64,000 bases of DNA. Source: Pseudorhodobacter sp. PARRP1. Lineage in GTDB: Bacteria; Pseudomonadota; Alphaproteobacteria; Rhodobacterales; Rhodobacteraceae. Shown piece after piece: positions 1 through 64,000 of this stretch. Position numbers and translations under genes: made by a program. The notes under the pieces were generated by a model. The model did no database searches, was not told the origin of the DNA, and worked only from the letters and a program-made list of their open reading frames with translations. Position 1 is the stretch's first letter. The number at the start of each line of letters is the position of its first letter. The stretch lies in the NCBI GenBank assembly GCA_002256245.1, contig NKIU01000003.1:1-64000 (forward strand), given 5' to 3'.

Positions 1-129
1 GCTACAGATCCGGGCCGCAATCCTGAACCGCTTCACAGCTCTCGGAACGCCTGAAACTCAACGCGTGGGATGAGTCCGTCCAAGGGAAGGGGGAACTCGA
101 TTTCAGGCCGAATTGTGCAACAGAGCCCT
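1..129 (+). mobile_element. Right end of an IS5-family insertion sequence (cut by window edge)
   Basis: The first 73 bases encode the C-terminal tail of an IS5-family transposase. About 55 bases later comes a motif that reads GGGCTCTGTTGCACAATTC on the minus strand (about 111-129). This matches the terminal inverted repeat style of IS5-family elements, which start with GG(C/T)TxTGTTGCAC. Sequence beyond position 130 changes abruptly to AT-rich DNA, which places the element boundary there. The other end lies outside the window, so the element cannot be classified further. Confidence 0.7.
2..73 (+). CDS. IS5-family transposase, C-terminal fragment (5' end outside window)
   Basis: Frame 2 reads LQIRAAILNRFTALGTPETQ followed by RVG and a TGA stop. 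This tail resembles the conserved end of IS5-family DDE transposases known from Rhodobacteraceae, of the form IQIRIALMNRFNALGTAE. Only the last 23 residues are inside the window, so catalytic residues cannot be checked. The identification rests on this tail plus the terminal inverted repeat that follows it. Confidence 0.6.
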   Translation, partial: LQIRAAILNRFTALGTPETQRVG

Positions 130-395
130 TTTGGCAGACTAATGTCCCCAAGTTGAGTAACAATTCTGACTACTCCGCCAGAGCTCAAATTACTAATCAT
201 AGCAGCCAATACTAACATAAATAGGCTTGACTTTACTATATTTTTTGTCTGTGCATCTATGAGCAGATGAATTGATTTTCTAAGTTCACCCTCTTTCGCG
301 CCATTTTTTAAGTGTTCTCGTGCAACGCAGTGAAACTCGTGCATAATTTGTTGATACATTGAGCATTTTGTGGTTTTGGGTGAAAGTCCAGTCAT
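33..395 (-). CDS. Small hypothetical protein behind parE, C-terminus replaced by IS sequence
   Basis: I do not recognise this 120-residue product. Its ATG directly follows the parE TAA stop, and a GGAGGAG Shine-Dalgarno inside the parE tail lies 12 bases upstream, so translational coupling to parE is plausible. It has an N-terminal region with Cys and His, then one likely membrane segment (about residues 56-76, SSLFMLVLAAMISNL). The DNA is clearly more AT-rich than its neighbours. From about residue 89 the frame runs into the IS element terminus at 129, so the last ~30 residues are IS-derived and the native C-terminus is lost. It is probably an insertionally truncated gene, and may no longer be functional. 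Confidence 0.4.
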   Translation of the reverse strand: MTGLSPKTTKCSMYQQIMHEFHCVAREHLKNGAKEGELRKSIHLLIDAQTKNIVKSSLFMLVLAAMISNLSSGGVVRIVTQLGDISLPKGLCCTIRPEIEFPLPLDGLIPRVEFQAFREL

Positions 396-2351
396 TTAAA
401 CATCCAACTCCTCCACAAACCGCGCGTTCTCCTGAATATACTGGAACCGCAATTCCGGCTTCTTGCCCATCAGACGCTCCACCAGATCACCGGTTTCGCC
501 CGGTGCGTCCTCGTCGATGCTGACGCGGATCAGTTTGCGGGTGGCCGGGTTCATGGTGGTGTCTTTCAGGTCTTTGGCGTCCATCTCGCCCAAGCCCTTG
601 AAGCGTTGCACGTCGATTTTTCCCTTACCGCCCAGGCCTTTGGCCAGCCAAAGCTCTTTCTCGGCGTCGTCGGCCACATACATCCGGCGCGCGCCTTGGG
701 TCAGGCGATACAGGGGGGGGCAGGCGAGATACAGGTGGCCCTTGTCGATCAGCGGGCGCATTTGGGTGAAGAAAAAGGTCATCAGCAGGCTTGCGATATG
801 CGCGCCGTCCACATCAGCGTCGGTCATGATGACGATTTTATCGTAGCGCAGGTCATCGACCTTGAAGCGGGTGCCCATTTGCACGCCCAAAGCCTCGCAT
901 ATATCGCGGATTTCCGAGTTGTCGTTAAGTTTGCCGGAAGCAGCCCCCAGCACGTTGAGGATTTTACCCTTGAGCGGCATGATGGCTTGGGTTTCACGGT
1001 CGCGCGCGCCCTTGGCCGAGCCGCCCGCCGAGTCACCCTCCACGATGAACAATTCGGTATTGTCGCGGGTTTTGGAGGAACAATCGGTCAGTTTACCCGG
1101 CAGGCGCAGCTTTTTGGTGGCGGTCTTGCGCTGGGTTTCTTTCTCTTGCTTGCGTTTCAGGCGTTCTTCGGCCCGCAATACAAGAAAGTCGAGAATTGCG
1201 CCTGCAGATTTGGAATCCGACACCAGCCAGTTATCGAAATGGTCGCGCACGGCGCCTTCGACATAGCGGGCGGCCTCTTCTGTGGCGAGGCGGTCTTTGG
1301 TTTGGCCGACGAATTGCGGCTCGCGGATAAACACCGATATTAAGGCGCAGCCACCGGTGAGCATGTCGTCGCGGGTGATCAATTCGGCTTTGCGGTTTTT
1401 AACGAGGTCGCCGTAGGCGCGGATGCCTTTCAGGATCGCGCTCCAGAACCCGAATTCGTGGGTGCCACCTTCGGGGGTGGGGACGGTGTTGGTGTAGGAT
1501 TGGATGAAGCCGTCGCGCACGGGCGACCAGTTGATCGCCCATTCGACCGAGCCGGGGACCTGGTATTTTTCCTGGAAGCTGACTTTGCCCGCAAAGGGGC
1601 GGTCGGCGTAGGTGGTTGTTTTCTCTAGCGTATCGGACAAATAGTCAGCGAGGCCGCCGGGGAAGTGGAAGGTGGCCTCCATCGGCGTGTCGCCGTCGGG
1701 GATGGCGGATTTCCAGCGGATCTCAACCCCGGAGAACAGGTAGGCTTTCGAGCGGACCATGCGCAGGAGGCGCGAGGGGCGGAAGTGGTGCGAGCCGAAA
1801 ATCTGCGCGTCGGGGTGGAAGGTAACGGAGGTGCCGCGGCGGTTGGGGGCGGCGCCGATTTTGGCGATCGGGCCCATGGGTTTGCCGCGCGAGAAGGATT
1901 GCGCGTAGAGTTCCTTGTTTTTGGCGACCTCGACATAGAGATGATCCGACAGGGCGTTGACCACCGAGGAGCCGACGCCGTGCAGGCCGCCCGAGGTCTC
2001 ATAGGCTTTGCCGTTGAATTTGCCGCCGGAGTGCAGCGTGCAGAGGATGACTTCCAGCGCGGATTTGTCGGGGAATTTCGGGTGCGGATCAATCGGGATG
2101 CCGCGGCCATTGTCGCGCACGGTAAGGCTGCCGTCGGCGTGGAGTTCGATCTCGATCCGGTTGGCGTGGCCTGCGACGGCTTCGTCCATCGAGTTGTCGA
2201 TGATCTCGGCGGCGAGGTGGTGGTAGGCGCGTTCGTCAATGCCGCCGATATACATGCCGGGGCGCAGGCGGACGGCTTCGAGCGGTTCCAGCACCTCGAT
2301 CGAGGAGGCGTTGTAATCGTCGGACGCGCCGGAGAGGAGGTCGGGGGCCAT
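396..2351 (-). CDS. parE: DNA topoisomerase IV subunit B
   Basis: ParE is the ATPase subunit of topoisomerase IV, which with ParC decatenates replicated chromosomes. The 651-residue product has the GHKL ATPase motifs (EIIDNSMDEA, DNGRGIP, GLHGVG), the transducer domain, and the TOPRIM centre with FIVEGDSAGG and DADVDGAHI. It ends with the family's RFVEELDV tail. The frame is open for another ~120 codons upstream, but that part is low-complexity His/Arg/Pro sequence antisense to the divergent epimerase gene. I therefore start at MAPDLLSGASDDYNASSIEV, which fits the usual length. Its ParC partner is not in the window. Confidence 0.96.
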   Translation of the reverse strand: MAPDLLSGASDDYNASSIEVLEPLEAVRLRPGMYIGGIDERAYHHLAAEIIDNSMDEAVAGHANRIEIELHADGSLTVRDNGRGIPIDPHPKFPDKSALEVILCTLHSGGKFNGKAYETSGGLHGVGSSVVNALSDHLYVEVAKNKELYAQSFSRGKPMGPIAKIGAAPNRRGTSVTFHPDAQIFGSHHFRPSRLLRMVRSKAYLFSGVEIRWKSAIPDGDTPMEATFHFPGGLADYLSDTLEKTTTYADRPFAGKVSFQEKYQVPGSVEWAINWSPVRDGFIQSYTNTVPTPEGGTHEFGFWSAILKGIRAYGDLVKNRKAELITRDDMLTGGCALISVFIREPQFVGQTKDRLATEEAARYVEGAVRDHFDNWLVSDSKSAGAILDFLVLRAEERLKRKQEKETQRKTATKKLRLPGKLTDCSSKTRDNTELFIVEGDSAGGSAKGARDRETQAIMPLKGKILNVLGAASGKLNDNSEIRDICEALGVQMGTRFKVDDLRYDKIVIMTDADVDGAHIASLLMTFFFTQMRPLIDKGHLYLACPPLYRLTQGARRMYVADDAEKELWLAKGLGGKGKIDVQRFKGLGEMDAKDLKDTTMNPATRKLIRVSIDEDAPGETGDLVERLMGKKPELRFQYIQENARFVEELDV

Positions 2352-2483
2352 GGATGCTCGATTCTTGTTATGCGGCTTTGGAAGGGGATTATCACAGAAA
2401 CCGGGCGGGGGGCGCAAGATGTTGGGGTGTTGCTGTGGCGGGATACGGAGGCTAGGCTTGCGCGAAATATCAAGGAGAGCGTG

Positions 2484-3380
2484 ATGCGGGTGCTGTTTAC
2501 GGGTGGAGCGGGCAAGGCGGGGCGGCATGTGGTGGCGTATCTGGCGGCGGCGGGGCACAAGGTGCTGAACGTCGATCGGGTGGCGTTGCGGCATCCGGGC
2601 GTGGCGGATGTGCTGGCGGATATCACCGACGCAGGGCAAATGTTCAGCGTGATGGCCGCGCATATGGATGGGGCGGAGTTGGATGCGGGGGCCGCGCCGC
2701 GGTTTGACGCGGTGGTGCATTTTGCCGCCGTGCCCGCGCTGATGCTACAGGCCGAGAACGAGACTTACCGCGTCAATGTGATGGGCACGTATAATGTGCT
2801 GGAGGCGGCGTGTAAGCTGGGCATTCCGAAGGTGATTATTGCCAGTTCCGAGACGACCTATGGCCTTTGCTTTTCCAACGGCACTGTGGACCCCAAGGTT
2901 TTGCCGCTGGAGGAGGATTACGACATTGATCCGATGGACAGCTACGGCATGTCAAAGAAGGTCAATGAGGCCACGGCGCGGAGTTTTCAGCGGCGGTTTG
3001 GCAATGATATCTATGCGCTGCGCATCGGCAATGTGATCGAGCCGCAAGAGTATAAGACGCGGTTTCCCGAGTTTTTTGTCGATCCGGGGCAGCGGCGGCG
3101 GATTACGTTCAGCTATATCGACGCGCGCGATCTGGGGCAGATTGTCGATCTGGCGTTGAAGAAGGATGGGCTTGGGTTTCAGGTGTTCAATGCCTGCAAC
3201 AACACCAATTCGGTGTGCCAGAGCAATCAGGAATTGCTGGCGCGGTTCTTCCCGAAGGTGCCGTTAAGCCGCCCGGTTGGCGCGCATGAGAGCTTGCTGT
3301 CGAACCGCAAAGTGCGCGAGGTTCTGGGGTTCAAGGAGCAGCACAACTGGCGTAATTATGTGGATGATCCGACGGTGTGA
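2484..3380 (+). CDS. NAD-dependent epimerase/dehydratase (extended SDR)
   Basis: This 298-residue protein has an N-terminal Rossmann motif, LFTGGAGKAGRHV (residues 4-16), and the extended-SDR catalytic pattern of a Ser-Ser segment (IIASSETTYG) and YGMSKK. These are features of sugar-nucleotide epimerases and dehydratases. The middle motif RIGNVIEP and a C-terminal EVLGF region also fit the family. The start is the ATG at 2484 with AGGAGAG eight bases upstream; the open frame before it is antisense to parE. The gene is divergent from parE across about 130 bases. Its substrate cannot be told from sequence. The stop codon lies inside the first copy of a 34-bp direct repeat. Confidence 0.85.
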   Translation: MRVLFTGGAGKAGRHVVAYLAAAGHKVLNVDRVALRHPGVADVLADITDAGQMFSVMAAHMDGAELDAGAAPRFDAVVHFAAVPALMLQAENETYRVNVMGTYNVLEAACKLGIPKVIIASSETTYGLCFSNGTVDPKVLPLEEDYDIDPMDSYGMSKKVNEATARSFQRRFGNDIYALRIGNVIEPQEYKTRFPEFFVDPGQRRRITFSYIDARDLGQIVDLALKKDGLGFQVFNACNNTNSVCQSNQELLARFFPKVPLSRPVGAHESLLSNRKVREVLGFKEQHNWRNYVDDPTV

Positions 3381-3407
3381 GGCTGGCGATGGGTGCGTGA
3401 GATCACG
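3374..3407. repeat. 34-bp direct repeat, left copy
   Basis: The 34 bases at 3374-3407 recur without mismatch at 4306-4339. The left copy includes the epimerase stop codon and the left half of a REP-like palindrome whose right half is missing here. The two copies bracket a 932-base unit containing one AT-rich gene. Confidence 0.9.
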
Positions 3408-3459
3408 AGAGCCAGATCATATCGAGATTAAAGGCCCACAAGAGGCGAACTTCGCAACC

Positions 3460-4191
3460 CTATTGCGGGCTGTCGGAGTAAGCCAGTTGTTCTGCTTGTT
3501 GATTGATGCGTTGGTTGCGCGCTTCAACGAAGGTTGTCATGCGATCACGATACAAGAGATAGTCAGCGACGTTAGAAGGCAAAGGAGAGCAATCAAAGCT
3601 ATAGAAAGGAAGGAGAAATTTGATTGACGAGTAGTCTTCCGAAGCTAAGTCTTGCAACAGGAAAAAATCAACATATCCCTGAAAGTTAGTGAACAGCGCA
3701 AAAAAATCAGCGTATCGTCCGAGGATAGCAGAAAGTGGGCTTTCTTCATTCAGATAGTGTCGCCTAATGCACTCCAGTGTCAGGTCAAAACGATCTCGGA
3801 TTCTGCTATTCAAGCCGCGCCCTGCATTAATTGTCAGCTTCCCTTCAATTTTTCGCGCGGGGAACACGATATAGGCACCGACGGTGCTGCAAGTTGCAAA
3901 GAACTTGTCCAAATCAGCAGCAGATACTTGCGCAATTATTGCACCCATCGCCCTGACGTATCTATAGGTATGCCCAAGTGAGTCGCTAGACAGAGCAAAC
4001 TCTCCAAGTTGGGATTGATGATATAAATAATCACCGGGTTTTTTATCTGAGAGATCAAATCTTTTACCGCTAGGCAGCGGTTTGCTCCAAAGTATCTTAT
4101 GATAACGGCGAAGTGTTGCGCTGTATATGTCTGGGTCGCGTCCCCGAGCATCAGAATAAACGTCAAATGTAGTATCTATTTCAAGCCTCAT
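3460..4191 (-). CDS. Hypothetical protein, DUF6994-like, in a repeat-bracketed insertion
   Basis: The 243-residue product starts with RLEIDTTFDVYSDARGRDPD and continues with SATLRRYHKILWSKPLPSG. This pattern matches what I recall as the DUF6994 family, of unknown function; that assignment is from memory. No signal peptide, membrane segment or catalytic motif is visible. The sequence is rich in aromatic residues and the DNA is markedly AT-richer than its neighbours. The gene lies between epimerase and map inside a 932-base segment bounded by 34-bp direct repeats, which suggests horizontal acquisition as a single-gene cargo. Confidence 0.65.
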   Translation of the reverse strand: MRLEIDTTFDVYSDARGRDPDIYSATLRRYHKILWSKPLPSGKRFDLSDKKPGDYLYHQSQLGEFALSSDSLGHTYRYVRAMGAIIAQVSAADLDKFFATCSTVGAYIVFPARKIEGKLTINAGRGLNSRIRDRFDLTLECIRRHYLNEESPLSAILGRYADFFALFTNFQGYVDFFLLQDLASEDYSSIKFLLPFYSFDCSPLPSNVADYLLYRDRMTTFVEARNQRINQQAEQLAYSDSPQ

Positions 4192-4280
4192 GCGACAATT
4201 TCCCTTTAGACAAATTTTGTATGAGCAGATGGTCTTTTATATTTTTATGCTGAGGTTGTAGCAATCAGCCATGTCCGAGA

Positions 4281-4302
4281 TCAAGACGCTTTAGCGCTGC
4301 CG
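4281..4302. repeat. REP-like small palindrome, copy 1
   Basis: The segment TCAAGACGCTTTAGCGCTGC recurs as TCAAGGCGCTTTAGCGCCGC at 5168-5189, and both keep a short GCGCTTTAGCGC-type hairpin. The difference between copies falls in the stem region. This copy is at the right end of the AT-rich insertion. Confidence 0.55.
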
Positions 4303-4305
4303 TGT

Positions 4306-4339
4306 GGTGTGAGGCTGGCGATGGGTGCGTGAGATCACG
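4306..4339. repeat. 34-bp direct repeat, right copy
   Basis: Exact second copy of the repeat at 3374-3407. Here the embedded palindrome is complete, continuing into CACCCTAC, so this copy probably retains the original junction and the left copy is the duplicated one. Confidence 0.9.
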
Positions 4340-4343
4340 CACC
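4324..4343. repeat. REP-like palindrome GGTGCGTGA-GA-TCACGCACC, copy 1
   Basis: A 9-bp perfect stem with a 2-base centre, followed by CTAC. A second copy at 5338-5357 has a C-G pair where this one has A-T at the inner stem position, which is a compensatory change. It lies between the convergent ends of the epimerase region and map and may act as a bidirectional transcript end. Confidence 0.6.
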
Positions 4344-4348
4344 CTACA

Positions 4349-5098
4349 TCAACCCGGAAGGGTCACGATGATCGGGCCGCGGGTGGTGGCGACGATGGTG
4401 TGTTCGTATTGCACGACGGGGGCTTGGGGTTTGGCGTAAAGCGTCCAGTCGTCGCCCACGTGGGTGTCGGCCCAGCGTGCGCCGCGTGACAGGAAGGGTT
4501 CAACCGTCAGCACAAGGCCTGCGTGGATGCGGCGTTTGTCGCGGTTGGGCCAGGTGGCGACTTCCTCGGGGTATTCGTGCAGCGCGCGGCCGACCCCGTG
4601 GCTGGCAAGGTTGCGGATCAGGGTATAGCCGCGCTGGCTTGCGAATTTTCCGATAGCGTTGCCGACATCGGCCAAGGGTTTGTCGGGGCTGACTGCGGCG
4701 ATGCCGATCTGCATGGCGCGTTTGCCGTCGCGGCAGAGTTGATCCAGCGCCGGGGTGACTTCGGCGAGTTGGAAGCTGGCCCCGGTGTCGGCGTAGTAGC
4801 CGTTCTTGCTGGCAGAGACGTCGATGTTCACCAGATCGCCCTTGGCCAGCACGCGCGGGCCGGGGATGCCGTGGGCGATTTGCTCGTTCACGCTGATGCA
4901 GGTGGCACCGGGGAAATTGTAGGCGGATTGCGGGGCCGAGGTGGCACCTTCGCGGGCGAGATATGCGCGGCCGATATCGTCAAGTTCGCGCGTGGTCATG
5001 CCGGGTTCCATCGCGCGGGCCATCGCCTGCAGGGTGTTGGCGACGATGCGGCCGATGGTTTTCAGGCCGTCGAGTTCGTCTTGCTGGGTGATGGTCAT
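4349..5098 (-). CDS. map: Methionine aminopeptidase, type I
   Basis: This enzyme removes the initiator methionine from nascent proteins using a dinuclear metal centre. The 249-residue product has the expected ligands in order: NIDVS and ADTGASF (two Asp), ASHGVGR (His), TVEPF (Glu) and QYEHTI (Glu). Type I architecture is shown by the compact pita-bread domain without the type II insert. I start at MTITQQDELDG. An in-frame ATG 14 codons upstream adds a proline-rich stretch not typical of the family. A GST gene lies behind it on the other side of a ~200-base intergenic region with two REP-like palindromes. Confidence 0.95.
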   Translation of the reverse strand: MTITQQDELDGLKTIGRIVANTLQAMARAMEPGMTTRELDDIGRAYLAREGATSAPQSAYNFPGATCISVNEQIAHGIPGPRVLAKGDLVNIDVSASKNGYYADTGASFQLAEVTPALDQLCRDGKRAMQIGIAAVSPDKPLADVGNAIGKFASQRGYTLIRNLASHGVGRALHEYPEEVATWPNRDKRRIHAGLVLTVEPFLSRGARWADTHVGDDWTLYAKPQAPVVQYEHTIVATTRGPIIVTLPG

Positions 5099-5167
5099 GT
5101 GGCGGGCTCCGGGGGTGGGCAGGGCGATTGGATTTTTCAACGGTTCAATGCTGTTTCCCGCCCGGAA

Positions 5168-5189
5168 TCAAGGCGCTTTAGCGCCGCCG
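5168..5189. repeat. REP-like small palindrome, copy 2
   Basis: Relative of the 4281-4302 element, in the map upstream region. It is followed by a second GC-rich inverted stretch (GCGCCCG...CGGGCGC) at about 5195-5222. Confidence 0.5.
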
Positions 5190-5337
5190 GGCAGCGCCCG
5201 TCCGCCCCCTCGGGCGGGCGCTTTGGGCTGTGCCGCTTAGAACTTCTGGGGGATTTGTTGAGGCATAAAGTGCCTAGAATTTCCGTTTCAGCGCCAGCCC
5301 GGCGGACCGGCGCCGCCCTGTGTTGGGCTTGGGAATA

Positions 5338-5357
5338 GGTGCGTGCGAGCACGCACC
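5338..5357. repeat. REP-like palindrome GGTGCGTGC-GA-GCACGCACC, copy 2
   Basis: A perfect 9-bp stem just beyond the GST stop codon on the minus strand. It may form the 3' end of the GST transcript. It differs from the 4324 copy by a compensatory stem pair. Confidence 0.6.
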
Positions 5358-5364
5358 CTACGGG

Positions 5365-6027
5365 TTACGCGGGTTCTGCCGCGCGGGCGTCCCACATCGT
5401 CTTGAAAGCGGGGCGGGATTGGCAGCGGTCTAGCCATGCTTTCACGGCTGGAAACTCGGCCAGCAGCGTGGGGTGGCTTTGCGCATAGCGGACGACTTCG
5501 GCGACGTTGATGTCGGCGGCGGTGAAGCGGTCGCCCACCAGCCACTCATGGCCTGCCAGATGCGCTTGCAGGCGGGCAAGCGGGCGGCGCAGTTTCTCGG
5601 CATTGACCGCGATGCTGGCTTGGCCCTCGGCGGTTTTATCGCCGCCATCACCGATGATATAGAGGATTTCCAGCGCCGGGGTTTCGACCGAGGTTGCGGC
5701 GAACAGCGACCATTGCTCCATCAATGCGGTTTCGGCGTGGTTTTGTGGCCCCAGAATGCCGCCATGGCAGCGCGCGATGTGCAGGGTGATCGCAAGGCTT
5801 TCGGTCAGCACCAGACCGTCTTCGGTATAGGCCGGGATCTGGCCTTGCGGGTTCACCGCCAGAAAGCTGGGCGTGGTGGTGTTCAGCGGCGCATCGGCGG
5901 CGGTTGGGTCGGTTTTCAGCCGGTAGGCCTGTATCACCGGCACATGGGTGAAGGTCATCCCCAACTCGGTCAGCAACCAGAGCGGGCGCGAGGCGCGCGA
6001 GCGGTAAACTCCGTATAGCGTGATCAT
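5365..6027 (-). CDS. Glutathione S-transferase family protein
   Basis: The 220-residue product has an N-terminal thioredoxin-like GST domain with SRASRPLWLLTELG, where a Ser/Arg near residue 9 is the likely glutathione-activating position. The GSH-binding segments GQIPAY and TESLAI follow. The C-terminal all-alpha domain contains VGDRFTAADINVAEV, the N-capping box and Asp typical of GSTs. The start MITLYGVYRS was chosen over an upstream ATG because the extra 28 residues are low-complexity. It probably detoxifies electrophiles in the cytoplasm; the substrate is unknown. Confidence 0.9.
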   Translation of the reverse strand: MITLYGVYRSRASRPLWLLTELGMTFTHVPVIQAYRLKTDPTAADAPLNTTTPSFLAVNPQGQIPAYTEDGLVLTESLAITLHIARCHGGILGPQNHAETALMEQWSLFAATSVETPALEILYIIGDGGDKTAEGQASIAVNAEKLRRPLARLQAHLAGHEWLVGDRFTAADINVAEVVRYAQSHPTLLAEFPAVKAWLDRCQSRPAFKTMWDARAAEPA

Positions 6028-6193
6028 GGCAGGCTCCTGTCGCGGCGATTTCGCAGCATTCTTAGGCAAAGATCGCGGCGGCGGAAAGGGGCGGCGGGGG
6101 CTTGTCCGCAAATCGGAAGATTAACGGTGTTTGCTGCGCTGCGGCGACAGGATTTTACTTGCCGTAACGGCAGGCTTGCGCCACCAACGTGAC

Positions 6194-7951
6194 ATGCCAG
6201 AGCCGAAGTCCCCAGCTGACGCCGCGCAGGCCCCTTCGCGCGAGGATAGAGCCGAGATCGTGGATCGGCTCTACGAGGTTGCGCTTGACCCGATCCGGCT
6301 GGAAGATCTGGTCGATGTCTGGGAGGGGCGGATTGCGCCGCTGCGCAGCGGGCCGGGCGATGATCCGGTGCAGTTGGAGGACCCCGAGATTGAGGCGCAT
6401 ATGGCGCGGGCCTCGGTGTTCCTTGATCGGTTTGAGGCCACGCGGGATGATGGCGGCTATCGCTCGGTTCTGGAGGATATTCCGCGTTCGGCGGCGTTCC
6501 TGAGTGATGGTGGTGCGGTGCTGGCGGGGTATAACCGGCCTGCGGCGGTGGCGTTCGGGCTGAAAGAGGGCGCGCGGCTAAGTGATCTGCCGTTTGAGGT
6601 CGAGGATATCGACCTGCTTCGCAGCGTGATCGCCAAGGTTGCGGCGGGCAAGGCGGAAAAGGTGATCACGTTGCGGATGCGGTCCAACCGCACCGGCAGC
6701 CCGGTGATCGTGCGGGTGGGGCCGGTGGAAAGCCCGGCGCCCAAGCCGCTGGCCTTGGTGATGTCCACCGAACTTGTGTGGCCCGAGGGATTTGAGGATA
6801 CCGTGCAAGAGGCGTTTGGCCTGACGGCGGCAGAGGTCGAGATCGTACGGGGCATCACGCTTGGCCTGCCGGTGAAGGACATCGCCGAAGCGCGGGGAAG
6901 ATCGGCTGAAACTGTGCGCACGCAGGTGCGGTCCATTCTGGCGAAGACCGAAACGCACAGCCAATCGGAGCTGGTGCGGGTGGTGCTGGGGCTGATGGAT
7001 GTGGCGGTGTTGCCGTCCGAGGGCGCGGTGGCGGTGGCGAAGGCGGGCACGCTGGAGGCGCTGTCGTTTCAGCAGATGCAGGGCCCGGATGGTCGCCGGC
7101 TGGAATGGATCGAGTTTGGCCAGCCTTCCGGCGCGCCTTGCGTGTTCATGCATCTGGACTACGGCCTGATCCGCTGGCCTGCAAGCGCCGAGCGCGCGGC
7201 GCTGCGGCGGGGGATCAGGGTGATCGTGCCGGTGCGTGCGGGTTACGGGCGCACCGAGTTGCATCGCAAGGGCGTCGGCCACCTTGAGGGCGTGACGGCG
7301 GATTACATCGCGGTGCTGGAGCATCTGGGCGTGCGGCGCGCGGCGGTGATCGCCTTGGGCGCGGATTTGCGCTTCGCCATGAGCCTGAGCCTTGAGCGGC
7401 CCGAGATGGTGACGGGCATTCTGGGCTGTTCGTGTCAGTTGCCGCTGCGCACGCCCGCGCAATACGAGCGGATGGACAAATGGCAGCGCTTCATCCTTGC
7501 CAATGCGCGCTATGCCCCGAAAATTCTGCCGTTTCTGGTCAAAGCCGGGTTTTCCTTGGCGCGGCGTCTGGGCAAGGAGAAGTTCTTTGCACAGGTCAAT
7601 GGCGGCTCTCCTGCCGATATGGAGGCGTTTGCCGACCCCGAAATCCGCGAGGCGATGCTGGCCGGATCAGAGGTGTGCATGGGCGAGCGGGTGCTGGCCG
7701 CCGAGGCGTTCACCCGCGAATGTATCGGGTCGGAAAAGGATTGGTCGCATCTGGTCAAGCGGGTGCAGGTGCCGGTGGTGCTGTTGCAGGGAGATCAAGA
7801 CCCGCAGACCCCGGTGCTGACCATCCGCGAGTTGATGGCGGAATACACCCATCTGGATATCCGCTTCATGCCCAACACCGGGCAGTTGCTGTTCTTCAAG
7901 GAATGGCCACAGGTGCTGGAGGTTGTCGAAAGATTTCTGCCGCGGCGGTAG
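6194..7951 (+). CDS. LuxR-type regulator fused to a degenerate alpha/beta-hydrolase domain
   Basis: The 585-residue protein has three parts. Residues ~1-190 include a PAS-like segment. Residues ~200-268 are a LuxR helix-turn-helix (LTAAEVEIVRGITLGLPVKD, then SAETVRTQVRSIL). Residues ~290-585 are an alpha/beta-hydrolase domain. In the hydrolase, the nucleophile elbow expected as GxSxG reads GADLR, so Ser is replaced by Asp391. The catalytic His in the expected GH near the C-terminus is Gln564 (NTGQLL). The acid-loop Asp (GDQDPQTP) is kept. I infer a non-catalytic ligand-sensing domain controlling DNA binding. The start at 6194 gives MPEPKSP; an in-frame upstream start adds 21 unconvincing residues. 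It faces away from the GST gene. Confidence 0.85.
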   Translation: MPEPKSPADAAQAPSREDRAEIVDRLYEVALDPIRLEDLVDVWEGRIAPLRSGPGDDPVQLEDPEIEAHMARASVFLDRFEATRDDGGYRSVLEDIPRSAAFLSDGGAVLAGYNRPAAVAFGLKEGARLSDLPFEVEDIDLLRSVIAKVAAGKAEKVITLRMRSNRTGSPVIVRVGPVESPAPKPLALVMSTELVWPEGFEDTVQEAFGLTAAEVEIVRGITLGLPVKDIAEARGRSAETVRTQVRSILAKTETHSQSELVRVVLGLMDVAVLPSEGAVAVAKAGTLEALSFQQMQGPDGRRLEWIEFGQPSGAPCVFMHLDYGLIRWPASAERAALRRGIRVIVPVRAGYGRTELHRKGVGHLEGVTADYIAVLEHLGVRRAAVIALGADLRFAMSLSLERPEMVTGILGCSCQLPLRTPAQYERMDKWQRFILANARYAPKILPFLVKAGFSLARRLGKEKFFAQVNGGSPADMEAFADPEIREAMLAGSEVCMGERVLAAEAFTRECIGSEKDWSHLVKRVQVPVVLLQGDQDPQTPVLTIRELMAEYTHLDIRFMPNTGQLLFFKEWPQVLEVVERFLPRR

Positions 7952-7957
7952 GATTCT

Positions 7958-8111
7958 TTTGCGGCCTACCGCAATTTGGGTATGCGGGCGGGGGCGGGCC
8001 AAGGCTATGGATAGGCATATTCAAGACGACCTTAGCTGCAACCTTTCAGACAAGACATTTTTCCCCAAGAAGGGCGGCGGCATCTGGGGTGCCGCCGCCT
8101 TTCCTGTTTTT
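7958..8111 (+). ncRNA. Candidate small RNA or 3' element, copy A (upstream of ppk2)
   Basis: This intergenic stretch is related to 9220-9376. Shared blocks include CAATTTGGGTATGCGG, CTGCAACCTTT, TTTTTCCCCAA and a hairpin. The hairpin is a 10-bp stem (8073-8082 with 8090-8099) around TCTGGGG, followed by TTTCCTGTTTTT, so it looks like a Rho-independent terminator. Compared with copy B, one stem pair changes C-G to T-A with both partners altered, which supports a selected RNA structure. Whether it is a separate RNA or only the 3' end of the preceding regulator transcript cannot be told. Confidence 0.5.
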
Positions 8112-8228
8112 GCCGACGTTTTCCCCGCCCGATCGCGCCGCTGAGGCGCTGCGCTGTTTTGATGCGGATCAAAGTGCCGCAGGGTGTTGCGCGCTAGCGT
8201 AATCGGGTGATGGATTGCGGAGGTGTGA

Positions 8229-9200
8229 ATGATTTTGCAGAACGAAGCTGACGCGGTTGCCGAAAATGCCGCAGCCGAAGTGGTGACCCCAGATCCAGCG
8301 GCACCTGTGGTGGCCGAGGTGTTGACCGGGCCGCGCAAATTTCCCGCCGTTGATCCCGACACGATCCGGCAGGCGTTTGAGGCCGGGCGCTATCCCTATG
8401 CGCGTCCGATGGGGCGGGTGGCTTACGAGGCTGAGAAGGCCAGATTGCAGGCCGAACTGCTGAAGGTGCAAATCTGGGCGCAAGAGACTGGGCAGAAGTT
8501 TGTCATTCTGATGGAGGGCCGCGATGCGGCGGGCAAGGGCGGCACCATCAAGCGCTTCATGGAGCATCTGAACCCGCGCTATGCCCGCACGGTGGCGCTG
8601 TCAAAGCCTTCTGAGGCCGAGAAAGGCCAGTGGTTCTTTCAGCGCTACATCCAGCATTTGCCCACAACCGGCGAAATCGTGTTTTATGACCGGTCGTGGT
8701 ACAACCGCGCCGGGGTCGAGCGGGTGATGGGGTTCTGCACCCCGTCGGAATATCTGGAATTCATGCGCCAAGCGCCCGAGTTTGAGCGGATGTTGGTGCG
8801 ATCTGGCATCCGGTTTTACAAATACTGGTTCTCGGTCACGCAGGCCGAGCAGTTGCTGCGCTTCAAGGCGCGTGAGACCGACCCGTTGAAGATGTGGAAG
8901 CTGTCGCCGATCGACAAGGCCAGTCTGGACAAATGGGATGATTACACCGAGGCCAAAGAGGCGATGTTTTTCTACACCGACACCGCAGATGCGCCTTGGG
9001 TGATCGTGAAATCCAACGACAAAAAGCGCGCAAGGCTGAACTGTATGCGGCATTTTCTGGCCAGTATCGATTATCCCGGCAAGGATGCAGCACTGATTGG
9101 CGCGCCTGACCCGCTGATCGTGGGACGCGCTGCGCAGGTGCTGAACGGCGCGGGGCATATCCTTGAGACTGCGCTGCACCCGGCGGTGCGGCGGGGCTAG
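8229..9200 (+). CDS. ppk2: Polyphosphate kinase 2 (first of two)
   Basis: PPK2 enzymes transfer phosphate between polyphosphate and nucleotides. The 323-residue product has Walker A GRDAAGKGG (residues 97-105), the lid region, and the Walker B block DRSWYNRAGVERVMGF starting at 154. A VKSNDKKRARLNCMRHFL segment follows near the end. The ~55-residue N-terminal extension is Ala/Pro-rich and variable in the family. A GGAGG precedes the ATG. A second PPK2 is encoded at 46980-47897. Direction of the reaction (GTP/ATP synthesis or polyP synthesis) and nucleotide preference cannot be read from these motifs. Confidence 0.93.
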   Translation: MILQNEADAVAENAAAEVVTPDPAAPVVAEVLTGPRKFPAVDPDTIRQAFEAGRYPYARPMGRVAYEAEKARLQAELLKVQIWAQETGQKFVILMEGRDAAGKGGTIKRFMEHLNPRYARTVALSKPSEAEKGQWFFQRYIQHLPTTGEIVFYDRSWYNRAGVERVMGFCTPSEYLEFMRQAPEFERMLVRSGIRFYKYWFSVTQAEQLLRFKARETDPLKMWKLSPIDKASLDKWDDYTEAKEAMFFYTDTADAPWVIVKSNDKKRARLNCMRHFLASIDYPGKDAALIGAPDPLIVGRAAQVLNGAGHILETALHPAVRRG

Positions 9201-9219
9201 GCGCAAATCTTTTGCGGCT

Positions 9220-9376
9220 TTTTTGCGGCTCTACCACAATTTGGGTATGCGGTGGGGCTGCGGGTTGGCGTATCTGTGACTGCATAGAACGAGACGCTTT
9301 GCTGCAACCTTTACCAAGCAAACAATTTTTTCCCCAACCAAGGGCGGTGGCATCTGGGGTGCCACCGCCTTCGGGT
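9220..9376 (+). ncRNA. Candidate small RNA or 3' element, copy B (downstream of ppk2)
   Basis: Relative of 7958-8111. The hairpin stem (9343-9352 with 9360-9369) keeps the same TCTGGGG loop and 10-bp length, with T-A replacing C-G at one pair. It is followed by TTCGGGTTTT. It is placed just downstream of ppk2, so it could also be the ppk2 terminator. The pair therefore flanks ppk2 as a direct repeat of about 150 bases. Confidence 0.5.
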
Positions 9377-9436
9377 TTTCAGAGATAGTGTGGATCGAGC
9401 TTCTTCTTGGACAGTCTGGCGAAGGCCATCGCCCGC

Positions 9437-9565
9437 CCCGACCCGGCGGGCGCTTCTCGCCCGCCGGGTCGGGCACTGGCCTCAGCGGGTTTCTTGCGGC
9501 ACCGATTACAGGGTGAAGCCGCCCCCGCGGGCGGGGAAACGCAATGCGGTTCCTATTTCCGCCCG
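9437..9565. repeat. Dispersed palindromic repeat, family 1 copy A
   Basis: Contains a perfect 16-bp stem (9437-9452 with 9458-9473) around CTTCT, then a tail with GGGTGAAGCCGC and GGGGAAACGCAATGCG. Both the hairpin and tail recur at 44318-44460. It sits between the convergent 3' ends of ppk2 and the Gfo/Idh gene. Confidence 0.7.
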
Positions 9566-9603
9566 GACGTCGCGGCGAGCAAGCGCGTGGCTGTCGATCG
9601 GCT

Positions 9604-10602
9604 CTAGCGTTCGCCGGGATAGCGCAGGCCGATCTGGGCGCGCAGGGCATCCAGCGTTTGCATGATCTGCACGGTTTCATCGGGTGGCAGGATGGCGCTT
9701 TCGGTTCGGCCTGCGGCGATCAGGCGTTCCACCTCATCGGCCTGATACTGCATCCCGCGCCCCATGCGCGGCGAGGTGCAGGTGTCAATCAGGGTGTTGT
9801 CGTTGTCATAGACGTGCAGGGTGCTGGGTTCATACCAGACGCGGTCAATCTCGATCCGGCCTTTGCTGCCGACAATGGCGGCGCGGTTTGGCCCGGCGCT
9901 GTCCGAGGATGTCAGTGTGGTGGCAATCGCACCCGAGGCGTAGTGAAACACCGTGGCCACCTGCGCATCGGCACCGGTCTCGCGGAAGGTGGCGGTGGCG
10001 TGCAGGCGGTCGGGTTTGCCCAGGATGTCCCATGTCAGCGAAATCGGATAGATCGCAAGGTCGAGCAAAGCCCCGCCGCCCAAGGCCAGATCGTTCAGGC
10101 GGTGGTTGGGGTCATCGGACAGGCGCTGGCGGTGATCTGCGCTGATCGAGCGGACCTCGCCGATGGTGCCCGCCGCGATGATCTCGCGCAGCCGGCAGAT
10201 GTGCGGCAGAAACCGCGTCCACATTGCTTCCAGCACCAAGAGGCCCTTGGCGCGGGCAAGGGCCACGATCTCGGCGGCCTCGGCCGCGTTGATGGTGAAG
10301 GGTTTTTCGACCAGAATGTGCTTGCCCGCGTTCAACGCCATCAGCGCGTTTGCGTGGTGCTGTGGGTGCGGCGTGGCAATATAGACGATGTCAACATTCG
10401 GATCGGCGGCGAGGGCTTCGTAGCTGCCATGCGCGACTGGAATGTTGAAGGCGTCGGCAAAGGCTTGCGCGCGGGCGGCGGTGCGCGAGCCTACGGCGGT
10501 GACGCTGTGGCCGGTCATTTGCAGGTCTTTGACGAAAAGTTCAGCGATCCAGCCGGTGGCCAAGATGCCCCAGCGCAGTTTGTCAGCCATCGGTTGCTCC
10601 AT
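9604..10602 (-). CDS. Gfo/Idh/MocA-family oxidoreductase
   Basis: The 332-residue product has an N-terminal nucleotide-binding fold (WGILATGWIAELFVK) and the family signature HILVEKPF, whose Lys is the conserved catalytic-site residue. A C-terminal alpha/beta domain follows with GGGALLDLAIYPI. The family oxidises or reduces sugars, inositols and related polyols with NAD(P). The first glycine motif is a GxxxTG variant rather than GxGxxG. Start may be the first ATG or the one four codons on (MADKLRW). No neighbours point to a substrate. Confidence 0.88.
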   Translation of the reverse strand: MEQPMADKLRWGILATGWIAELFVKDLQMTGHSVTAVGSRTAARAQAFADAFNIPVAHGSYEALAADPNVDIVYIATPHPQHHANALMALNAGKHILVEKPFTINAAEAAEIVALARAKGLLVLEAMWTRFLPHICRLREIIAAGTIGEVRSISADHRQRLSDDPNHRLNDLALGGGALLDLAIYPISLTWDILGKPDRLHATATFRETGADAQVATVFHYASGAIATTLTSSDSAGPNRAAIVGSKGRIEIDRVWYEPSTLHVYDNDNTLIDTCTSPRMGRGMQYQADEVERLIAAGRTESAILPPDETVQIMQTLDALRAQIGLRYPGER

Positions 10603-10706
10603 CCCTGTAGCGTTGCCGCCGCGATATGTCGGGCGTTGGGGGGCAGGCTAGAACAGCGGCGGGGCGATTACCAACCGGGTCTGATGTGTTCTGACGATCT
10701 GGCGCG

Positions 10707-11417
10707 TCAGCCTGTGGCGCTGCCCGCATCCGCCTGCGCGATAAAGCGGTAGCCGACGCCGGGTTCTGTCATGATATAGCGCGGGTTGGCGGCATCATCG
10801 CCGAGTTTGGCGCGCAACTGGCGGATGAAGACGCGCAGATACTGGCTGTCTTCAACATGCGCCGGTCCCCATAGGGCTTGCAGGATCATCGCCTGCGTCA
10901 CCAGCCGCCCGGCGTTGGAGGCGAGCATCCACAGCATGTCAAACTCGCGTTTGGTCAGATGCAGCGCGGTGCCGTTCTGGCTGACAAGGTGCAGGGCGGC
11001 GTCGATGCGCAGATCGCCTGCGGTGATCAGCGCGGGGGCGGCATCGCTGGGGTTGCGGTCGCGCAGAAGGCTGCGCACCCGGGCCAGCAACTCTTTGACG
11101 CTGAAGGGTTTGACCACGTAATCCTGCGCGCCTGCATCCAAAGCGGCCACCTTGCCCGCCTCATCCGCGCGCACCGACAAGATCAGCACGGGCACCGCAC
11201 TCCACCCGCGCAGATCGCGCAGCACCGACAGGCCATCGGCGTCGGGCAGGCCCAGATCAAGGATCACAAGGGCGGGGGTTTCGCGGGCGGCGGCGCGCAG
11301 GCCATCGCGGGCGGTGGCGGCCTCGATCACGTCATGGCCATCCGAATCCAGCGCCACGCGCAGAAAGCGGCGGATCGGGGCTTCGTCGTCGATGATCAGG
11401 ATGCGGGCGGCGGTCAT
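10707..11417 (-). CDS. kdpE: Kdp operon response regulator
   Basis: OmpR-type response regulator of 236 residues. The receiver domain has Asp54 in LVILDLGLPDADG and the conserved Lys in YVVKPF. The C-terminal winged-helix domain contains TKREFDMLWMLASN and GVGYRF. It lies six bases after kdpD, so the two are co-transcribed. KdpE activates kdpFABC when potassium is limiting. Confidence 0.95.
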   Translation of the reverse strand: MTAARILIIDDEAPIRRFLRVALDSDGHDVIEAATARDGLRAAARETPALVILDLGLPDADGLSVLRDLRGWSAVPVLILSVRADEAGKVAALDAGAQDYVVKPFSVKELLARVRSLLRDRNPSDAAPALITAGDLRIDAALHLVSQNGTALHLTKREFDMLWMLASNAGRLVTQAMILQALWGPAHVEDSQYLRVFIRQLRAKLGDDAANPRYIMTEPGVGYRFIAQADAGSATG

Positions 11418-11423
11418 GGTGGC

Positions 11424-14090
11424 TCAGGGCGTGGGGTGGGTTTGCAGCGTGATCACGATACGCGTGCCGGTGCCGTTTGGCCATGTGGCTTCGGCACGGA
11501 TGCTGCCGCCCATCGCCTCGATCAGGCCCTTGCAGATCGCAAGGCCAAGGCCGGTGCCCGCGCGTTGGCGGTCGCCACCTTCCACCCGGTAGAACATCTC
11601 GAAGATGCGGGCGCGGTCTTCGGCGGGGATGCCGGGGCCGCTGTCGGCGATGGTGAGGCTGACGTTGGCCGCGCTGGCTTGGGCGGAAAGTGTGATCTCG
11701 GACCCATCGGGCGCGTATTTGGCGGCGTTGTCGATGATGTTGAACAGCACCTGTTCCAGCAGCACCGGATCGGCCTGCACCGGGGGCAGGGCGGGCAGAT
11801 CGGTGATCAGCGGATGCAGGCGCAGGATGGCGCGCATCCGGTGGCGCGCAGAGCCTACGACCTCGGCCAGATCGACGGCGCCCAAATGGGGGCGCAGCGC
11901 GCCGTGGCCCAGACGCGTCATGTCGAGCAGATTTTGCACATAGCGGTCCAGCCGCTCGCCTTCTTCGCGGATCAGTTCGGCCAGCTCTAACCTGCTGGCG
12001 GCGGGCAGATCGCTGGCCTCGGTCAAACTGCCTGCCGCGCCGATGATGGTGACAAGCGGCGTGCGCAGATCATGGCTGACCGAGGACAAGAGCGCTGTGC
12101 GCAGGCGTTCGGTCTCGGTCGCAAGCCGGGTTGCGGCAAGGTCTTCGGTCAGCCGCAGGCGTTCGAGTGCCAGCACGATCTGATCGCAGAGCGCATCCAT
12201 CAGCCGCTGATCCAGCCGGGTCAGCGCGCCGTCATCGGGAAAGGCGATGCCCAGCACGCCAAGCCGGTTTTCGGTGGTTTTCAGCGGCATGAAATACCAC
12301 CGCGCCGTGGGCAGGGTATCGGAATCGCGGCCCGCAGGCTGGCCCTTGTCCCATGCAAATTGCGCGGCGGTCTGGTCGCGGACCTCAAGCCGGTCTTCGG
12401 GGGGAAAGCCACCCACCACATGCAGCGCGCCTGGCGCATCGGGCATCAGGAGGATGCTTTCGCAGCGCAGGGTGACGGCGACATGGCTGACCACCGCCCA
12501 GATCAGATCATCGCGCTGGGCGGCGGCGGCGACCTTGCGGCTGAAGTCGTAAAGCTTGTTGGTGCGGTCGGCGATTTCGGTCTGCACGCGGGCGCGGTGG
12601 CGCAGGCGGGCGGCAAGGTTGCCGGTGATCAGCGAGGCGACAAGGAACAGGCACAGCGTCAGCACCTCGCTGCGGTCGGTGATGGTGAAGGTGCGGCGGG
12701 GATCGACGAAGAAGAAATCGTAACAGCAAAACCCCAAAACCGAGGCGATGATCGCAGGCACGTTGCCTTGCCGTGCCGCAACGATCACCACGGCGGTCAT
12801 GAAGATCACCGACAAGGAGGCCACGGGAAACAACTGGTCTGCCAAGGTGGCGGCAAGGCTGGCGAGCAGGGTGATGAGCACGGCTTCGGTGATGCCGCGC
12901 AAACTGGGGCGGGCAAGGCTGAAGCGGGGGGGATGTGTCTCGGCGCGCTCGTCAGGTTGCGAGGCCACGGTGATCTCAAACGACCCCGCCCCGCGCATCA
13001 GGTTCTGCACCACGTCTTCTTGCAGCCAGCGGGTCAGGAAGCCGCGCTGTCGGGGGTAGCCGACGATGATGCGGCGCACGTTGCGGGTGCGGGCGTAGGA
13101 CAGGATGGTTTCGGCGGTATCGCCATCGGCCTCGATGGTGGCGACTTCTGCCCCCAGACGCTCGGCCAGTCGCAGCGCGTTAGAAATCCGGTCGCGCGGG
13201 GCTTCCGCCAGGTCTTGCTGGCGGGCAGAGGTGACGTTCACCGCGATCCAGTCGGCGCGGGCGCGGTCGGCGGCGCGTTTGGCCACCCGGATCGCCTCGC
13301 GCGCGGCGGGGCTGTCGTTCAGGCAGACAAGGATGCGTTCCTGCGTGGGCCACGGGCCTTCGATGGCATTGGCGGCCATATGCTCGCGCAGTTGCGCATC
13401 CACCCGGTCGGCGGCGGTGCGCATCGCAAGTTCGCGCAGGGCGGTCAGATTGCCCTTGATGAAGAACGAGGTGAGCGCGCGGGCGGCCTGATCCTGCGGG
13501 TAGATTTTGCCGGCCTTGAGCCGTTCAAGCAACTCGTCAGGGGGCAGGTCGATCAGTTCGATCTCATCTGCCAGTTCCAGCACCTGATCGGGCACGGTTT
13601 CGCGCACGCGCACGCCGGTGATGCGGGCGACGGTTTCGTTCAGGGTTTCAATGTGTTGGATGTTCAGCGTGGTATAGACGTTGATGCCCGCGGCCAGAAC
13701 CTCGGCCACGTCTTGCCAGCGTTTTTCATGGCGACCGCCTTCGGCGTTGGTGTGGGCCAACTCGTCGATCAGCGCGAGTTCGGGGCGGCGGGCCAGCAGC
13801 GCATCCAGGTCCATCTCGGTCAGCGCGCGGTTTTTATAGAGCACGGGTTTGCGCGGCAGCATCGGCAGATCGGCCAGTTTGGCTTGGGTTTCGGCGCGGC
13901 CATGGGTTTCGATCACGGCGGCCAGCACATCGACACCCTTGGCCCATTCGCGGTGGCCATCGTCCAGCATCGACCAGGTCTTGCCGACGCCGGGGGCGGC
14001 CCCGATGAAGATTTTCAGACGGCCACGGCCTTCGCGGTTGGCGCGCTCCAGCAAAGCGGTGGGAGAGGGGCGGATGCCTTCGTCAGCCAT
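11424..14090 (-). CDS. kdpD: Sensor histidine kinase of the Kdp system
   Basis: The 888-residue protein follows the KdpD order. An N-terminal KdpD domain carries Walker A GAAPGVGKT near residue 30, followed by a universal-stress-like domain (LVCLNDSPAAREAIRVAKRA). Four membrane segments of the DUF4118 type come at about 400-510, then a GAF-like region. The kinase core has the His box SVSHDLRTPLVTIIG and ATP-binding motifs NIIDNAAKYAP, DSGPGIP and GTGLGLAI. I start at MADEGIRPSP. The frame is open to a TTG 20 codons earlier that overlaps the divergent dinB leader. Unlike many kdp operons it is cut off from kdpC by dinB on the other strand, so it may need its own promoter. Confidence 0.95.
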   Translation of the reverse strand: MADEGIRPSPTALLERANREGRGRLKIFIGAAPGVGKTWSMLDDGHREWAKGVDVLAAVIETHGRAETQAKLADLPMLPRKPVLYKNRALTEMDLDALLARRPELALIDELAHTNAEGGRHEKRWQDVAEVLAAGINVYTTLNIQHIETLNETVARITGVRVRETVPDQVLELADEIELIDLPPDELLERLKAGKIYPQDQAARALTSFFIKGNLTALRELAMRTAADRVDAQLREHMAANAIEGPWPTQERILVCLNDSPAAREAIRVAKRAADRARADWIAVNVTSARQQDLAEAPRDRISNALRLAERLGAEVATIEADGDTAETILSYARTRNVRRIIVGYPRQRGFLTRWLQEDVVQNLMRGAGSFEITVASQPDERAETHPPRFSLARPSLRGITEAVLITLLASLAATLADQLFPVASLSVIFMTAVVIVAARQGNVPAIIASVLGFCCYDFFFVDPRRTFTITDRSEVLTLCLFLVASLITGNLAARLRHRARVQTEIADRTNKLYDFSRKVAAAAQRDDLIWAVVSHVAVTLRCESILLMPDAPGALHVVGGFPPEDRLEVRDQTAAQFAWDKGQPAGRDSDTLPTARWYFMPLKTTENRLGVLGIAFPDDGALTRLDQRLMDALCDQIVLALERLRLTEDLAATRLATETERLRTALLSSVSHDLRTPLVTIIGAAGSLTEASDLPAASRLELAELIREEGERLDRYVQNLLDMTRLGHGALRPHLGAVDLAEVVGSARHRMRAILRLHPLITDLPALPPVQADPVLLEQVLFNIIDNAAKYAPDGSEITLSAQASAANVSLTIADSGPGIPAEDRARIFEMFYRVEGGDRQRAGTGLGLAICKGLIEAMGGSIRAEATWPNGTGTRIVITLQTHPTP

Positions 14091-14168
14091 GCGGGCCGCC
14101 TGTCGCGCGCGCTCTGGCCGCGATGAGCGCGCTGCGGTAGCGTTGTGCAAAGCAACGGAGGAACGGTC

Positions 14169-14738
14169 TTGTCTGCATCATCCCCTGATCCTTGCCGCGT
14201 GTGGCGTAAACTGGCGCAAATGAACCGACTTGCCAACCACCGCCTGCATGGTGCGTGCGCTGGGCTGTCGGCTGACGATTACGCAGCCCCGCGCGCCGGG
14301 TTTTTCCCGTCGATCCGGGCAACGCTGAACCATATCCTGCTGGTGGATCGTTTTTATATCAACGCCTTGGAAGGCAACGCGCTGGACACCGCAGCACTGG
14401 ACGCGGCGCGGGGATTGCTGACGCTGGAGGCGTTGGTGGCGGCGCAAACCGTCAGTGACGCGCGGTTGCTGGCACTGGTGGATCGGTTGCAGCCCGAGGA
14501 TCTGGCCCAGATTGTCCGCGTGGATCGCGGCACGCGCTGCCAGCACGACCGGGCAGACGATCTGCTGTCGCATCTGTTTCAGCACCAGACTCACCACCGG
14601 GGCCAAGTGCATGCGATGCTGTCCTCGACCCCCATCGCGCCGCCGCAGTTGGACGAGTTCATCGTGGGCGACGATGCGGGCGCAAGGGCGGCGGATATGG
14701 CCGCCCTTGGTTGGACCGAGGCTGATCTGATGCGCTAG
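14169..14738 (+). CDS. DinB-family metal-dependent hydrolase/transferase-like protein
   Basis: The 189-residue protein is a four-helix-bundle DinB-family member. The metal-binding histidines are visible in LNHILLVDRF and HQTHHRGQVHAML. The family (DinB/YfiT/BstA fold) includes thiol-dependent enzymes and many of unknown role. I choose the TTG at 14169 because GGAGG lies seven bases upstream; a GTG at 14145 lacks a good ribosome site. The gene is divergent from kdpD by under 80 bases and converges on kdpC with six bases between stops, so it sits antisense inside the Kdp locus. Confidence 0.82.
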   Translation: MSASSPDPCRVWRKLAQMNRLANHRLHGACAGLSADDYAAPRAGFFPSIRATLNHILLVDRFYINALEGNALDTAALDAARGLLTLEALVAAQTVSDARLLALVDRLQPEDLAQIVRVDRGTRCQHDRADDLLSHLFQHQTHHRGQVHAMLSSTPIAPPQLDEFIVGDDAGARAADMAALGWTEADLMR

Positions 14739-14743
14739 GGCGA

Positions 14744-15310
14744 TCATTTCGGCAGCGGATATGCCGCATCCAGCGCGAGGTTGGTTTGCAGCACGTTCAC
14801 CACAGGCTCGCCATACAGCCCCAGCAACGGGGCTGTGGTGTGCTTGGCGATCAGCGCCTGCACCGCAGCGGGGTCGGCGTTGCGGGCGGTGGCGATGCGG
14901 GTGGCTTGGGCGGCGGCATTTTCCGCGCTGATGTCGGGATCAAGGCCCGAGGCGGATGCCGTCACCGCGTCAATCGGGGCATCGGCACCGTTCTCGGCGG
15001 TGTAGGCCGCGCGGCGCTCGGCCACGCTGGCGATCAGGGCGGCGTTGGTGGGGCCAAGGTTTGACGCGCCCGAAGGCGTCGCGCCATAGCCCGATGCCGA
15101 GGGGCGCGGGTGCAGATAGCCCGCCTGCGTGAAGGATTGCGCGATCAGGGCGGAACCTATGACCGTGCCGTCACTCTCGATCAGGCTGCCGTTGGCTTGG
15201 GCCGGGAACAGCGCCTGCGCCGCCCCGGTGATCGCCAAGGGATAGGCAAGGCCCGTCAGCAGCGTAAAGCCCAAGGTCAGGGTGATGGCGGGGCGAAGAT
15301 GGGTCAACAT
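14744..15310 (-). CDS. kdpC: Potassium-transporting ATPase, KdpC subunit
   Basis: KdpC stabilises the KdpFABC complex. The 188-residue protein has one N-terminal membrane helix (ITLTLGFTLLTGLAYPLAIT) and the periplasmic KdpC domain with RPSASGYGATPSGASNLGPT and SASGLDPDIS. It ends in VNVLQTNLALD, as expected. The start MLTHLRPA was chosen because the ATG upstream adds 13 residues unlike the family. It is spaced 10 bases from kdpB. Confidence 0.95.
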   Translation of the reverse strand: MLTHLRPAITLTLGFTLLTGLAYPLAITGAAQALFPAQANGSLIESDGTVIGSALIAQSFTQAGYLHPRPSASGYGATPSGASNLGPTNAALIASVAERRAAYTAENGADAPIDAVTASASGLDPDISAENAAAQATRIATARNADPAAVQALIAKHTTAPLLGLYGEPVVNVLQTNLALDAAYPLPK

Positions 15311-15320
15311 GATAGGCTCC

Positions 15321-17357
15321 TTAAGCCAAATGCAGCGCGACAAGGGCAAGGTCGATGGCCTTGATGCCGAAGAACGGCACGATCAGCCCGCCCAAGCCGT
15401 AGATGGTCAGATTGCGCCGCAGCAGCACGGCGGCGGACGAGGGGCGGTATTTCACCCCGCGCAGCGCCAGCGGCACGAGGGCAATCAGGATCAGCGCGTT
15501 GAAAATCACCGCCGACAGGATCGCCGAATTGGGCGAGGCCAGCCCCATCACGTTCAGCACGCCAAGACCGGGATAGGCCCCGACGAACAGCGCAGGCAGG
15601 ATGGCGAAGTATTTCGCCACATCGTTGGCAATGGAAAACGTGGTCAGCGACCCGCGCGAGATCAACAGCTCTTTGCCGACCATGACGATCTCGATCAGCT
15701 TGGTGGGGTCGCTATCAAGGTCGATCAGGTTGGCGGCCTCTTTCGCGGCAGGGGTGCCTGCGTTCATCGCCACACCAACATCCGCCTGCGCCAAAGCGGG
15801 CGCGTCGTTAGAGCCGTCGCCGCACATCGCGACCAAGCGGCCCCCCGATTGTTCGCGCCGGATAAGGTCCAGCTTCATCTCGGGCGTGGCTTCGGCCAGG
15901 AAATCATCCACACCGGCCTCGGCTGCAATCGCGGCGGCGGTCAGTGGGTTGTCGCCGGTGATCATCACGGTGCGGATGCCCATGGCGCGCAATTCGGCAA
16001 AGCGTTCGCGCACGCCGGGTTTCACCACGTCTTTCAGATGCACAGCACCCAGTATGGTCATGCCCTTGGCGACCAGCAGCGGCGTGCCGCCCGAGCGGGC
16101 AATCGCGTCGATATCCTGCGCCAGTGCGGTGGCAGGGCTTTGCCCGGTCAGCCGCACCACGGCATCAATCGCCCCTTTGCGGAAGGATGTGCCATCGGCC
16201 AGATCCAACCCCGACAGCCGGGTTTGCGCGGTAAACTCTACGGGTGCGGCATCCCCCGGCAGGGCAATGTCACGGCCCAGCAGACTGCGGGCTTTTTCCA
16301 CAATCGAGCGGCCCTCGGGCGTCTCATCGGCCAAGGATGCCAGATAGGCGGCCTCGGCCAGCACGGCCATATCCACGCCGGGGGCCGGGATCAGTGCATC
16401 GGCCATCCGGTTGCCGAAGGTGATGGTGCCGGTCTTGTCCAGCAGCAACGTGTCCACATCGCCTGCGGCTTCCACCGCGCGGCCTGATTTGGCGATGACG
16501 TTGAATTTCACCAAGCGGTCCATCCCGGCGATGCCGATGGCCGACAAGAGGCCACCGATGGTGGTGGGGATCAGCGTGACAAACAGCGCGCCCAACACGA
16601 CGACGGGGATGTTCAGGCCCGCAAAGTTGGCGAAGGCGGGCAGGGTGACGACGACGAACAGGAAGATCAGCGTGAGGCCCGCGAGCAGGATGTTCAGCGC
16701 GATTTCGTTCGGGGTCTTCTGCCGCTCGGCGCCTTCGACCATGGCGATCATGCGGTCGAGAAAGCTTTTGCCCGGCTCGGCGGTGATGCGCAGCACCAGC
16801 CAATCGGAAACCACCGTGGTGCCGCCCGTGACAGACGAGCGGTCGCCGCCAGCCTCGCGGATAACAGGCGCACTTTCGCCGGTGATCGCACTTTCGTTGA
16901 CCGATGCCACACCGCGCACGGCCTCGCCGTCGGTCGGGATGATGTCGCCCGCCTCGACCAGCACGAACTGGCCCGCGCGCAATTCGTCAATCGGGGTCAG
17001 CAGGGCCACGTCGAACGCCGATTGCGGCCCCTCCAGACGTTTGACATAGCCCGAGGTTTTGGTGGCGCGCAGGGTATCGGCGCGCGCCTTGCCGCGGCCT
17101 TCGGCCAAAGCCTCGGCAAAGTTGGCAAACAGCACGCACAGCCATAGCCAGACCGAGATATGCAGGGCCTGCCAGCCGCCCGTGGTGCCGCCGAAGATAT
17201 CGCGCAGCGACAGCACCGTGGTCATCACCGCCACGATGGCGGTGGTGAAGATCACCGGGTTGCGGGCAAGGCCGCGCGGGTTCAGCTTGACAAAGGTTTG
17301 CCGCAAGGCCTCTGGGGCCAGATCGCGCATGGTGGCGGTAGGGATAGAGTTTGACAT
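15321..17357 (-). CDS. kdpB: Potassium-transporting P-type ATPase, KdpB subunit
   Basis: The catalytic subunit that hydrolyses ATP to drive potassium import. The 678-residue protein has the phosphorylated Asp307 in DKTGTIT, the actuator motif TGES at 159-162 (its Ser is the inhibitory phosphorylation site in the E. coli enzyme), [10 protein letters not shown], and [20 protein letters not shown] in the P domain. Membrane helices have the expected pattern. No motif is missing. It is 12 bases from kdpA. Confidence 0.97.
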
Positions 17358-17369
17358 GATTTCAAGTCC

Positions 17370-19040
17370 TTAAAAGCTTTGGCCTGCGGCGCGCGCGGTT
17401 TCCTCGGCAATCGGCCCAAGGGCCAGCACCGGAAAGAAGGTCAGCGCGCCCAGGATCAGCACGGTCAGGATCAGCAGGGTCACAAACAGCGGCCCATGGG
17501 TGGGGAAGGTGCCTGCGGTGGCCCCGGCGCGGGTCTTGCGGCTAAGCGAGCCTGCAATCGCCAGCAAGGGCACGATCATCGCATAGCGCCCCAGGATCAT
17601 CACCAGACCAATGGCGGTGGTGTGCCAAGGCAAGCCCGCACCAAAGCCGCCGAAGGCCGAGCCGTTGTTGCCCGTGGCGCTGGAATAGGCATAAAGCACC
17701 TCGCTGAAGCCATGCGGGCCGGGGTCTTGGATGGCGGCCACGGCGCTGGGCATCGTCACCGCCAGCGCGCCCACCACCAGAATGCCCACTGGCATCGACA
17801 GGAAGGCCACGACGGCCAGCGTCACCTCGCGCGCTTCGATCTTGCGGCCAAGGTATTCGGGGGTGCGGCCTACCATCAGCCCGGCCAGAAACACCGCGAT
17901 GATGCAATAGAGCAGCATCCCGTAAAGGCCAGATCCAACGCCGCCAAACACCACCTCGCCGATCTGCATGAAAACCATCAGCACCATGCCCGACAGTGGC
18001 ATGAAGCTGTCATGCATCGCGTTGACCGACCCGTTCGAGGCCGCCGTGGTCGATGCCGCCCAAAGCGACGACAGCATCGCGCCAAAGCGGGCTTCCTTGC
18101 CTTCCATATTCGCGCCCAACCCAAGGCTGGGGTTGCCTGCGACCTCGTAGAAATGCACCACCGCAAGGCCTGCCAGCAGCAGGATGCCCATGGTGGCAAA
18201 GATCGCCCAGCCTTGGCGGCGGTCGCGCGCCATCGCGCCGAACAGGAAGCAGAACGCCACCGGGATCAGCAGGATCGACAGGCATTGCGCAAGGTCTGAC
18301 GCAACGGTCGGGTTCTCGAACGGATGCGCCGAGTTCACGCCGAAAAAGCCGCCGCCGTTGGTGCCCAGTTGCTTGATGGCGATTTGCGCCGCCGCAGGGC
18401 CGCGCGGGATGATCTGTTGCGCGCCCTCAACCCCGGTAGAGTGCACGGCCCCCATCAGGGTTTGCGGCACGCCTTGCTGCGCCAGAAATAACGCCAGCAG
18501 GATCGAGAGGGGCAGCAGTATCCACAGGGTTGCGCGGGTCATATCGGCCCAGAAGTTGCCAAGCCCGCTGTCCTTTGCACCGGTAAAGCCACGGATCACC
18601 GCAACACCCACCGCCATACCGCTGGCAGCCGAGACAAAGTTCTGCACCGTCAGCCCGGCCATCTGGCTCAGGTAGCTCAGTTGCGCCTCGCCCGAATAGG
18701 CCTGCCAGTTGGTGTTGGTGACAAAGCTGATCGCGGTGTTGAAGGCTAGGTCAGGCGACATCGCGCCAATGCCATCGGGGTTCAGCGGCAGATAGCCCTG
18801 CAGGCGCAGCAGCGCGTAAAGCAGCACGAACCCGGCAAGGTTAAAGACCAGCACCGCCATTGCGTAAGCGGTCCAGTTCATCTGGCGGTCAGGATCAACG
18901 CCCGCGCTGCGCAGCACAACGCGGTCGATGGCGGCCAAAGCCGGGATGCGGGCCTCAAACACCCGCTGCATCCAGACGGCAAGGCCAAGGCCAAGCGCTG
19001 TCAGGGTGGCGAAGTAGAGAACGTATGAAACAAGGGTCAT
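17370..19040 (-). CDS. kdpA: Potassium-transporting ATPase, KdpA subunit
   Basis: KdpA is the potassium-selective channel-like subunit, homologous to SKT transporters. The 556-residue protein has about ten membrane helices and the four filter segments, including SAASGMAVG, LGTNGGGFFG, TTAASNGSVNAM and TGNNGSAFGG. Length and order are normal. kdpF lies nine bases upstream. Confidence 0.97.
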   Translation of the reverse strand: MTLVSYVLYFATLTALGLGLAVWMQRVFEARIPALAAIDRVVLRSAGVDPDRQMNWTAYAMAVLVFNLAGFVLLYALLRLQGYLPLNPDGIGAMSPDLAFNTAISFVTNTNWQAYSGEAQLSYLSQMAGLTVQNFVSAASGMAVGVAVIRGFTGAKDSGLGNFWADMTRATLWILLPLSILLALFLAQQGVPQTLMGAVHSTGVEGAQQIIPRGPAAAQIAIKQLGTNGGGFFGVNSAHPFENPTVASDLAQCLSILLIPVAFCFLFGAMARDRRQGWAIFATMGILLLAGLAVVHFYEVAGNPSLGLGANMEGKEARFGAMLSSLWAASTTAASNGSVNAMHDSFMPLSGMVLMVFMQIGEVVFGGVGSGLYGMLLYCIIAVFLAGLMVGRTPEYLGRKIEAREVTLAVVAFLSMPVGILVVGALAVTMPSAVAAIQDPGPHGFSEVLYAYSSATGNNGSAFGGFGAGLPWHTTAIGLVMILGRYAMIVPLLAIAGSLSRKTRAGATAGTFPTHGPLFVTLLILTVLILGALTFFPVLALGPIAEETARAAGQSF

Positions 19041-19049
19041 CGCCGCCCC

Positions 19050-19136
19050 CTAGAAACGATGGGGGGCGATCAGCGCCACCCCAAGATAGACAAACAGCCC
19101 CACCGCAACGGCAAGGCCAAGGATCAGATCGAACAT
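19050..19136 (-). CDS. kdpF: Potassium-transporting ATPase, KdpF subunit (28 aa)
   Basis: A 28-codon ORF reading MFDLILGLAVAVGLFVYLGV and ending APHRF. It is one hydrophobic helix with the family's characteristic YLGVALI(A/R)PxRF ending. It lies directly upstream of kdpA. KdpF is a small lipid-like stabiliser of the KdpFABC complex. Confidence 0.9.
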   Translation of the reverse strand: MFDLILGLAVAVGLFVYLGVALIAPHRF

Positions 19137-19143
19137 GATTTCC

Positions 19144-19227
19144 TCACAGACGGTCGAGAATGCGGATCAAGGCTGCAACGCCGCCGAAAGCGGCAAGGGT
19201 CAGCGCAAGATAGACAAGGTCGGACAT
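19144..19227 (-). CDS. 27-aa membrane peptide upstream of kdpF
   Basis: A 27-codon ORF reading MSDLVYLALTLAAFGGVAAL and ending RILDRL, with one membrane helix followed by positive residues. It lies seven bases upstream of kdpF in the same direction. Short ORFs of this kind precede kdpF in many bacteria. I cannot assign a function. It may be a regulator or an accessory subunit of the pump. Confidence 0.65.
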   Translation of the reverse strand: MSDLVYLALTLAAFGGVAALIRILDRL

Positions 19228-19339
19228 GGGTTTGCTCCGGTATTTGCCGGATCAAGATGCGCTGTGCCTGCGTGAGGGGGATATGGGGAAGGCGGGTGTT
19301 CGGCGTAAAGGCCGCGTAAAGATCGGCCTGCGCGCGGGG

Positions 19340-20533
19340 TTAGTCGGTTCTGGTGAACTTGCGCAAAAGGCCCGCGGTGGAGGCAAGAACAACGATCATC
19401 ACGCCATAGCCCACGGCGGTGGTCGTCAGCCCCAGATGCGGCAAAAGCAGGCCCGCGATCAGGGTGGGCGCACCAAACGCGGTGTAGCTGAGCGTCAGGA
19501 TGGCGGCAAAGAACTCGCCGCGCTCACCCGGCGCACTGAGCGGGATCAGCGTGCGCAACGCGCCGTAAAAGCAGGTGCCAAAGCCCGTGCCCGCGACGCC
19601 CAGCGCCACCAGATACAAGGGCAGCGAGGGCAGGGCCATGCCGGCCAGTGTCAGCGCGGTGCCGATGGCCAAGGCGGCGGTGCCGCCCAAGGTGATCTGG
19701 CGTGGGCTGCGGTGGCGGGCCAGATAGCAGGCCAGCGCCCCCATGCCCGACAGCAACGTGACCACAAAGGCCTGCATCAAGGTGCTGTGCAGCCCGAAAA
19801 TCCGCGCCACAATCGGTGCGCCCAGCGACAGATAAAGCCCACCCGTCGCCCAGCCCGCGATGATCGCCGGGGCCGCCCGCCAGAACGCCGCCCGCGCGCG
19901 TGGCGGCAGGCCCAAGCGGGGGCGCAATGCCGACAGCAGCCCCTCATGCCGGGGCGAGGTTTCGGGCAGGCCCCAGACCGCAACCGCCAGCACCAGACAC
20001 AGCGCGATCAGGCTGCCGAACACATCCAGCTTCGCGGCACTGGTCACGCCCATCACGTAACCCGCCGCAAGCGCGCCCAAGGCCAGCCCCACCAGCGGGA
20101 TCACCGAATTGGCGATGGCGGCGCCACCGGGGCGGCTGGGCGGCTCAAGATCCACAATCGTGGCCGACAGGGTGGACAGCAGCAGCGCGCAGGCGATGCC
20201 TTGCACGGCGCGGGCGATCAGAAGCCCCTCGACCGTGGAGGCTTGGGCAAACACCAACAGCGACAGCGCAAGGCCCACAAACCCCACCGACAGCACCGGA
20301 CGCCGCCCCAGATGATCGGAACACGACCCCGCTGTCAGCAAAGTTGCCAGCAGAAACACCGTATAAACCGCGAAAATCCCGGTCAGTGCGGGGTCGGAAA
20401 AGCCGATGTCATGTTGCAGCACCGGATAGAACGGCGAGGGGGCCGAGGCGCTGGCCATCATCAAAAGCAGGCCCGCAAGCACGATGCCAAAGCCCGCGCG
20501 GTGCCGTGCGGTATAGGGGATTTCAAGCGGCAT
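19340..20533 (-). CDS. Major facilitator superfamily transporter
   Basis: The 397-residue protein has twelve predicted membrane segments and the MFS motif A variant SDHLGRRPVL after helix 2, with RAVQGIACALLLSTL in helix 4. It looks like a drug or metabolite exporter. It is divergent from an ArsR-type repressor, and two near-identical inverted repeats lie in the 83-base gap, one 19 bases upstream of this start. I infer that the repressor controls this pump. Confidence 0.85.
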   Translation of the reverse strand: MPLEIPYTARHRAGFGIVLAGLLLMMASASAPSPFYPVLQHDIGFSDPALTGIFAVYTVFLLATLLTAGSCSDHLGRRPVLSVGFVGLALSLLVFAQASTVEGLLIARAVQGIACALLLSTLSATIVDLEPPSRPGGAAIANSVIPLVGLALGALAAGYVMGVTSAAKLDVFGSLIALCLVLAVAVWGLPETSPRHEGLLSALRPRLGLPPRARAAFWRAAPAIIAGWATGGLYLSLGAPIVARIFGLHSTLMQAFVVTLLSGMGALACYLARHRSPRQITLGGTAALAIGTALTLAGMALPSLPLYLVALGVAGTGFGTCFYGALRTLIPLSAPGERGEFFAAILTLSYTAFGAPTLIAGLLLPHLGLTTTAVGYGVMIVVLASTAGLLRKFTRTD

Positions 20534-20552
20534 CTGGGACTCGCGCGGTTTG

Positions 20553-20572
20553 GGTTCGATTATTTTCGAACC
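20553..20572. promoter_or_regulatory. ArsR-type operator 1
   Basis: GGTTCGA-N6-TCGAACC, a perfect 7-bp inverted repeat, placed 19 bases upstream of the MFS start. A near copy occurs 44 bases away. Confidence 0.65.
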
Positions 20573-20596
20573 ATTTCCTACTATCCCAACCCGGAT

Positions 20597-20616
20597 GGTT
20601 CAACTATATTCGAACC
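20597..20616. promoter_or_regulatory. ArsR-type operator 2
   Basis: GGTTCAA-N6-TCGAACC, the same dyad as operator 1 with one half-site change. It abuts the regulator's ATG, so binding here would block its own translation start or transcription. Centre spacing to operator 1 is 44 bases, close to four helical turns. Confidence 0.65.
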
Positions 20617-20970
20617 ATGAGCCAGGATATTCCCTTTCCCATCGGCGATCTGCCGCATCCCGCCCGCGAAGATCTCGTGCTGGCGCAGGTGCTGTTTGCG
20701 CTGAGCGATCCGGCACGACTGGCGATTGTCGCGCAACTGGTGGCAGGGCCGGTCGACATGGCGCGCTGCCAGTTGCAAGACCCCTCCATCGCCAAATCGA
20801 CCAAGTCGCATCTGATGCGGGTGCTGCGCGAGGCGGGGGTGATCCGGAATGAGCCAAAGGGCCGGGGGCGCAGGTTAAGCCTGCGGCGGGATGATCTGGA
20901 TCACCGCTTTCCGGGTTTGCTGGATGCAATCCTTGCCAGTGCCCCGGCGGTGGTGGCAGAGCCGATCTGA
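20617..20970 (+). CDS. ArsR/SmtB-family transcriptional regulator
   Basis: The 117-residue protein has an N-terminal winged helix: LFALSDPARLAIVAQL for helix 1-2 and IAKSTKSHLMRVLREAGVI as the recognition helix. A basic wing follows (KGRGRRLSLRRDDL). No clear metal-binding cysteine pair is present; the only Cys is in RCQLQD. It may sense an organic ligand rather than a metal. It is divergent from the MFS gene with shared operators. Confidence 0.85.
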   Translation: MSQDIPFPIGDLPHPAREDLVLAQVLFALSDPARLAIVAQLVAGPVDMARCQLQDPSIAKSTKSHLMRVLREAGVIRNEPKGRGRRLSLRRDDLDHRFPGLLDAILASAPAVVAEPI

Positions 20971-20976
20971 GGCGGC

Positions 20977-22491
20977 TTAGCCCTGATAAATCCCGGCAAA
21001 CTGATCGCGCAGCAGGTTCTTTTGCACCTTGCCCATGGTGTTGCGCGGCAACTCGGCCACAAAGATCACCCTTTTGGGCAGTTTGAACCGCGCGAGGCGG
21101 CCTTCAATCGCGGTGACGATATCGGCTTCGGTCAGCGCGGGTGTGCCTGTGGGGACGACGATGGCCGTCACAGCCTCGCCGAAATCCTTGTGCGCAATGC
21201 CGATCACGGCGGATTCCAGCACGCCGGGGATCTCGTCAATCTCGGCCTCGACCTCTTTGGGATAGACGTTGTAGCCGCCGGTGATGATCAGATCCTTGCC
21301 GCGCCCGACGATGTGCACATAACCGTTTTCGTCAATCCGCCCCAAGTCACCCGTGATGAAAAACCCAGTGGAGCGCAACTCGGCTGCGGTTTTCTCGGGC
21401 ATCCGCCAATAGCCTTTGAAGACATTCGCGCCGCGCACTTCGATCATGCCGATCTCACCCTGCGGCAAAGGCGCGCCGGTTTCGGGGTTGGTCACGATCA
21501 CCTCCGTCCCCGGCAGCGGCAGGCCCACTGTGCCCGCCACCCGCGCGCCGTCGTAGGGGTTTGAGGTGTTCATGTTGGTTTCGGTCATGCCGTAGCGTTC
21601 CAAGATCGCATGGCCGGTGCGGGCCTGCCAGTCGCGATGCGTCTCGGCCAAAAGTGGGGCCGAGCCGGACACGAACAGCCGCATCTGCGCGGTGGTCTGG
21701 GCGGAAAGCCGGGCGTCTTGCAACAGCCGCGTGTAGAAGGTCGGCACGCCCATCAGCACCGTGGCGCGCGGCATCACGCGGAAAATCTCGGCGGGATCGA
21801 ATTTCGGCAGCAGGATCATTGCCGCGCCGGAAAACAGCGTGATGTTGGTGGCGACGAACAGGCCGTGGGTGTGAAAGATCGGCAGCGCGTGGATCAGCAC
21901 ATCGCGGGCGGTGTAGTGCCACGCGTCGCGCAGGGCCAAAGCGTTGGACACCAGATTGCCATGGCTGAGCATCGCGCCCTTCGAGCGGCCCGTGGTGCCC
22001 GAGGTATATAAGAGCGCCGCCAGATCATCGGGCTGGCGCGGGCAGGTGGTAAAACTGGTGGGGGCGGCAGCGGCGGCATCGCTGAGGCTGCCGTTGCCTG
22101 AAGCATCCAGCGTGGCCACGCGCGCGCCTGCGGTTTCGGCCAAGGGGGCGATCGCCGCCAGCGCGCCCGGATCGCAGACGCACAGCGCGGGTTCGGCATC
22201 GGCGATGAAATAGGCCATCTCTGCCGGCGTGTAGCCGGTGTTCAGCGGCAAGAACACCGCGCCCGCCCGGACCGTCGCCAGATACAGGATCACCGCTGCC
22301 AGCGATTTTTCCACCTGCACCGCCACCCGATCACCGGGTTTCACGCCAAAGCCCTGCAAGGCATTGGCCATCTGCCCGGTGCGCGCCACCAGATCGGCGT
22401 AGCTGACGATGCTGCCGTCCTGCGTTTCAATCGCTGTCGCAGCGGGATTGGTGATCGTGCGTTGCAGAATGTCGAACAGATTGGCAGACAT
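20977..22491 (-). CDS. matB: Malonyl-CoA synthetase-like acyl-CoA ligase
   Basis: An AMP-forming acyl-CoA synthetase of 504 residues. Signature motifs are LLYTSGTTGRSKGAMLSH, YGMTETNMN, TGDLGRID and the C-terminal PRNTMGKVQKNLLR with the catalytic Lys. The overall sequence fits malonate/methylmalonate-CoA ligases (MatB type), which activate free malonate. The start is the second Met (MSANLFD). The stop lies six bases from the ArsR-type gene end (convergent). No malonyl-CoA decarboxylase is adjacent, so the pathway is uncertain. Confidence 0.78.
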   Translation of the reverse strand: MSANLFDILQRTITNPAATAIETQDGSIVSYADLVARTGQMANALQGFGVKPGDRVAVQVEKSLAAVILYLATVRAGAVFLPLNTGYTPAEMAYFIADAEPALCVCDPGALAAIAPLAETAGARVATLDASGNGSLSDAAAAAPTSFTTCPRQPDDLAALLYTSGTTGRSKGAMLSHGNLVSNALALRDAWHYTARDVLIHALPIFHTHGLFVATNITLFSGAAMILLPKFDPAEIFRVMPRATVLMGVPTFYTRLLQDARLSAQTTAQMRLFVSGSAPLLAETHRDWQARTGHAILERYGMTETNMNTSNPYDGARVAGTVGLPLPGTEVIVTNPETGAPLPQGEIGMIEVRGANVFKGYWRMPEKTAAELRSTGFFITGDLGRIDENGYVHIVGRGKDLIITGGYNVYPKEVEAEIDEIPGVLESAVIGIAHKDFGEAVTAIVVPTGTPALTEADIVTAIEGRLARFKLPKRVIFVAELPRNTMGKVQKNLLRDQFAGIYQG

Positions 22492-22555
22492 CACAAACTC
22501 CGGCTTGGGGCGCTGCCTTTATCGCGCAACTTGCGCCGCCAATCCAGCCAAAGCC

Positions 22556-24415
22556 TTAGCGATAGCCTGCCGCCTGCAATTCGAACAATTCGGCATAGCG
22601 GCCCGATTGCGCCAGCAATTCGGCGTGGGTGCCTGCGGCTTCAACCCGGCCATCGGCCAGCACGAGAATCCGGTCGGCCATCCGCACAGAACTGAAGCGG
22701 TGCGAGATCAGGATGGCGGTTTTGCCCGCACTCAATTCCTTGAAGCGCTGGAACACTTCGAATTCTGACCGCGCATCCAAGGCTGCGGTGGGTTCGTCCA
22801 GAATAAGCACCTCGGCCCCGCGCATGTAGGCGCGCGCGATGGCCAGCTTTTGCCACTCGCCCCCCGACAATTCGACGCCGTTGCGAAAACGTTTGCCGAT
22901 CATCTGATCATAGCCCTGCGGCAAACGCTCGATCACCTGATCGGCCAGACTGCGGCGGGCGGCCTCGATGATGCGGGGGCGGTTGTCGCGCTCAGAAATC
23001 CGGCCCACCGCGATATTGTCGGCAGCGGAAAGATTATAGCGCATGAAATCCTGAAAGATCACGCCCATCGCGCCGCGCAAACCGTCCAGATCATAGCGGC
23101 GCAGGTCTTGGCCATCCAGCAGGATGCGCCCCTCGTCCGGGTCGTAAAGCCGGGCGAGCAGTTTGACCAGCGTGGTCTTGCCCGCGCCGTTTTCGCCCAC
23201 CAGCGCCAAGGTTTCGCCCGCGTGCAGGGTGAAATTCATCCCACGCACCGCCCAACGCTCGGCCCCCGGATAGCGAAAGCCAACGTTTTCAAACACAAAG
23301 CCCTGACGGATGGGCGCAGGCATCGGCAGCGCATCGGCGGGCGACAGGATTTCCGGCTGCACCTCGAAAAAGCTGAACAGATCATCCAGATACAGCGCCT
23401 GCGCTGCGGTGGACGAAAACGAGGTCAGCAAGCCTTCGAGCAGCCCGCGCAGCCGCAGGAAAGACCCCGACAGAAACGTCAGATCGCCCAAGCTTAACTG
23501 CCCCGCCAGCGTGCCTGCGATGATCCACGCATAGGCCGCGTAATAGCCCAGCGTGCCCAGCGCCGTCAGCACACCACCCCAGATTGCGCGCGCTTGCGCG
23601 ATCTTGCGGCTGGCGGTGTAGAAGCTTTCCGACAGCACGCGATAGCGTTCGGTCAGAAAGCCGTTCAGGCCGAAGATCTTGACCTCTTTGGCAGATTCGA
23701 CACTGGCCGCCGTCTGGCGCACGTAATCCAACTCGCGCCGCTCGGGCGTGCGGCCGAAGTCGAGCGAGTAACTTTGCGCGTTGAAATGCGCCTCGCCAAT
23801 GAAGGCCGGGATCAGCGCCAGCGCCAACAGCAGGATCAGCCACGGGTTGAAGATGACAAGGCCAGCCGAGAAGGTGGCCACCGTCACAAGGTTCTGCATC
23901 TGGGTGAACAAAAGGCCCATCAGGGTCATGCGGCCACTGGCCTGACGGCGGGCACGCTCCAGCTTGTCTTGAAAACCGGCATCTTCAAAATCTTCCAGAT
24001 CAAGCGTGGCTGCATGTTGCATCAGGCGGATCGAGGATGACATCGTCAGGCGGTCCGACAGCAGGGTATCGACCAGCCCCACCACGCGCCCCAGCACATC
24101 CGACAGGATCGCCAGCGCGAATTCGGCCAGCACATAGGTGATCAGCACGCTCAAGGCATCGCTTTGCCACCAGCCCCACAGATCGGCGGGGCGGTCTGGC
24201 AGGGCGGAAAGCCGCACCACCTCGTCGATGATCAGCTTCCCGATCCACAGCGCCGCGACGGGCAGCACGGCGCGCACCAAGCGCAGCAGCATGGAAATCA
24301 GCATCAGCGCCGGGCTGGCTTGCCAGACCAAGGCCAAGAACGGGCCAATGTTGCGCAGGGCGGCAAACCGCGCGCGGATGGATGTCGGGGCAGGGGGAAG
24401 TTGAGCGGAACTCAC
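22556..24415 (-). CDS. ABC exporter, fused membrane and ATP-binding domains
   Basis: A half-transporter of 619 residues from a GTG at 24415, chosen because AAGGAG lies ten bases upstream. Residues ~30-310 hold about six membrane helices. The nucleotide-binding domain has Walker A GENGAGKTT, signature LSGGEWQKLAIARA, Walker B VLILDEPTAALD and switch His (ISHRFSSV). It resembles MsbA-like or peptide exporters; the substrate is unknown. The frame is open further upstream but overlaps the terminator of the preceding transport operon. Confidence 0.85.
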   Translation of the reverse strand: MSSAQLPPAPTSIRARFAALRNIGPFLALVWQASPALMLISMLLRLVRAVLPVAALWIGKLIIDEVVRLSALPDRPADLWGWWQSDALSVLITYVLAEFALAILSDVLGRVVGLVDTLLSDRLTMSSSIRLMQHAATLDLEDFEDAGFQDKLERARRQASGRMTLMGLLFTQMQNLVTVATFSAGLVIFNPWLILLLALALIPAFIGEAHFNAQSYSLDFGRTPERRELDYVRQTAASVESAKEVKIFGLNGFLTERYRVLSESFYTASRKIAQARAIWGGVLTALGTLGYYAAYAWIIAGTLAGQLSLGDLTFLSGSFLRLRGLLEGLLTSFSSTAAQALYLDDLFSFFEVQPEILSPADALPMPAPIRQGFVFENVGFRYPGAERWAVRGMNFTLHAGETLALVGENGAGKTTLVKLLARLYDPDEGRILLDGQDLRRYDLDGLRGAMGVIFQDFMRYNLSAADNIAVGRISERDNRPRIIEAARRSLADQVIERLPQGYDQMIGKRFRNGVELSGGEWQKLAIARAYMRGAEVLILDEPTAALDARSEFEVFQRFKELSAGKTAILISHRFSSVRMADRILVLADGRVEAAGTHAELLAQSGRYAELFELQAAGYR

Positions 24416-24513
24416 CGATATGGGTCTCCTTCGCGCCCCGTCCGCATTTTGGCAGAACCGCGCGGCGGGGAAAAGTGCCAACCGCCGCCCATGCCCGCGC
24501 CGCGCGCGCAAAA

Positions 24514-24541
24514 CGAAATCGGCCCGCCGGGGCGGGCCGAT
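24514..24541 (-). terminator. Terminator of the Liv/DUF3830 minus-strand operon
   Basis: A 10-bp stem, ATCGGCCCGC with GCGGGCCGAT (24518-24527 with 24532-24541), is followed on the minus strand by TTTCGTTTTG. It lies 19 bases beyond the solute-binding protein stop codon and separates it from the ABC exporter. Confidence 0.65.
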
Positions 24542-24560
24542 CTGGCACAACTGTGCGGGC

Positions 24561-25802
24561 TTACTTCACCTTGGCCTTGATCGCATCGACATCCGCCGTG
24601 GTCATCTCGCCCACGGTGGTGACTTTGCCGTCCACGATCTGCCACAGCCGGAACGGGCCGGAAATATCGCCGTATTGGTCGAAATTCACCGGGCCGATGA
24701 CACCTTCATAGCGGATCGCCTTGCCGTCCTTGATCAGCGCCAGCGCCTTGGTGAATTCTTCCTTGCCTGCGTGGATCACCTCGCCCGCCGGATCGACCGC
24801 CTTGCGCAAGGCCTCGGGCAGTTTGGCCGCATCCGGGCCGCCTGCGATAGCGATGGCCAAGCCCACCAGCGCGCCCGCGTCATAGGAACGGTCGGCGGCG
24901 GGTGCTGCCGGGTCCAGCCCTGAAAACGCGTTGTAGTTGGCGTTGAAATACTCGGTCGAGGCCGAGGCCACGCTGCCCGACGAGGTGCCGTAAGCCCCGC
25001 CCAGATATTCCGCCCCCACAGCCGCGATGAAATCGTCTGAGTTCATGCCGTCGTTCAGCAGGAATTTCTGCACGCCACCTTGAGAAATCCACGTCCGCGC
25101 AATGGTTGCGCCATCCACGGGGTCAGAGATCAGATAAAGCGCGTCGGGTTCCCCCGCCATCGCGGCGGTGACTTCGGCGGCATAGCTGGATTGTTTGGCG
25201 TTGTAGGGCGTGACAGACACCACCGTGCCGCCCAAAGCGGTGTAGGGCGCGGTGAATTCCTTGGCCAGATTGACGCCGAAGTCGTTGTTCTGATGGATGA
25301 TCACGATTTTCTTCATGCCCTGATCCATCGCGAACTGCGCCGCAGCCACGCCTTGCAGCGCGTCCGAGGTGATGGTGCGGAAGAACACGCCATTGGTTTT
25401 GCCATCGCGGCCCAACTCGGTCAGCGTCGGTGACGACGACGCGGGCGAAACTTGCAGCACCTTGGCCGGGCCAGTGACCGAAGTCAGGATCGGGATCGAC
25501 ATCGGCGAGATGATGCCGCCGATGATCGCAGGCACTTTGGCGACCTGCACCAGTTGCGTGGCCGCATCCACCGCAAGGTTGGCTTGGGTCTGGCTGTCGC
25601 GGGTGTCGGTTTTCAGTGTGCATCCCGCCACACCGCCCGCATCGTTCAGATCGCGAAACGCCATCTCGACCGATTTCGCGCCGGCTTGGCCGTATGCGCC
25701 CGCCTCACCCGTCAGTTCCAGCACCAGACCCACTGTGATATCGCAGGCCTGCGCACCGATTGGCAGTAGGGCCGCGACGCTGGCCAGAAGTAGCTTTTTC
25801 AT
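24561..25802 (-). CDS. Solute-binding protein of a Liv-type ABC importer
   Basis: The 413-residue protein starts with a signal peptide (MKKLLLASVAALLPIGAQA) and has the periplasmic binding fold of the LivJ/urea group (VGLVLELTGEAGAYGQAG, IHQNNDFGVNLAKEF). It is the last gene of the minus-strand arm of a divergent locus and lies 71 bases after the aldo/keto reductase. The permeases and ATPases it must serve are on the plus strand (28527-31853). The substrate is not known; the family binds branched-chain amino acids, amides, urea or aromatics. Confidence 0.88.
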   Translation of the reverse strand: MKKLLLASVAALLPIGAQACDITVGLVLELTGEAGAYGQAGAKSVEMAFRDLNDAGGVAGCTLKTDTRDSQTQANLAVDAATQLVQVAKVPAIIGGIISPMSIPILTSVTGPAKVLQVSPASSSPTLTELGRDGKTNGVFFRTITSDALQGVAAAQFAMDQGMKKIVIIHQNNDFGVNLAKEFTAPYTALGGTVVSVTPYNAKQSSYAAEVTAAMAGEPDALYLISDPVDGATIARTWISQGGVQKFLLNDGMNSDDFIAAVGAEYLGGAYGTSSGSVASASTEYFNANYNAFSGLDPAAPAADRSYDAGALVGLAIAIAGGPDAAKLPEALRKAVDPAGEVIHAGKEEFTKALALIKDGKAIRYEGVIGPVNFDQYGDISGPFRLWQIVDGKVTTVGEMTTADVDAIKAKVK

Positions 25803-25873
25803 GTTGTCCTCATCTCTGTTGGTGTAAGCCTTGTGTTATGCGCGCGAGGGCAGGCTGATCCGCGCGCTGGCGT

Positions 25874-26926
25874 TCAAGACGCCTTATTCAGGTTGTATTT
25901 GATGATCTGGCCGTGCCGCCCGTTGCGGTCACGCTCCAGCGTATAGGTGTCGCCTTCGGGCACATGGCCTTGCGCCAGCACGGCGGCGATTTCCGCGCGG
26001 TCTTGCGCTGTCAAGGCGAGGCTTGCCACCTTCAGGTTCTGCGCCAGATGGCTGCGGTTGCGCGCGCCGACGATCACTGACGCGACGCGCGGGCGTTCCA
26101 GCATTGCGGCACTGGCGACGGTGGCAATATCGGTGTCATGCCGGTCCGCAATGCCGCGCAGGCAGCGCAGCAGGGATTGGAACAGATCCCAACCGCCGAA
26201 ATCGTCGATGATCAGTTTGTATTTGGTGAGCGAGCGGTTCTCCAGCGGATGATCCGGCTCGGCCACGCCCAGCCAGCGGTCGCCCAGAAAGCCCCCGGCC
26301 ACGGTGCCATAGCAGAAAATCCACATGCCGTTCTCGGCAGCGGCCTTTGCCAGCAACCGCTCGGCCCGGGTGTCAATCAGGCTGTATTGCACCTGCATTG
26401 ACAACAACGGCACGCCCGCCTTGATGATCTCTAGCGAGCGCGCGGTGTCAAAATTCGTCCCGCCGATCTGATCGACCTTGCCCTCGGCGCGCATCTCATT
26501 CAGCCAGCCGACCGCCTCCAGATAGCGCGGCACGGCGTAATCCCACCAATGGAACTGCACGAGGTCCAGCCGCTGCATCCGCAGCCGCGACAGCGAGGTT
26601 TCCACGCTGCGCCGGATGCTGGCGCGGTCCACCACCGCCAAAGCCGCCAAATCCGGCACCAGTTTGGTATGCACTTTGATGCGCGACAGGGCTTCGGCCC
26701 CGCGCTGATTGGCGTAAGCGGTGCGGAAAGCGCCGATCAACTCCTCCACCCCGGTGTAGATATCGGCGCAGTCAAAACTGGTGATCCCGGCATCGGCGAA
26801 GGCGATCATGTCGTCAACCTGCTGGGCTGCATCGACCGGGCCATGCCCGCCCGCCAGCTGCCACCCGCCACGGATGACGCGCGATGTGGTGTAACCGGGG
26901 CGCAATTCCAGGGTTGAAACACTCAT
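25874..26926 (-). CDS. Aldo/keto reductase
   Basis: A 350-residue TIM-barrel oxidoreductase. The family tetrad is visible as Asp and Tyr in DCADIYTGVEE, Lys in IKVHTKLVP and His in VQFHWWDY. NADPH-binding residues are expected near SVIVGARNRSHL. It starts at MSVSTLELRP, overlapping the preceding gene by ATGA. Its position between a TIGR04076 gene and the solute-binding protein suggests it acts on the carbonyl product of the imported substrate, possibly made by the FAD oxidase of the other arm. That is an inference. Confidence 0.88.
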   Translation of the reverse strand: MSVSTLELRPGYTTSRVIRGGWQLAGGHGPVDAAQQVDDMIAFADAGITSFDCADIYTGVEELIGAFRTAYANQRGAEALSRIKVHTKLVPDLAALAVVDRASIRRSVETSLSRLRMQRLDLVQFHWWDYAVPRYLEAVGWLNEMRAEGKVDQIGGTNFDTARSLEIIKAGVPLLSMQVQYSLIDTRAERLLAKAAAENGMWIFCYGTVAGGFLGDRWLGVAEPDHPLENRSLTKYKLIIDDFGGWDLFQSLLRCLRGIADRHDTDIATVASAAMLERPRVASVIVGARNRSHLAQNLKVASLALTAQDRAEIAAVLAQGHVPEGDTYTLERDRNGRHGQIIKYNLNKAS

Positions 26927-27267
26927 TCGGAAGCCTCCTTCGGCAAGGGAACGGCGGTGGTGTCGGCGTGCGAAAACTTGCGCTTGCCCAACCGGGTGAT
27001 GCGCAGCCGCGACGGGCAATGCGGATCGGGGCAGGCAACTTCGGCGTCCGAGGTCATCCAGTCATGCGGATGCGTCACGCGCTGCTTGGCGGGCAAGAGC
27101 GGCAGGATCGACGACAGCGAATAGATCGAGAAACTTTGCCCCGGCGGCATGTGCAACTGCTCGCCATGCAATTCAAACCAATCGCCGACCTTGCCGCAGT
27201 AAATCTTGGCACCCTCGGGGGCCACGAGTTCCACCCGCAGATCGTAAAGCTCAAACTCATCCATCAC
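26923..27267 (-). CDS. TIGR04076-family protein
   Basis: A 114-residue protein with the pattern ELYDLRVELV...GDWFELHGEQLHMPPGQ and a C-terminal Cys pair in ACPDPHCPSRLRI. This matches the small TIGR04076 family, whose function is unknown. The two Cys plus nearby His suggest metal binding. It overlaps both neighbours by four bases and so is translationally coupled to DUF3830 and to the aldo/keto reductase. Confidence 0.75.
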   Translation of the reverse strand: MMDEFELYDLRVELVAPEGAKIYCGKVGDWFELHGEQLHMPPGQSFSIYSLSSILPLLPAKQRVTHPHDWMTSDAEVACPDPHCPSRLRITRLGKRKFSHADTTAVPLPKEASE

Positions 27268-27731
27268 AGCGCCCTTTCAAACGTGATCTCGCAGGCACCA
27301 GAGCGGCGGATTTTGCCGCAAGCCTCGGCCAAAGCCGCGCGATCTTCGGGCCGCACTTGGGCCACCACCGACCCCGCCAGCCAGCCGATTGGAAACAACA
27401 TCCGCGCGCCGGGGCCGTAAAACAGCCCGATGTCAAAGATCGGGTCCGGGTTGCCACCCCACATCCGGGCGGGCACATAGGCCAGCACGATATCGCCGGG
27501 TTGTGGGTGCAGCGTGGCATTTTCGGGCGGCAGGGCGGGTTCATCGCCCAGATGAGCAGGCGGGATCGGGCAGGAAATCTCTGGCCCCGTCCACATCGCA
27601 TGAATCCCCGGCACCACGCGCGGGGTTTCCAGATAGCGCGTGAGGAAAGCGGCATTGGCGGGGGCTTTTTCCGGCAACATCAGTGCCAGAACATCCATGC
27701 CTGATGCGGCGTGCGTGATGCGAATTTTCAT
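27264..27731 (-). CDS. DUF3830-family protein (cyclophilin-like fold)
   Basis: A 155-residue protein with MLPEKAPANAAFL, HPQPGDIVLAY and GARMLFPIGWLAGSVVAQV, a pattern typical of DUF3830. Known members adopt a cyclophilin-like barrel and are found near amidases, hydantoinases and Liv transporters. The function is not known. It is coupled by ATGA overlaps to gntR upstream and TIGR04076 downstream. Confidence 0.8.
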   Translation of the reverse strand: MKIRITHAASGMDVLALMLPEKAPANAAFLTRYLETPRVVPGIHAMWTGPEISCPIPPAHLGDEPALPPENATLHPQPGDIVLAYVPARMWGGNPDPIFDIGLFYGPGARMLFPIGWLAGSVVAQVRPEDRAALAEACGKIRRSGACEITFERAL

Positions 27732-28435
27732 GCGGCGATCTCTTTCGATAGGAGTTTCTTGCGCAAAAACGCGAAGGGGCGGCTGATATCGGCGATCAGG
27801 GCGGCGCGGGCGGCGGTTGCATCGGCGGCCGCCAAAGCCTCGACCATGCTCAGGTGGAAATGCGCGCTATCGGACTCCCCAGCCTCGGAAAACGCGAAAA
27901 TCGCGGCGCGGGTGCAAGGCCCCGATTGTAGCCAAAGGCTTTCGATCATCGGGATCAACACCGGCGATCCGCAGGCGTTGTAAATCTCAAAGTGGAACGC
28001 CTGATTGAGCGCCGCTTCCTGCTCCACCGTCGCCGGGTCGCCATCCAGCCGCAGCACCTGCCATTCGGCCATAAGCCCACGCAAGGTGGCGATAATCGCC
28101 GGAGTCATCCGGGGGGCCGCCAAAGCAATCGCCTCTCCCTCGATCAACACCCGCGTGCGCAGCAGGTCGTCAATCCGCTCCAGCGTCATCGGCGGCACCC
28201 GGATCGAGCGGTTCGGCAAAGCCTCTAGCGCGCGTTCGCTGATCAGCCGCCCCAAAGCATCGCGCACCGGCATGGTCGAGGTCATCAGCGCATCCGACAA
28301 CTGCCGGATCGTCACCACTTGGCCCGGCGCGAACAAGCCGCTGATCAGCGCCCGGCGCAGTTCGGAATAAACCCGATCCTGCACCGATTCCCGCCCCACC
28401 GGTGCCAGCGTCAAACCTGCGTCGCCAAGCGTCAT
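27728..28435 (-). CDS. GntR-family regulator (FCD subfamily)
   Basis: A 235-residue regulator with an N-terminal winged helix (RRALISGLFAPGQVVTIRQL and STMPVRDALGRLISERAL) and a C-terminal FCD ligand domain with metal-type histidines (NQAFHFEIYNA, DSAHFHLSMVEAL). It likely senses the substrate or an intermediate of this locus. I prefer the Met at 28435 because GAGG lies upstream, though an ATG six codons earlier is possible. It is the first gene of the minus-strand arm and divergent from livG, with an operator-like sequence between. Confidence 0.9.
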   Translation of the reverse strand: MTLGDAGLTLAPVGRESVQDRVYSELRRALISGLFAPGQVVTIRQLSDALMTSTMPVRDALGRLISERALEALPNRSIRVPPMTLERIDDLLRTRVLIEGEAIALAAPRMTPAIIATLRGLMAEWQVLRLDGDPATVEQEAALNQAFHFEIYNACGSPVLIPMIESLWLQSGPCTRAAIFAFSEAGESDSAHFHLSMVEALAAADATAARAALIADISRPFAFLRKKLLSKEIAA

Positions 28436-28481
28436 CCGAACCTCACGAATCATCTTGCTCGTTCAAATTAGACGCGCATAG

Positions 28482-28506
28482 TGTGATCAAATCAAGTGTG
28501 ATCACA
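28482..28506. promoter_or_regulatory. Candidate GntR operator in the gntR-livG gap
   Basis: TGTGATCA occurs at 28482 and again at 28497, where it extends to the perfect palindrome TGTGATCACA (28497-28506). The gap between the divergent genes is only about 90 bases. FCD-type GntR proteins usually bind short palindromes of this size, so it is a likely shared operator. Confidence 0.55.
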
Positions 28507-28526
28507 GATCAAACATCAGGGGGCAC

Positions 28527-29291
28527 ATGACAGTTCTGGAAGCGCGTAACGTATCCAAGCGGTTCGGCGGTATTGCTGCCGTTGATGGCATGTCTTTCTC
28601 GGTGGCTGCGGGCGAAATCCTTGGTCTGATCGGGCCGAATGGCGCGGGCAAAACGACGATGTTCGATCTGCTGGCCGGATCGGTCGGGGTCAGCGCGGGC
28701 GAGATCCGCCTGATGGGGCAGGATGTCACCACATTGCCCGCGCATCGCCGCTTGGCGGGCGGGATGGGGCGCACCTTTCAAATCCCGCGCCCGTTTCCCG
28801 AACTCTCGCTGATCGACAACATGCTGCTCGCCCGCCAAGACCAGACCGGCGAACGCCTCTGGGCCAATTTCACCGCGCCCCGCCGCATCGCCGCCGAAGA
28901 ACGCGCCGCCCGCGACAAGGCCTTGGCCCTGCTCGACCTTGTGGCTTTGCGCCGCTTGGCCGATGATCCCGCCCGCGTGCTGTCGGGCGGTCAGCGCAAG
29001 CTGCTGGAACTCGCCCGCGTGATGATGGCCGATCCCAAGGTGGTGCTGCTCGATGAACCCGCCGCAGGGGTCAACCCCTCCCTGCTGGAAGTGCTGATCG
29101 ACCGCATCCGCGAAATCAACGCCTCTGGCGTCACCTTTGTGCTGATCGAGCATAACATCGACATGGTTTCGCGCCTCTGCCACCGCGTGCTGGTGATGGC
29201 CTCCGGCGCGCTGCTCTGTGAAGGCACCCCCGATGTGGTCGCCCGCGATCCCCGCGTGATCGAGGCCTATCTTGGGGGGACGCCAGCATGA
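28527..29291 (+). CDS. livG: Liv-type ABC importer, ATP-binding protein 1
   Basis: A 254-residue ATPase. Walker [10 protein letters not shown], signature LSGGQRKLLELARV, Walker B VVLLDEPAAGV and LIEHNIDMV identify a LivG-type subunit. It opens the plus-strand arm and overlaps livF by ATGA. Substrate specificity lies in the solute-binding protein of the other arm. Confidence 0.93.
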   Translation: MTVLEARNVSKRFGGIAAVDGMSFSVAAGEILGLIGPNGAGKTTMFDLLAGSVGVSAGEIRLMGQDVTTLPAHRRLAGGMGRTFQIPRPFPELSLIDNMLLARQDQTGERLWANFTAPRRIAAEERAARDKALALLDLVALRRLADDPARVLSGGQRKLLELARVMMADPKVVLLDEPAAGVNPSLLEVLIDRIREINASGVTFVLIEHNIDMVSRLCHRVLVMASGALLCEGTPDVVARDPRVIEAYLGGTPA

Positions 29292-30025
29292 GCATCCCCA
29301 CCTCGCCTATTCTCGATGTGCGCGGCCTGATCGCAGGCTATGAACCCGGCCTTTCCATTGTCAAAGGCGCGTCGATCCACGCGGATGAGAAGGAAATCGT
29401 GGTCATCCTCGGCCCCAACGGTGCCGGGAAATCCAGCTTTATCAAGGCCATCGCGGGCCTCGTCCCGGTAACAGGCGGTCAAGTCCTGCTAGACGGCCAA
29501 GACATCACCTACGGTGCCGCCCATCTGCGCGTCCGCCAAGGCCTCGCCTTCGTGCCGCAAACCGAAAACATCTTTCCGCTGATGACGGTCGAAGAAAACC
29601 TGCGCGTCGCGGGTGGCGTGCTGCCCAAATCCGAGGTGCAGGGCCGCATTGACGAAACCTTCACCATGTTCCCCGACCTCGCCCGCCAGCGCAAACTCGC
29701 CGCAGGCGCGCTCTCGGGCGGTCAGCGGCAAATGCTCGCCGTCGGTCGCGCGCTGATCGTGCATCCGCGCGTGTTGATGCTGGATGAACCCTCGGCGGGC
29801 CTGTCGCCGAAGTTTGTCGAGATGGTCTTTGCCCGCCTGTCAGAAATCCGCCGCGCGGGCCTCACCATCGTCTTGGTCGAACAAAACGCCCGCGCCGCGC
29901 TTGCCATCGGTGACCGCGCCTATGTGCTGGTTGAGGGGCGCGAGGCGCATGAAGGCGCTGCGGCAACCCTGTGGGATGATCCGGTGGTGGCAGAGCTTTA
30001 CCTTGGCCAGCGGAGGCACGCATGA
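29288..30025 (+). CDS. livF: Liv-type ABC importer, ATP-binding protein 2
   Basis: A 245-residue ATPase with Walker A GPNGAGKSS, signature LSGGQRQMLAVGRAL and Walker B VLMLDEPSAGLSP. The IFPLMTVEENL segment is typical of LivF. It overlaps livG and livH by four bases at each side. Confidence 0.93.
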   Translation: MSIPTSPILDVRGLIAGYEPGLSIVKGASIHADEKEIVVILGPNGAGKSSFIKAIAGLVPVTGGQVLLDGQDITYGAAHLRVRQGLAFVPQTENIFPLMTVEENLRVAGGVLPKSEVQGRIDETFTMFPDLARQRKLAAGALSGGQRQMLAVGRALIVHPRVLMLDEPSAGLSPKFVEMVFARLSEIRRAGLTIVLVEQNARAALAIGDRAYVLVEGREAHEGAAATLWDDPVVAELYLGQRRHA

Positions 30026-30930
30026 ACCTGCAATTCATCGCCGACGGTTTGATTTCCGGCAGCCTGATCGGCCTTGGTGCCATTGGCATCACGCTGACCT
30101 ATTCGATCCTGCGGTTTTCCAACTTCGCCCACGGTGATTTCATGGCCTGGGGCGCGTATGGCACGCTTTCCGTCGTAGCCGCCATCGGCGCGCTCGTCGG
30201 CACCACCGCCCCGATTGGCGCATTATCCTTCGGCTGGCCGCTGATCCTTGCCGCAATCATCGGCATGATGCTGACGGCTTGCCTTGCCCTGCTGCTCGAC
30301 TGGCTGCTGTTCGCCCGCCTGCGCGACCGGGGCCAGTCGATTATCGTGGTGATGGCCTCGTTCGGCGCATCCATGGCGCTGCGCAGCCTGCTGGAGTTCA
30401 TCTTCACCTCCAGCCCCACCTATTTCTCACGCGGCATCCAGATGGCGATCCCCATAGGCCTTGGCATCCGCGTCACCCCGGATCAGATGGTGATGCTGGC
30501 CACCACCATCATCCTTGTCACCGGGATGCACCTGTTCATGCAGCGCAGCCAGACGGGCCGAGAGATGCGCGCCTACAGCCAGAACCCGGCGCTGGCCCGC
30601 GTCGTCGGCATCGACACCGCCCGCGTCGTGCGCGCCACATGGATCATCGGCGCGGCGCTGGCCTGTGCGGCTGGGGTCATGGTCGGCATTCTTGTGCAGA
30701 TACGCCCGCTGATGGGGCTGGACCTTTTGCTGCCGATGTTCGCCGCCGCCATCCTCGGCGGCATTGGTTCGGTGCCCGGGGCCGTCCTCGGCGGCCTGAT
30801 CATCGGCCTGTCCGAGGCCGCCGCCGTGCAACTGATCGGCGCGGAATGGCGGGCCGCCATCGCCTTCGCCATCCTGATGGCGGTGCTGCTGGTGCGCCCG
30901 ATGGGCTTGTTTGGAAGGGCTGAACGATGA
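30022..30930 (+). CDS. livH: Liv-type ABC importer, permease 1
   Basis: A 302-residue inner-membrane protein with about eight helices and the LivH start (LIGLGAIGITLTYSILRFSN). The QNPALARVVGIDTARVV loop and the conserved GGIGSVPGAVLGGLIIGL segment are present. It overlaps both neighbours by ATGA. Confidence 0.92.
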   Translation: MNLQFIADGLISGSLIGLGAIGITLTYSILRFSNFAHGDFMAWGAYGTLSVVAAIGALVGTTAPIGALSFGWPLILAAIIGMMLTACLALLLDWLLFARLRDRGQSIIVVMASFGASMALRSLLEFIFTSSPTYFSRGIQMAIPIGLGIRVTPDQMVMLATTIILVTGMHLFMQRSQTGREMRAYSQNPALARVVGIDTARVVRATWIIGAALACAAGVMVGILVQIRPLMGLDLLLPMFAAAILGGIGSVPGAVLGGLIIGLSEAAAVQLIGAEWRAAIAFAILMAVLLVRPMGLFGRAER

Positions 30931-31853
30931 TTGACCTGTTGGGATATGCTGCGTTTTTCACCTCTAGCGCCCTCATCTTCGCCCTGATCACATTGGGCCT
31001 GAACCTGCAATGGGGGCAAACTGGCCTGTTCAACGTCGGCATCGCGGGCTTTGTCGCGATAGGGGCCTACACATCGGCGATTCTGACCACGCCTGAGGCC
31101 GCCGACCGCATCGGCGGGTTCGATTGGCCGATCCTTGCAGGCTGGCTCGCCGCCGCGTTAGTCACCGCCGCCGCCGCCGCCTTCACCGGATTTGCCACCC
31201 TGCGCCTGAAATCCGACTACCTTGCCATCACCACCTTCGGCGTCGCCGTCGTCGTGCAACTGGTGGCGCTGAACGCCCAAGGCCTGACCGGGGGCCCGTT
31301 CGGCGTCGCCTTCATCCCGCGCCCCTTCGCCAGCCTGCAAGACCAACCGGCGCTGTTCAACTTCATCAACCTTGGCGTCATCGCCGCTGTCACCGTGGCG
31401 GTTTACCTTGCGCTGGAGCACCTGTCGCGCAGCCCATGGGGCAGGGTGCTGAAAGCCTTGCGCGAAGACGAACGCGCCGCGATCTCGCTGGGTAAATCCG
31501 CGAGGTCCTACCGCATCCAAGCCTTCGCCGCGGGTGGCGCGGTGATGGGGCTGGCGGGCGCCGTGCAAGCGCATTTCATCGGCTTCATCGCCCCCAACGG
31601 CTATCTGCCGACCCTGACCTTCCAGGTCTGGGCCATGCTGATGGTCGGGGGATCGGGGTCGAACAAAGGGGCGATCCTGGGTTCCATCGTGGTCTGGGCG
31701 ATCTGGGTCGGGGCAGGAGCGTTCAGCGCCGCTGTGGTCCCCGGCGATTGGCAAGCCCGCGCGGCCTCGCTGCAAATCGTCGCCATCGGCGTGATGCTGT
31801 GCCTGATCCTGCTGTGGCGGCCGCAGGGCTTTTTCGGAAAGCGCCGCGGATGA
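30927..31853 (+). CDS. livM: Liv-type ABC importer, permease 2
   Basis: A 308-residue permease with LNLQWGQTGLFNVG, the FATLRLKSDYLAITT segment and the GRVLKALREDERAA EAA-like loop. These are LivM features. Its TGA overlaps the ATG of the FAD oxidase gene. Confidence 0.92.
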   Translation: MIDLLGYAAFFTSSALIFALITLGLNLQWGQTGLFNVGIAGFVAIGAYTSAILTTPEAADRIGGFDWPILAGWLAAALVTAAAAAFTGFATLRLKSDYLAITTFGVAVVVQLVALNAQGLTGGPFGVAFIPRPFASLQDQPALFNFINLGVIAAVTVAVYLALEHLSRSPWGRVLKALREDERAAISLGKSARSYRIQAFAAGGAVMGLAGAVQAHFIGFIAPNGYLPTLTFQVWAMLMVGGSGSNKGAILGSIVVWAIWVGAGAFSAAVVPGDWQARAASLQIVAIGVMLCLILLWRPQGFFGKRRG

Positions 31854-33148
31854 TCGCGCAACCGGCCACCCTGTGGCACGCCACCGCCACGCCCGCCGCC
31901 CTGCGCCCGCCCGCGATGGGCGAGATTACCGCCGACCTGCTGGTGATCGGCGGCGGTTTTGCCGGCCTGTCCACCGCCTTGCACGCTACTGAGGCGGGGC
32001 TGCGCGTGGTGTTGCTGGAAGCCAGCCACGTGGCCTTTGGGGCGACGGGCCGCAACGCGGGCTTCGTGGTACCGAACTTTGCCAAGGTCGATCCTGATGG
32101 CATCCGCGCCAGTTTGGGCGAGGCAAAGGGTGGCCAACTGGTGCAGATGGCCGCCACCAGCGCCGATCTGGTGTTCGATCTGATCAACCGCCACGCCATC
32201 GCCTGCGATGCGCAGCGGTCTGGCTGGATACAGCCCTCGCATTCCGAAGCAGCCCTTGCCCGCGCCAAAGATCGCGTCCGCCAATGGTCTGCGATGGGCC
32301 GCCCGGTGGAATACCTGACCGCCGCCGCCGTGCAGAACCTGACCGGCGCGCAAGGCTGGCTGGGCGGCTGGATCGACCATTCCGGTGGCGTGCTGAACCC
32401 GGTGTCTTACGCCCACGGCCTTGCCCGCGCGGCAGAGGCTGCGGGTGCGCAAATCTTTGAAAACGCCCGCGTCACGTCTCTGACGCCAGTATCAAGCGGC
32501 TGGCAGGCCCGCACCGATGCCGCGACTATCCACGCCGCCCGCGTCGTCAACGTGACCAACGCCTATGCGGATCACCTGATCCCCGGTCTGGCGCACAGCT
32601 TTTTCCCGCTGAAAGTGTTCCAGATCGCCACCGAACCCCTGCCGCAATCGGTGCGCGCGCGTCTGCTGCCGGGGGGGCAATGCGTGTCCGACAGCCGCCG
32701 CAACCTGTTCACCTTTCGTTTTGATGCCGCAAACCGCCTGATCACTGGCGGGATGCACATTCTGGGTCTCGGCGCGGATGCCCGCGTGCCCAAAACCATC
32801 CACCGCCGCATGGCGCAGATGCTGAACCTGCCTGATCTGCCGCCGCTGCAATATGCATGGTCAGGGCGCGCAGCCGTGATGCCCAGTTTCCTGCCGCGCC
32901 TGATCACCCCGGCCCCCGGTCTGATTGCGGGCATCGCCTGCAACGGTCGTGGCATTGCCATGACCACCGCGATGGGGCGAGAGTTGGCGCTCTGGGCCAC
33001 AGGCACCCCGGTTGAGGCCTTGGCAATCCCCGCCAGCCCGCCCGCGCCGATCCCGCTGCACGCGCTGATGCGCCACGCGCCCAATGCCCTGCTGCCGATC
33101 AGCCAGTGGCGCGACCGACTTGAGAGCCCGCCAGACTTGGGCCGCTGA
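31850..33148 (+). CDS. FAD-dependent oxidoreductase of the DAO/PuuB type
   Basis: A 432-residue flavoprotein. The dinucleotide motif is DLLVIGGGFAGLSTAL (from about residue 29), followed by GATGRNAGFVVPN, typical of gamma-glutamylputrescine oxidase and glycine oxidase-like enzymes. A C-terminal segment IACNGRGIAMTT binds flavin. It would oxidise a C-N bond and release an aldehyde or keto product. It is the last gene of the plus arm. I infer it acts on the imported compound; the substrate is unknown. Confidence 0.85.
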   Translation: MIAQPATLWHATATPAALRPPAMGEITADLLVIGGGFAGLSTALHATEAGLRVVLLEASHVAFGATGRNAGFVVPNFAKVDPDGIRASLGEAKGGQLVQMAATSADLVFDLINRHAIACDAQRSGWIQPSHSEAALARAKDRVRQWSAMGRPVEYLTAAAVQNLTGAQGWLGGWIDHSGGVLNPVSYAHGLARAAEAAGAQIFENARVTSLTPVSSGWQARTDAATIHAARVVNVTNAYADHLIPGLAHSFFPLKVFQIATEPLPQSVRARLLPGGQCVSDSRRNLFTFRFDAANRLITGGMHILGLGADARVPKTIHRRMAQMLNLPDLPPLQYAWSGRAAVMPSFLPRLITPAPGLIAGIACNGRGIAMTTAMGRELALWATGTPVEALAIPASPPAPIPLHALMRHAPNALLPISQWRDRLESPPDLGR

Positions 33149-33389
33149 CCGATGGTCAGGCTGGCCCCGATCAACGCTGCCGTCTGTTGGTCTGATCCGA
33201 AACGCAACAGGCCCCATCGGTCGCGCGCACCCGGCGTTCTGGCGCAGCGCGCTTTGCGCAATTGATCGCCCGCGTTCAGGCTTGAACCTTGGCACCAGCG
33301 GATGCAAAGCTAAGTGCTGGCCCCTGCGGGCGGTCTTCCGGGCAAATTGAAGCAAAGGTGGCGGAGGGGTGACTTTCCGCAAGGTGTAT

Positions 33390-34745
33390 ATGGCAGAGCA
33401 AACAGTGAAAACCCCGGGGCAGCAGGCAAAGTTCGTCGAGGGCAATCTGTTTCGCCATATCACGGTGATGTCTTTGACCAATTCGGTCGGGCTGATGGCG
33501 ATTTTCTCGGTTGATCTGATCAACATGGTGTTCATCTCGATGTTGAACCAAGAGGATATCACCGCCGCCGTGGGCTATGCGGGCGCGATTTTGTTCTTCA
33601 CCACCTCGTTTGGCATTGGCCTGTCTATCGCGGTTTCGGCGCTGGTGGCGCGGGCGGTGGGGCAGCGCAATCTGGTGATGGCGCGCGAAAAGGCCACCAA
33701 TGGCATGGTGCTGGGGATTGCCTTTGGCATCGTCTTTGCCGCCGTGGTCTGGGCGTTTTTGCCCGGCATTGTCACGCTGATCGGGGCGACGGGGCGCACA
33801 CACGAATTGACCGTGCATTTCCTGCGCATCGTGATCCCGGCGCAGCCTTTCCTGATGGTGGGGATGATCGGCGGCGCGATCCTGCGCAGCCACGGCGACG
33901 CCAAGCGCGCGATGGCCGCAACCCTGTGGGGCGCGCTTGCCAATGCCGTGCTGGACCCGATCCTGATTTTCGGCCTGCATCTGGACCTGACCGGGGCGGC
34001 GATAGCCTCGGTCGTCTCGCGGATCGTGATTGCGGGCGTGTCGCTGATCCCCGTCATCCGGCATCACGGCGGCTTTGACCGCCCCTCGGTCGCGGGGCTG
34101 AGCGCAGACCTCAGGCCCGTCTATGCCATTGCCGGGCCTGCGATTCTGACCCAGGTTGCCACTCCCTTGGGCCAAGCGATGGTGACGCGGATGGTGTCGG
34201 GCTATGGTGAAGCGGCGGTGGCGGGCATGGCGATTGCGGGGCGGCTGACACCCGTGGCGCTAGGGGTGATTTTTGCGCTGTCGGGGGCCATCGGCCCGAT
34301 CATCGGGCAGAACTATGGCGCGGGCCGGATGGACCGGGTGCGGCGCACGTTTCTGGATGGGCTGACCTTTACGGCCATCGTGGTCGCCATCGTCACCGTG
34401 ATCTTGTTTGTGCTGCGCGCGCCCATCGCCGATCTGTTCCACGCCGAGGGGCTGACCCGCGATCTGGTCTATCTGTTCTGCGGCCCGCTCTGCCTGTTGT
34501 TCTTTTTCAACGGCGCGATTTTCATGGCGAACGCGGCGTGCAACAACTTGGGCAAACCGCTGATGTCCACCCTGATCAACTGGGGCCGCCACACCATCGG
34601 CACCGTGCCGTTTGCGTGGTGGTTCTCGCATTACTGGGGCGCGCAGGGGGTGCTGATCGGGCAGGCCTTGGGCGGGGTGATCTTTGGCATCCTTGGGGTC
34701 TGGCTTGCCTACCGCATGATCATGGCGACGCCTGCGCGGATTTAG
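33390..34745 (+). CDS. MATE-family efflux transporter
   Basis: A 451-residue membrane protein with twelve predicted helices and the two-repeat MATE architecture. MATE-like segments include PAQPFLMVGMIGGAILRSHGD in the first half and GPIIGQNYGAGRMDRVRR in the second. The start is the ATG at 33390 with AAGG upstream; a GTG at 33369 is the alternative. It probably exports cationic compounds using a sodium or proton gradient. About 240 bases without features separate it from the FAD oxidase. Confidence 0.9.
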   Translation: MAEQTVKTPGQQAKFVEGNLFRHITVMSLTNSVGLMAIFSVDLINMVFISMLNQEDITAAVGYAGAILFFTTSFGIGLSIAVSALVARAVGQRNLVMAREKATNGMVLGIAFGIVFAAVVWAFLPGIVTLIGATGRTHELTVHFLRIVIPAQPFLMVGMIGGAILRSHGDAKRAMAATLWGALANAVLDPILIFGLHLDLTGAAIASVVSRIVIAGVSLIPVIRHHGGFDRPSVAGLSADLRPVYAIAGPAILTQVATPLGQAMVTRMVSGYGEAAVAGMAIAGRLTPVALGVIFALSGAIGPIIGQNYGAGRMDRVRRTFLDGLTFTAIVVAIVTVILFVLRAPIADLFHAEGLTRDLVYLFCGPLCLLFFFNGAIFMANAACNNLGKPLMSTLINWGRHTIGTVPFAWWFSHYWGAQGVLIGQALGGVIFGILGVWLAYRMIMATPARI

Positions 34746-34820
34746 GCGTGTCGCAAAATCATCGCATACCGTCGTATTCTTTTCACTTGCAAGCGCCACA
34801 GCCTCTGGGTTAGCTAAACC

Positions 34821-35004
34821 TATCAGGATCGGGAGAATCCAGCAGGAAACTTCTGGTGCCGAAGGAGCAACCGCCCCGGTAAACTCTCAGGCTCAAGGAC
34901 CGTTCTGATAACAGACTCTGGAGAGTGGTGCATCCGCACCCGCCGAAGGGATAACGATCTCAGGCGCCAAGCCGGAACTTTTCCGGCACGGTAGGGACAG
35001 AGGG
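34821..35004 (+). promoter_or_regulatory. Tandem glycine riboswitch
   Basis: Two glycine aptamers in series. Aptamer 1 (34821-34909) has a P1 made by ATCAGGA and TTCTGAT and the core GCCGAAGGAGCAA...CTCTCAGGCTCAAGGAC. Aptamer 2 (34914-35004) has GCCGAAGGGATAA...TCTCAGGCGCCAA, then GGGACAGAG closing the stem. The pair is joined by a very short linker, as in cooperative glycine riboswitches, and it lies directly before gcvT. Glycine binding is expected to turn expression on. Confidence 0.93.
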
Positions 35005-35075
35005 GGCATCGAAGGGTGGGGATTGGTCCGCCTGATCGGTGCCGGATTCCGTTTCCGGCAGTTAAGGGGGCGGCT

Positions 35076-36200
35076 TTGGCCGAAGAATTGCTAAAACTGG
35101 GTCTGCATGATCTGCATGTCGCGTTGGGCGGCAAGATGGTGCCGTTTGCGGGCTATGAGATGCCCGTGCAATATCCCGCAGGCGTGATGAAGGAACATCT
35201 GCACACCCGCACGCAGGCGGGCCTGTTCGATGTCAGCCATATGGGGCAGGTGATCTTGCGCCCGAAAACCAGCTACGAATCCCTTGCCTTGGCGTTTGAA
35301 TCGCTGATGCCGGTCGATGTGCTGGGCGTGGCGCAGGGCCGCCAGCGCTATGGCCTGTTCACCAATGAAACCGGCGGCATCCTTGACGATCTGATGTTCG
35401 CCAACCGTGGCGATCATATCTTTGTCGTCGTCAACGCCGCCTGCAAACATGCCGACATCGCCCATATGCAGGCGCATCTGTCGGACGTGGCGCAGGTGAT
35501 CCCGGTGACCGACCGTGGCCTGCTTGCCCTGCAAGGCCCACAGGCCGAGGCCGCGCTGGCCCGTCATATCCCCGGCGCAGCCGCGATGCGGTTCATGGAT
35601 GTGGCGATCCTGCCGTGGCAGGGCGCTGATCTGTGGATCTCGCGTTCCGGCTACACCGGCGAGGATGGCTTTGAAATCTCGGTCCCCGACGCGCATCTGC
35701 GCGCTTTCGCTCAGGCGTTGCTGGCCGAACCCGAGGTCATGCCGATCGGCCTTGGCGCGCGCGACAGCTTGCGGCTTGAGGCCGGGCTTTGCCTTTACGG
35801 CCATGACATCGACACCACCACCAGCCCGGTCGAGGCTGGCCTGACATGGGCGATCCAGAAAACCCGCCGCGCAGGCGGCACGCGCGAGGGCGGTTTCCCC
35901 GGCGAAACCCGTATCCTGCAAGAACTGGCCGAAGGCTCCGAACGCCTCCGCGTCGGCCTGCGCCCCGAAGGCCGCGCGCCGATGCGCGAACACACCGACC
36001 TGTTCGCGCCCGATGCCACGCCGCTTGGCCAGGTCACCTCGGGCGGCTTTGGCCCCAGCGTGAACGCGCCGATAGCCATGGGCTATGTCGCAACCGCCTT
36101 TGCCAAACCCGGCACCGCCCTTGAAGGTGAAGTGCGCGGCAAACGCCTGCCCGCCACCGTCACCGCCATGCCTTTCCAACCCACCACCTACAAACGCTGA
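35076..36200 (+). CDS. gcvT: Glycine cleavage system T protein (aminomethyltransferase)
   Basis: GcvT transfers the methylene unit from the H protein to tetrahydrofolate. The 374-residue product starts AEELLKLGLHDLHVALGGKM and includes GYEMPVQYP, LFDVSHMGQ, SRSGYTGEDGFE and GLGARDSLRLEAGLCLYG. I choose the TTG at 35076, preceded by AAGGGGG at five bases; no ATG fits and a frame-open upstream start would lie inside the riboswitch expression platform. Confidence 0.93.
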   Translation: MAEELLKLGLHDLHVALGGKMVPFAGYEMPVQYPAGVMKEHLHTRTQAGLFDVSHMGQVILRPKTSYESLALAFESLMPVDVLGVAQGRQRYGLFTNETGGILDDLMFANRGDHIFVVVNAACKHADIAHMQAHLSDVAQVIPVTDRGLLALQGPQAEAALARHIPGAAAMRFMDVAILPWQGADLWISRSGYTGEDGFEISVPDAHLRAFAQALLAEPEVMPIGLGARDSLRLEAGLCLYGHDIDTTTSPVEAGLTWAIQKTRRAGGTREGGFPGETRILQELAEGSERLRVGLRPEGRAPMREHTDLFAPDATPLGQVTSGGFGPSVNAPIAMGYVATAFAKPGTALEGEVRGKRLPATVTAMPFQPTTYKR

Positions 36201-36211
36201 GGATACCCGCG

Positions 36212-36571
36212 ATGAAATACACCAAAGATCACGAATGGCTGCGCGTCGAGGGCGATGTGGTGGTCGTGGGCATCACCGAACATGCCGCCACCGCCTTGGG
36301 CGACGTGGTGTTTGTCGAACTGCCCGAGCCTGAAACCGTGGTGGCCGAGGGCGACGAGGTTTGCGTGATTGAAAGCGTCAAGGCCGCGTCCGACATTCTC
36401 GCCCCCTTGGATGGTGAGATCGTCGCCGTCAACACCAAGCTGGTCGATAACCCGTCCTTGGTGAACGAAGACCCCACTGGGGCGGCTTGGTTCTTCAAGA
36501 TCAAGGTGGATGATCTGTCGGTGCTGGACGCGTTGATGGACGAAGACGAATACAACGACTTGATCGGCTGA
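36212..36571 (+). CDS. gcvH: Glycine cleavage system H protein
   Basis: A 119-residue lipoyl carrier. The lipoylated residue is Lys57 in VCVIESVKAASD. The flanking GDVVFVELPE and the C-terminal SPEEYNDLIG-like end (EDEYNDLIG) match the family. It starts 11 bases after gcvT in the same operon. Confidence 0.96.
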   Translation: MKYTKDHEWLRVEGDVVVVGITEHAATALGDVVFVELPEPETVVAEGDEVCVIESVKAASDILAPLDGEIVAVNTKLVDNPSLVNEDPTGAAWFFKIKVDDLSVLDALMDEDEYNDLIG

Positions 36572-36655
36572 TCGCCGTTTAAGCCTATGAATTTGCGTAA
36601 AAATTCTGACCTCCGATTTGGCGGGGGTTGGTTCTTGCATCCAGAGGGCAGCCAG

Positions 36656-39493
36656 ATGACCTTTACCCCCGTTGACTATAACCCCTACGATTTCGCCAAC
36701 CGCCGCCATATCGGCCCGTCGCCGTCCGAGATGGAGGCGATGTTGAAATCCGTCGGTGTCACCAGCCTTGATGCGCTGATGGATGAAACCGTGCCCGCCT
36801 CGATCCGCCAAAGCATCCCTTTGGGTTGGGCACCGCTGTCGGAGCATGAGTTGCTGGCGCGGATGCGCGCGGTGGGCGCGCGCAACAAGGTGATGACCAG
36901 CCTGATCGGGCAGGGCTATTACGGCACCGTCACCCCGCCCGCGATCCAGCGCAATATCCTTGAAAACCCCGCGTGGTACACCGCCTACACCCCCTATCAG
37001 CCCGAAATCGCGCAAGGCCGGCTAGAGGCGCTGCTGAATTATCAAACCATGGTCGCCGATCTGACCGGCCTGCCCTTCGCCAATGCCTCGCTTCTGGATG
37101 AAGCCACAGCAGCGGCCGAGGCGATGACGATGGCCGAGCGTGTCGCCAAATCCAAGGCGCGCGCGTTCTTTGTCGATGAACATTGCCACCCGCAAACCAT
37201 CGGTGTGATCGAAACCCGCGCCAAGGCGTTGGGGATCACGGTGATCGTCGGCGACCCTGAAACGATGCAACCCGCCGAGGTGTTCGGCGCGATCTTCCAA
37301 TATCCCGGCACTTGGGGCCATGTCCGTGACCTGACACCATGGATCGACGCGCTGCACGCGGCCAAGGCGATTGCTGTCGTGGCGACCGATCTGCTGGCCC
37401 TGTGCATGCTGCGCGAACCCGGCGCGATGGGGGCGGATATCGCGGTCGGCTCCAGCCAGCGCTTTGGCGTGCCGATGGGCTACGGTGGCCCGCACGCTGC
37501 GTTCTTCGCTTGCAAGGATGAACACAAGCGCCAGATGCCGGGGCGGATCGTTGGCGTGTCCATCGACGCGCGCGGCAACAAGGCCTACCGCCTTAGCTTG
37601 CAAACCCGCGAGCAGCATATTCGCCGCGAAAAGGCGACCTCCAACGTCTGTACCGCGCAAGCTTTGCTGGCGGTGATGGCCTCCATGTATGCGGTGTTCC
37701 ACGGGCCAAAGGGCCTGCGCGCGATTTCCGAACGGGTGCATTCGCTGACCGTCCGCTTGGCGAAAGCCCTGCGCGATGCGGGCGCGACCCTGCCGCAAAA
37801 ACAGTTCTTCGACACGATCACGGTCGAGGTTGGCGTCGGCCAAGCCGGGATTCTGGCCGCCGCGCGGGCCGAGGGGCTGAACTTCCGCAAGGTGGGCCGC
37901 GACCACGTCGGCATCAGCCTTGATGAGACCAGCAACGAAGACGTGCTGCGCCGCGTGCTGCGCGCCTTCGGTATTCAAGATGCCCCCCCCGCCAAGGCAG
38001 AGCTTGGCTTTGCGGAAGCCATGCTGCGGACCTCCGACTATCTGACGCATCCGGTGTTCCACATGAACCGCGCGGAATCCGAGATGATGCGCTACATGCG
38101 CCGCCTGTCCGACCGTGATCTGGCCTTGGATCGCGCGATGATCCCGCTTGGGTCCTGCACGATGAAGCTGAACGCAGCCGCCGAAATGATGCCGATCACA
38201 TGGCCCGAATTTGGGTCGTTGCACCCCTTCATCCCCGCCGATCAGGCGCTGGGCTACCGCGAGGCGATCGAGGATCTGTCGCATAAGCTGTGCGAAATCA
38301 CCGGCTATGATGCGTTTTCCATGCAGCCGAACTCCGGCGCGCAGGGCGAATATGCGGGCCTTCTGACCATCGCCGCCTATCACCGCGCCCGCGGCGAGGG
38401 CCACCGCAACATCTGCCTGATCCCGGTCTCGGCGCATGGCACCAACCCCGCCAGCGCACAGATGGCGGGGATGGAGGTTGTGGTCGTCAAGGCGATGCCG
38501 AACGGCGACGTGGACGTGGAAGATTTCCGCAGCAAAGCGGCGGCAGCGGGGGGCAACCTTGCGGCCTGCATGATCACATACCCCAGCACGCATGGAGTGT
38601 TTGAGGAAACCGTGCGGGATATCTGCAAGATCACCCACGAATTTGGCGGGCAGGTCTATCTTGACGGGGCCAACATGAACGCGCTGGTGGGCCTCGTGAA
38701 ACCCGGCGAGATCGGCTCGGATGTCAGCCACCTGAACCTGCACAAAACCTTCGCCATCCCGCATGGCGGCGGTGGGCCGGGGATGGGACCGATTGGCGTG
38801 AAAGCCCACCTTGCGCCTTACCTTCCGGGGCATAGTGAAACCGGGGGTGAGGGCGCGGTTTCGGCGGCGCCCTATGGTTCGGCTTCGATCCTGCTGATCT
38901 CTTGGGCCTATTGTCTGATGATGGGGGGTGAAGGGCTGACGCAAGCCACCCGCGTTGCAATCCTGAATGCCAACTATATCGCGGCGCGGCTGAAGGGGGC
39001 CTATCCGATCTTGTTCATGGGCAACAAGGGCCGGGTGGCGCATGAATGTATCCTGGATACCCGCCCCTTTGCCGAGGTGGGGGTCACGGTCGATGACATC
39101 GCGAAGCGGCTGATTGATAATGGCTTCCATGCCCCCACCATGTCTTGGCCGGTCACTGGCACGCTGATGGTGGAGCCGACTGAATCCGAAACCAAGGCCG
39201 AGATTGACCGCTTTATCACGGCCCTTCTGGCGATCCGGGCCGAGATTGCGGCGGTGGAGAACGGTGAGATTTCCAGCGAGGACAGCCCGCTGCGCCACGC
39301 CCCCCATACGGTCGAAGATCTGGTCGCCGACTGGACCCGGAAATACCCGCGCGAGCAGGGGTGCTTCCCGCCGGGCGCGTTCCGGGTGGATAAATATTGG
39401 CCGCCGATTGGGCGGGTTGATAACGTCTATGGCGACCGGAATCTGATCTGTATCTGCCCGCCGTTGGAAAGCTATATGGAGGCGGCGGAGTAG
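36656..39493 (+). CDS. gcvP: Glycine dehydrogenase (decarboxylating), P protein
   Basis: The 945-residue single-chain P protein decarboxylates glycine with PLP. The PLP-binding Lys is at about residue 697 in [20 protein letters not shown]. The N-terminal RHIGPS motif and the C-terminal [17 protein letters not shown] are present. I use the ATG at 36656, since the 23 extra codons upstream do not resemble the family. It ends before a strong terminator. Confidence 0.97.
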
Positions 39494-39567
39494 GGTCCCA
39501 ACTCGGGACCTTTTAGAAGTGTTTGTTATCAAGTGCTTAGGGGTGCCGTTTTAAGGTTTTGTTAACG

Positions 39568-39604
39568 AATGGCCCCGCCCGGCATCGGGTGGGGCCATTT
39601 TTTG
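39568..39604 (+). terminator. Rho-independent terminator of gcvTHP
   Basis: A 14-bp stem with one G-T pair (AATGGCCCCGCCCG with CGGGTGGGGCCATT) around a short loop, followed by a run of six T. It lies about 75 bases after the gcvP stop. Confidence 0.85.
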
Positions 39605-39661
39605 TGCAGCCCAAAAATCCGGCACGTTGACCAAACTGGCCGAACCGCGTAGCAAAGCGGC

Positions 39662-40372
39662 ATGAGCGTTGCCGCCCCAAAATCCAGCTTTACCGCCGGG
39701 CTTGTCACCGCGCTGCCGATTGCTTTGGGCTATTTCCCGATCGCGTTTTCGTTCGGGGTGGCCGCCACCCGTGCGGGCTTAAGCGGGCTTGAGGCGTTTG
39801 GGCTTTCGCTGATCATCTATGCGGGCGCTGCGCAGTTTCTGGCCCTTGCGCTGATCACTGGCGGAGCACCTGTGCTGGTTTCGGCCTTCACGCTGGTGGC
39901 GATGAACATCCGGCATGTGTTGTATGGCCCCGCGCTGATCAAGCGGGTGGGGCCGGATGCGCGCACGCGGCACGCCTGGGCTTGGGCGTTTGGGCTGACG
40001 GATGAGGTGTTTGGCGCGGCCTTGGGGGCTTTGGCGCGGGGCCGCGTGGCGTTTTCCGAGGCGTTCATGTTCGGGCTGGGGCTTGCCGCCTATGGATCGT
40101 GGCTGGCGGGCACGGCGCTGGGGGCCTATGCGGGCGGGGCGGCGTTGCAGGGCTATCCGGTGGTGGATGCGGCATTGGGCTTCATGCTGCCCGCGCTGTT
40201 TCTGGCGCTGCTGCTGTCGATCCTGTCACGCCTGCAACTTCCCGTCATTGCGGTGGCGATGGCCGCGACGGTGGCGGTGACGCTGGCATGGTCGGGCACG
40301 GCGGGGATTTTGGCGGGCATGATCGCGGGCGCGGTCAGCGGATTGTTGATAAGGCGCGGCGATGCGGGCTGA
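39662..40372 (+). CDS. azlC: Branched-chain amino-acid exporter, AzlC subunit
   Basis: A 236-residue membrane protein with FGVAATRAGLSGLEAF, YAGAAQFLALALI and MNIRHVLYGPAL, the AzlC signatures. With AzlD it forms a two-component exporter in the LIV-E family. The reading frame overlaps azlD by 11 bases. Confidence 0.9.
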   Translation: MSVAAPKSSFTAGLVTALPIALGYFPIAFSFGVAATRAGLSGLEAFGLSLIIYAGAAQFLALALITGGAPVLVSAFTLVAMNIRHVLYGPALIKRVGPDARTRHAWAWAFGLTDEVFGAALGALARGRVAFSEAFMFGLGLAAYGSWLAGTALGAYAGGAALQGYPVVDAALGFMLPALFLALLLSILSRLQLPVIAVAMAATVAVTLAWSGTAGILAGMIAGAVSGLLIRRGDAG

Positions 40373-40676
40373 GATTTTGACCCTTGCGCTGATCGTCGGG
40401 GCTTGCACCTGGGCGTTCCGGTTCTTTCCGACCAAGGCCGATCTGTCGGGGATCAAGCCCGATGGGATTCTGGCGCGGTTTCTGGCCTCGACCGGGCCTG
40501 CGGCGATTGCGACGCTGTTTGTCGCCTCGGTGCTGCCGATGGTGCAGGGCGGAGTGCCGGTGCCGTTGGTATTGGGCACGTTGGCGGTGGTGCTGGCTTA
40601 CGGCGCGCTGCGCTCGGTCGTGGTGGCGACGCTGGCGGGATCGGTGGCTTATGGGCTGGCGGTCTGGTTGCTTTAG
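40362..40676 (+). CDS. azlD: Branched-chain amino-acid exporter, AzlD subunit
   Basis: A 104-residue membrane protein with four helices and TWAFRFFPTK and FLASTGPAAIATLFVASVLP, typical of AzlD. It is coupled to azlC by an 11-base overlap. Confidence 0.88.
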   Translation: MRAEILTLALIVGACTWAFRFFPTKADLSGIKPDGILARFLASTGPAAIATLFVASVLPMVQGGVPVPLVLGTLAVVLAYGALRSVVVATLAGSVAYGLAVWLL

Positions 40677-40735
40677 GCGCAATCTGGGAACCACAGGCAG
40701 TGCGGGCGGTTGTCGTCACAGCACAGGAGGCGAAG

Positions 40736-41056
40736 ATGTTGGAAATTACCCCGGCGAAAGTGGTGGAAGTGATCTTTCTATCGCGTGAGACCACCGCTTC
40801 GTCTGAAGCGGAGTTGCGCGGGCTGCTTGCGGCGATGAACGTTGATGAGCGCGCGCATCTGACGGCACTCGCTTGGGTTGGGCGCGGCACTTACACGCCT
40901 GACGAATATGATCAGGCCGTGGTGGTGGCCGAGGTTGAGGCATCCGCGCCCACGGCAGAATATCTACTGGGGATGACCGATCTGGCCGAGAACCTTGAGG
41001 CTGGGCTGGAAGCGATGGGCATTGATGTGACCGCCGAGGAAGAGGATTTGCTGTAA
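40736..41056 (+). CDS. DUF3775 domain protein
   Basis: A 106-residue cytoplasmic protein starting MLEITPAKVVEVIFLSRE, with LTALAWVGRGTY and a C-terminal LAENLEAGLEAMGID segment. It fits DUF3775, whose function is unknown. A GGAGG precedes the start by five bases. trxC follows after three bases, so the two are co-transcribed. Confidence 0.75.
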   Translation: MLEITPAKVVEVIFLSRETTASSEAELRGLLAAMNVDERAHLTALAWVGRGTYTPDEYDQAVVVAEVEASAPTAEYLLGMTDLAENLEAGLEAMGIDVTAEEEDLL

Positions 41057-41059
41057 GCC

Positions 41060-41497
41060 ATGGCGGATGCGGTGAAGCTGAGTTGCGGCACCTGCGGGCA
41101 GATGAACCGTGTGGCGGTGGATCGCTTGGCGGCTGGCCCCAAATGCGGGGCATGCGGCGATCCGCTGGCCGATGGCCGGGTGATCGAGATGGACGCCCGC
41201 GCCCATGACAAGGCCACACGCGGCGATGAATTGCCGCTGTTGGTGGATTACTGGGCGCCGTGGTGCGGGCCATGCCGGGCGATGACCCCGGAATTTGTCA
41301 AGGCGGCCAAGGCGTTGCAGGGCCGTGCGCGTTTGGCCAAGTTGAACACCGAAGACAATCCGCAGATCGCGCAACGCGCGCGGATTCAAGGCATTCCGGC
41401 GCTGGTGCTGTATCGGGCGGGGCGCGAGGTGGCGCGGTTGGCAGGGGCGCGGCCTGCCAGTGACATCGTGGCCTTTGTGCAGGGCCATCTGTCTTAG
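41060..41497 (+). CDS. trxC: Thioredoxin 2 (zinc-ribbon thioredoxin)
   Basis: A 145-residue protein with an N-terminal zinc ribbon (Cys9, Cys12, Cys29, Cys32) and a thioredoxin domain with active site WCGPC (Cys69, Cys72). The zinc-finger extension distinguishes TrxC from TrxA. It reduces protein disulphides, particularly during oxidative stress. Confidence 0.93.
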   Translation: MADAVKLSCGTCGQMNRVAVDRLAAGPKCGACGDPLADGRVIEMDARAHDKATRGDELPLLVDYWAPWCGPCRAMTPEFVKAAKALQGRARLAKLNTEDNPQIAQRARIQGIPALVLYRAGREVARLAGARPASDIVAFVQGHLS

Positions 41498-41605
41498 CGG
41501 CTGATCCCGGTAGTCTGTGCGAAAATCGCTAGGTCTGTGCCGTGGCGCATGGTGTATGCTGGCGTGCAAAGGCAGATGCGGCGGCGCATCATAACCGGGG
41601 TGCGG

Positions 41606-42991
41606 ATGGCGTTTATTGATTTCTCGGCCTGGTCCAGGCTTTCGCTTGTGCAGCAATTTGCCTGGGCGGGCGGCGTGGTGATGTTGCTTGCGGCGGGCGT
41701 CGGCGGCAAGGTGGTGGCGGGCCGCATCGAGGACGTGGTGGTGCGCAATACCGCCAACGCGACAGCACTTTACATGGAAAGCTTTATCGCGCCGCTGACG
41801 CAGGATCTGGCGACGCGCGCCGATCTGTCCGAGGATTCGCGGCTGCAAATCGGCGCGCTCTTGGCGCAAACCGCGCTGGGCAAGCGGGTGGTCAGCTTCA
41901 AGATCTGGCGCGAGGGCGGGCTGGTGGTGGATGCCTCAAACCTTGAAACCGTGGGGCACCAATTTCCGCCGACCGAGAATTTGAAAAAGGCTTGGGCGGG
42001 CGAGGTGCGCGCCGATTTCAACGACACCAAGGATGAGGAGGACGAGGCCGAGCACGCCTTGGGCATCCCGCTGTTGGAGATTTATAGCCCGATCCGCGAG
42101 ATCAAATCCGGCAAGGTGATTGCCGTGGCCGAGTTTTACGAGGTGGCTACGCAGTTGAAGCAAGACCTGATCCGGGCGCGCAGCATGGGTTGGCTGACGG
42201 TGGCGGGGGCGATGGCGCTGATCGCGGCGGCGATGTTTGCGGTGGTGCTGCGCGGCTCTCGCACGATTGAGCGGCAGGTGCGGGCGTTGCAGGAGATGGC
42301 TGCGGGCAATCTGGCGCTGCGCTTGCGGGTGCAGGGGGCAGCGGCGCGGTTTGCCTCGGTGAACGATCAGGCTTTGCGGCGGATCGGGGCCGATCTGCAC
42401 GACGGCCCGGCGCAACTGATGGGCTTTGCCGCGCTGCGGCTGGATGCGGTGCAGGGGCAGGTGGCGGGCCAGATCACCGGGCGCGCGGCAGAAGATCTGG
42501 CGGCGGTGCAGCGGGCGGTGAAGGATTCGATTCTGGAAATCCGCAGCATCGCGCGCGGGCTGTCGCTGCCCGATATCGAGCAGAAATCGCTGGAAGACAT
42601 CCTGCGTGGCGTGGCCGAGGCGCATACCGCGCGGACCGGGGCTGCGGTGGCCTTGCAGTTGCAACCCGTGCGGGCCTTGCCGGCGGCGGTGAAGATCTGC
42701 TGCTATCGCTTCGTGCAGGAAGGCCTGAACAACGCCTGGCACCACGCCGAAGGCCAGGGCCAAGAGGTGCGACTGCGCCTGCAGGGCGATCTGCTGGAAG
42801 TGCTGGTGCTGGACCGTGGCGCGGGGTTCACCGGGCCGCCCGTCGATGTGTTGCGCGCCGATGGTGGTTTGGGTCTGGCGGGGCTGGCCGACCGGGTCGA
42901 AAGCTTGGGCGGGCAGATCAGTTTTGCCAATCGCAGCGACGGGCCGGGGGCCGCGTTGCGGATGGAGTTGGATTTGAGGGAAGCGATATGA
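41606..42991 (+). CDS. Membrane sensor histidine kinase, HisKA_3 type
   Basis: A 461-residue kinase. Two membrane segments (about residues 18-40 and 194-216) enclose a ~150-residue periplasmic sensor with a run of acidic residues (NDTKDEEDEAEHA). The DHp domain carries His265 in IGADLHDGPAQLMGF, and the ATPase domain has FVQEGLNNAWHHA and GGLGLAGLADRV. It is of the NarX/DesK type. The start is ambiguous, because the frame is open for 23 codons upstream. It overlaps the response regulator by ATGA. Confidence 0.88.
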   Translation: MAFIDFSAWSRLSLVQQFAWAGGVVMLLAAGVGGKVVAGRIEDVVVRNTANATALYMESFIAPLTQDLATRADLSEDSRLQIGALLAQTALGKRVVSFKIWREGGLVVDASNLETVGHQFPPTENLKKAWAGEVRADFNDTKDEEDEAEHALGIPLLEIYSPIREIKSGKVIAVAEFYEVATQLKQDLIRARSMGWLTVAGAMALIAAAMFAVVLRGSRTIERQVRALQEMAAGNLALRLRVQGAAARFASVNDQALRRIGADLHDGPAQLMGFAALRLDAVQGQVAGQITGRAAEDLAAVQRAVKDSILEIRSIARGLSLPDIEQKSLEDILRGVAEAHTARTGAAVALQLQPVRALPAAVKICCYRFVQEGLNNAWHHAEGQGQEVRLRLQGDLLEVLVLDRGAGFTGPPVDVLRADGGLGLAGLADRVESLGGQISFANRSDGPGAALRMELDLREAI

Positions 42992-43629
42992 GCGATATTC
43001 GTCTGGTTCTGGCCGATGACCACCCGATCTACCGCGAGGGCGTGGCGCGCACGCTGATAGATGCGGGCGGCATTGACGTGGTGGGCCAAGCGCAGGATGG
43101 CGAAGGGGCGGCCAAGCTGTGTGCCGAATTGCAGCCCGATCTGGTGCTGCTGGATGTCTCGATGCCCAAGGGCGGCGGTTTGGGCGCGTTGGGGCTGATC
43201 ATGCAGATGGAAAAGCCGCCACTGGTCGCGATGCTGACTGCGTCCGAGGACGAGGGCGATCTGATGGCGGCGCTGAAGGCGGGGGCGGCGGGTTACATCC
43301 TGAAAGGTGTGGGCGCCAGCGAGTTGGTCGAACTGGTGCGTGACCTTGCGGCGGGGCGATCCTATGTCTCGCCGGGATTGGCGGGGCGTTTGTTGGTCGC
43401 CATGCGCGGCAAACCGGTGGGCGAGCCGAACCCTTTGGCCGATCTGTCGCGGCGCGAGGAGGATATTCTGCGGCTGGTCGCCACCGGGCTTTCCAACAAG
43501 GAAGTCGGCCGCAAGCTGGATATTCAGGAAAAAACCGTCAAGCATTACATGACCTCGATCCTGCAAAAGCTGCATGTGCGCAACCGGGTCGAGGCCGCGA
43601 TGCTGGCGCGCGCGCATCTGAAAGGCTGA
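42988..43629 (+). CDS. LuxR/NarL-type response regulator
   Basis: A 213-residue regulator. The receiver has Asp56 (DLVLLDVSMP) and Lys in GYILKGV; the C-terminal LuxR helix-turn-helix is LSRREEDILRLVATGLSNKE and KTVKHYMTSILQKLHVRNR. It is the partner of the preceding kinase. The repeat-protein gene that follows about 110 bases later may be a target, but no operator was recognised. Confidence 0.93.
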   Translation: MSDIRLVLADDHPIYREGVARTLIDAGGIDVVGQAQDGEGAAKLCAELQPDLVLLDVSMPKGGGLGALGLIMQMEKPPLVAMLTASEDEGDLMAALKAGAAGYILKGVGASELVELVRDLAAGRSYVSPGLAGRLLVAMRGKPVGEPNPLADLSRREEDILRLVATGLSNKEVGRKLDIQEKTVKHYMTSILQKLHVRNRVEAAMLARAHLKG

Positions 43630-43753
43630 GATTTCGTCAGACCATAGGCTGATTTTGCCCGCGAAAATCGCTGGGCGATGGTCCCTGATCTGCGGGGGTG
43701 AGGCGGCGTAGATTAGGGTTACGAAGACGCAACCTCAGCTTATGGAGCTTATC

Positions 43754-44185
43754 ATGTCACACTTCACCCTGAACAAAATCATCGCTGCCGGTGCCTTGGC
43801 CCTGTCGCTGACCGCTGGCACCGCCGCTGTCGCTATGGTGCAAGACACCACCCTGCCGCAGTTCACCAGCGTGCTGCCGGGGATGCCCGGCAACGACGAC
43901 CAAGCCATCTCGCGCCGCGGCCGGGGTGCCGATGACGCTGCGGGCCACACCCGCCGCGGTCGTGGCAAGGATGATGGCGCAGGCCACACCTTTCTGAACG
44001 TGCCCGCAGCCAGCGAGCAATTCGCCCGTCGTGGCCGTGGTGCCGATGATCCGGCGGGCCATGTGCGCGGCGGCAAAGGCAAGGATGATCCGGCGGGCCA
44101 CGCGGCGCTTCAGTTGCCGGTTGATCCCAGCCTTGAATTCGCCCGTCGCGGGCGCGGCAAGGATGATGCTGTCAACCACGGTTGA
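43754..44185 (+). CDS. Secreted RRGRGxDDxAGH-repeat protein
   Basis: A 143-residue protein I cannot match to a named family. A signal peptide occupies about residues 1-28 (IIAAGALALSLTAGTAAVA). The rest has five copies of a 12-residue unit, RRGRGxDDxAGH, at about residues 54-65, 67-78, 92-103, 105-116 and 131-142. The last copies are variants: RGGKGKDDPAGH and RRGRGKDDAVNH. The unit pairs basic RGRG with acidic DD and a His, which could bind a metal or nucleic acid. GGAG precedes the ATG at six bases. It follows a two-component pair. Confidence 0.75.
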   Translation: MSHFTLNKIIAAGALALSLTAGTAAVAMVQDTTLPQFTSVLPGMPGNDDQAISRRGRGADDAAGHTRRGRGKDDGAGHTFLNVPAASEQFARRGRGADDPAGHVRGGKGKDDPAGHAALQLPVDPSLEFARRGRGKDDAVNHG

Positions 44186-44193
44186 TCGCGTCG

Positions 44194-44228
44194 GGCGTGT
44201 TGCGCGCAGGGGGCCGTCGCAACACGCC
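44194..44228 (+). terminator. Hairpin downstream of the repeat-protein gene
   Basis: An 11-bp perfect stem, GGCGTGTTGCG with CGCAACACGCC (44194-44204 with 44218-44228), eight bases after the stop codon. There is no strong T-run after it, so it may be a weak or Rho-assisted terminator or a 3' stabiliser. Confidence 0.5.
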
Positions 44229-44317
44229 GCACCATTGCCGTGCGCAGCGATTGGCGAAGGCCATCGCCTTCGCCATGCGGTGCAGGTGGGGCCGTAGCCG
44301 CCGGGCCCCAAAGGCCC

Positions 44318-44460
44318 GGCCAGCGCCCGACCCGCCCATGGCGGGCGCTTCTCGCCCGCCGGGTCGGGCGCTGGCCTCATTGGGTTTATCGTTGAGCCGA
44401 CTATAGGGTGAAGCCGCACACGCGGGCGGGGAAACGCAATGCGTTTCCTGTCTCCGCCCA
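44318..44460. repeat. Dispersed palindromic repeat, family 1 copy B
   Basis: Related to 9437-9565. A 17-bp outer stem (44318-44334 with 44360-44376) encloses a nested GCGGGCG-CTTCT-CGCCCGC hairpin. The tail GGGTGAAGCCGC...GGGGAAACGCAATGCGTTTCC matches copy A and folds into a second hairpin. It lies in the 520-base gap between the convergent repeat-protein and rimO genes. Confidence 0.7.
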
Positions 44461-44634
44461 AGACAGGCGCAGGAATGACGATACCGCCGCTTTCCGCAGA
44501 TGCGTAGTAAGCCACAACAGGTTGTGGAAATCCCCACAAAAATTGCCGGAAAACCACAAGCCATTCCAAGTGGGGAAAGTTCTCGCCAATGCCGCGATGG
44601 GTCGGACAGACCCACCACCAGCCCCACACCCCGC

Positions 44635-44700
44635 GCCGCCCCGGACTTGATCCGGGGCCTCTCGCCTGCCCATGAGGCCCCGGATCACGTCCGGGGCGGC
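44635..44700. repeat. Dispersed palindromic repeat, family 2 copy 1
   Basis: 26-base arms (GCCGCCCCGGACTTGATCCG...) with one mismatch around a short loop. The same palindrome occurs at 46901 and 50143. It lies just beyond the rimO stop on the minus strand, in a convergent gap. Confidence 0.75.
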
Positions 44701-44707
44701 TTGGTGA

Positions 44708-46102
44708 TCAGGCCCGCCGACCCCAAAGGTCATACTCGCCGGCTTCTTCCACCGTCACCGTCACCATATCGCCGGGGGCAAGGCCCTCGAACCCTTCATC
44801 AATGAACAGATTGCCGTCGATTTCGGGCGCGTCGGCCATGGTGCGGCAGGTGGCGCCTTCGTCGTCAACCTCATCGACGATGACCTGCAGGGTGTGGCCA
44901 ACCTTGGCCTCCAGCTTGGCCTCGGAAATGGCTTGGGCCTTTTCCATGAAGCGATCCCAGCGATCTTGCTTGACCTCATCGGGCACATGACCCGGCAGAT
45001 CGTTGGAGCGTGCGCCCGCGACGTTTTCATACTGAAAACAGCCGACGCGGTCGAGTTGCGCCTCGTCCATCCAATCCAGCAGGGTCTGGAATTCGGCCTC
45101 GGTCTCGCCGGGATAGCCGACGATGAAGGTCGAGCGCAGGGTGATATCGGGGCAAACGCTGCGCCATGCCGCGATTTCGTCCAGCGTTTTGGCGGCGGCA
45201 GCGGGGCGGGCCATGCGCCTCAGCACGCCGGGGTCGGCATGTTGGAACGGGATGTCGAGATAGGGCAGGATCAGCCCCTCGGCCATCAGCGGGATCAGTT
45301 GGCGCACATGCGGATAGGGATAGACGTAGTGCAGGCGGACCCAAGGTTTGACCTCGCCGCCGATCTGGCCCATGGCGCGGGCGAGGTCGGTGATATGCGC
45401 GCGCACCTCGCCGCCTTTCCATGGCGACAGGTCATGCTTGCGGTCCACCCCGTAGGCAGAGGTGTCCTGGCTGATCACCAGAAGTTCGCGCACGCCGGAT
45501 TCGACCAGCTTTTCCGCCTCACGCAGCACGGCATGGGCGGGGCGCGATTGCAGCAGGCCGCGCATGTCGGGGATGATGCAGAACTTGCATTTGTGGTTAC
45601 AGCCCTCGGAAATCTTGAGGTAGCTGTAGTGGCGCGGGGTCAGGGAAACCGCGCTTGCGGGCAGCAGGTCGATAAACGGATCGGGCTTGGCGGGCACGGT
45701 CTTGTGGACGGCATCGAGCACGGATTCGTATTGATGCGGGCCGGTGACGGCGAGGACTTTCGGATGCGCGCCGGTGATGTATTCAGGTTCGGCCCCCAAG
45801 CAGCCAGTGACGATGACGCGGCCGTTTTCTTGCAGGGCCTCGCCGATGGCCTCAAGGCTTTCCGCCTTGGCGCTGTCAAGAAAGCCGCAGGTGTTGACGA
45901 TCACCGCATCGGCGCCCTTGTAATCGGGCGAGATCGCGTAGCCTTCGGCGCGCAGGCGGGTGAGGATGCGTTCGCTGTCCACCAGCGCCTTGGGGCAGCC
46001 GAGGCTGACCATGCCGATGGTGGGCTGGCCGGGGCGGACGGGTTCGCTGAAGCTGGGCTTCGGGGCGAGGTCTGGGCGGAGATTGGGCGGATTTTGCGAC
46101 AT
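44708..46102 (-). CDS. rimO: Ribosomal protein S12 methylthiotransferase
   Basis: RimO adds a methylthio group to an aspartate of ribosomal protein S12. The 464-residue radical-SAM enzyme has N-terminal cluster Cys36, Cys72 and Cys101 and the radical-SAM motif Cys168-xxx-Cys172-xx-Cys175 in [11 protein letters not shown]. The C-terminal TRAM domain follows. Length and order are normal. The first ATG is used. Confidence 0.96.
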
Positions 46103-46145
46103 GGGGAGGGGTATATATTGAAACGCTGTGTGGCGGTAGGGGGGT

Positions 46146-46159
46146 GTCCACGCGTGGAC
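46146..46159. repeat. 14-bp perfect palindrome upstream of rimO
   Basis: GTCCACGCGTGGAC, in the roughly 230-base gap between rimO and the next plus-strand gene. It might be an operator; nothing else in this gap is recognisable. Confidence 0.35.
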
Positions 46160-46334
46160 CGGGGGGCGGTTTGTGGGAAATCAAGGGGTTAGGCTGCGGG
46201 CGGTAAGGATTTGTTAAGCGTTGTGGGGAAGCTGGGACTGTTGGGTGATATGCGGCCATCAAGTTAGGCTTTGTGAAAAGGTTCAATCAGACCTAGCCTA
46301 AGCTTCAGGCGTTGGCTGAAAAAGGGTGACACGT

Positions 46335-46865
46335 ATGAGCGTTCCGAATGTTAAGCGCCAAGCGGGGCTTGCCGCTTTGTGCATCTTGGCCGCCACATGC
46401 ACCTCGGTATCGGCAGCAGATATCTCACGCTGCGAGGACAGCACCAATGCATCCCATTCGCTGCAAAGCGATTATCGAGACTTGGGAAACGGTTATGCCT
46501 CTTACTATCAAGAGTCATTTGATTTTTTCGATACGCCAAACTCCGTCAGCGGTGCCATTTTGATCGAGGCCTGTGCAAGTGGGAAGATCATCTATGCGCC
46601 AGTGTATCATTGCGTCGATGGGGCGGGCCAAGAGTGCGAGACGAAATCCTCTTATGACTTCAGAGACGAGTCGATTGCGATGCTAGATCGCGCCGCAGGA
46701 TTGGAACCGATGACCTTTGATGCTCTTGCGGCCGGTTTGAAGAAAATCAACCCAGAGGCGACTGTGGAATCCGGTTCGGAGGATGGAGTTGAAAGCTGCG
46801 CATGTCATGTCGCCTATCCCCGGCTTCGGGGCGACAAGCAGAAGTTCAGCTTTACAACGGATTGA
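46335..46865 (+). CDS. Small secreted hypothetical protein
   Basis: A 176-residue protein with a signal peptide ending about residue 28 (AALCILAATCTSVSAAD). The mature part has six Cys (including EACASGKI, YHCVDGAGQEC and SCACHVAYP), suggesting disulphides in the periplasm. I recognise no family. The start at 46335 (MSVPNVKRQ) is preferred to a GTG three codons upstream. It converges on the second ppk2 across a family-2 palindrome. Confidence 0.6.
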   Translation: MSVPNVKRQAGLAALCILAATCTSVSAADISRCEDSTNASHSLQSDYRDLGNGYASYYQESFDFFDTPNSVSGAILIEACASGKIIYAPVYHCVDGAGQECETKSSYDFRDESIAMLDRAAGLEPMTFDALAAGLKKINPEATVESGSEDGVESCACHVAYPRLRGDKQKFSFTTD

Positions 46866-46900
46866 CGTGGTTTGAAGTCGGCCCCGACGAGGACCTCGCT

Positions 46901-46963
46901 GCCCCGGACTTGATCCGGGGCCTCGTGGTGAGACCGGAGGCCCCGGATCAAGTCCGGGGCGGC
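46901..46963. repeat. Dispersed palindromic repeat, family 2 copy 2
   Basis: Perfect 23-base arms (46901-46923 with 46938-46960), the best-preserved copy. It lies between the convergent ends of the secreted-protein gene and ppk2, where it may terminate both transcripts. Confidence 0.8.
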
Positions 46964-46979
46964 TTGGGAATGGGGAGGG

Positions 46980-47897
46980 TTAGTATTTGCCGGGAACGTA
47001 TAGTTCGGGCGGCAGAACCGCGCGTTCGTATTGCGGGTTGAACACGCGGTTGGGCAGCACAACGTCTTCGTGCGGCACGGGCTCATATGGGAATTGCGCC
47101 AGCAGGTGGTCGATGCAGTTCAGCCGCGCGCGTTTTTTGTCGTTGCCTTCGACGATATACCACGGCGCTTCAGGGATATTGGTGCGGGCCATCATCTCTT
47201 CCTTCGCCTTGGTGTAATCTTCCCACCGCACGCGCGATTGCAAATCCATCGGGCTGAGTTTCCATTGTTTCATCGGATCATGGATGCGCATGAGAAACCG
47301 CATTTGCTGTTCTTCATCGGTGATCGAGAACCAGTATTTGATCACGGTAATCCCTGAGCGCACCAGCATGCGTTCAAATTCCGGCACGTCGTGGAAGAAT
47401 TGCTCGACCTGATCTTCATCCGCGAAGCCCATCACGCGTTCAACGCCTGCGCGGTTATACCAAGAGCGGTCGAACAGCACGATTTCGCCGCCTGCGGGCA
47501 GGTGGGGGACGTAGCGCTGGAAATACCACTGGGTTTTTTCGCGATCGGACGGCGCGGGCAGCGCCACTACACGCACCACACGCGGGTTGAGGCGCTGGCT
47601 GATGCGTTTGATCACGCCGCCTTTGCCCGCCGAATCGCGGCCTTCAAACAGCACGACGACCTTTTTCTTGTGGTAAGACACCCAGTCTTGCAGCTTGATC
47701 AGCTCGGATTGCAGGCGGATCAGCGATTGAAAATAGACATGGCGGTCGATGCCATCGGGGTGCTTGTCTTTGTAAATCTTGGAGATTTCCAGCGAAAGCT
47801 GGGCGTCTTCCATCTCTAGTTCATACTGCTCATCAAAGGCATCGGCGAGTTCGGCTTCCAGCCAGTCAAGCGCTTGCGGGGTGGGGGTGTTGGACAT
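46980..47897 (-). CDS. ppk2: Polyphosphate kinase 2 (second of two)
   Basis: A 305-residue PPK2 with Walker A GRDSAGKGG (residues 86-94), DRSWYNRAGVERVMGF and VEGNDKKRARLNCIDHLL. It lacks the Pro/Ala-rich N-terminal extension of the first copy and has a short acidic leader instead. I start at MSNTPTPQALDW with GGAGG before it; the long upstream frame is antisense to the AsmA-like gene. The two PPK2s probably differ in nucleotide preference or regulation. Confidence 0.93.
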   Translation of the reverse strand: MSNTPTPQALDWLEAELADAFDEQYELEMEDAQLSLEISKIYKDKHPDGIDRHVYFQSLIRLQSELIKLQDWVSYHKKKVVVLFEGRDSAGKGGVIKRISQRLNPRVVRVVALPAPSDREKTQWYFQRYVPHLPAGGEIVLFDRSWYNRAGVERVMGFADEDQVEQFFHDVPEFERMLVRSGITVIKYWFSITDEEQQMRFLMRIHDPMKQWKLSPMDLQSRVRWEDYTKAKEEMMARTNIPEAPWYIVEGNDKKRARLNCIDHLLAQFPYEPVPHEDVVLPNRVFNPQYERAVLPPELYVPGKY

Positions 47898-48053
47898 GCT
47901 GGCCTCCTGTTTCGGACGCGGTAGATCAGGCGATTGTAACAGGGCGGTGACGGGAACCTCTGGCCCGGGCGGAGTGTTGCCAATCGGGGGACAGTGGCTT
48001 GTGCGGCTGCCGCTTGCGCGTAGAATCGGCGCAAGGTTGGTGTGAGGGTCAAG

Positions 48054-50048
48054 ATGCGTTGGATTATCCGTTCGGCTATCGCGTTGGTTTTGCTGGTGAT
48101 CGTGCTGGCGGGGTCGGTGTTTCTGATCCCGGCGGAAAAGGTTGCGGGCATCGCGGTGGCGAAGTTCAACGCGCTGACCGGGCGGGTTTTGACGATCTCG
48201 GGCGCGGTGCGGCCAACGATCTGGCCGCAACTGGGGGTGACGACCGGGCCGATCTCGGTTTCCAACGCCGAATGGTCGCAGGAAGGCCCGATGGTGCAGG
48301 CCGAGGGGTTGTCGATTGCGCTGGATATGGCGGCGCTGATCGCGGGCAATGTGAAGATTACCGGGATTGAGGCGATCAACCCCAGAATCGTGCTGGAACG
48401 CTCGGCCAAGGGCGCGGAAAACTGGGTGTTTGGCGGCGGCGGTGCGGGCGGCACGGTTTCGGCGCAAACGCCGGGGGTGGGGCAACCCTTCACGCTGGAC
48501 AAGGCGCAGGTTTCGGGGGGCGCTGTGGTGTTTGCCGATCACCGCGCTGGTGTGCGCTATGAGTTGAGCGGGATCGAGGCCACGGCGGCCATCCCCGATT
48601 ACACCGGGCCTGCCACGCTGGATATGGCGGCGGTGATGAATGGGCAGTCGTTTCGGCTGACGGGCAATGTCGGGCAGTTTCAGGATTTTCTTGACGGCGC
48701 GCTTGTGGCCGCTGATCTGAACCTGACGGCGGGCGATGCTGCGGCCACGTTCAACGGCAAGCTTTCAACCGCGCCGGAAGCGGCGGGGGATCTGACTGCC
48801 GATCTGGCCGATCTGGCGGCGGTTTCGGCGCTTGCGGGGATGGCTGCACCAAAACTGCCCAGCGGTTTGGGTGCAAAAGCGGTGAAGGTTGCGGGCAGCC
48901 TGACGCTGACGACCGCCGGATCGCTGCACCTGCGCGGCGGCGATGTGGTGCTGGACGGCAACCGCCTGAGCATGGACGCCGATCTGACGACGGCGGGCGC
49001 GCGGCCCAAGCTGTCGGCCAAGGTGGTGGCGGGGGCGCTGGATCTGGCGGGCGTCTCGGGCGGGCAGGGCGGTGGTTCGGGCGGTGGGGCGCAGGCGGCG
49101 GGCTGGCCCAAGGACAAGATTGATGTCAGCGCACTGGCGGCGATGGATGCGGTGGTGTCGCTGGCGGCCGATAGCCTTGATCTGGGGATGGTGAAATTCG
49201 GCCCCTCGCAGATCGTGCTGACCAATGACCGCAGCCGACTGGTGACCGAATTGCGCAAGGTGTCGGCCTATGAGGGCGTGATCTCGGGTCAGTTCGTGGT
49301 CAATGGCCGCAAGGGGCTGTCGGTGGGGGGTGATCTGTCGTTTGCGGGCATGGCGTTGCAGCCGCTGCTGGCGGATTTCGGCGGCTATCAGCGGCTGATC
49401 GGCACCGGGGATATGCGGGTGAAGTTTCTGGGCTCGGGCGCGTCGGTGGACGCGATCATGCAGGGGTTGTCGGGGTCGGGGTCGCTGGCGCTGAGCAATG
49501 GCGAGATTCTGGGGCTGGATATCGCAGGGATGTTGCGGACGCTGGATACGTCTTATGTGGGCGCGGGGCAGAAGACGATCTTTGACAGTCTGGGCGGCAG
49601 TTTCACCATCGCGGGTGGCGTGCTGCGCAACGACGATCTGGTGCTGAAATCGCCCTATATCACCGCGACGGGGGCGGGGGATGTCGGCCTTGGCGCGCGC
49701 AATCTGGAATATCGCATCAAGGCCACGGCTTTGGCCGATGACACCGGGGCGGGGGGGCTGACCGCGCCGCTGCTGATCAAGGGCTCATGGGCGAACCCGA
49801 AATTCTCGTTGGATTTGCAGGCGCTTGCCGATGAAAAGCTGGCCGAGCAGAAGGCGGCGCTGGAAGCACAGGCCGAGGCCAAGCGGGCAGAATTGGAGGC
49901 GCAGGCGAAGGCCAAGCTGGAGGACGAGTTGGGCGTGGTGCAACAGGACGGCGAAAGTCTGGAGGACGCGGCGCGGCGGCGGATGAACGAGGCGATGGAT
50001 CAAGAGGCGCAACGGGCGTTGCAGAAACTGCTGGGCGGGGGGAATTGA
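48054..50048 (+). CDS. AsmA-family membrane-anchored protein
   Basis: A 664-residue protein with an N-terminal membrane helix (IIRSAIALVLLVIVLAGSVF) followed by a large periplasmic beta-rich AsmA region (NAEWSQEGPMVQAEGLSIAL, and the C-terminal SGSGSLALSNGEILGLDIAG motif). A ~70-residue coiled coil of Ala, Glu and Lys closes the protein. AsmA-like proteins act in lipid transport to the outer membrane. The start uses the second Met of the frame. It converges on gcrA. Confidence 0.82.
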   Translation: MRWIIRSAIALVLLVIVLAGSVFLIPAEKVAGIAVAKFNALTGRVLTISGAVRPTIWPQLGVTTGPISVSNAEWSQEGPMVQAEGLSIALDMAALIAGNVKITGIEAINPRIVLERSAKGAENWVFGGGGAGGTVSAQTPGVGQPFTLDKAQVSGGAVVFADHRAGVRYELSGIEATAAIPDYTGPATLDMAAVMNGQSFRLTGNVGQFQDFLDGALVAADLNLTAGDAAATFNGKLSTAPEAAGDLTADLADLAAVSALAGMAAPKLPSGLGAKAVKVAGSLTLTTAGSLHLRGGDVVLDGNRLSMDADLTTAGARPKLSAKVVAGALDLAGVSGGQGGGSGGGAQAAGWPKDKIDVSALAAMDAVVSLAADSLDLGMVKFGPSQIVLTNDRSRLVTELRKVSAYEGVISGQFVVNGRKGLSVGGDLSFAGMALQPLLADFGGYQRLIGTGDMRVKFLGSGASVDAIMQGLSGSGSLALSNGEILGLDIAGMLRTLDTSYVGAGQKTIFDSLGGSFTIAGGVLRNDDLVLKSPYITATGAGDVGLGARNLEYRIKATALADDTGAGGLTAPLLIKGSWANPKFSLDLQALADEKLAEQKAALEAQAEAKRAELEAQAKAKLEDELGVVQQDGESLEDAARRRMNEAMDQEAQRALQKLLGGGN

Positions 50049-50142
50049 AGGGTGGGGGGAATTGAAGGGTTGTCCGTGCGGATATCGGATGGCGCCCAAT
50101 CGGCCTTGCGTTGATTTCCGCGGGCAGGATCACCCGAAACAC

Positions 50143-50208
50143 GCCGCCCCGGACTTGATCCGGGGCCTTGGGTCAGACCGTGAGGCCCCGGATCACGTCC
50201 GGGGCGGC
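50143..50208. repeat. Dispersed palindromic repeat, family 2 copy 3
   Basis: Arms at 50143-50168 and 50183-50208 with the same sequence as the other copies. It is again in a convergent gap (AsmA-like and gcrA). Confidence 0.75.
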
Positions 50209-50257
50209 GCAGGTATTGTGGCGGGGGTGCGCGCTTTGCGAACCCGCAACTGACGCC

Positions 50258-50893
50258 TTAGCGGCGACGATCGCGCCGCGCCGACATCGGCTGGAAGGCG
50301 ACGCCGACATGGGCTTCGCAATAGGGCTTGCCGGGCACCGAAGGCAGGCCGCAGAACCAGAAATCTTCAGTCGCGGGGTCGCCGATCGGCCATTTGCAGG
50401 TGCGCTCGGTCAATTCCATCAGCGTCAGGCGCTTGGCGCGCTTTTCAACCTCGCGCACCGAAGCCAAGGCCTCGGGGCTGATTTCATTGGCGGAAGGCTG
50501 CGGCGGCAGTGGTTGGCCTGCCGGGATGATCGCCTTGCGCATCGGGATCGGCAGCGGCGTGACATTGGCGGCAGGCGCTGCGGGGGCGGGGCGCGGCTCG
50601 GGTGCGCTGGCGCGTTCGGGGGCGCTCGCACGCGGTGGGGCTTCGGCGGCCACCGGCTTGGGGGCTGGTTCGGGGCGCGGCGGGGCGGCCGCGGGGGCGG
50701 GTTGGGCGGCCACCTCGGGCTCTTCGCCCTCGACAGCGCCACCACCCACGCGGTTTGACAGGCCAAGGCGGTGCACCTTGCCGATCACCGCATTGCGCGT
50801 CACACCGCCCAATTCCTTGGCGATCTGGCTGGCAGACTGGCCCTCGGCCCACATTTTCTTGAGCGTCTCGACGCGCTCGTCGGTCCAGGACAT
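50258..50893 (-). CDS. gcrA: Cell-cycle regulator GcrA
   Basis: GcrA is an alphaproteobacterial sigma70 co-activator that prefers CcrM-methylated promoters. The 211-residue protein has the N-terminal DNA-binding domain MSWTDERVETLKKMWAEG and TRNAVIGKVHRLGLSNR, a long Ala/Pro-rich linker (about 60-140), and the C-terminal sigma-interacting domain with CKWPIGDP, FCGLPSVPGKPYC and EAHVGVAFQP. The linker is long, as is usual for this family in Rhodobacteraceae. Confidence 0.93.
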   Translation of the reverse strand: MSWTDERVETLKKMWAEGQSASQIAKELGGVTRNAVIGKVHRLGLSNRVGGGAVEGEEPEVAAQPAPAAAPPRPEPAPKPVAAEAPPRASAPERASAPEPRPAPAAPAANVTPLPIPMRKAIIPAGQPLPPQPSANEISPEALASVREVEKRAKRLTLMELTERTCKWPIGDPATEDFWFCGLPSVPGKPYCEAHVGVAFQPMSARRDRRR

Positions 50894-51039
50894 GGCGAAC
50901 TCCGGTTCAGGGGGCGAAGGGTCGCCCGAGGGCGTCGCTGTGCAGCAGGCCCTATTCTAATCTTGAGTGCAGGGGATACAAGGCGGGCGCGGCAATATCA
51001 AGGGTTGCGTGATTCGGTTTCGCGCAGAGGAGAGTGGTC

Positions 51040-51351
51040 ATGCATGATTTTCGCGAACAGCGCGCGGATACGTTTGAAACCTTCGCCAAGGTCGGGCGGG
51101 GGGTGAAGCTGCCGAAGACGGCAGTGGTGGTGTATGAGTTCGTGGCCGAAGAGGTCGATACCGCCTGGGCCGCGGCTGAAAAGGCGCTGCGGGCCAAGGG
51201 TTTCAAGACCAGCCATGCAGGCGACGTGCTGCAAGCCCGGATCGGGCCGATTGTGATTGACGCCGAGACCGTGTGGCAGTGGGAGCGGCTGGCCACCGAG
51301 ATTGTGCTGCCGTTTCAATTCGAACCGGATGGCTGGGAGTTGGACGACTAG
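51040..51351 (+). CDS. RraB-like ribonuclease E inhibitor
   Basis: A 103-residue acidic protein. EEVDTAWAAAEKALRAKGFK, IDAETVWQWERLATEIVLPF and the ending FEPDGWELDD fit the RraB fold (ribonuclease E regulators). In the family it modulates RNase E activity; here this is a homology-based guess. The ATG at 51040 has GAGGAG seven bases upstream. Confidence 0.7.
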   Translation: MHDFREQRADTFETFAKVGRGVKLPKTAVVVYEFVAEEVDTAWAAAEKALRAKGFKTSHAGDVLQARIGPIVIDAETVWQWERLATEIVLPFQFEPDGWELDD

Positions 51352-51417
51352 GCAGCGGGTGGCGGCTGTTGCGGTTGCCAAACAGCGCGGCTTGCGCCGC
51401 AAGTCGTTTGTCTCATC

Positions 51418-51437
51418 GCCCCGGCTTACGCCGGGGC
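51418..51437. repeat. Small GC-rich hairpin after the rraB-like gene
   Basis: 8-bp perfect stem GCCCCGGC-TTAC-GCCGGGGC, about 65 bases after the stop codon and 20 bases before the large inverted repeat. It may be a terminator stem, but has no T-run. Confidence 0.45.
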
Positions 51438-51456
51438 AATTCGGTGTGCCGCGTGG

Positions 51457-51542
51457 TTTCACCTGTTCTTAAGTATCCCCGCCGGAGGCATCCGACATTT
51501 GGCGAAGGAGCCTCCGGCGGGGATATTTAAGAACAGGTGAAA
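51457..51542. repeat. 33-bp-stem inverted repeat
   Basis: Arms 51457-51489 and 51510-51542 are complementary over 33 bases with one G-T pair and a 20-base loop. The arms contain TTTCACCTGTTCTTAA and CCCCGCCGGAGGC. Nothing coding is seen here. It lies upstream of an IS remnant, between convergently oriented genes. Confidence 0.85.
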
Positions 51543-51789
51543 TGCACAGTGTGTCAGGGGCAGGGCCCAGTGATCTTGTTATTGCGGCGTGATTCAGGCG
51601 GCAAAGGCATACTGAACAAAGAGCAATCTGTTTTGGCTAAGCGACGCGCAGGTGGTCTGTCTGGAGGCGTTCTTGCGCAAGAGCCATTGCAAGCTGCGCG
51701 TTGATGATCGGCGCTGCCGATTTGAAGGCGCATCGCTTGGCCTGAAGAATGCGGTCGAAAAAGCCGGGCCGGACGATTAGCGGGGGCGT

Positions 51790-51968
51790 TTGATCGGCCG
51801 GATGTCGCGCGGAAGGCCTGTCACATACGACCAGCGCCGCTGCGAAGGTTGCCACGGGATCGAGAACATGTTCGCGCGCCTGAAGGATTGGCGGCACGCT
51901 ATCACCGATGCGCGAAGGTCTTCCCATCCGCAGTCGCCCGCGCCGCAACCATCATCTTTTGGTTATGA
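51790..51968 (+). pseudogene. IS5-family transposase remnant, frameshifted C-terminal end
   Basis: The frame reads RPVTYDQRRCEGCHGIENMF and continues ARLKDWRH, matching the C-terminal half of IS5-family (IS427-like) transposases. The reading then shifts frame: RYHRCAKVF, PSAVARAATIIFWL and a TGA appear in the next frame at about 51890-51968, which is the canonical end. A terminal-repeat-like GGGTCCTGACCC lies 10 bases later. The remnant lacks the N-terminal part and has no intact start. About 250 bases before it (51543-51789) show no recognisable gene. Confidence 0.75.
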
Positions 51969-52018
51969 AACGAGAGTGGGTCCTGACCCGATGGAACGTG
52001 CCAATGTCGCCCCAGTTA

Positions 52019-52486
52019 TCACAACAGCTTGGGCGGAGGCGTAAGTTCGGCGCCGCTCTGCCCGTCGATTGCCCGGATCGGCCGCGTGCCGATTTTTGCG
52101 CCGGTTTCCAGATCGACAGCAATCGGCACAAGGTCTTTGCCGGTTTCTGCGTCGATGTAGCGGGTGAGGTCTGCGCCGCTGCGATGCTTTCTTCCCCAGG
52201 CGCCAAGCATGATCAACACTGGTAGAATGTCTTGCCCGGCAGGTGTCAGGACATATTCATCGCGCGGCGGGCGCTCCATATAGCGGCGTTTCTCCAGAAG
52301 CCCCTCTTGTGTCAGCGTCGCCAATCGGCTGGTCAGCATGGTCGGCGCGATCCCAAGGCTTTTGCGAAACTGGTCGAACCGTGTGAGGCCAAGGAACGCG
52401 TCGCGCAGGATCAGGATGCTCCAGGCATCGCCGACGCAGTTCAGGCTGCGGGCGATGGGGCAATGGGCAGCAAGGGCATCTTTCAT
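52019..52486 (-). CDS. HxlR-family transcriptional regulator
   Basis: A 155-residue MarR-like winged-helix regulator of the HxlR family: CPIARSLNCVGDAWSILILR, then FRKSLGIAPTMLTSRLATL as the recognition helix and the wing LEKRRYMERPPRDEYVLT. I start at MKDALAAHC. The ~85-base gap to the divergent SDR gene is AT-rich and includes TTTTGATATCATATA, a likely promoter/operator. It probably controls the SDR-hydrolase-dehydrogenase cluster. Confidence 0.88.
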   Translation of the reverse strand: MKDALAAHCPIARSLNCVGDAWSILILRDAFLGLTRFDQFRKSLGIAPTMLTSRLATLTQEGLLEKRRYMERPPRDEYVLTPAGQDILPVLIMLGAWGRKHRSGADLTRYIDAETGKDLVPIAVDLETGAKIGTRPIRAIDGQSGAELTPPPKLL

Positions 52487-52570
52487 GTTAGTATCATTTT
52501 CATATTGACTCACTATTGTTTTGATATCATATAGGCCGCAGAGACGAACTTCAAGCGAAATGGATATCAC

Positions 52571-53383
52571 ATGACCCCGTCATCCCACCCCGTAGCCTTG
52601 ATCACCGGAGCCTCCTCGGGCATCGGCCGCGCCAGTGCCGTTGCCTTGGCCAAGGTCGGGTATCGGGTCTTCGGCACCAGCCGCAAGCCGATGAAATCCC
52701 CGGCAAATGGCATCACCATGTTGGTCGCGGATGTGACCGATGATGGCTCGGTTCAGGCGCTGATCGCCGAGGTCATGTCGGCCGCCGGGCGCATCGACCT
52801 TTTGGTCAACAACGCCGGATATGCCCTGTCTGGCGCTGCCGAGGAAAGCTCGATCGGGCAGGTGCAGGCCCTGTTTGAGACCAACTTCCACGGTGTTGTG
52901 CGTGTGACCAACGCCGTGCTGCCGATCATGCGGGCGCAGGAAGCCGGGCGCATCCTGAACGTGGGCTCGGTTGCCGGTCTGATCCCGGGGCCGTTCGGGG
53001 CGTATTACTCTGCCAGCAAACACGCGATTGAGGGCTATTCGGAATCGCTTGACCACGAGGTTCGCCCCTTCGGCATCCGCGTTGCGGTGATCGAGCCTTG
53101 GGCGACCAAAACCTCGATTGAAGCGAATTCGCCGCAGGGGGACCGGCCCGTGGCGGCTTATGCGCAGACCATCGCCCGCTACCGGATGGCCTTTGACGCG
53201 GCCATGGCCGCTGGCGATACCGCCGAGGACGTGGCGGCCACCATCGTCACCGCCGCCCGGGACCAAAGCCCGCGCCTGCGCTACCCCTCGGGCAAGGCTG
53301 CACGGCAGACCGCGTTCGCGCGCCGCTTCCTGCCCCGCTCGATGTTCGACCGGACGCTGCGCAAGCAATTCAACATCGCCTGA
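52571..53383 (+). CDS. Short-chain dehydrogenase/reductase
   Basis: A 270-residue classical SDR with TGASSGIGRA for cofactor binding, NNAGYAL, and the catalytic triad Ser in GSVAGL, YSASK (Tyr and Lys). The C-terminal part has a positively charged tail. It is the first gene of a cluster with an alpha/beta-hydrolase and a quinone-type oxidoreductase, divergent from HxlR. Confidence 0.9.
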   Translation: MTPSSHPVALITGASSGIGRASAVALAKVGYRVFGTSRKPMKSPANGITMLVADVTDDGSVQALIAEVMSAAGRIDLLVNNAGYALSGAAEESSIGQVQALFETNFHGVVRVTNAVLPIMRAQEAGRILNVGSVAGLIPGPFGAYYSASKHAIEGYSESLDHEVRPFGIRVAVIEPWATKTSIEANSPQGDRPVAAYAQTIARYRMAFDAAMAAGDTAEDVAATIVTAARDQSPRLRYPSGKAARQTAFARRFLPRSMFDRTLRKQFNIA

Positions 53384-53392
53384 GGGATGACC

Positions 53393-54229
53393 ATGACACC
53401 CCTCTACATCGAGGCCCCGACCGGGCTTATCACGGCTGCGGGCACCCGTTTTGCCTACCGCGAGGTTGGCCCGCGTGGTGGCATCCCGCTGGTGCTTTTG
53501 AACCATTGGGGCGCGGTGCTGGACAACTTTGATCCCCGGATCATCGACGGCCTTGCCGCGCAGCACCAAGTGATCGCGGTCGATTATCGGGGCATTGGTG
53601 CCTCTGGCGGCTCGGCCCCCCTGACCATCGACGAGATGGCGCGCGACGCGATTGCCCTGATCCGGGCGCTTGGACACGCGACTGTCGATCTGATGGGCTT
53701 TTCGCTGGGCGGGATGGTGGCGCAGGACATGGTGCTGAAAGCCCCCGATCTGGTGCGCAAGCTGATCCTGACGGGCACCGGCCCTGCGGGGGGCGAAGGC
53801 ATCGCAAAGGTTGGTGCAGTATCCTGGCCGCTGATCCTTAGGGGCCTTTTCACCTTGCGAGACCCCAAGACCTATCTGTTCTTCACCGCGACCGCCAATG
53901 GCCGCAGCGCTGCCAAGGCCTTCATCGCCCGCACCAAAGAGCGGACGACGGGCCGCGACAAGGGCCCGACCCCGCGCGCCTTTCTGCGCCAGTTGAAAGC
54001 GATCCAGGCTTGGGGCCGCCAGTTGCCACAGGACCTGAGCCGCATCCGCATTCCGGTTCTGGTGGCCAATGGCGAGAACGACATCATGGTCCCCACCAGC
54101 AACAGCCATGACATGGCCCGGCGCATTCCGGGGGCAAAGCTGGTGATCTATCCCGACGCCGGCCACGGCGGCATCTTCCAGTATCATACGCAATTCGTGC
54201 CGACCGCGCTGGCCTTTCTGGCCGCCTGA
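53393..54229 (+). CDS. Alpha/beta-hydrolase
   Basis: A 278-residue hydrolase with an intact triad: Ser in MGFSLGGMV, Asp in NGENDIMVP and His in PDAGHGGIF. This contrasts with the dead hydrolase domain of the LuxR regulator at 6194. The second ATG is used because GAGGG lies six bases before it. It may be an esterase or lactonase. Confidence 0.88.
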   Translation: MTPLYIEAPTGLITAAGTRFAYREVGPRGGIPLVLLNHWGAVLDNFDPRIIDGLAAQHQVIAVDYRGIGASGGSAPLTIDEMARDAIALIRALGHATVDLMGFSLGGMVAQDMVLKAPDLVRKLILTGTGPAGGEGIAKVGAVSWPLILRGLFTLRDPKTYLFFTATANGRSAAKAFIARTKERTTGRDKGPTPRAFLRQLKAIQAWGRQLPQDLSRIRIPVLVANGENDIMVPTSNSHDMARRIPGAKLVIYPDAGHGGIFQYHTQFVPTALAFLAA

Positions 54230-54252
54230 GCACCCCAATCCGGAGAAGATTG

Positions 54253-55254
54253 ATGAAAGCCTTCCTTGTTGATAAATATCAGAAAAAGGCCCCGCTGCGG
54301 CTGGCCGATGTCGCTGAACCCACCCTTGGCGACGGCGAGGTTCTGGTCCGGATCAGCGCCGCCGGGGTGAACCTGCTGGACGCCAAGATCCGGAGTGGCG
54401 CGTTCAAGCCGATCTTGCCTTACAAGCTGCCACTGATCCTTGGTCACGACATGGCTGGCACGGTGGTGAAGGTCGGGCCGAAGGCCACGCGCTTCAAGGT
54501 CGGCGACGAGGTGTTCTCGCGCGTTGACGACTTCCGTATTGGCACCTTTGCCGAAAGTATTGCGGTCAAGGAAAGCGCGCTTGCCGCGAAGCCCAAGACC
54601 CTTAGCATGGAAGATGCGGCTTCGGTGCCGCTTGTCGCCCTGACGGCATGGCAGGCGTTGGTCCAGGTCGCCAAGCTGCGTGCCGGACAGAGGGTCTTCA
54701 TTCAGGCCGGGTCGGGCGGGGTCGGAACCATCGCCATCCAACTGGCCAAGCATATCGGGGCCTATGTCGCCACCACGGCCAGTGCTGCGAACGCGGATTG
54801 GCTTAAGGCGCTTGGGGCCGATCTGGTCATCGACTACAAGACGCAGGATTTCGAGACGGTTTTGCGCGACTATGACGTGGTTCTGCACAGCCAGGACGCC
54901 AGGGAGCTGGAAAAGTCGCTGAACGTCCTGCGGCCGGGTGGCAGGCTGGTGTCGATCAGCGGTCCTGTCACCCCGGCCTTCGCCGAAGCGATCAAGGCGC
55001 CGTGGTTTCTGAAACCGCTGTTCTGGGCGCTGAGCCGGGGCACTTACAGCAAAGCCCGCAAGCGCAACGTGTCCTTTGAGTTCTTGTTCATGACAGCAAG
55101 CGGCACCCAGTTGCAGCAGATTGCCGCCCTGATCGACGCAGGCCACATCCGCCCGGTCATCGATCACGTCTATCCCTTTGCCGAAACCAACACCGCCATC
55201 GCACATGTTGAAAGCGGTCGCGCCAAGGGCAAGGTGGTGATCAAGGTGAGGTAG
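54253..55254 (+). CDS. Quinone-oxidoreductase-type MDR dehydrogenase
   Basis: A 333-residue medium-chain dehydrogenase without the structural-zinc lobe. GHDMAGTVVKVG and the nucleotide motif AGSGGVGTIAIQLAKHIGA identify the family. No catalytic zinc ligands are evident. It follows the hydrolase in the same direction by 23 bases, with GGAGAAG upstream of its ATG. It would reduce enones or quinones with NADPH. Confidence 0.88.
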   Translation: MKAFLVDKYQKKAPLRLADVAEPTLGDGEVLVRISAAGVNLLDAKIRSGAFKPILPYKLPLILGHDMAGTVVKVGPKATRFKVGDEVFSRVDDFRIGTFAESIAVKESALAAKPKTLSMEDAASVPLVALTAWQALVQVAKLRAGQRVFIQAGSGGVGTIAIQLAKHIGAYVATTASAANADWLKALGADLVIDYKTQDFETVLRDYDVVLHSQDARELEKSLNVLRPGGRLVSISGPVTPAFAEAIKAPWFLKPLFWALSRGTYSKARKRNVSFEFLFMTASGTQLQQIAALIDAGHIRPVIDHVYPFAETNTAIAHVESGRAKGKVVIKVR

Positions 55255-56854
55255 GCCTTGGCGCAGCGTGATCGCGCAACCCAAGTTGCGGACGAGTGCA
55301 ATGTTTGGCGTGCCGCAGCGAAATGCCTTTCCTTCAGATGCGCGTTCCGCGTGGCGGGGCGCAGGTTCGGTCGGGTGCGGCTGATTGGCGGGCTTTTCTG
55401 GAAAGGTTCATCCTTCTTCGCACGCATGGCAACGTGACAGGGTTGTCATGGGCTGTGTTGCAAGAACAGCCTTAAGGCGGGGGGGGGCATTGCGCCTGCC
55501 TTGGGCCGCGCTTGAATCTGCGATCGGGCCGAGATTGCCCGTCTGCTCCCTGCCAGAAAAAGGGAAAGCTTGCGCAAGACGTGCTGCATCGTTGTTCAAA
55601 AGAATCGAAAAACTATTTCGATTCAAACACTTGAAAGTCGCCGTGATTGACTGAAAAAACCAAAAGTCTGCGCAAGAAATCAATAGCATGCGCAGGCGCA
55701 ACATATTGAATTAAAACGAATTAATTGGAGGACATCCGCCGCGGTTGCTGATTCGGCAACTAAAATTCCTAAGTGGCGGCCAGGGCTGGCTGTTTTGACC
55801 GCGTTGCTGGAAAATTTGGGGGGCTATTTGGCTAGAATGAGCACCAAAGGCGCGGACACCTGGTCCATGCAGGCCGGCCGATACCAACAAACTCATTCGC
55901 AGCATCACGTTCATTGAGATTGAGCCGCGTTTCTTCTTTCCGGATGAGACCTGTGCGAAGCGGAAGCTCCATTTTTCGAACCACCTTTGCAGGCTGCGCG
56001 CAACCTCGCCGATCACCGATGACATTCCCAAGAGTGCAATCTTGCAAATCAACAACTTCCGCCGCAAAAAGTGGCAAGCTTCATCGTTCGTCTTTTTCCT
56101 AAGACGGAGTCTAATCGCAACTGGGGCAAATCGTCCGTGTCACGCTAGGACACCATGCGGGACAAAGCTGCCGTTCGCTTCCTAACTTTCGTCTATATTG
56201 AAGTTGTCACTCTGGGCGGAAAGCGACCATTTCAGCAGCAATCCGTCAGTATTTGGGCTCTCCGAAAGCAGACGGCCACCCGAGGCCATTTTCAGCCTAC
56301 GCGCCGGATCGTGAATGGCCTTGGGTGACTTTCGGTCCGACACAACAATCAGGGCAAATTCTGAATCTGTAAAAAAATTCTTCGTTGCAAGGCATCACAT
56401 TTGGCGTGCCAGAGCGATCCGCTCCGGCTTAAAGTCGGAATGGGGGGCACTTACAAAAGTCGGATACCTGCCGTCCGCTCGCGAAAACCACCTCCCTGCG
56501 ATGCAGCCAATGTGGACCAGCCCCGGTTTTGTTAGTCGGGCGCTGACGCATAGGACACACGGATGGCGGCTATAAAACCCATGACCGACTTCGTGAAAAG
56601 ATCGTCTCATCGGTGAAGTGGACATCTGGACTTGCCGGCTTTCAAACTTGGCGACATCAACGGATGATGCAGAGCAGGTCATTGTCCACTGCCCAGAACA
56701 CCGTTGAAGAAAAAAGGTCTGATTTCGCCCCAGATTGTGGGTGGCTATCCCTCAACATCGCACCGGCTGGGCTCTGCCATGCTTGTTTAGCGATGCGCCT
56801 TGATCTCGACATCTGTCGCAAGCATCTTGTGTAGTCGAGATACAGGAGCATCAG
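55255..56854. other. 1.6-kb stretch without recognisable genes
   Basis: Composition shifts to clearly lower GC from about 55,560 on. Open frames here are short, lack good ribosome sites and do not resemble known families. A possible minus-strand frame at 55711-56067 has no support. The only local structure I see is GGCTGT-GTTGCAAGA-ACAGCC (about 55451-55471), loosely like an IS5 terminal sequence. The last ~30 bases hold the AGGAG site of the following gene. It may be a degraded accessory segment. Confidence 0.55.
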
Positions 56855-57610
56855 ATGTTGAAATCTCTTTCACTTGCAGCGTTGATGGCCGGGGCCTTTG
56901 TCCTCCCCGCCGCTGCAGAGACCATTCGTGTCGGTATGTCTGGAGGGTATTTCCCCTTCACCTTTGTTCGGCAGGACAAGCTGCAGGGCTTTGAGGTCGA
57001 TCTGATGAATGCCCTTGCCGAGAAGACGGGCGATACGGTGGAATTTTCAACCATGTCATTCTCCGGTCTGATCGGCGCGCTGGAATCCGGCCGCATCGAC
57101 ACGGTTGCCAACGAAATCACCATCACCCCCGAGCGCGCGGCGAAGTTCGCCTTCAGTCAGCCCTATGTCTATGACGGCGCGCAAGTGGTGGTGAAGAAGG
57201 GCAACGAGACTGAGATCACGGGCGTTGAAAGCCTCAAGGGCCGTTCTGTCGGCGTTAATCTGGGGTCCAACTTCGAGCAATTGCTGCGCGCACTGCCGTT
57301 CGCCAGCGAAATCGACATTCGCACCTACGAAAGCAATATCGAGCAGGACACGGCGCTGGGTCGGATCGATGCCTTCGTGATGGACCGTGTTTCCTCGGCG
57401 CAGGTCATCAAGGAAAGCCCGTTGCCGCTCGCGCTTGCCGGCCCCCCGTTCAGCGAGATCCAGAACGCCTTGCCCTTCCGCAACGATGCCGAGGGCCAAG
57501 CCCTGCGTGACAAGCTGGATGCGGCGCTGACCGAGATAAAGGCCGACGGCACGCTGAAGGCTATTTCCGAAAAATGGCTGGGTCTTGACGTGACCGCGCC
57601 GACAGGCTGA
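56855..57610 (+). CDS. Polar amino-acid ABC importer, solute-binding protein
   Basis: A 251-residue family-3 binding protein. The signal peptide is MLKSLSLAALMAGAFVLPAA and the mature part starts with AETIRVGMSGGYFPFTF, then LQGFEVDLMNALAEKTGDTV. The sequence resembles cystine-type binding proteins. AGGAG precedes the ATG by six bases. Permease and ATPase genes follow directly. Confidence 0.9.
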   Translation: MLKSLSLAALMAGAFVLPAAAETIRVGMSGGYFPFTFVRQDKLQGFEVDLMNALAEKTGDTVEFSTMSFSGLIGALESGRIDTVANEITITPERAAKFAFSQPYVYDGAQVVVKKGNETEITGVESLKGRSVGVNLGSNFEQLLRALPFASEIDIRTYESNIEQDTALGRIDAFVMDRVSSAQVIKESPLPLALAGPPFSEIQNALPFRNDAEGQALRDKLDAALTEIKADGTLKAISEKWLGLDVTAPTG

Positions 57611-57614
57611 CGCG

Positions 57615-58289
57615 ATGCGGGCGCTCGACATCGACTACATGCTTGGGCTGGTGCCCGTCATTCTGGGCTATGTGCCGCTGACGATCGGCATGGCACTGGC
57701 CGCGATGGTCTGCGCCCTGCTGCTGGCCAGCCTGATGGCGGTGGAGCGCGTGATGCGTGTGCCGGTGCTGGACCAGTTTGTGCAGTTGTTCATCAGCTTT
57801 TTCCGGGGCACGCCGTTGCTGGTGCAGTTGTTTCTGTTCTACTACGGCCTGCCGCAGATCCTGCCGATCCTGTCCGGCATCAACGGCGTGACGGCGGCGA
57901 TCATCGGGCTGACGCTGCACTTTTCAGCTTATATGGCCGAAAGCATCCGCGCCGCGATCCTTGGCGTGGATCGCAGTCAGTGGGAGGCGTCGCAGGCCGT
58001 CGGCATGACTCAGGCGCAGTCGATGCGGCGGATTATCTTGCCGCAGGCGGCCCGTGTGGCGGCACCTACTTTGGTCAACTACTTCATCGACATGATCAAA
58101 AGCACCTCGCTTGCCTTCACTCTAGGTGTGACAGAGATGATGGGGGCGACGCAAAAGGAAGCCGCTGGCAGCTTTCTGTATTTCGAGGCGTTCCTTGTCG
58201 TGGCCGTGCTCTATTGGGCCATCGTCGAAACCCTGTCCTTCCTGCAAAAGCAATTGGAACGCCACCTGAATAAGGCCATCACCCGATGA
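57615..58289 (+). CDS. Polar amino-acid ABC importer, permease
   Basis: A 224-residue inner-membrane permease of the HisMQ type, with five helices and the EAA loop [40 protein letters not shown] is characteristic of this group. It starts four bases after the binding protein and overlaps the ATPase by ATGA. Confidence 0.92.
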
Positions 58290-59017
58290 TCAGAATTCGC
58301 GGACTGACCAAGCGCTATGGGACAAACACGGTGCTGGACGGCATCGACCTTGACATCGCGGCGGGTGAGCGGGTGGCGATCATCGGCCCCTCTGGCACCG
58401 GCAAGTCAACCCTGCTGCGCTGTCTGAATTACCTTGATCGCCCCGACAGCGGCGTGATCCGTATTGGGGATCTGACCGTCGACGCGGCCACGGCCACCTC
58501 TGCGCAGATCCTTGCGCTGCGCCGCCGCACGGCGTTCGTGTTTCAAAGCTACGCGCTCTTCGCCAACAAGACCGCGCGTGACAACATCACCGAAGCCCTC
58601 ATGACCGTTCAGCGCAAACCCCGTGCCGAGGCAGAGGCGCGGGCCGACGCGATCCTGGGCGAGATCGGCCTTTCCGACAAGTCTGCAAGCTACCCGGCCG
58701 CGCTTTCGGGCGGCCAACAGCAGCGGATCGGCATCGGGCGCGCTATGGCGCTGGACGCGGACCTGATGCTGCTGGACGAACCCACCTCGGCACTTGACCC
58801 CGAATGGGTGGGTGAGGTGTTGGACCTGATGCGCCGCGTGGCCGAGCGGCGGCAGACTATGCTGATCGTTACGCATGAGATGCAATTCGCGCGCGAGATT
58901 GCCGACCGGGTTGTCTTCATGGACGGAGGTCGCATCGTGGAGGAAGGAACCCCTGCGCAGATCTTTGACACGCCGAAAGACATGCGCACAGCAAACTTCC
59001 TGCGCCGGGTGAGATAG
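58286..59017 (+). CDS. Polar amino-acid ABC importer, ATP-binding protein
   Basis: A 243-residue ATPase of the GlnQ/TcyC type. Walker [10 protein letters not shown], signature [15 protein letters not shown], Walker [14 protein letters not shown] and switch [20 protein letters not shown] are all intact. It completes the importer operon. Confidence 0.94.
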
Positions 59018-59242
59018 ATGGTCCTGACGCCGCGGCGCTGCCGCAAAGTCGGGGCCGTTTGATTTCAGGACTGCGTCATTAGCCCAAGTGTCGCCATGGC
59101 GGTGTTGGACCTAGACAAAGCCGCCAATCCTAGCCGTCAGGTTCGGCGATGCGGCGGAAGCTGTTAGTAGCGGCTTTTATCTGCTTTTGCAGAGCCGTCA
59201 GACAGGGTAAGCATCCCAATCTTTGAAGTTTTGGGACATATC

Positions 59243-59788
59243 ATGGCGCAAAATGCCACCATTTATAAAGTTGAGCTTTCCGTTTCTGACATGGATCGCC
59301 ATTATTATGAGACCCATAAGCTGACCGTCGCCAAGCATCCGTCAGAGACGGATGAACGGCTGATGCTGCGCATTGTCGCTTTTGCGCTGAATGCCCACGA
59401 GAATTTGGAAATGACCAAGGGCATCTCAACGGATGACGAGCCAGACATTTGGCAGAAAAGCCTGAGCGGCGAGCTTGATGTCTGGGTGGCCTTGGGGCTG
59501 CCCAGCGAGAAGGTGATGCGTCAATCCTGTAGCAAAGCCGACAAGGTGATCGTCTATCCTTACGGTGGCAGGACGGCAGAGGTGTGGTGGGACAAGATCA
59601 AAGGCAGCACCATTCGTTTTGAAAACCTTCAGGTGATTGGTTTTTCCGAGAAGGACACAGGCGCGCTGGCAAAGCTGGCTAGCCGCACCATGAAGCTTCA
59701 GATCAATATTCAGGATGGCGATGTGATGGTCAGTGCCGACGACAGCATCGTTTATGTGACCCCGCTGAAATGGAAGAGCGCTGCATAA
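59243..59788 (+). CDS. YaeQ-family protein
   Basis: A 181-residue protein matching YaeQ throughout: TIYKVELSVSDMDRHYYETH, AHENLEMTKGISTDDEPDIW and AEVWWDKIKGSTIRFENLQV. YaeQ has a nuclease-like fold related to PD-(D/E)XK enzymes but its role is not established. The ATG at 59243 is preferred to a GTG four codons upstream. The 225 bases before it show no other feature. Confidence 0.9.
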   Translation: MAQNATIYKVELSVSDMDRHYYETHKLTVAKHPSETDERLMLRIVAFALNAHENLEMTKGISTDDEPDIWQKSLSGELDVWVALGLPSEKVMRQSCSKADKVIVYPYGGRTAEVWWDKIKGSTIRFENLQVIGFSEKDTGALAKLASRTMKLQINIQDGDVMVSADDSIVYVTPLKWKSAA

Positions 59789-59861
59789 GGCCTGCCCGCC
59801 GTAGGAGCAGACCTTAGTTGCTTTACGCCGTGTAACTCCGTCAGGTGACCGCAGCGCCCGC

Positions 59862-60623
59862 TTATTGCCGGATGCGCCAGCCGGTGCGGAAGATCCACCA
59901 GACCACCGCAAGACACAGGCCGGTGAACACAGCGATCGCCAGAAGGCTGGCGGCAATCGGCACGTCGGCGGTGGCAAAGAACGACCAGCGGAACACCGAC
60001 ATCAGATACACCACAGGGTTGAACATCGCGATTGTCCGCCAGATCCCCGGCAGCATGTCGATGCTGTAAAAACTGCCACCCAGAAAGATCAGCGGCGTCA
60101 GCACGAGCAGGGGAATCAGTTGCAACTGCTGAAAATCCTTGGCCCAGATGCCGATGATGAACCCGAACAGCGAGAAGCTGAAGCTTGTCACGGCCAGCAG
60201 AGCGAACATCGCTATCGGATGCGCAATCGGCAGATCGACAAACAGATAGGCGGTCAGCAAGATCACCAGCCCGATCAGGATGGATTTGACTGCGGCAGCG
60301 CCGACATAGCCGATCACGATTTCGCGGTAGCTGACCGGAGCCGACAACAACTCATAGATCGACCCGATGAATTTGGGGAAATGGATTGCGAAGGATGCGT
60401 TTGACACTGATTGCGTGATCACCGTCAGCATGATCAGGCCGGGCACGATGAAGGCGCCGTAGGTCACACCGTCCACCGCCTCGATCCGGCTGCCGATGGC
60501 CGCACCGAACACGACGAAGTAAAGCGAGGTTGAGATGACCGGAGAGATCAGCGATTCGATGATGGTGCGGTTGAACCGTGCCATTTCCCGCTGAAAGATG
60601 ACTCGTGTCGCTGGAAAGTTCAT
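59862..60623 (-). CDS. ABC-2-type export permease (YadH-like)
   Basis: A 253-residue permease with six membrane helices and the ABC-2 signature region [20 protein letters not shown] and [13 protein letters not shown]. It is coupled by a four-base overlap to the ATPase upstream. It likely exports a lipid, drug or polysaccharide; the substrate is unknown. Confidence 0.9.
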
Positions 60624-61546
60624 AGCTCTTCCTTCAACAGTCCGACAAAAATGTCCTCAAGGCTGCTTTGCCGCGTGGAAAGGTCGGTCATCTGCAACCC
60701 CGCACTGCGCAGATCGGTCAGCAGGGTTACGATGCCGGTCCGCTCGCTTTTGGTGTCGTAGGTGAAAATGACACTGCGCCCCTCCGGCCCGAGTTCTAGA
60801 GCATAGTTGGCCAGTGCCTCGGGCACCACAAGAAGGGGCTCGGCCAGATCCACCTGCAACTGCTTCTGCCCCATCCGGCGCATCAGCGCGGCCTTGTCCT
60901 CGACCAGCAGGATCTCGCCCTTGTTGATCACGCCCACCCGGTCCGCAATAGCCTCGGCTTCTTCGATGTAATGCGTGGTAAGGATAATCGTGACACCCTG
61001 CGCTTTCAGATCGGCCACGACCGACCACATGTCCTTTCGCAGTTCCACATCGACGCCCGCCGAAGGTTCATCGAGGAACAGGACGCGCGGCGCATGGGCG
61101 AGGGCCTTGGCGATCAGCACCCGTCGTTTCATGCCGCCCGACAGAGCCACGATCTTGCTATCCCGCTTGTCCCAAAGGGATAACTGCCGCAGCACGCGTT
61201 CAACATAGGCCGGATCTGGTGCCTTGCCGAACAGCCCGCGAGAGAAGCTGACGGCGTTGAACACTTTCTCAAACGGCTCCAGCGTGATCTCCTGCGGCAC
61301 AAGGCCGATCAGATCGCGTGCGGCGCGAAAATCCCGCACCACATCATGGCCGCCGACGCTGACACTGCCGGATGTGGGCTGGACGATACCGCAGATCGCA
61401 GAAATCAGCGTGGTCTTGCCCGCCCCATTTGGGCCGAGCAGTGCAAGGATCTCGCCCTCCTCAATCTCCAGATTCACTGATTGCAGGGCTCCAAAGCCGG
61501 ATTTATAGGTCTTGGTCAGATTGCGGATGGAAACGATGGACGGCAT
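60620..61546 (-). CDS. ABC-2-type export ATPase (YadG-like)
   Basis: A 308-residue ATPase with Walker [10 protein letters not shown], signature [15 protein letters not shown] and Walker [13 protein letters not shown], followed by a C-terminal extension of ~90 residues typical of ABC-2 ATPases. I use [12 protein letters not shown] as start; the 70 extra codons upstream are not family-like. It pairs with the permease at 59862. Confidence 0.92.
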
Positions 61547-61961
61547 GAAGTCCTCACACTCGGAAGACGCAGACCATAGCCTGACCACCGCCTGAGTCCA
61601 AGGCAAGGACAGTGCAATTTTGTGGATCAGTTTGTGCCGAAGTATCGGTAGCGTGATATCCGAAGCGCAGCAGAAATTTCCACCAAAATAAGACCGAGTG
61701 ATGCGACTGATCATCAATAGGTGGACCCAACGTGACAACTCTGTGCGGGGCGTCATCGCGCCATTTGCCGGGGCTGTTGACCCATCGCCTTATGTTTCAC
61801 ACAGCACATCACGTTGACGCCTGAACCGGGCACCCTGGTGTCAACTAGCTAGTGGCGCGCCAACCCCCTTAAAGCGGTCATTCTATGCACTGGATCGAAC
61901 GTCCTCTTTGGGCCGATGTCGTTTGGGGGGGTTGACTCTCCGCCCCTCCCCCATGGCGCGA
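61547..61961. other. Intergenic, no gene recognised
   Basis: The stretch holds the ABC ATPase upstream region and the area downstream of prfH. GTTGACGCC...GGTGTCAAC (about 61812-61845) is a hairpin-like dyad with one G-T pair that could end the rtcB-prfH transcript. No reading frame has family resemblance. Confidence 0.5.
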
Positions 61962-62597
61962 CTAGGTGACTTCCCGAAACTCCTCCCCCTGGAAAACCTT
62001 GCGCGGAGCGCCGCGCTGGATCTGGCCGTGCAGGTCATGCAGTGCCGTCCCCTGCGTGGCCAGGGCCTATGAACGGTCGGCCGAGATTAGCACCGAAAGC
62101 CGCTCCAGCGCCGTGCGGCGGTTCATATGCTGCGAGCGGCTGTCGCGGACCACGACCGACCAAGCTCGCCCCTCCGGATCCACCCAGCGGGCGCGGATGG
62201 CGCTGGAGGTCTTGTTCTGGTGCTGCCCCCCGGGACCGCCGGCGCGGATGGCCTGCATCTCCACCTTTTCCCGGTCGATCTGGATCGCTTCGGGCGCAGG
62301 GGCGAGGCGGAAGATCTGGGCGAACCAATTCTTCCGGGGGTGTTTCGGGCGCAGCCTGCTCGTGCAGCGCCAAAGCACGCTGCCCTCCCAGTCCCGCGCG
62401 ATTTCCGCAGCGCCAATACCCGTCAGCACGATCACCGCCGAGGCGGGGCCATGGGGCGCAGCGCGCTCGGCGACGTCCAGATCAAGGCCAAGAAGTTCTG
62501 CCTCTTCGGCCAGCCGGACCAACAGATGGGCAACGGCCTGGCGGCATTCGCCGGGCCCGTTGCCGCTGGACAGCAACAGGATTTCCCTCTCAGTCAT
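61962..62597 (-). pseudogene. prfH: Peptide chain release factor homologue PrfH with in-frame amber codon
   Basis: PrfH is a stop-codon-independent release-factor relative that pairs with RtcB2. Residues 1-176 include an N-terminal PrfH domain, the GGQ loop in RAGGPGGQHQNKT (GGQ at 123-125) and RSQHMNRRTALERL. At codon 177 (62069-62067) there is a TAG. The same frame then continues for 34 codons, ALATQGTALHDLHGQIQRGA, then PRKVFQGEEFREVT, to a final TAG at 61962. This tail aligns with the end of E. coli PrfH (HHQIERGNPRRTFTGMAF). No frameshift is needed. The gene is therefore full-length apart from one nonsense codon, and it overlaps rtcB by ATGA. Confidence 0.85.
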
Positions 62598-63739
62598 TCG
62601 GCATCTCCTGCACTGGCCTTTCCGGCCGTCTTGAAAGTGATCAGCGGCACCAGCCGCGCGATGGGCCGTGCTAGGCTCAGATCGGCCAGGTCGCGCAGCA
62701 CCGCTTCTGGGTTCTTGTAGGCGGGCCCAGCCTCCTCCACCAGCAGATCGCGGTCCTCGCAGACTACACGCCCGCCAAAGCGGTTGCGGGTCAGTGCGGC
62801 GAGGTCGGATTTTGTCTTGCGCACCCGTCCGTGCATCGAAGCGCGGTCATAGCGCCGCCCCGCCCCATGCGACACCGAGCCGAGCGCCTCGGGCACAAGA
62901 TCCGGCACCGACATGAGGTAGCTCGGCGCATCGCGCGACCCGGCCAAAGGCACCAGCCCGCGATCAGCCCCGGCCGCGCCCTTGCGGTGAAGCCAGAGCC
63001 CGTCCTGCGCCACGACTTGGTTGTGGACCGTGTCGCAGATCAGGCTGGCCGCGCAGGACAGCGCATCGGCCGCAAGTCCTGCGATCAGCGCACGGTTCAG
63101 CCGCGCCCAGGCCATCGCGGCATCGTGCAAGGACAAGTAGCGCTCGCCCGCCGCGCTGTCGGCCGCGTAGCCCTGCTTCCAGCTGTCATCCAGCCCTTCG
63201 AAGATCTGCGCCCCCCGCCCGCGAGAGCCGGAATGGACCAGCAGGCACAGATCGCCCACCCGCAGCGTGGTTGCGGCCAGATCGCTGACCTCCTCGACCG
63301 CCTGCACCTCGCAGAAGTGGTTGCCACCGCCGATACTGCCCAAGCCTTCGGCCCCGATCAGCCCTTCCAGACCTGCCGCAGCCAATGCGCTGGCGGCCGG
63401 GTAAGGATCGGCGCCATGGTCCAGGACGGCCAGGCGGCGGACGGCCTTGTCGATCTTCAGCCGGTGCCGCGGAAGATCCAGCCGCCAAAGCGCCATGCCG
63501 CAGCCGATGTCCGGCCCGACGAGTTGCGGCCAGATCCGATCGGCGAGGAAGGCCGCACCGACCGGACCGAAGCGGCCGGGATGCAGATCGGGGAAGCCCG
63601 CAACGGCCGCCATGCCGGGCCATGCGGCCACCTGCGCAAGCTGATCCTCGGCCCGGCCTTCGATCCAGGCTTGCGAGGAATAGAAACGGGAGATGCGGGC
63701 GCGCGCAGCGCTCTGCTCCCCCAAAATGGGATTGCCCAT
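62594..63739 (-). CDS. rtcB: RNA ligase RtcB family protein (RtcB2 type)
   Basis: A 381-residue RNA 3'-phosphate ligase. The metal and guanylate sites are visible: Cys80 in GPDIGCGM, GGGNHFCE (Asn140, His141), HSGSRG (His169), VHNQ (His239) and the guanylylated His291 in SVSHGAGR. Its sequence and the downstream prfH identify the RtcB2-PrfH system, which in E. coli repairs decoding-centre-cleaved 16S rRNA. I start at MGNPILGEQS; an ATG nine codons upstream is also possible. Confidence 0.92.
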   Translation of the reverse strand: MGNPILGEQSAARARISRFYSSQAWIEGRAEDQLAQVAAWPGMAAVAGFPDLHPGRFGPVGAAFLADRIWPQLVGPDIGCGMALWRLDLPRHRLKIDKAVRRLAVLDHGADPYPAASALAAAGLEGLIGAEGLGSIGGGNHFCEVQAVEEVSDLAATTLRVGDLCLLVHSGSRGRGAQIFEGLDDSWKQGYAADSAAGERYLSLHDAAMAWARLNRALIAGLAADALSCAASLICDTVHNQVVAQDGLWLHRKGAAGADRGLVPLAGSRDAPSYLMSVPDLVPEALGSVSHGAGRRYDRASMHGRVRKTKSDLAALTRNRFGGRVVCEDRDLLVEEAGPAYKNPEAVLRDLADLSLARPIARLVPLITFKTAGKASAGDAE

Positions 63740-63807
63740 CGGGTTCGTCTTTCCATGACAAAACAAACGGCCAAACCGGCCGCAGATGGATCGACGAGTG
63801 TAAAGAG

Positions 63808-63820
63808 AGCCCCTGGGGCT
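63808..63820 (-). other. Short GC hairpin between leader ORF and rtcB
   Basis: On the minus strand AGCCC-CAG-GGGCT is followed by CTCTTTACA. It lies just after the leader-ORF stop codon. It could be an attenuator stem or nothing. Confidence 0.3.
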
Positions 63821-63821
63821 G

Positions 63822-63872
63822 TCAGACCCGCGTCAGATCCGAAGGAAGGGTTGTGATGATGAATGCTGTCAT
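63822..63872 (-). CDS. Possible 16-aa leader peptide upstream of rtcB
   Basis: ATG with a full AAGGAGG Shine-Dalgarno seven bases upstream, encoding MTAFIITTLPSDLTRV and a TGA stop. It lies about 80 bases before the rtcB start. No family is recognised and no run of one amino acid is obvious. The strong ribosome site is the only support. Confidence 0.4.
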   Translation of the reverse strand: MTAFIITTLPSDLTRV

Positions 63873-63903
63873 GTCATGCCCTCCTTGGCTGCGGGTTTCT
63901 GTG

Positions 63904-63926
63904 GAGCGATGCGTATAGCATCGCTC
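63904..63926. repeat. 9-bp perfect hairpin near the right edge
   Basis: GAGCGATGC-GTATA-GCATCGCTC, upstream of the leader ORF on the minus strand. It could be an operator or a terminator of a gene to the right of the window. Confidence 0.5.
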
Positions 63927-64000
63927 ACTTGCGCGGAAGTGGGCGCCAAAAAACGCGCGATGATCTGATGCACTTAGGATACAGGGCAGCCAAACGCAAA

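Follow-up and report, generated by a model that had tools for sequence, protein, structure and literature searches.

Does the amber codon inside prfH of Pseudorhodobacter sp. PARRP1 disable the gene, or does it mark a point at which a relative of the release factors is made in two lengths? The window, by which we mean the whole 64,000-nucleotide stretch analyzed, carries prfH directly behind rtcB, with the start of the one overlapping the stop of the other as ATGA (Table 1). The prfH frame opens with ATG at 62597, meets TAG at 62069-62067 after the GGQ motif, continues through 34 sense codons, and closes with TAG at 61964-61962. The in-frame amber codon of the original prediction is confirmed as the one stop, at codon 177, in a 211-codon frame on the minus strand; start, GGQ motif, and final stop are present as claimed, with no other lesion in the frame. 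We put the probability at roughly three in four that this codon is an ordinary, recent, inactivating nonsense mutation, which truncates PrfH and makes prfH an early pseudogene.

Table 1. Features of the rtcB-prfH locus, with positions counted from the first letter of the window.
Feature	Positions	Strand	Basis
prfH frame, 211 codons and final TAG, with one internal TAG	61962..62597	-	profile match, alignment to an intact relative
In-frame TAG, prfH codon 177	62067..62069	-	stop in this column in 1 of 55 aligned sequences
GGQ motif, residues 123-125, intact	62223..62231	-	invariant in 24 relatives
PrfH tail past the stop, 34 codons, out of reach of normal translation	61965..62066	-	conserved positions in 24 relatives
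rtcB, PrfH-linked kind, 381 codons, intact	62594..63739	-	TIGR03073 match
GC-rich hairpin followed by a T-rich stretch, terminator-like, between leader and rtcB	63767..63783	-	weak alone
Leader ORF, 16 codons, MTAFIITTLPSDLTRV, 133 nt upstream of the rtcB start	63822..63872	-	counterparts in 51 of 58 loci
Shine-Dalgarno-like GGAGGG of the leader ORF	63879..63884	-	sequence

The interrupted frame is more than chance, because a full-length match runs over all of it with a single stop. With the PrfH of Stagnihabitans tardus (L004), an intact relative at 93% identity, as the query, residues 1-211 aligned at 91%, with 1 TAG inside. NCBIfam TIGR03072 (PrfH) is by far the best family for the window protein: the 176-residue head scores 133.8 bits (E 5e-39) and the whole frame across the stop 158.8 bits, both below the curated cut-off of 166.65. 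This shortfall appears to be largely a matter of clade divergence, since the intact proteins of L004, L006, and L008 themselves score only 160, 150, and 163.7 bits; L018 and L037, also intact, score 199.9 and 225.9. Divergence of the clade is also indicated by Foldseek, in which L004 is 38% identical to the solved PrfH 7sa4_8 and 34% to 9mor_A. Of the prediction that the flanks of the stop are fully conserved with PrfH, the full-length match stands and the full conservation does not: among 24 aligned relatives, the tail has 3 invariant columns (H190, R195, and G196) and 3 nearly so (F202, G204, and F207). The C-terminal part of PrfH is encoded behind the in-frame TAG, so that the frame up to its first stop lacks a complete C-terminus.

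The stop is private to the window. When 55 prfH genes were aligned (the window, 38 open-frame loci from the contig search, L016, and 15 genes from the family sample; these sets may share genomes), the window alone had a stop in this column, and the other 54 of 54 carried sense codons of many kinds. The stop of L016 sits at a different place. Aligning relatives at this codon had been proposed as a check on the original prediction, and its outcome, a lesion absent from the orthologues, is one by which pseudogenes are recognized. Tyr, which the original prediction wrongly expected at codon 177, is found there in none of the 54. The column itself is poorly conserved and variable, and the tail behind it is less variable. 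A fresh inactivating mutation, one of the readings first offered, is supported as the likeliest: the stop is private, and the lost tail holds invariant positions.

Predicted structures suggest what the truncation would cost. AlphaFold2 gives pLDDT 87 and pTM 0.78 for the 211-residue intact relative, and pLDDT 88 and pTM 0.59 for the 176-residue product of the window. In the intact model, a long helix (156-183) is followed by a helix (185-191) and 2 strands (200-203 and 208-210); the window model ends within the long helix, and 2 strands of its first domain are shorter. The 3 best solved matches of the intact model in Foldseek are PrfH on damaged 70S ribosomes (9mor, 7sa4, and 9mq4), and the alignment of each of the two solved PrfH sequences runs through the tail. 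In RF1 and RF2, the corresponding C-terminal elements return to the first domain. PrfH is a release-factor-like protein that partners an RtcB-type RNA ligase, and we propose that a private nonsense mutation leaves it with 176 of its 211 residues. Termination would occur at the UAG through RF1; the product would retain the GGQ loop and lose the end of the long helix leaving the GGQ domain, along with the C-terminal helix and the strands behind it. Such a protein would be unable to act on a damaged ribosome, prfH would be an early pseudogene, and the upstream rtcB would be unaffected. Judged from sequences and models, loss of PrfH function is likely.

It is improbable that the 176-residue product is instead a working, shortened PrfH. 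Its GGQ motif and first domain are complete and its head is under purifying selection, but the tail that it lacks is kept in the 24 aligned relatives, with the invariant H, R, and G, and the short-form model has the lower inter-domain confidence. Less credible still is programmed or leaky readthrough of the UAG to yield 2 lengths of PrfH, the regulatory point that the original prediction entertained and that the evidence speaks against. The frame and tail do persist beyond the stop, with the final stop in place, but the stop occurs in 1 of 55 sequences and the genome has open and complete frames for RF1 and RF2, which of the two is which being our judgment by eye from sequence motifs; ArfB is present as well, over its cut-off. 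Programmed readthrough calls for a stop conserved in relatives or a tRNA that decodes it. The stop is not conserved, and none of the genome's 43 tRNA places was found to have a CTA anticodon, in a list that lacks Tyr and Ile tRNAs and is therefore incomplete; a further search added none over the cut-off. ARAGORN, run on 41 loci covering the 43 over-cut-off places, made 48 tRNA calls, some counted twice, and amber suppression was rejected on the lack of CTA among these calls, within the same incomplete list. Nor is the context unusual: among 49 non-overlapping window ORFs of at least 150 codons, 9 end in TAG, 7 of these as TAG-G, which is also the context of the prfH stop. Re-initiation past the stop was rejected as well, since the tail holds no in-frame ATG, GTG, or TTG. 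The amber codon in a release-factor relative looks like a coincidence, with no evident RF2-like autoregulation, because PrfH is described, in the section of PMC9223846 that concerns it and in the titles of the structures 7sa4 and 9mor, as acting on damaged ribosomes.

The main rival, although an unlikely one, is a sequencing or assembly error, in which case the genome would have a sense codon here and PrfH would be intact. The substitution stands alone in a frame free of other lesions, the tail gives no firm sign of decay, and rtcB is under selection, all of which would fit an error. Against it, the assembly summary is clean (28 contigs, completeness 100%, contamination 0.09), and no homopolymer indel is involved at the site; we take the base to be probably real. 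The stop is either very young or not real, because decay is not independently shown and purifying selection is visible before it. Relative to L004, dN/dS rises from 0.154 in the part before the stop to 0.78 in the tail, and rtcB has 0.166; the excess in the tail is weak (changes 7:3 versus 12:24, Fisher p 0.067). Across 59 pairs with pS below 0.5, the tail-to-head ratio of amino-acid changes between the window and L004 is 3.01, the third highest. The higher ratios (6.87 and 3.54) and the next (2.75) are those of the three pairs within a trio of intact genes, L008 and L009 from Leisingera and L010 from a Rhodobacteraceae MAG; the remaining pairs all lie at or below 1.85. Where amino-acid changes can be assigned, head and tail have 5 and 3 on the window branch and 4 and 0 on the L004 branch; 3 and 3 are ambiguous. 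These substitutions lean towards a relaxed tail, but relaxed selection is not accepted as proof of age: the numbers are small, and the intact trio reaches similar ratios. An inactivating nonsense mutation, probably recent, remains our preferred reading.

A wider survey places this mutation among others. Among 394 family genomes, prfH was found in 19, of which the genome of the window is one. At E 1e-20 it was found in none of 14 genus mates, and 8 of these mates are at least 90% complete. Damaged copies account for 4 of the 19: the window, G040 (which lacks the 5' part and has an in-frame TAA and a deletion of the GGQ segment), G141 (unreadable in frame over roughly the first 27 codons, with a TAG there), and G396 (with other sequence in place of the 3' part, close to a contig end); G078 was not judged. 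The 43 best loci of the contig search (L004-L046) also hold 4 damaged copies (L016, L017, L041, and L045); L040 has unread bases, and the weak matches L047-L083 were left out. L016 and G040, and likewise L017 and G396, appear to be the same copies and are taken as such. There are then 6 distinct damaged copies, 5 of them beside an open rtcB frame, in a sample of loci found through prfH, so that rtcB-only remnants are under-counted. The lesions of L041 and L045 are frameshifts and are possibly sequencing errors. prfH is dispensable and often broken, and, by these genome comparisons, it seems to break while rtcB stays.

Several individual loci deserve mention. Damaged prfH lies beside an open rtcB frame in L041, L045, L017, and L100, and some of these cases may be sequencing errors. 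In the close relative Szabonella alba (L016), the prfH remnant has decayed strongly, with an in-frame stop and the GGQ segment and 5' part gone, and has no rtcB frame upstream. L156, read on the minus strand, joins rtcB and prfH in one open frame of 589 residues, either a natural fusion or a lost rtcB stop. L164 has the PrfH-linked kind of rtcB and no PrfH frame found within its 4 kb locus. Plasmid relatives comprise 7 records at 66-78% identity, the best of which (Tritonibacter mobilis) covers 79% of the query.

Decay of prfH has precedents. Baranov et al. 2006 describe, in the relevant part of PMC1586002, pseudogenes of prfH whose lesions include deletions, frameshifts, and nonsense mutations. 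Those of Escherichia coli K-12 and other bacteria resemble the window in that a PrfH-family gene behind a companion is disabled by a lesion, nonsense mutations being among the known kinds. K-12, according to the same part of that paper, has lost about 1,000 nt across both genes, whereas the window has one stop in prfH alone and an open rtcB. The passages of PMC9223846 on E. coli report that RtcB2-PrfH of strain ATCC25922 protects against colicin E3 and that the truncated operon of BW25113 does not; the ATCC25922 operon consists of the same pair of genes, of which the window has PrfH alone truncated. The amber codon of the window is one more decaying copy of a gene already known to decay, and the case speaks against readthrough autoregulation in a release-factor relative.

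The rtcB gene in front of prfH is of the PrfH-linked kind: it scores 294.8 bits against TIGR03073, whose cut-off is 271.8, and lies upstream of prfH. Against PRK09588 it scores 376.5 bits (E 1e-112), below the cut-off of 407. The original prediction was right that the RtcB partner is intact, with 381 codons; its suggestion that the operon is otherwise kept does not follow for prfH, as 4 of the 5 other damaged prfH copies also adjoin an open rtcB frame. No polar effect on rtcB would be expected, because prfH comes second in the pair. PADLOC assigned 0 families to the PrfH head and RtcB. This rtcB is the only one found in the genome, and might have another role in RNA repair even with PrfH broken.

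The leader ORF upstream of rtcB, which has a strong ribosome-binding site, is more interesting than the amber codon, and is the part of this locus worth specialist attention. It was present in 15 of 15 loci first examined, the window included. The criteria, set after viewing these first loci, asked for an ORF of 9-20 codons that has a 4-nt ribosome-binding core and whose ATG lies between -160 and -105 relative to the start of rtcB. By them, the leader is found in 51 of 58 rtcB-prfH loci, in a count that is not blind, versus 0.8 expected from dinucleotide shuffles of the same regions; it is found before 0 of 48 other genes of the window. The 58 loci are not independent: some are close relatives, and the contig-search and family sets may share genomes. 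Outside the 58 stand loci with no rtcB start that the rule could place (L020, L026, L042, L044, L046, L096, and L097), with no usable rtcB frame (L016, L024, and L099), with too little upstream DNA (L158), or with unread bases (L040). Universality is rejected: the leader is absent from 7 of the 58 (L029, L095, L101, L102, L155, L157, and L159) and, with the criteria fixed, from all 7 of the more distant rtcB loci fetched later (L162-L168). It is present in L156, the locus with the fused frame. Leader peptides near the window follow MT..I...LP.DLTR; those of Bradyrhizobium read MT.MSRRPVEGIA and MTAIIRCSARSRRA, that of Pseudovibrio MSFRVSPFKGH, and MTTITLILCRTSRD and MQALITLCRSRLA occur in other genomes of the same phylum.

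Compared with column-shuffled alignments, the RNA between leader and rtcB folds better, at p<0.05 in 7 of 8 alignments, with structure z of -4.9 in the window's group and -6.9 in the Mameliella group; the alignments cover 41 of the 51 leader loci, grouped by hand, and one of the 8 combines two others. The leader RNA of the window, taken alone, folds slightly better than shuffles (z -1.55). A by-eye reading and the Mameliella-group consensus, with two-sided changes in 8 of 43 pairs and non-canonical combinations in 25 of 258 cells, suggested one pairing model, in which the leader end pairs with the spacer and the spacer with the rtcB ribosome-binding site. Duplex tests of the two pairings leave this model unsupported in general, each reaching p<=0.05 in 7 of 51 loci with mean z of -0.02 and -0.36. 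An intrinsic terminator is not a general mechanism either: a U-run hairpin occurs in 6 of 51 leader loci, with 1.6 expected. Over 61700-64000, 1 terminator-like site was found versus 1.7 expected, no more than chance, and the sole Rfam match, gut-2, fell under its gathering score.

One precedent for such a leader exists. PA5471.1, a translated 13-residue leader of Pseudomonas aeruginosa, controls the RtcB-like gene armZ (PA5471), which shares an operon with PA5470 (prfH); the operon is induced by ribosome-targeting drugs, and transcription attenuation has been proposed in the sections of PMC12057347 and PMC3516279 that treat it. A 2025 review of MexXY, in its passage on this leader, calls PA5471.1 apparently unique. 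It is the only precedent found in print; the open-licence PMC texts searched gave no report of a leader before rtcB-prfH outside Pseudomonas. In a riboswitch screen, the structural-entropy hits from E. coli include a stretch at -107 of prfH,ykfJ, and the entry names no leader ORF (PMC4448311, in part). The P. aeruginosa and window loci are alike in that a short leader precedes an RtcB-like gene, behind which lies a PrfH gene. They differ in that the leader of the window is known from comparison alone and the PrfH of the window is broken; the P. aeruginosa leader also lies about 250 bp upstream according to the relevant part of the 2012 review, and the window leader 133 nt (PMC12057347, PMC3516279). 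The comparison covers layout: most of the 58 loci have a small ORF, equipped with a ribosome-binding site, at a defined distance upstream of rtcB, yet none of the 7 distant ones does.

By analogy, the alphaproteobacterial leader may exert the same kind of control as PA5471.1. We infer this because leader attenuation is proposed for the armZ-PA5470 operon and because PRK09588, the cluster to which PA5471 is linked, is also matched by the window rtcB, below cut-off. Broadly, we lean slightly towards the view that a translated leader of 11-17 codons, which senses the state of the ribosome, governs RtcB-PrfH operons in many alphaproteobacteria and in some members of the phylum that are more distant, that PA5471.1 is one case of this, and that a silent operon lets prfH break repeatedly. 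Damaged or drugged ribosomes would falter on the leader, the leader RNA would refold, and the repair genes would be made. With the operon silent until ribosomes are hit, prfH would escape selection in quiet habitats and break again and again, as in the window. If this reading of the leader is true, PA5471.1 would be one case of a widespread sensor of ribosome damage. If the leader controls RtcB-PrfH as PA5471.1 is thought to control armZ, many bacteria would share a simple switch, one that senses broken ribosomes through the attempted translation of about a dozen codons, and the inducer of the RtcB-PrfH repair operon would become directly testable.
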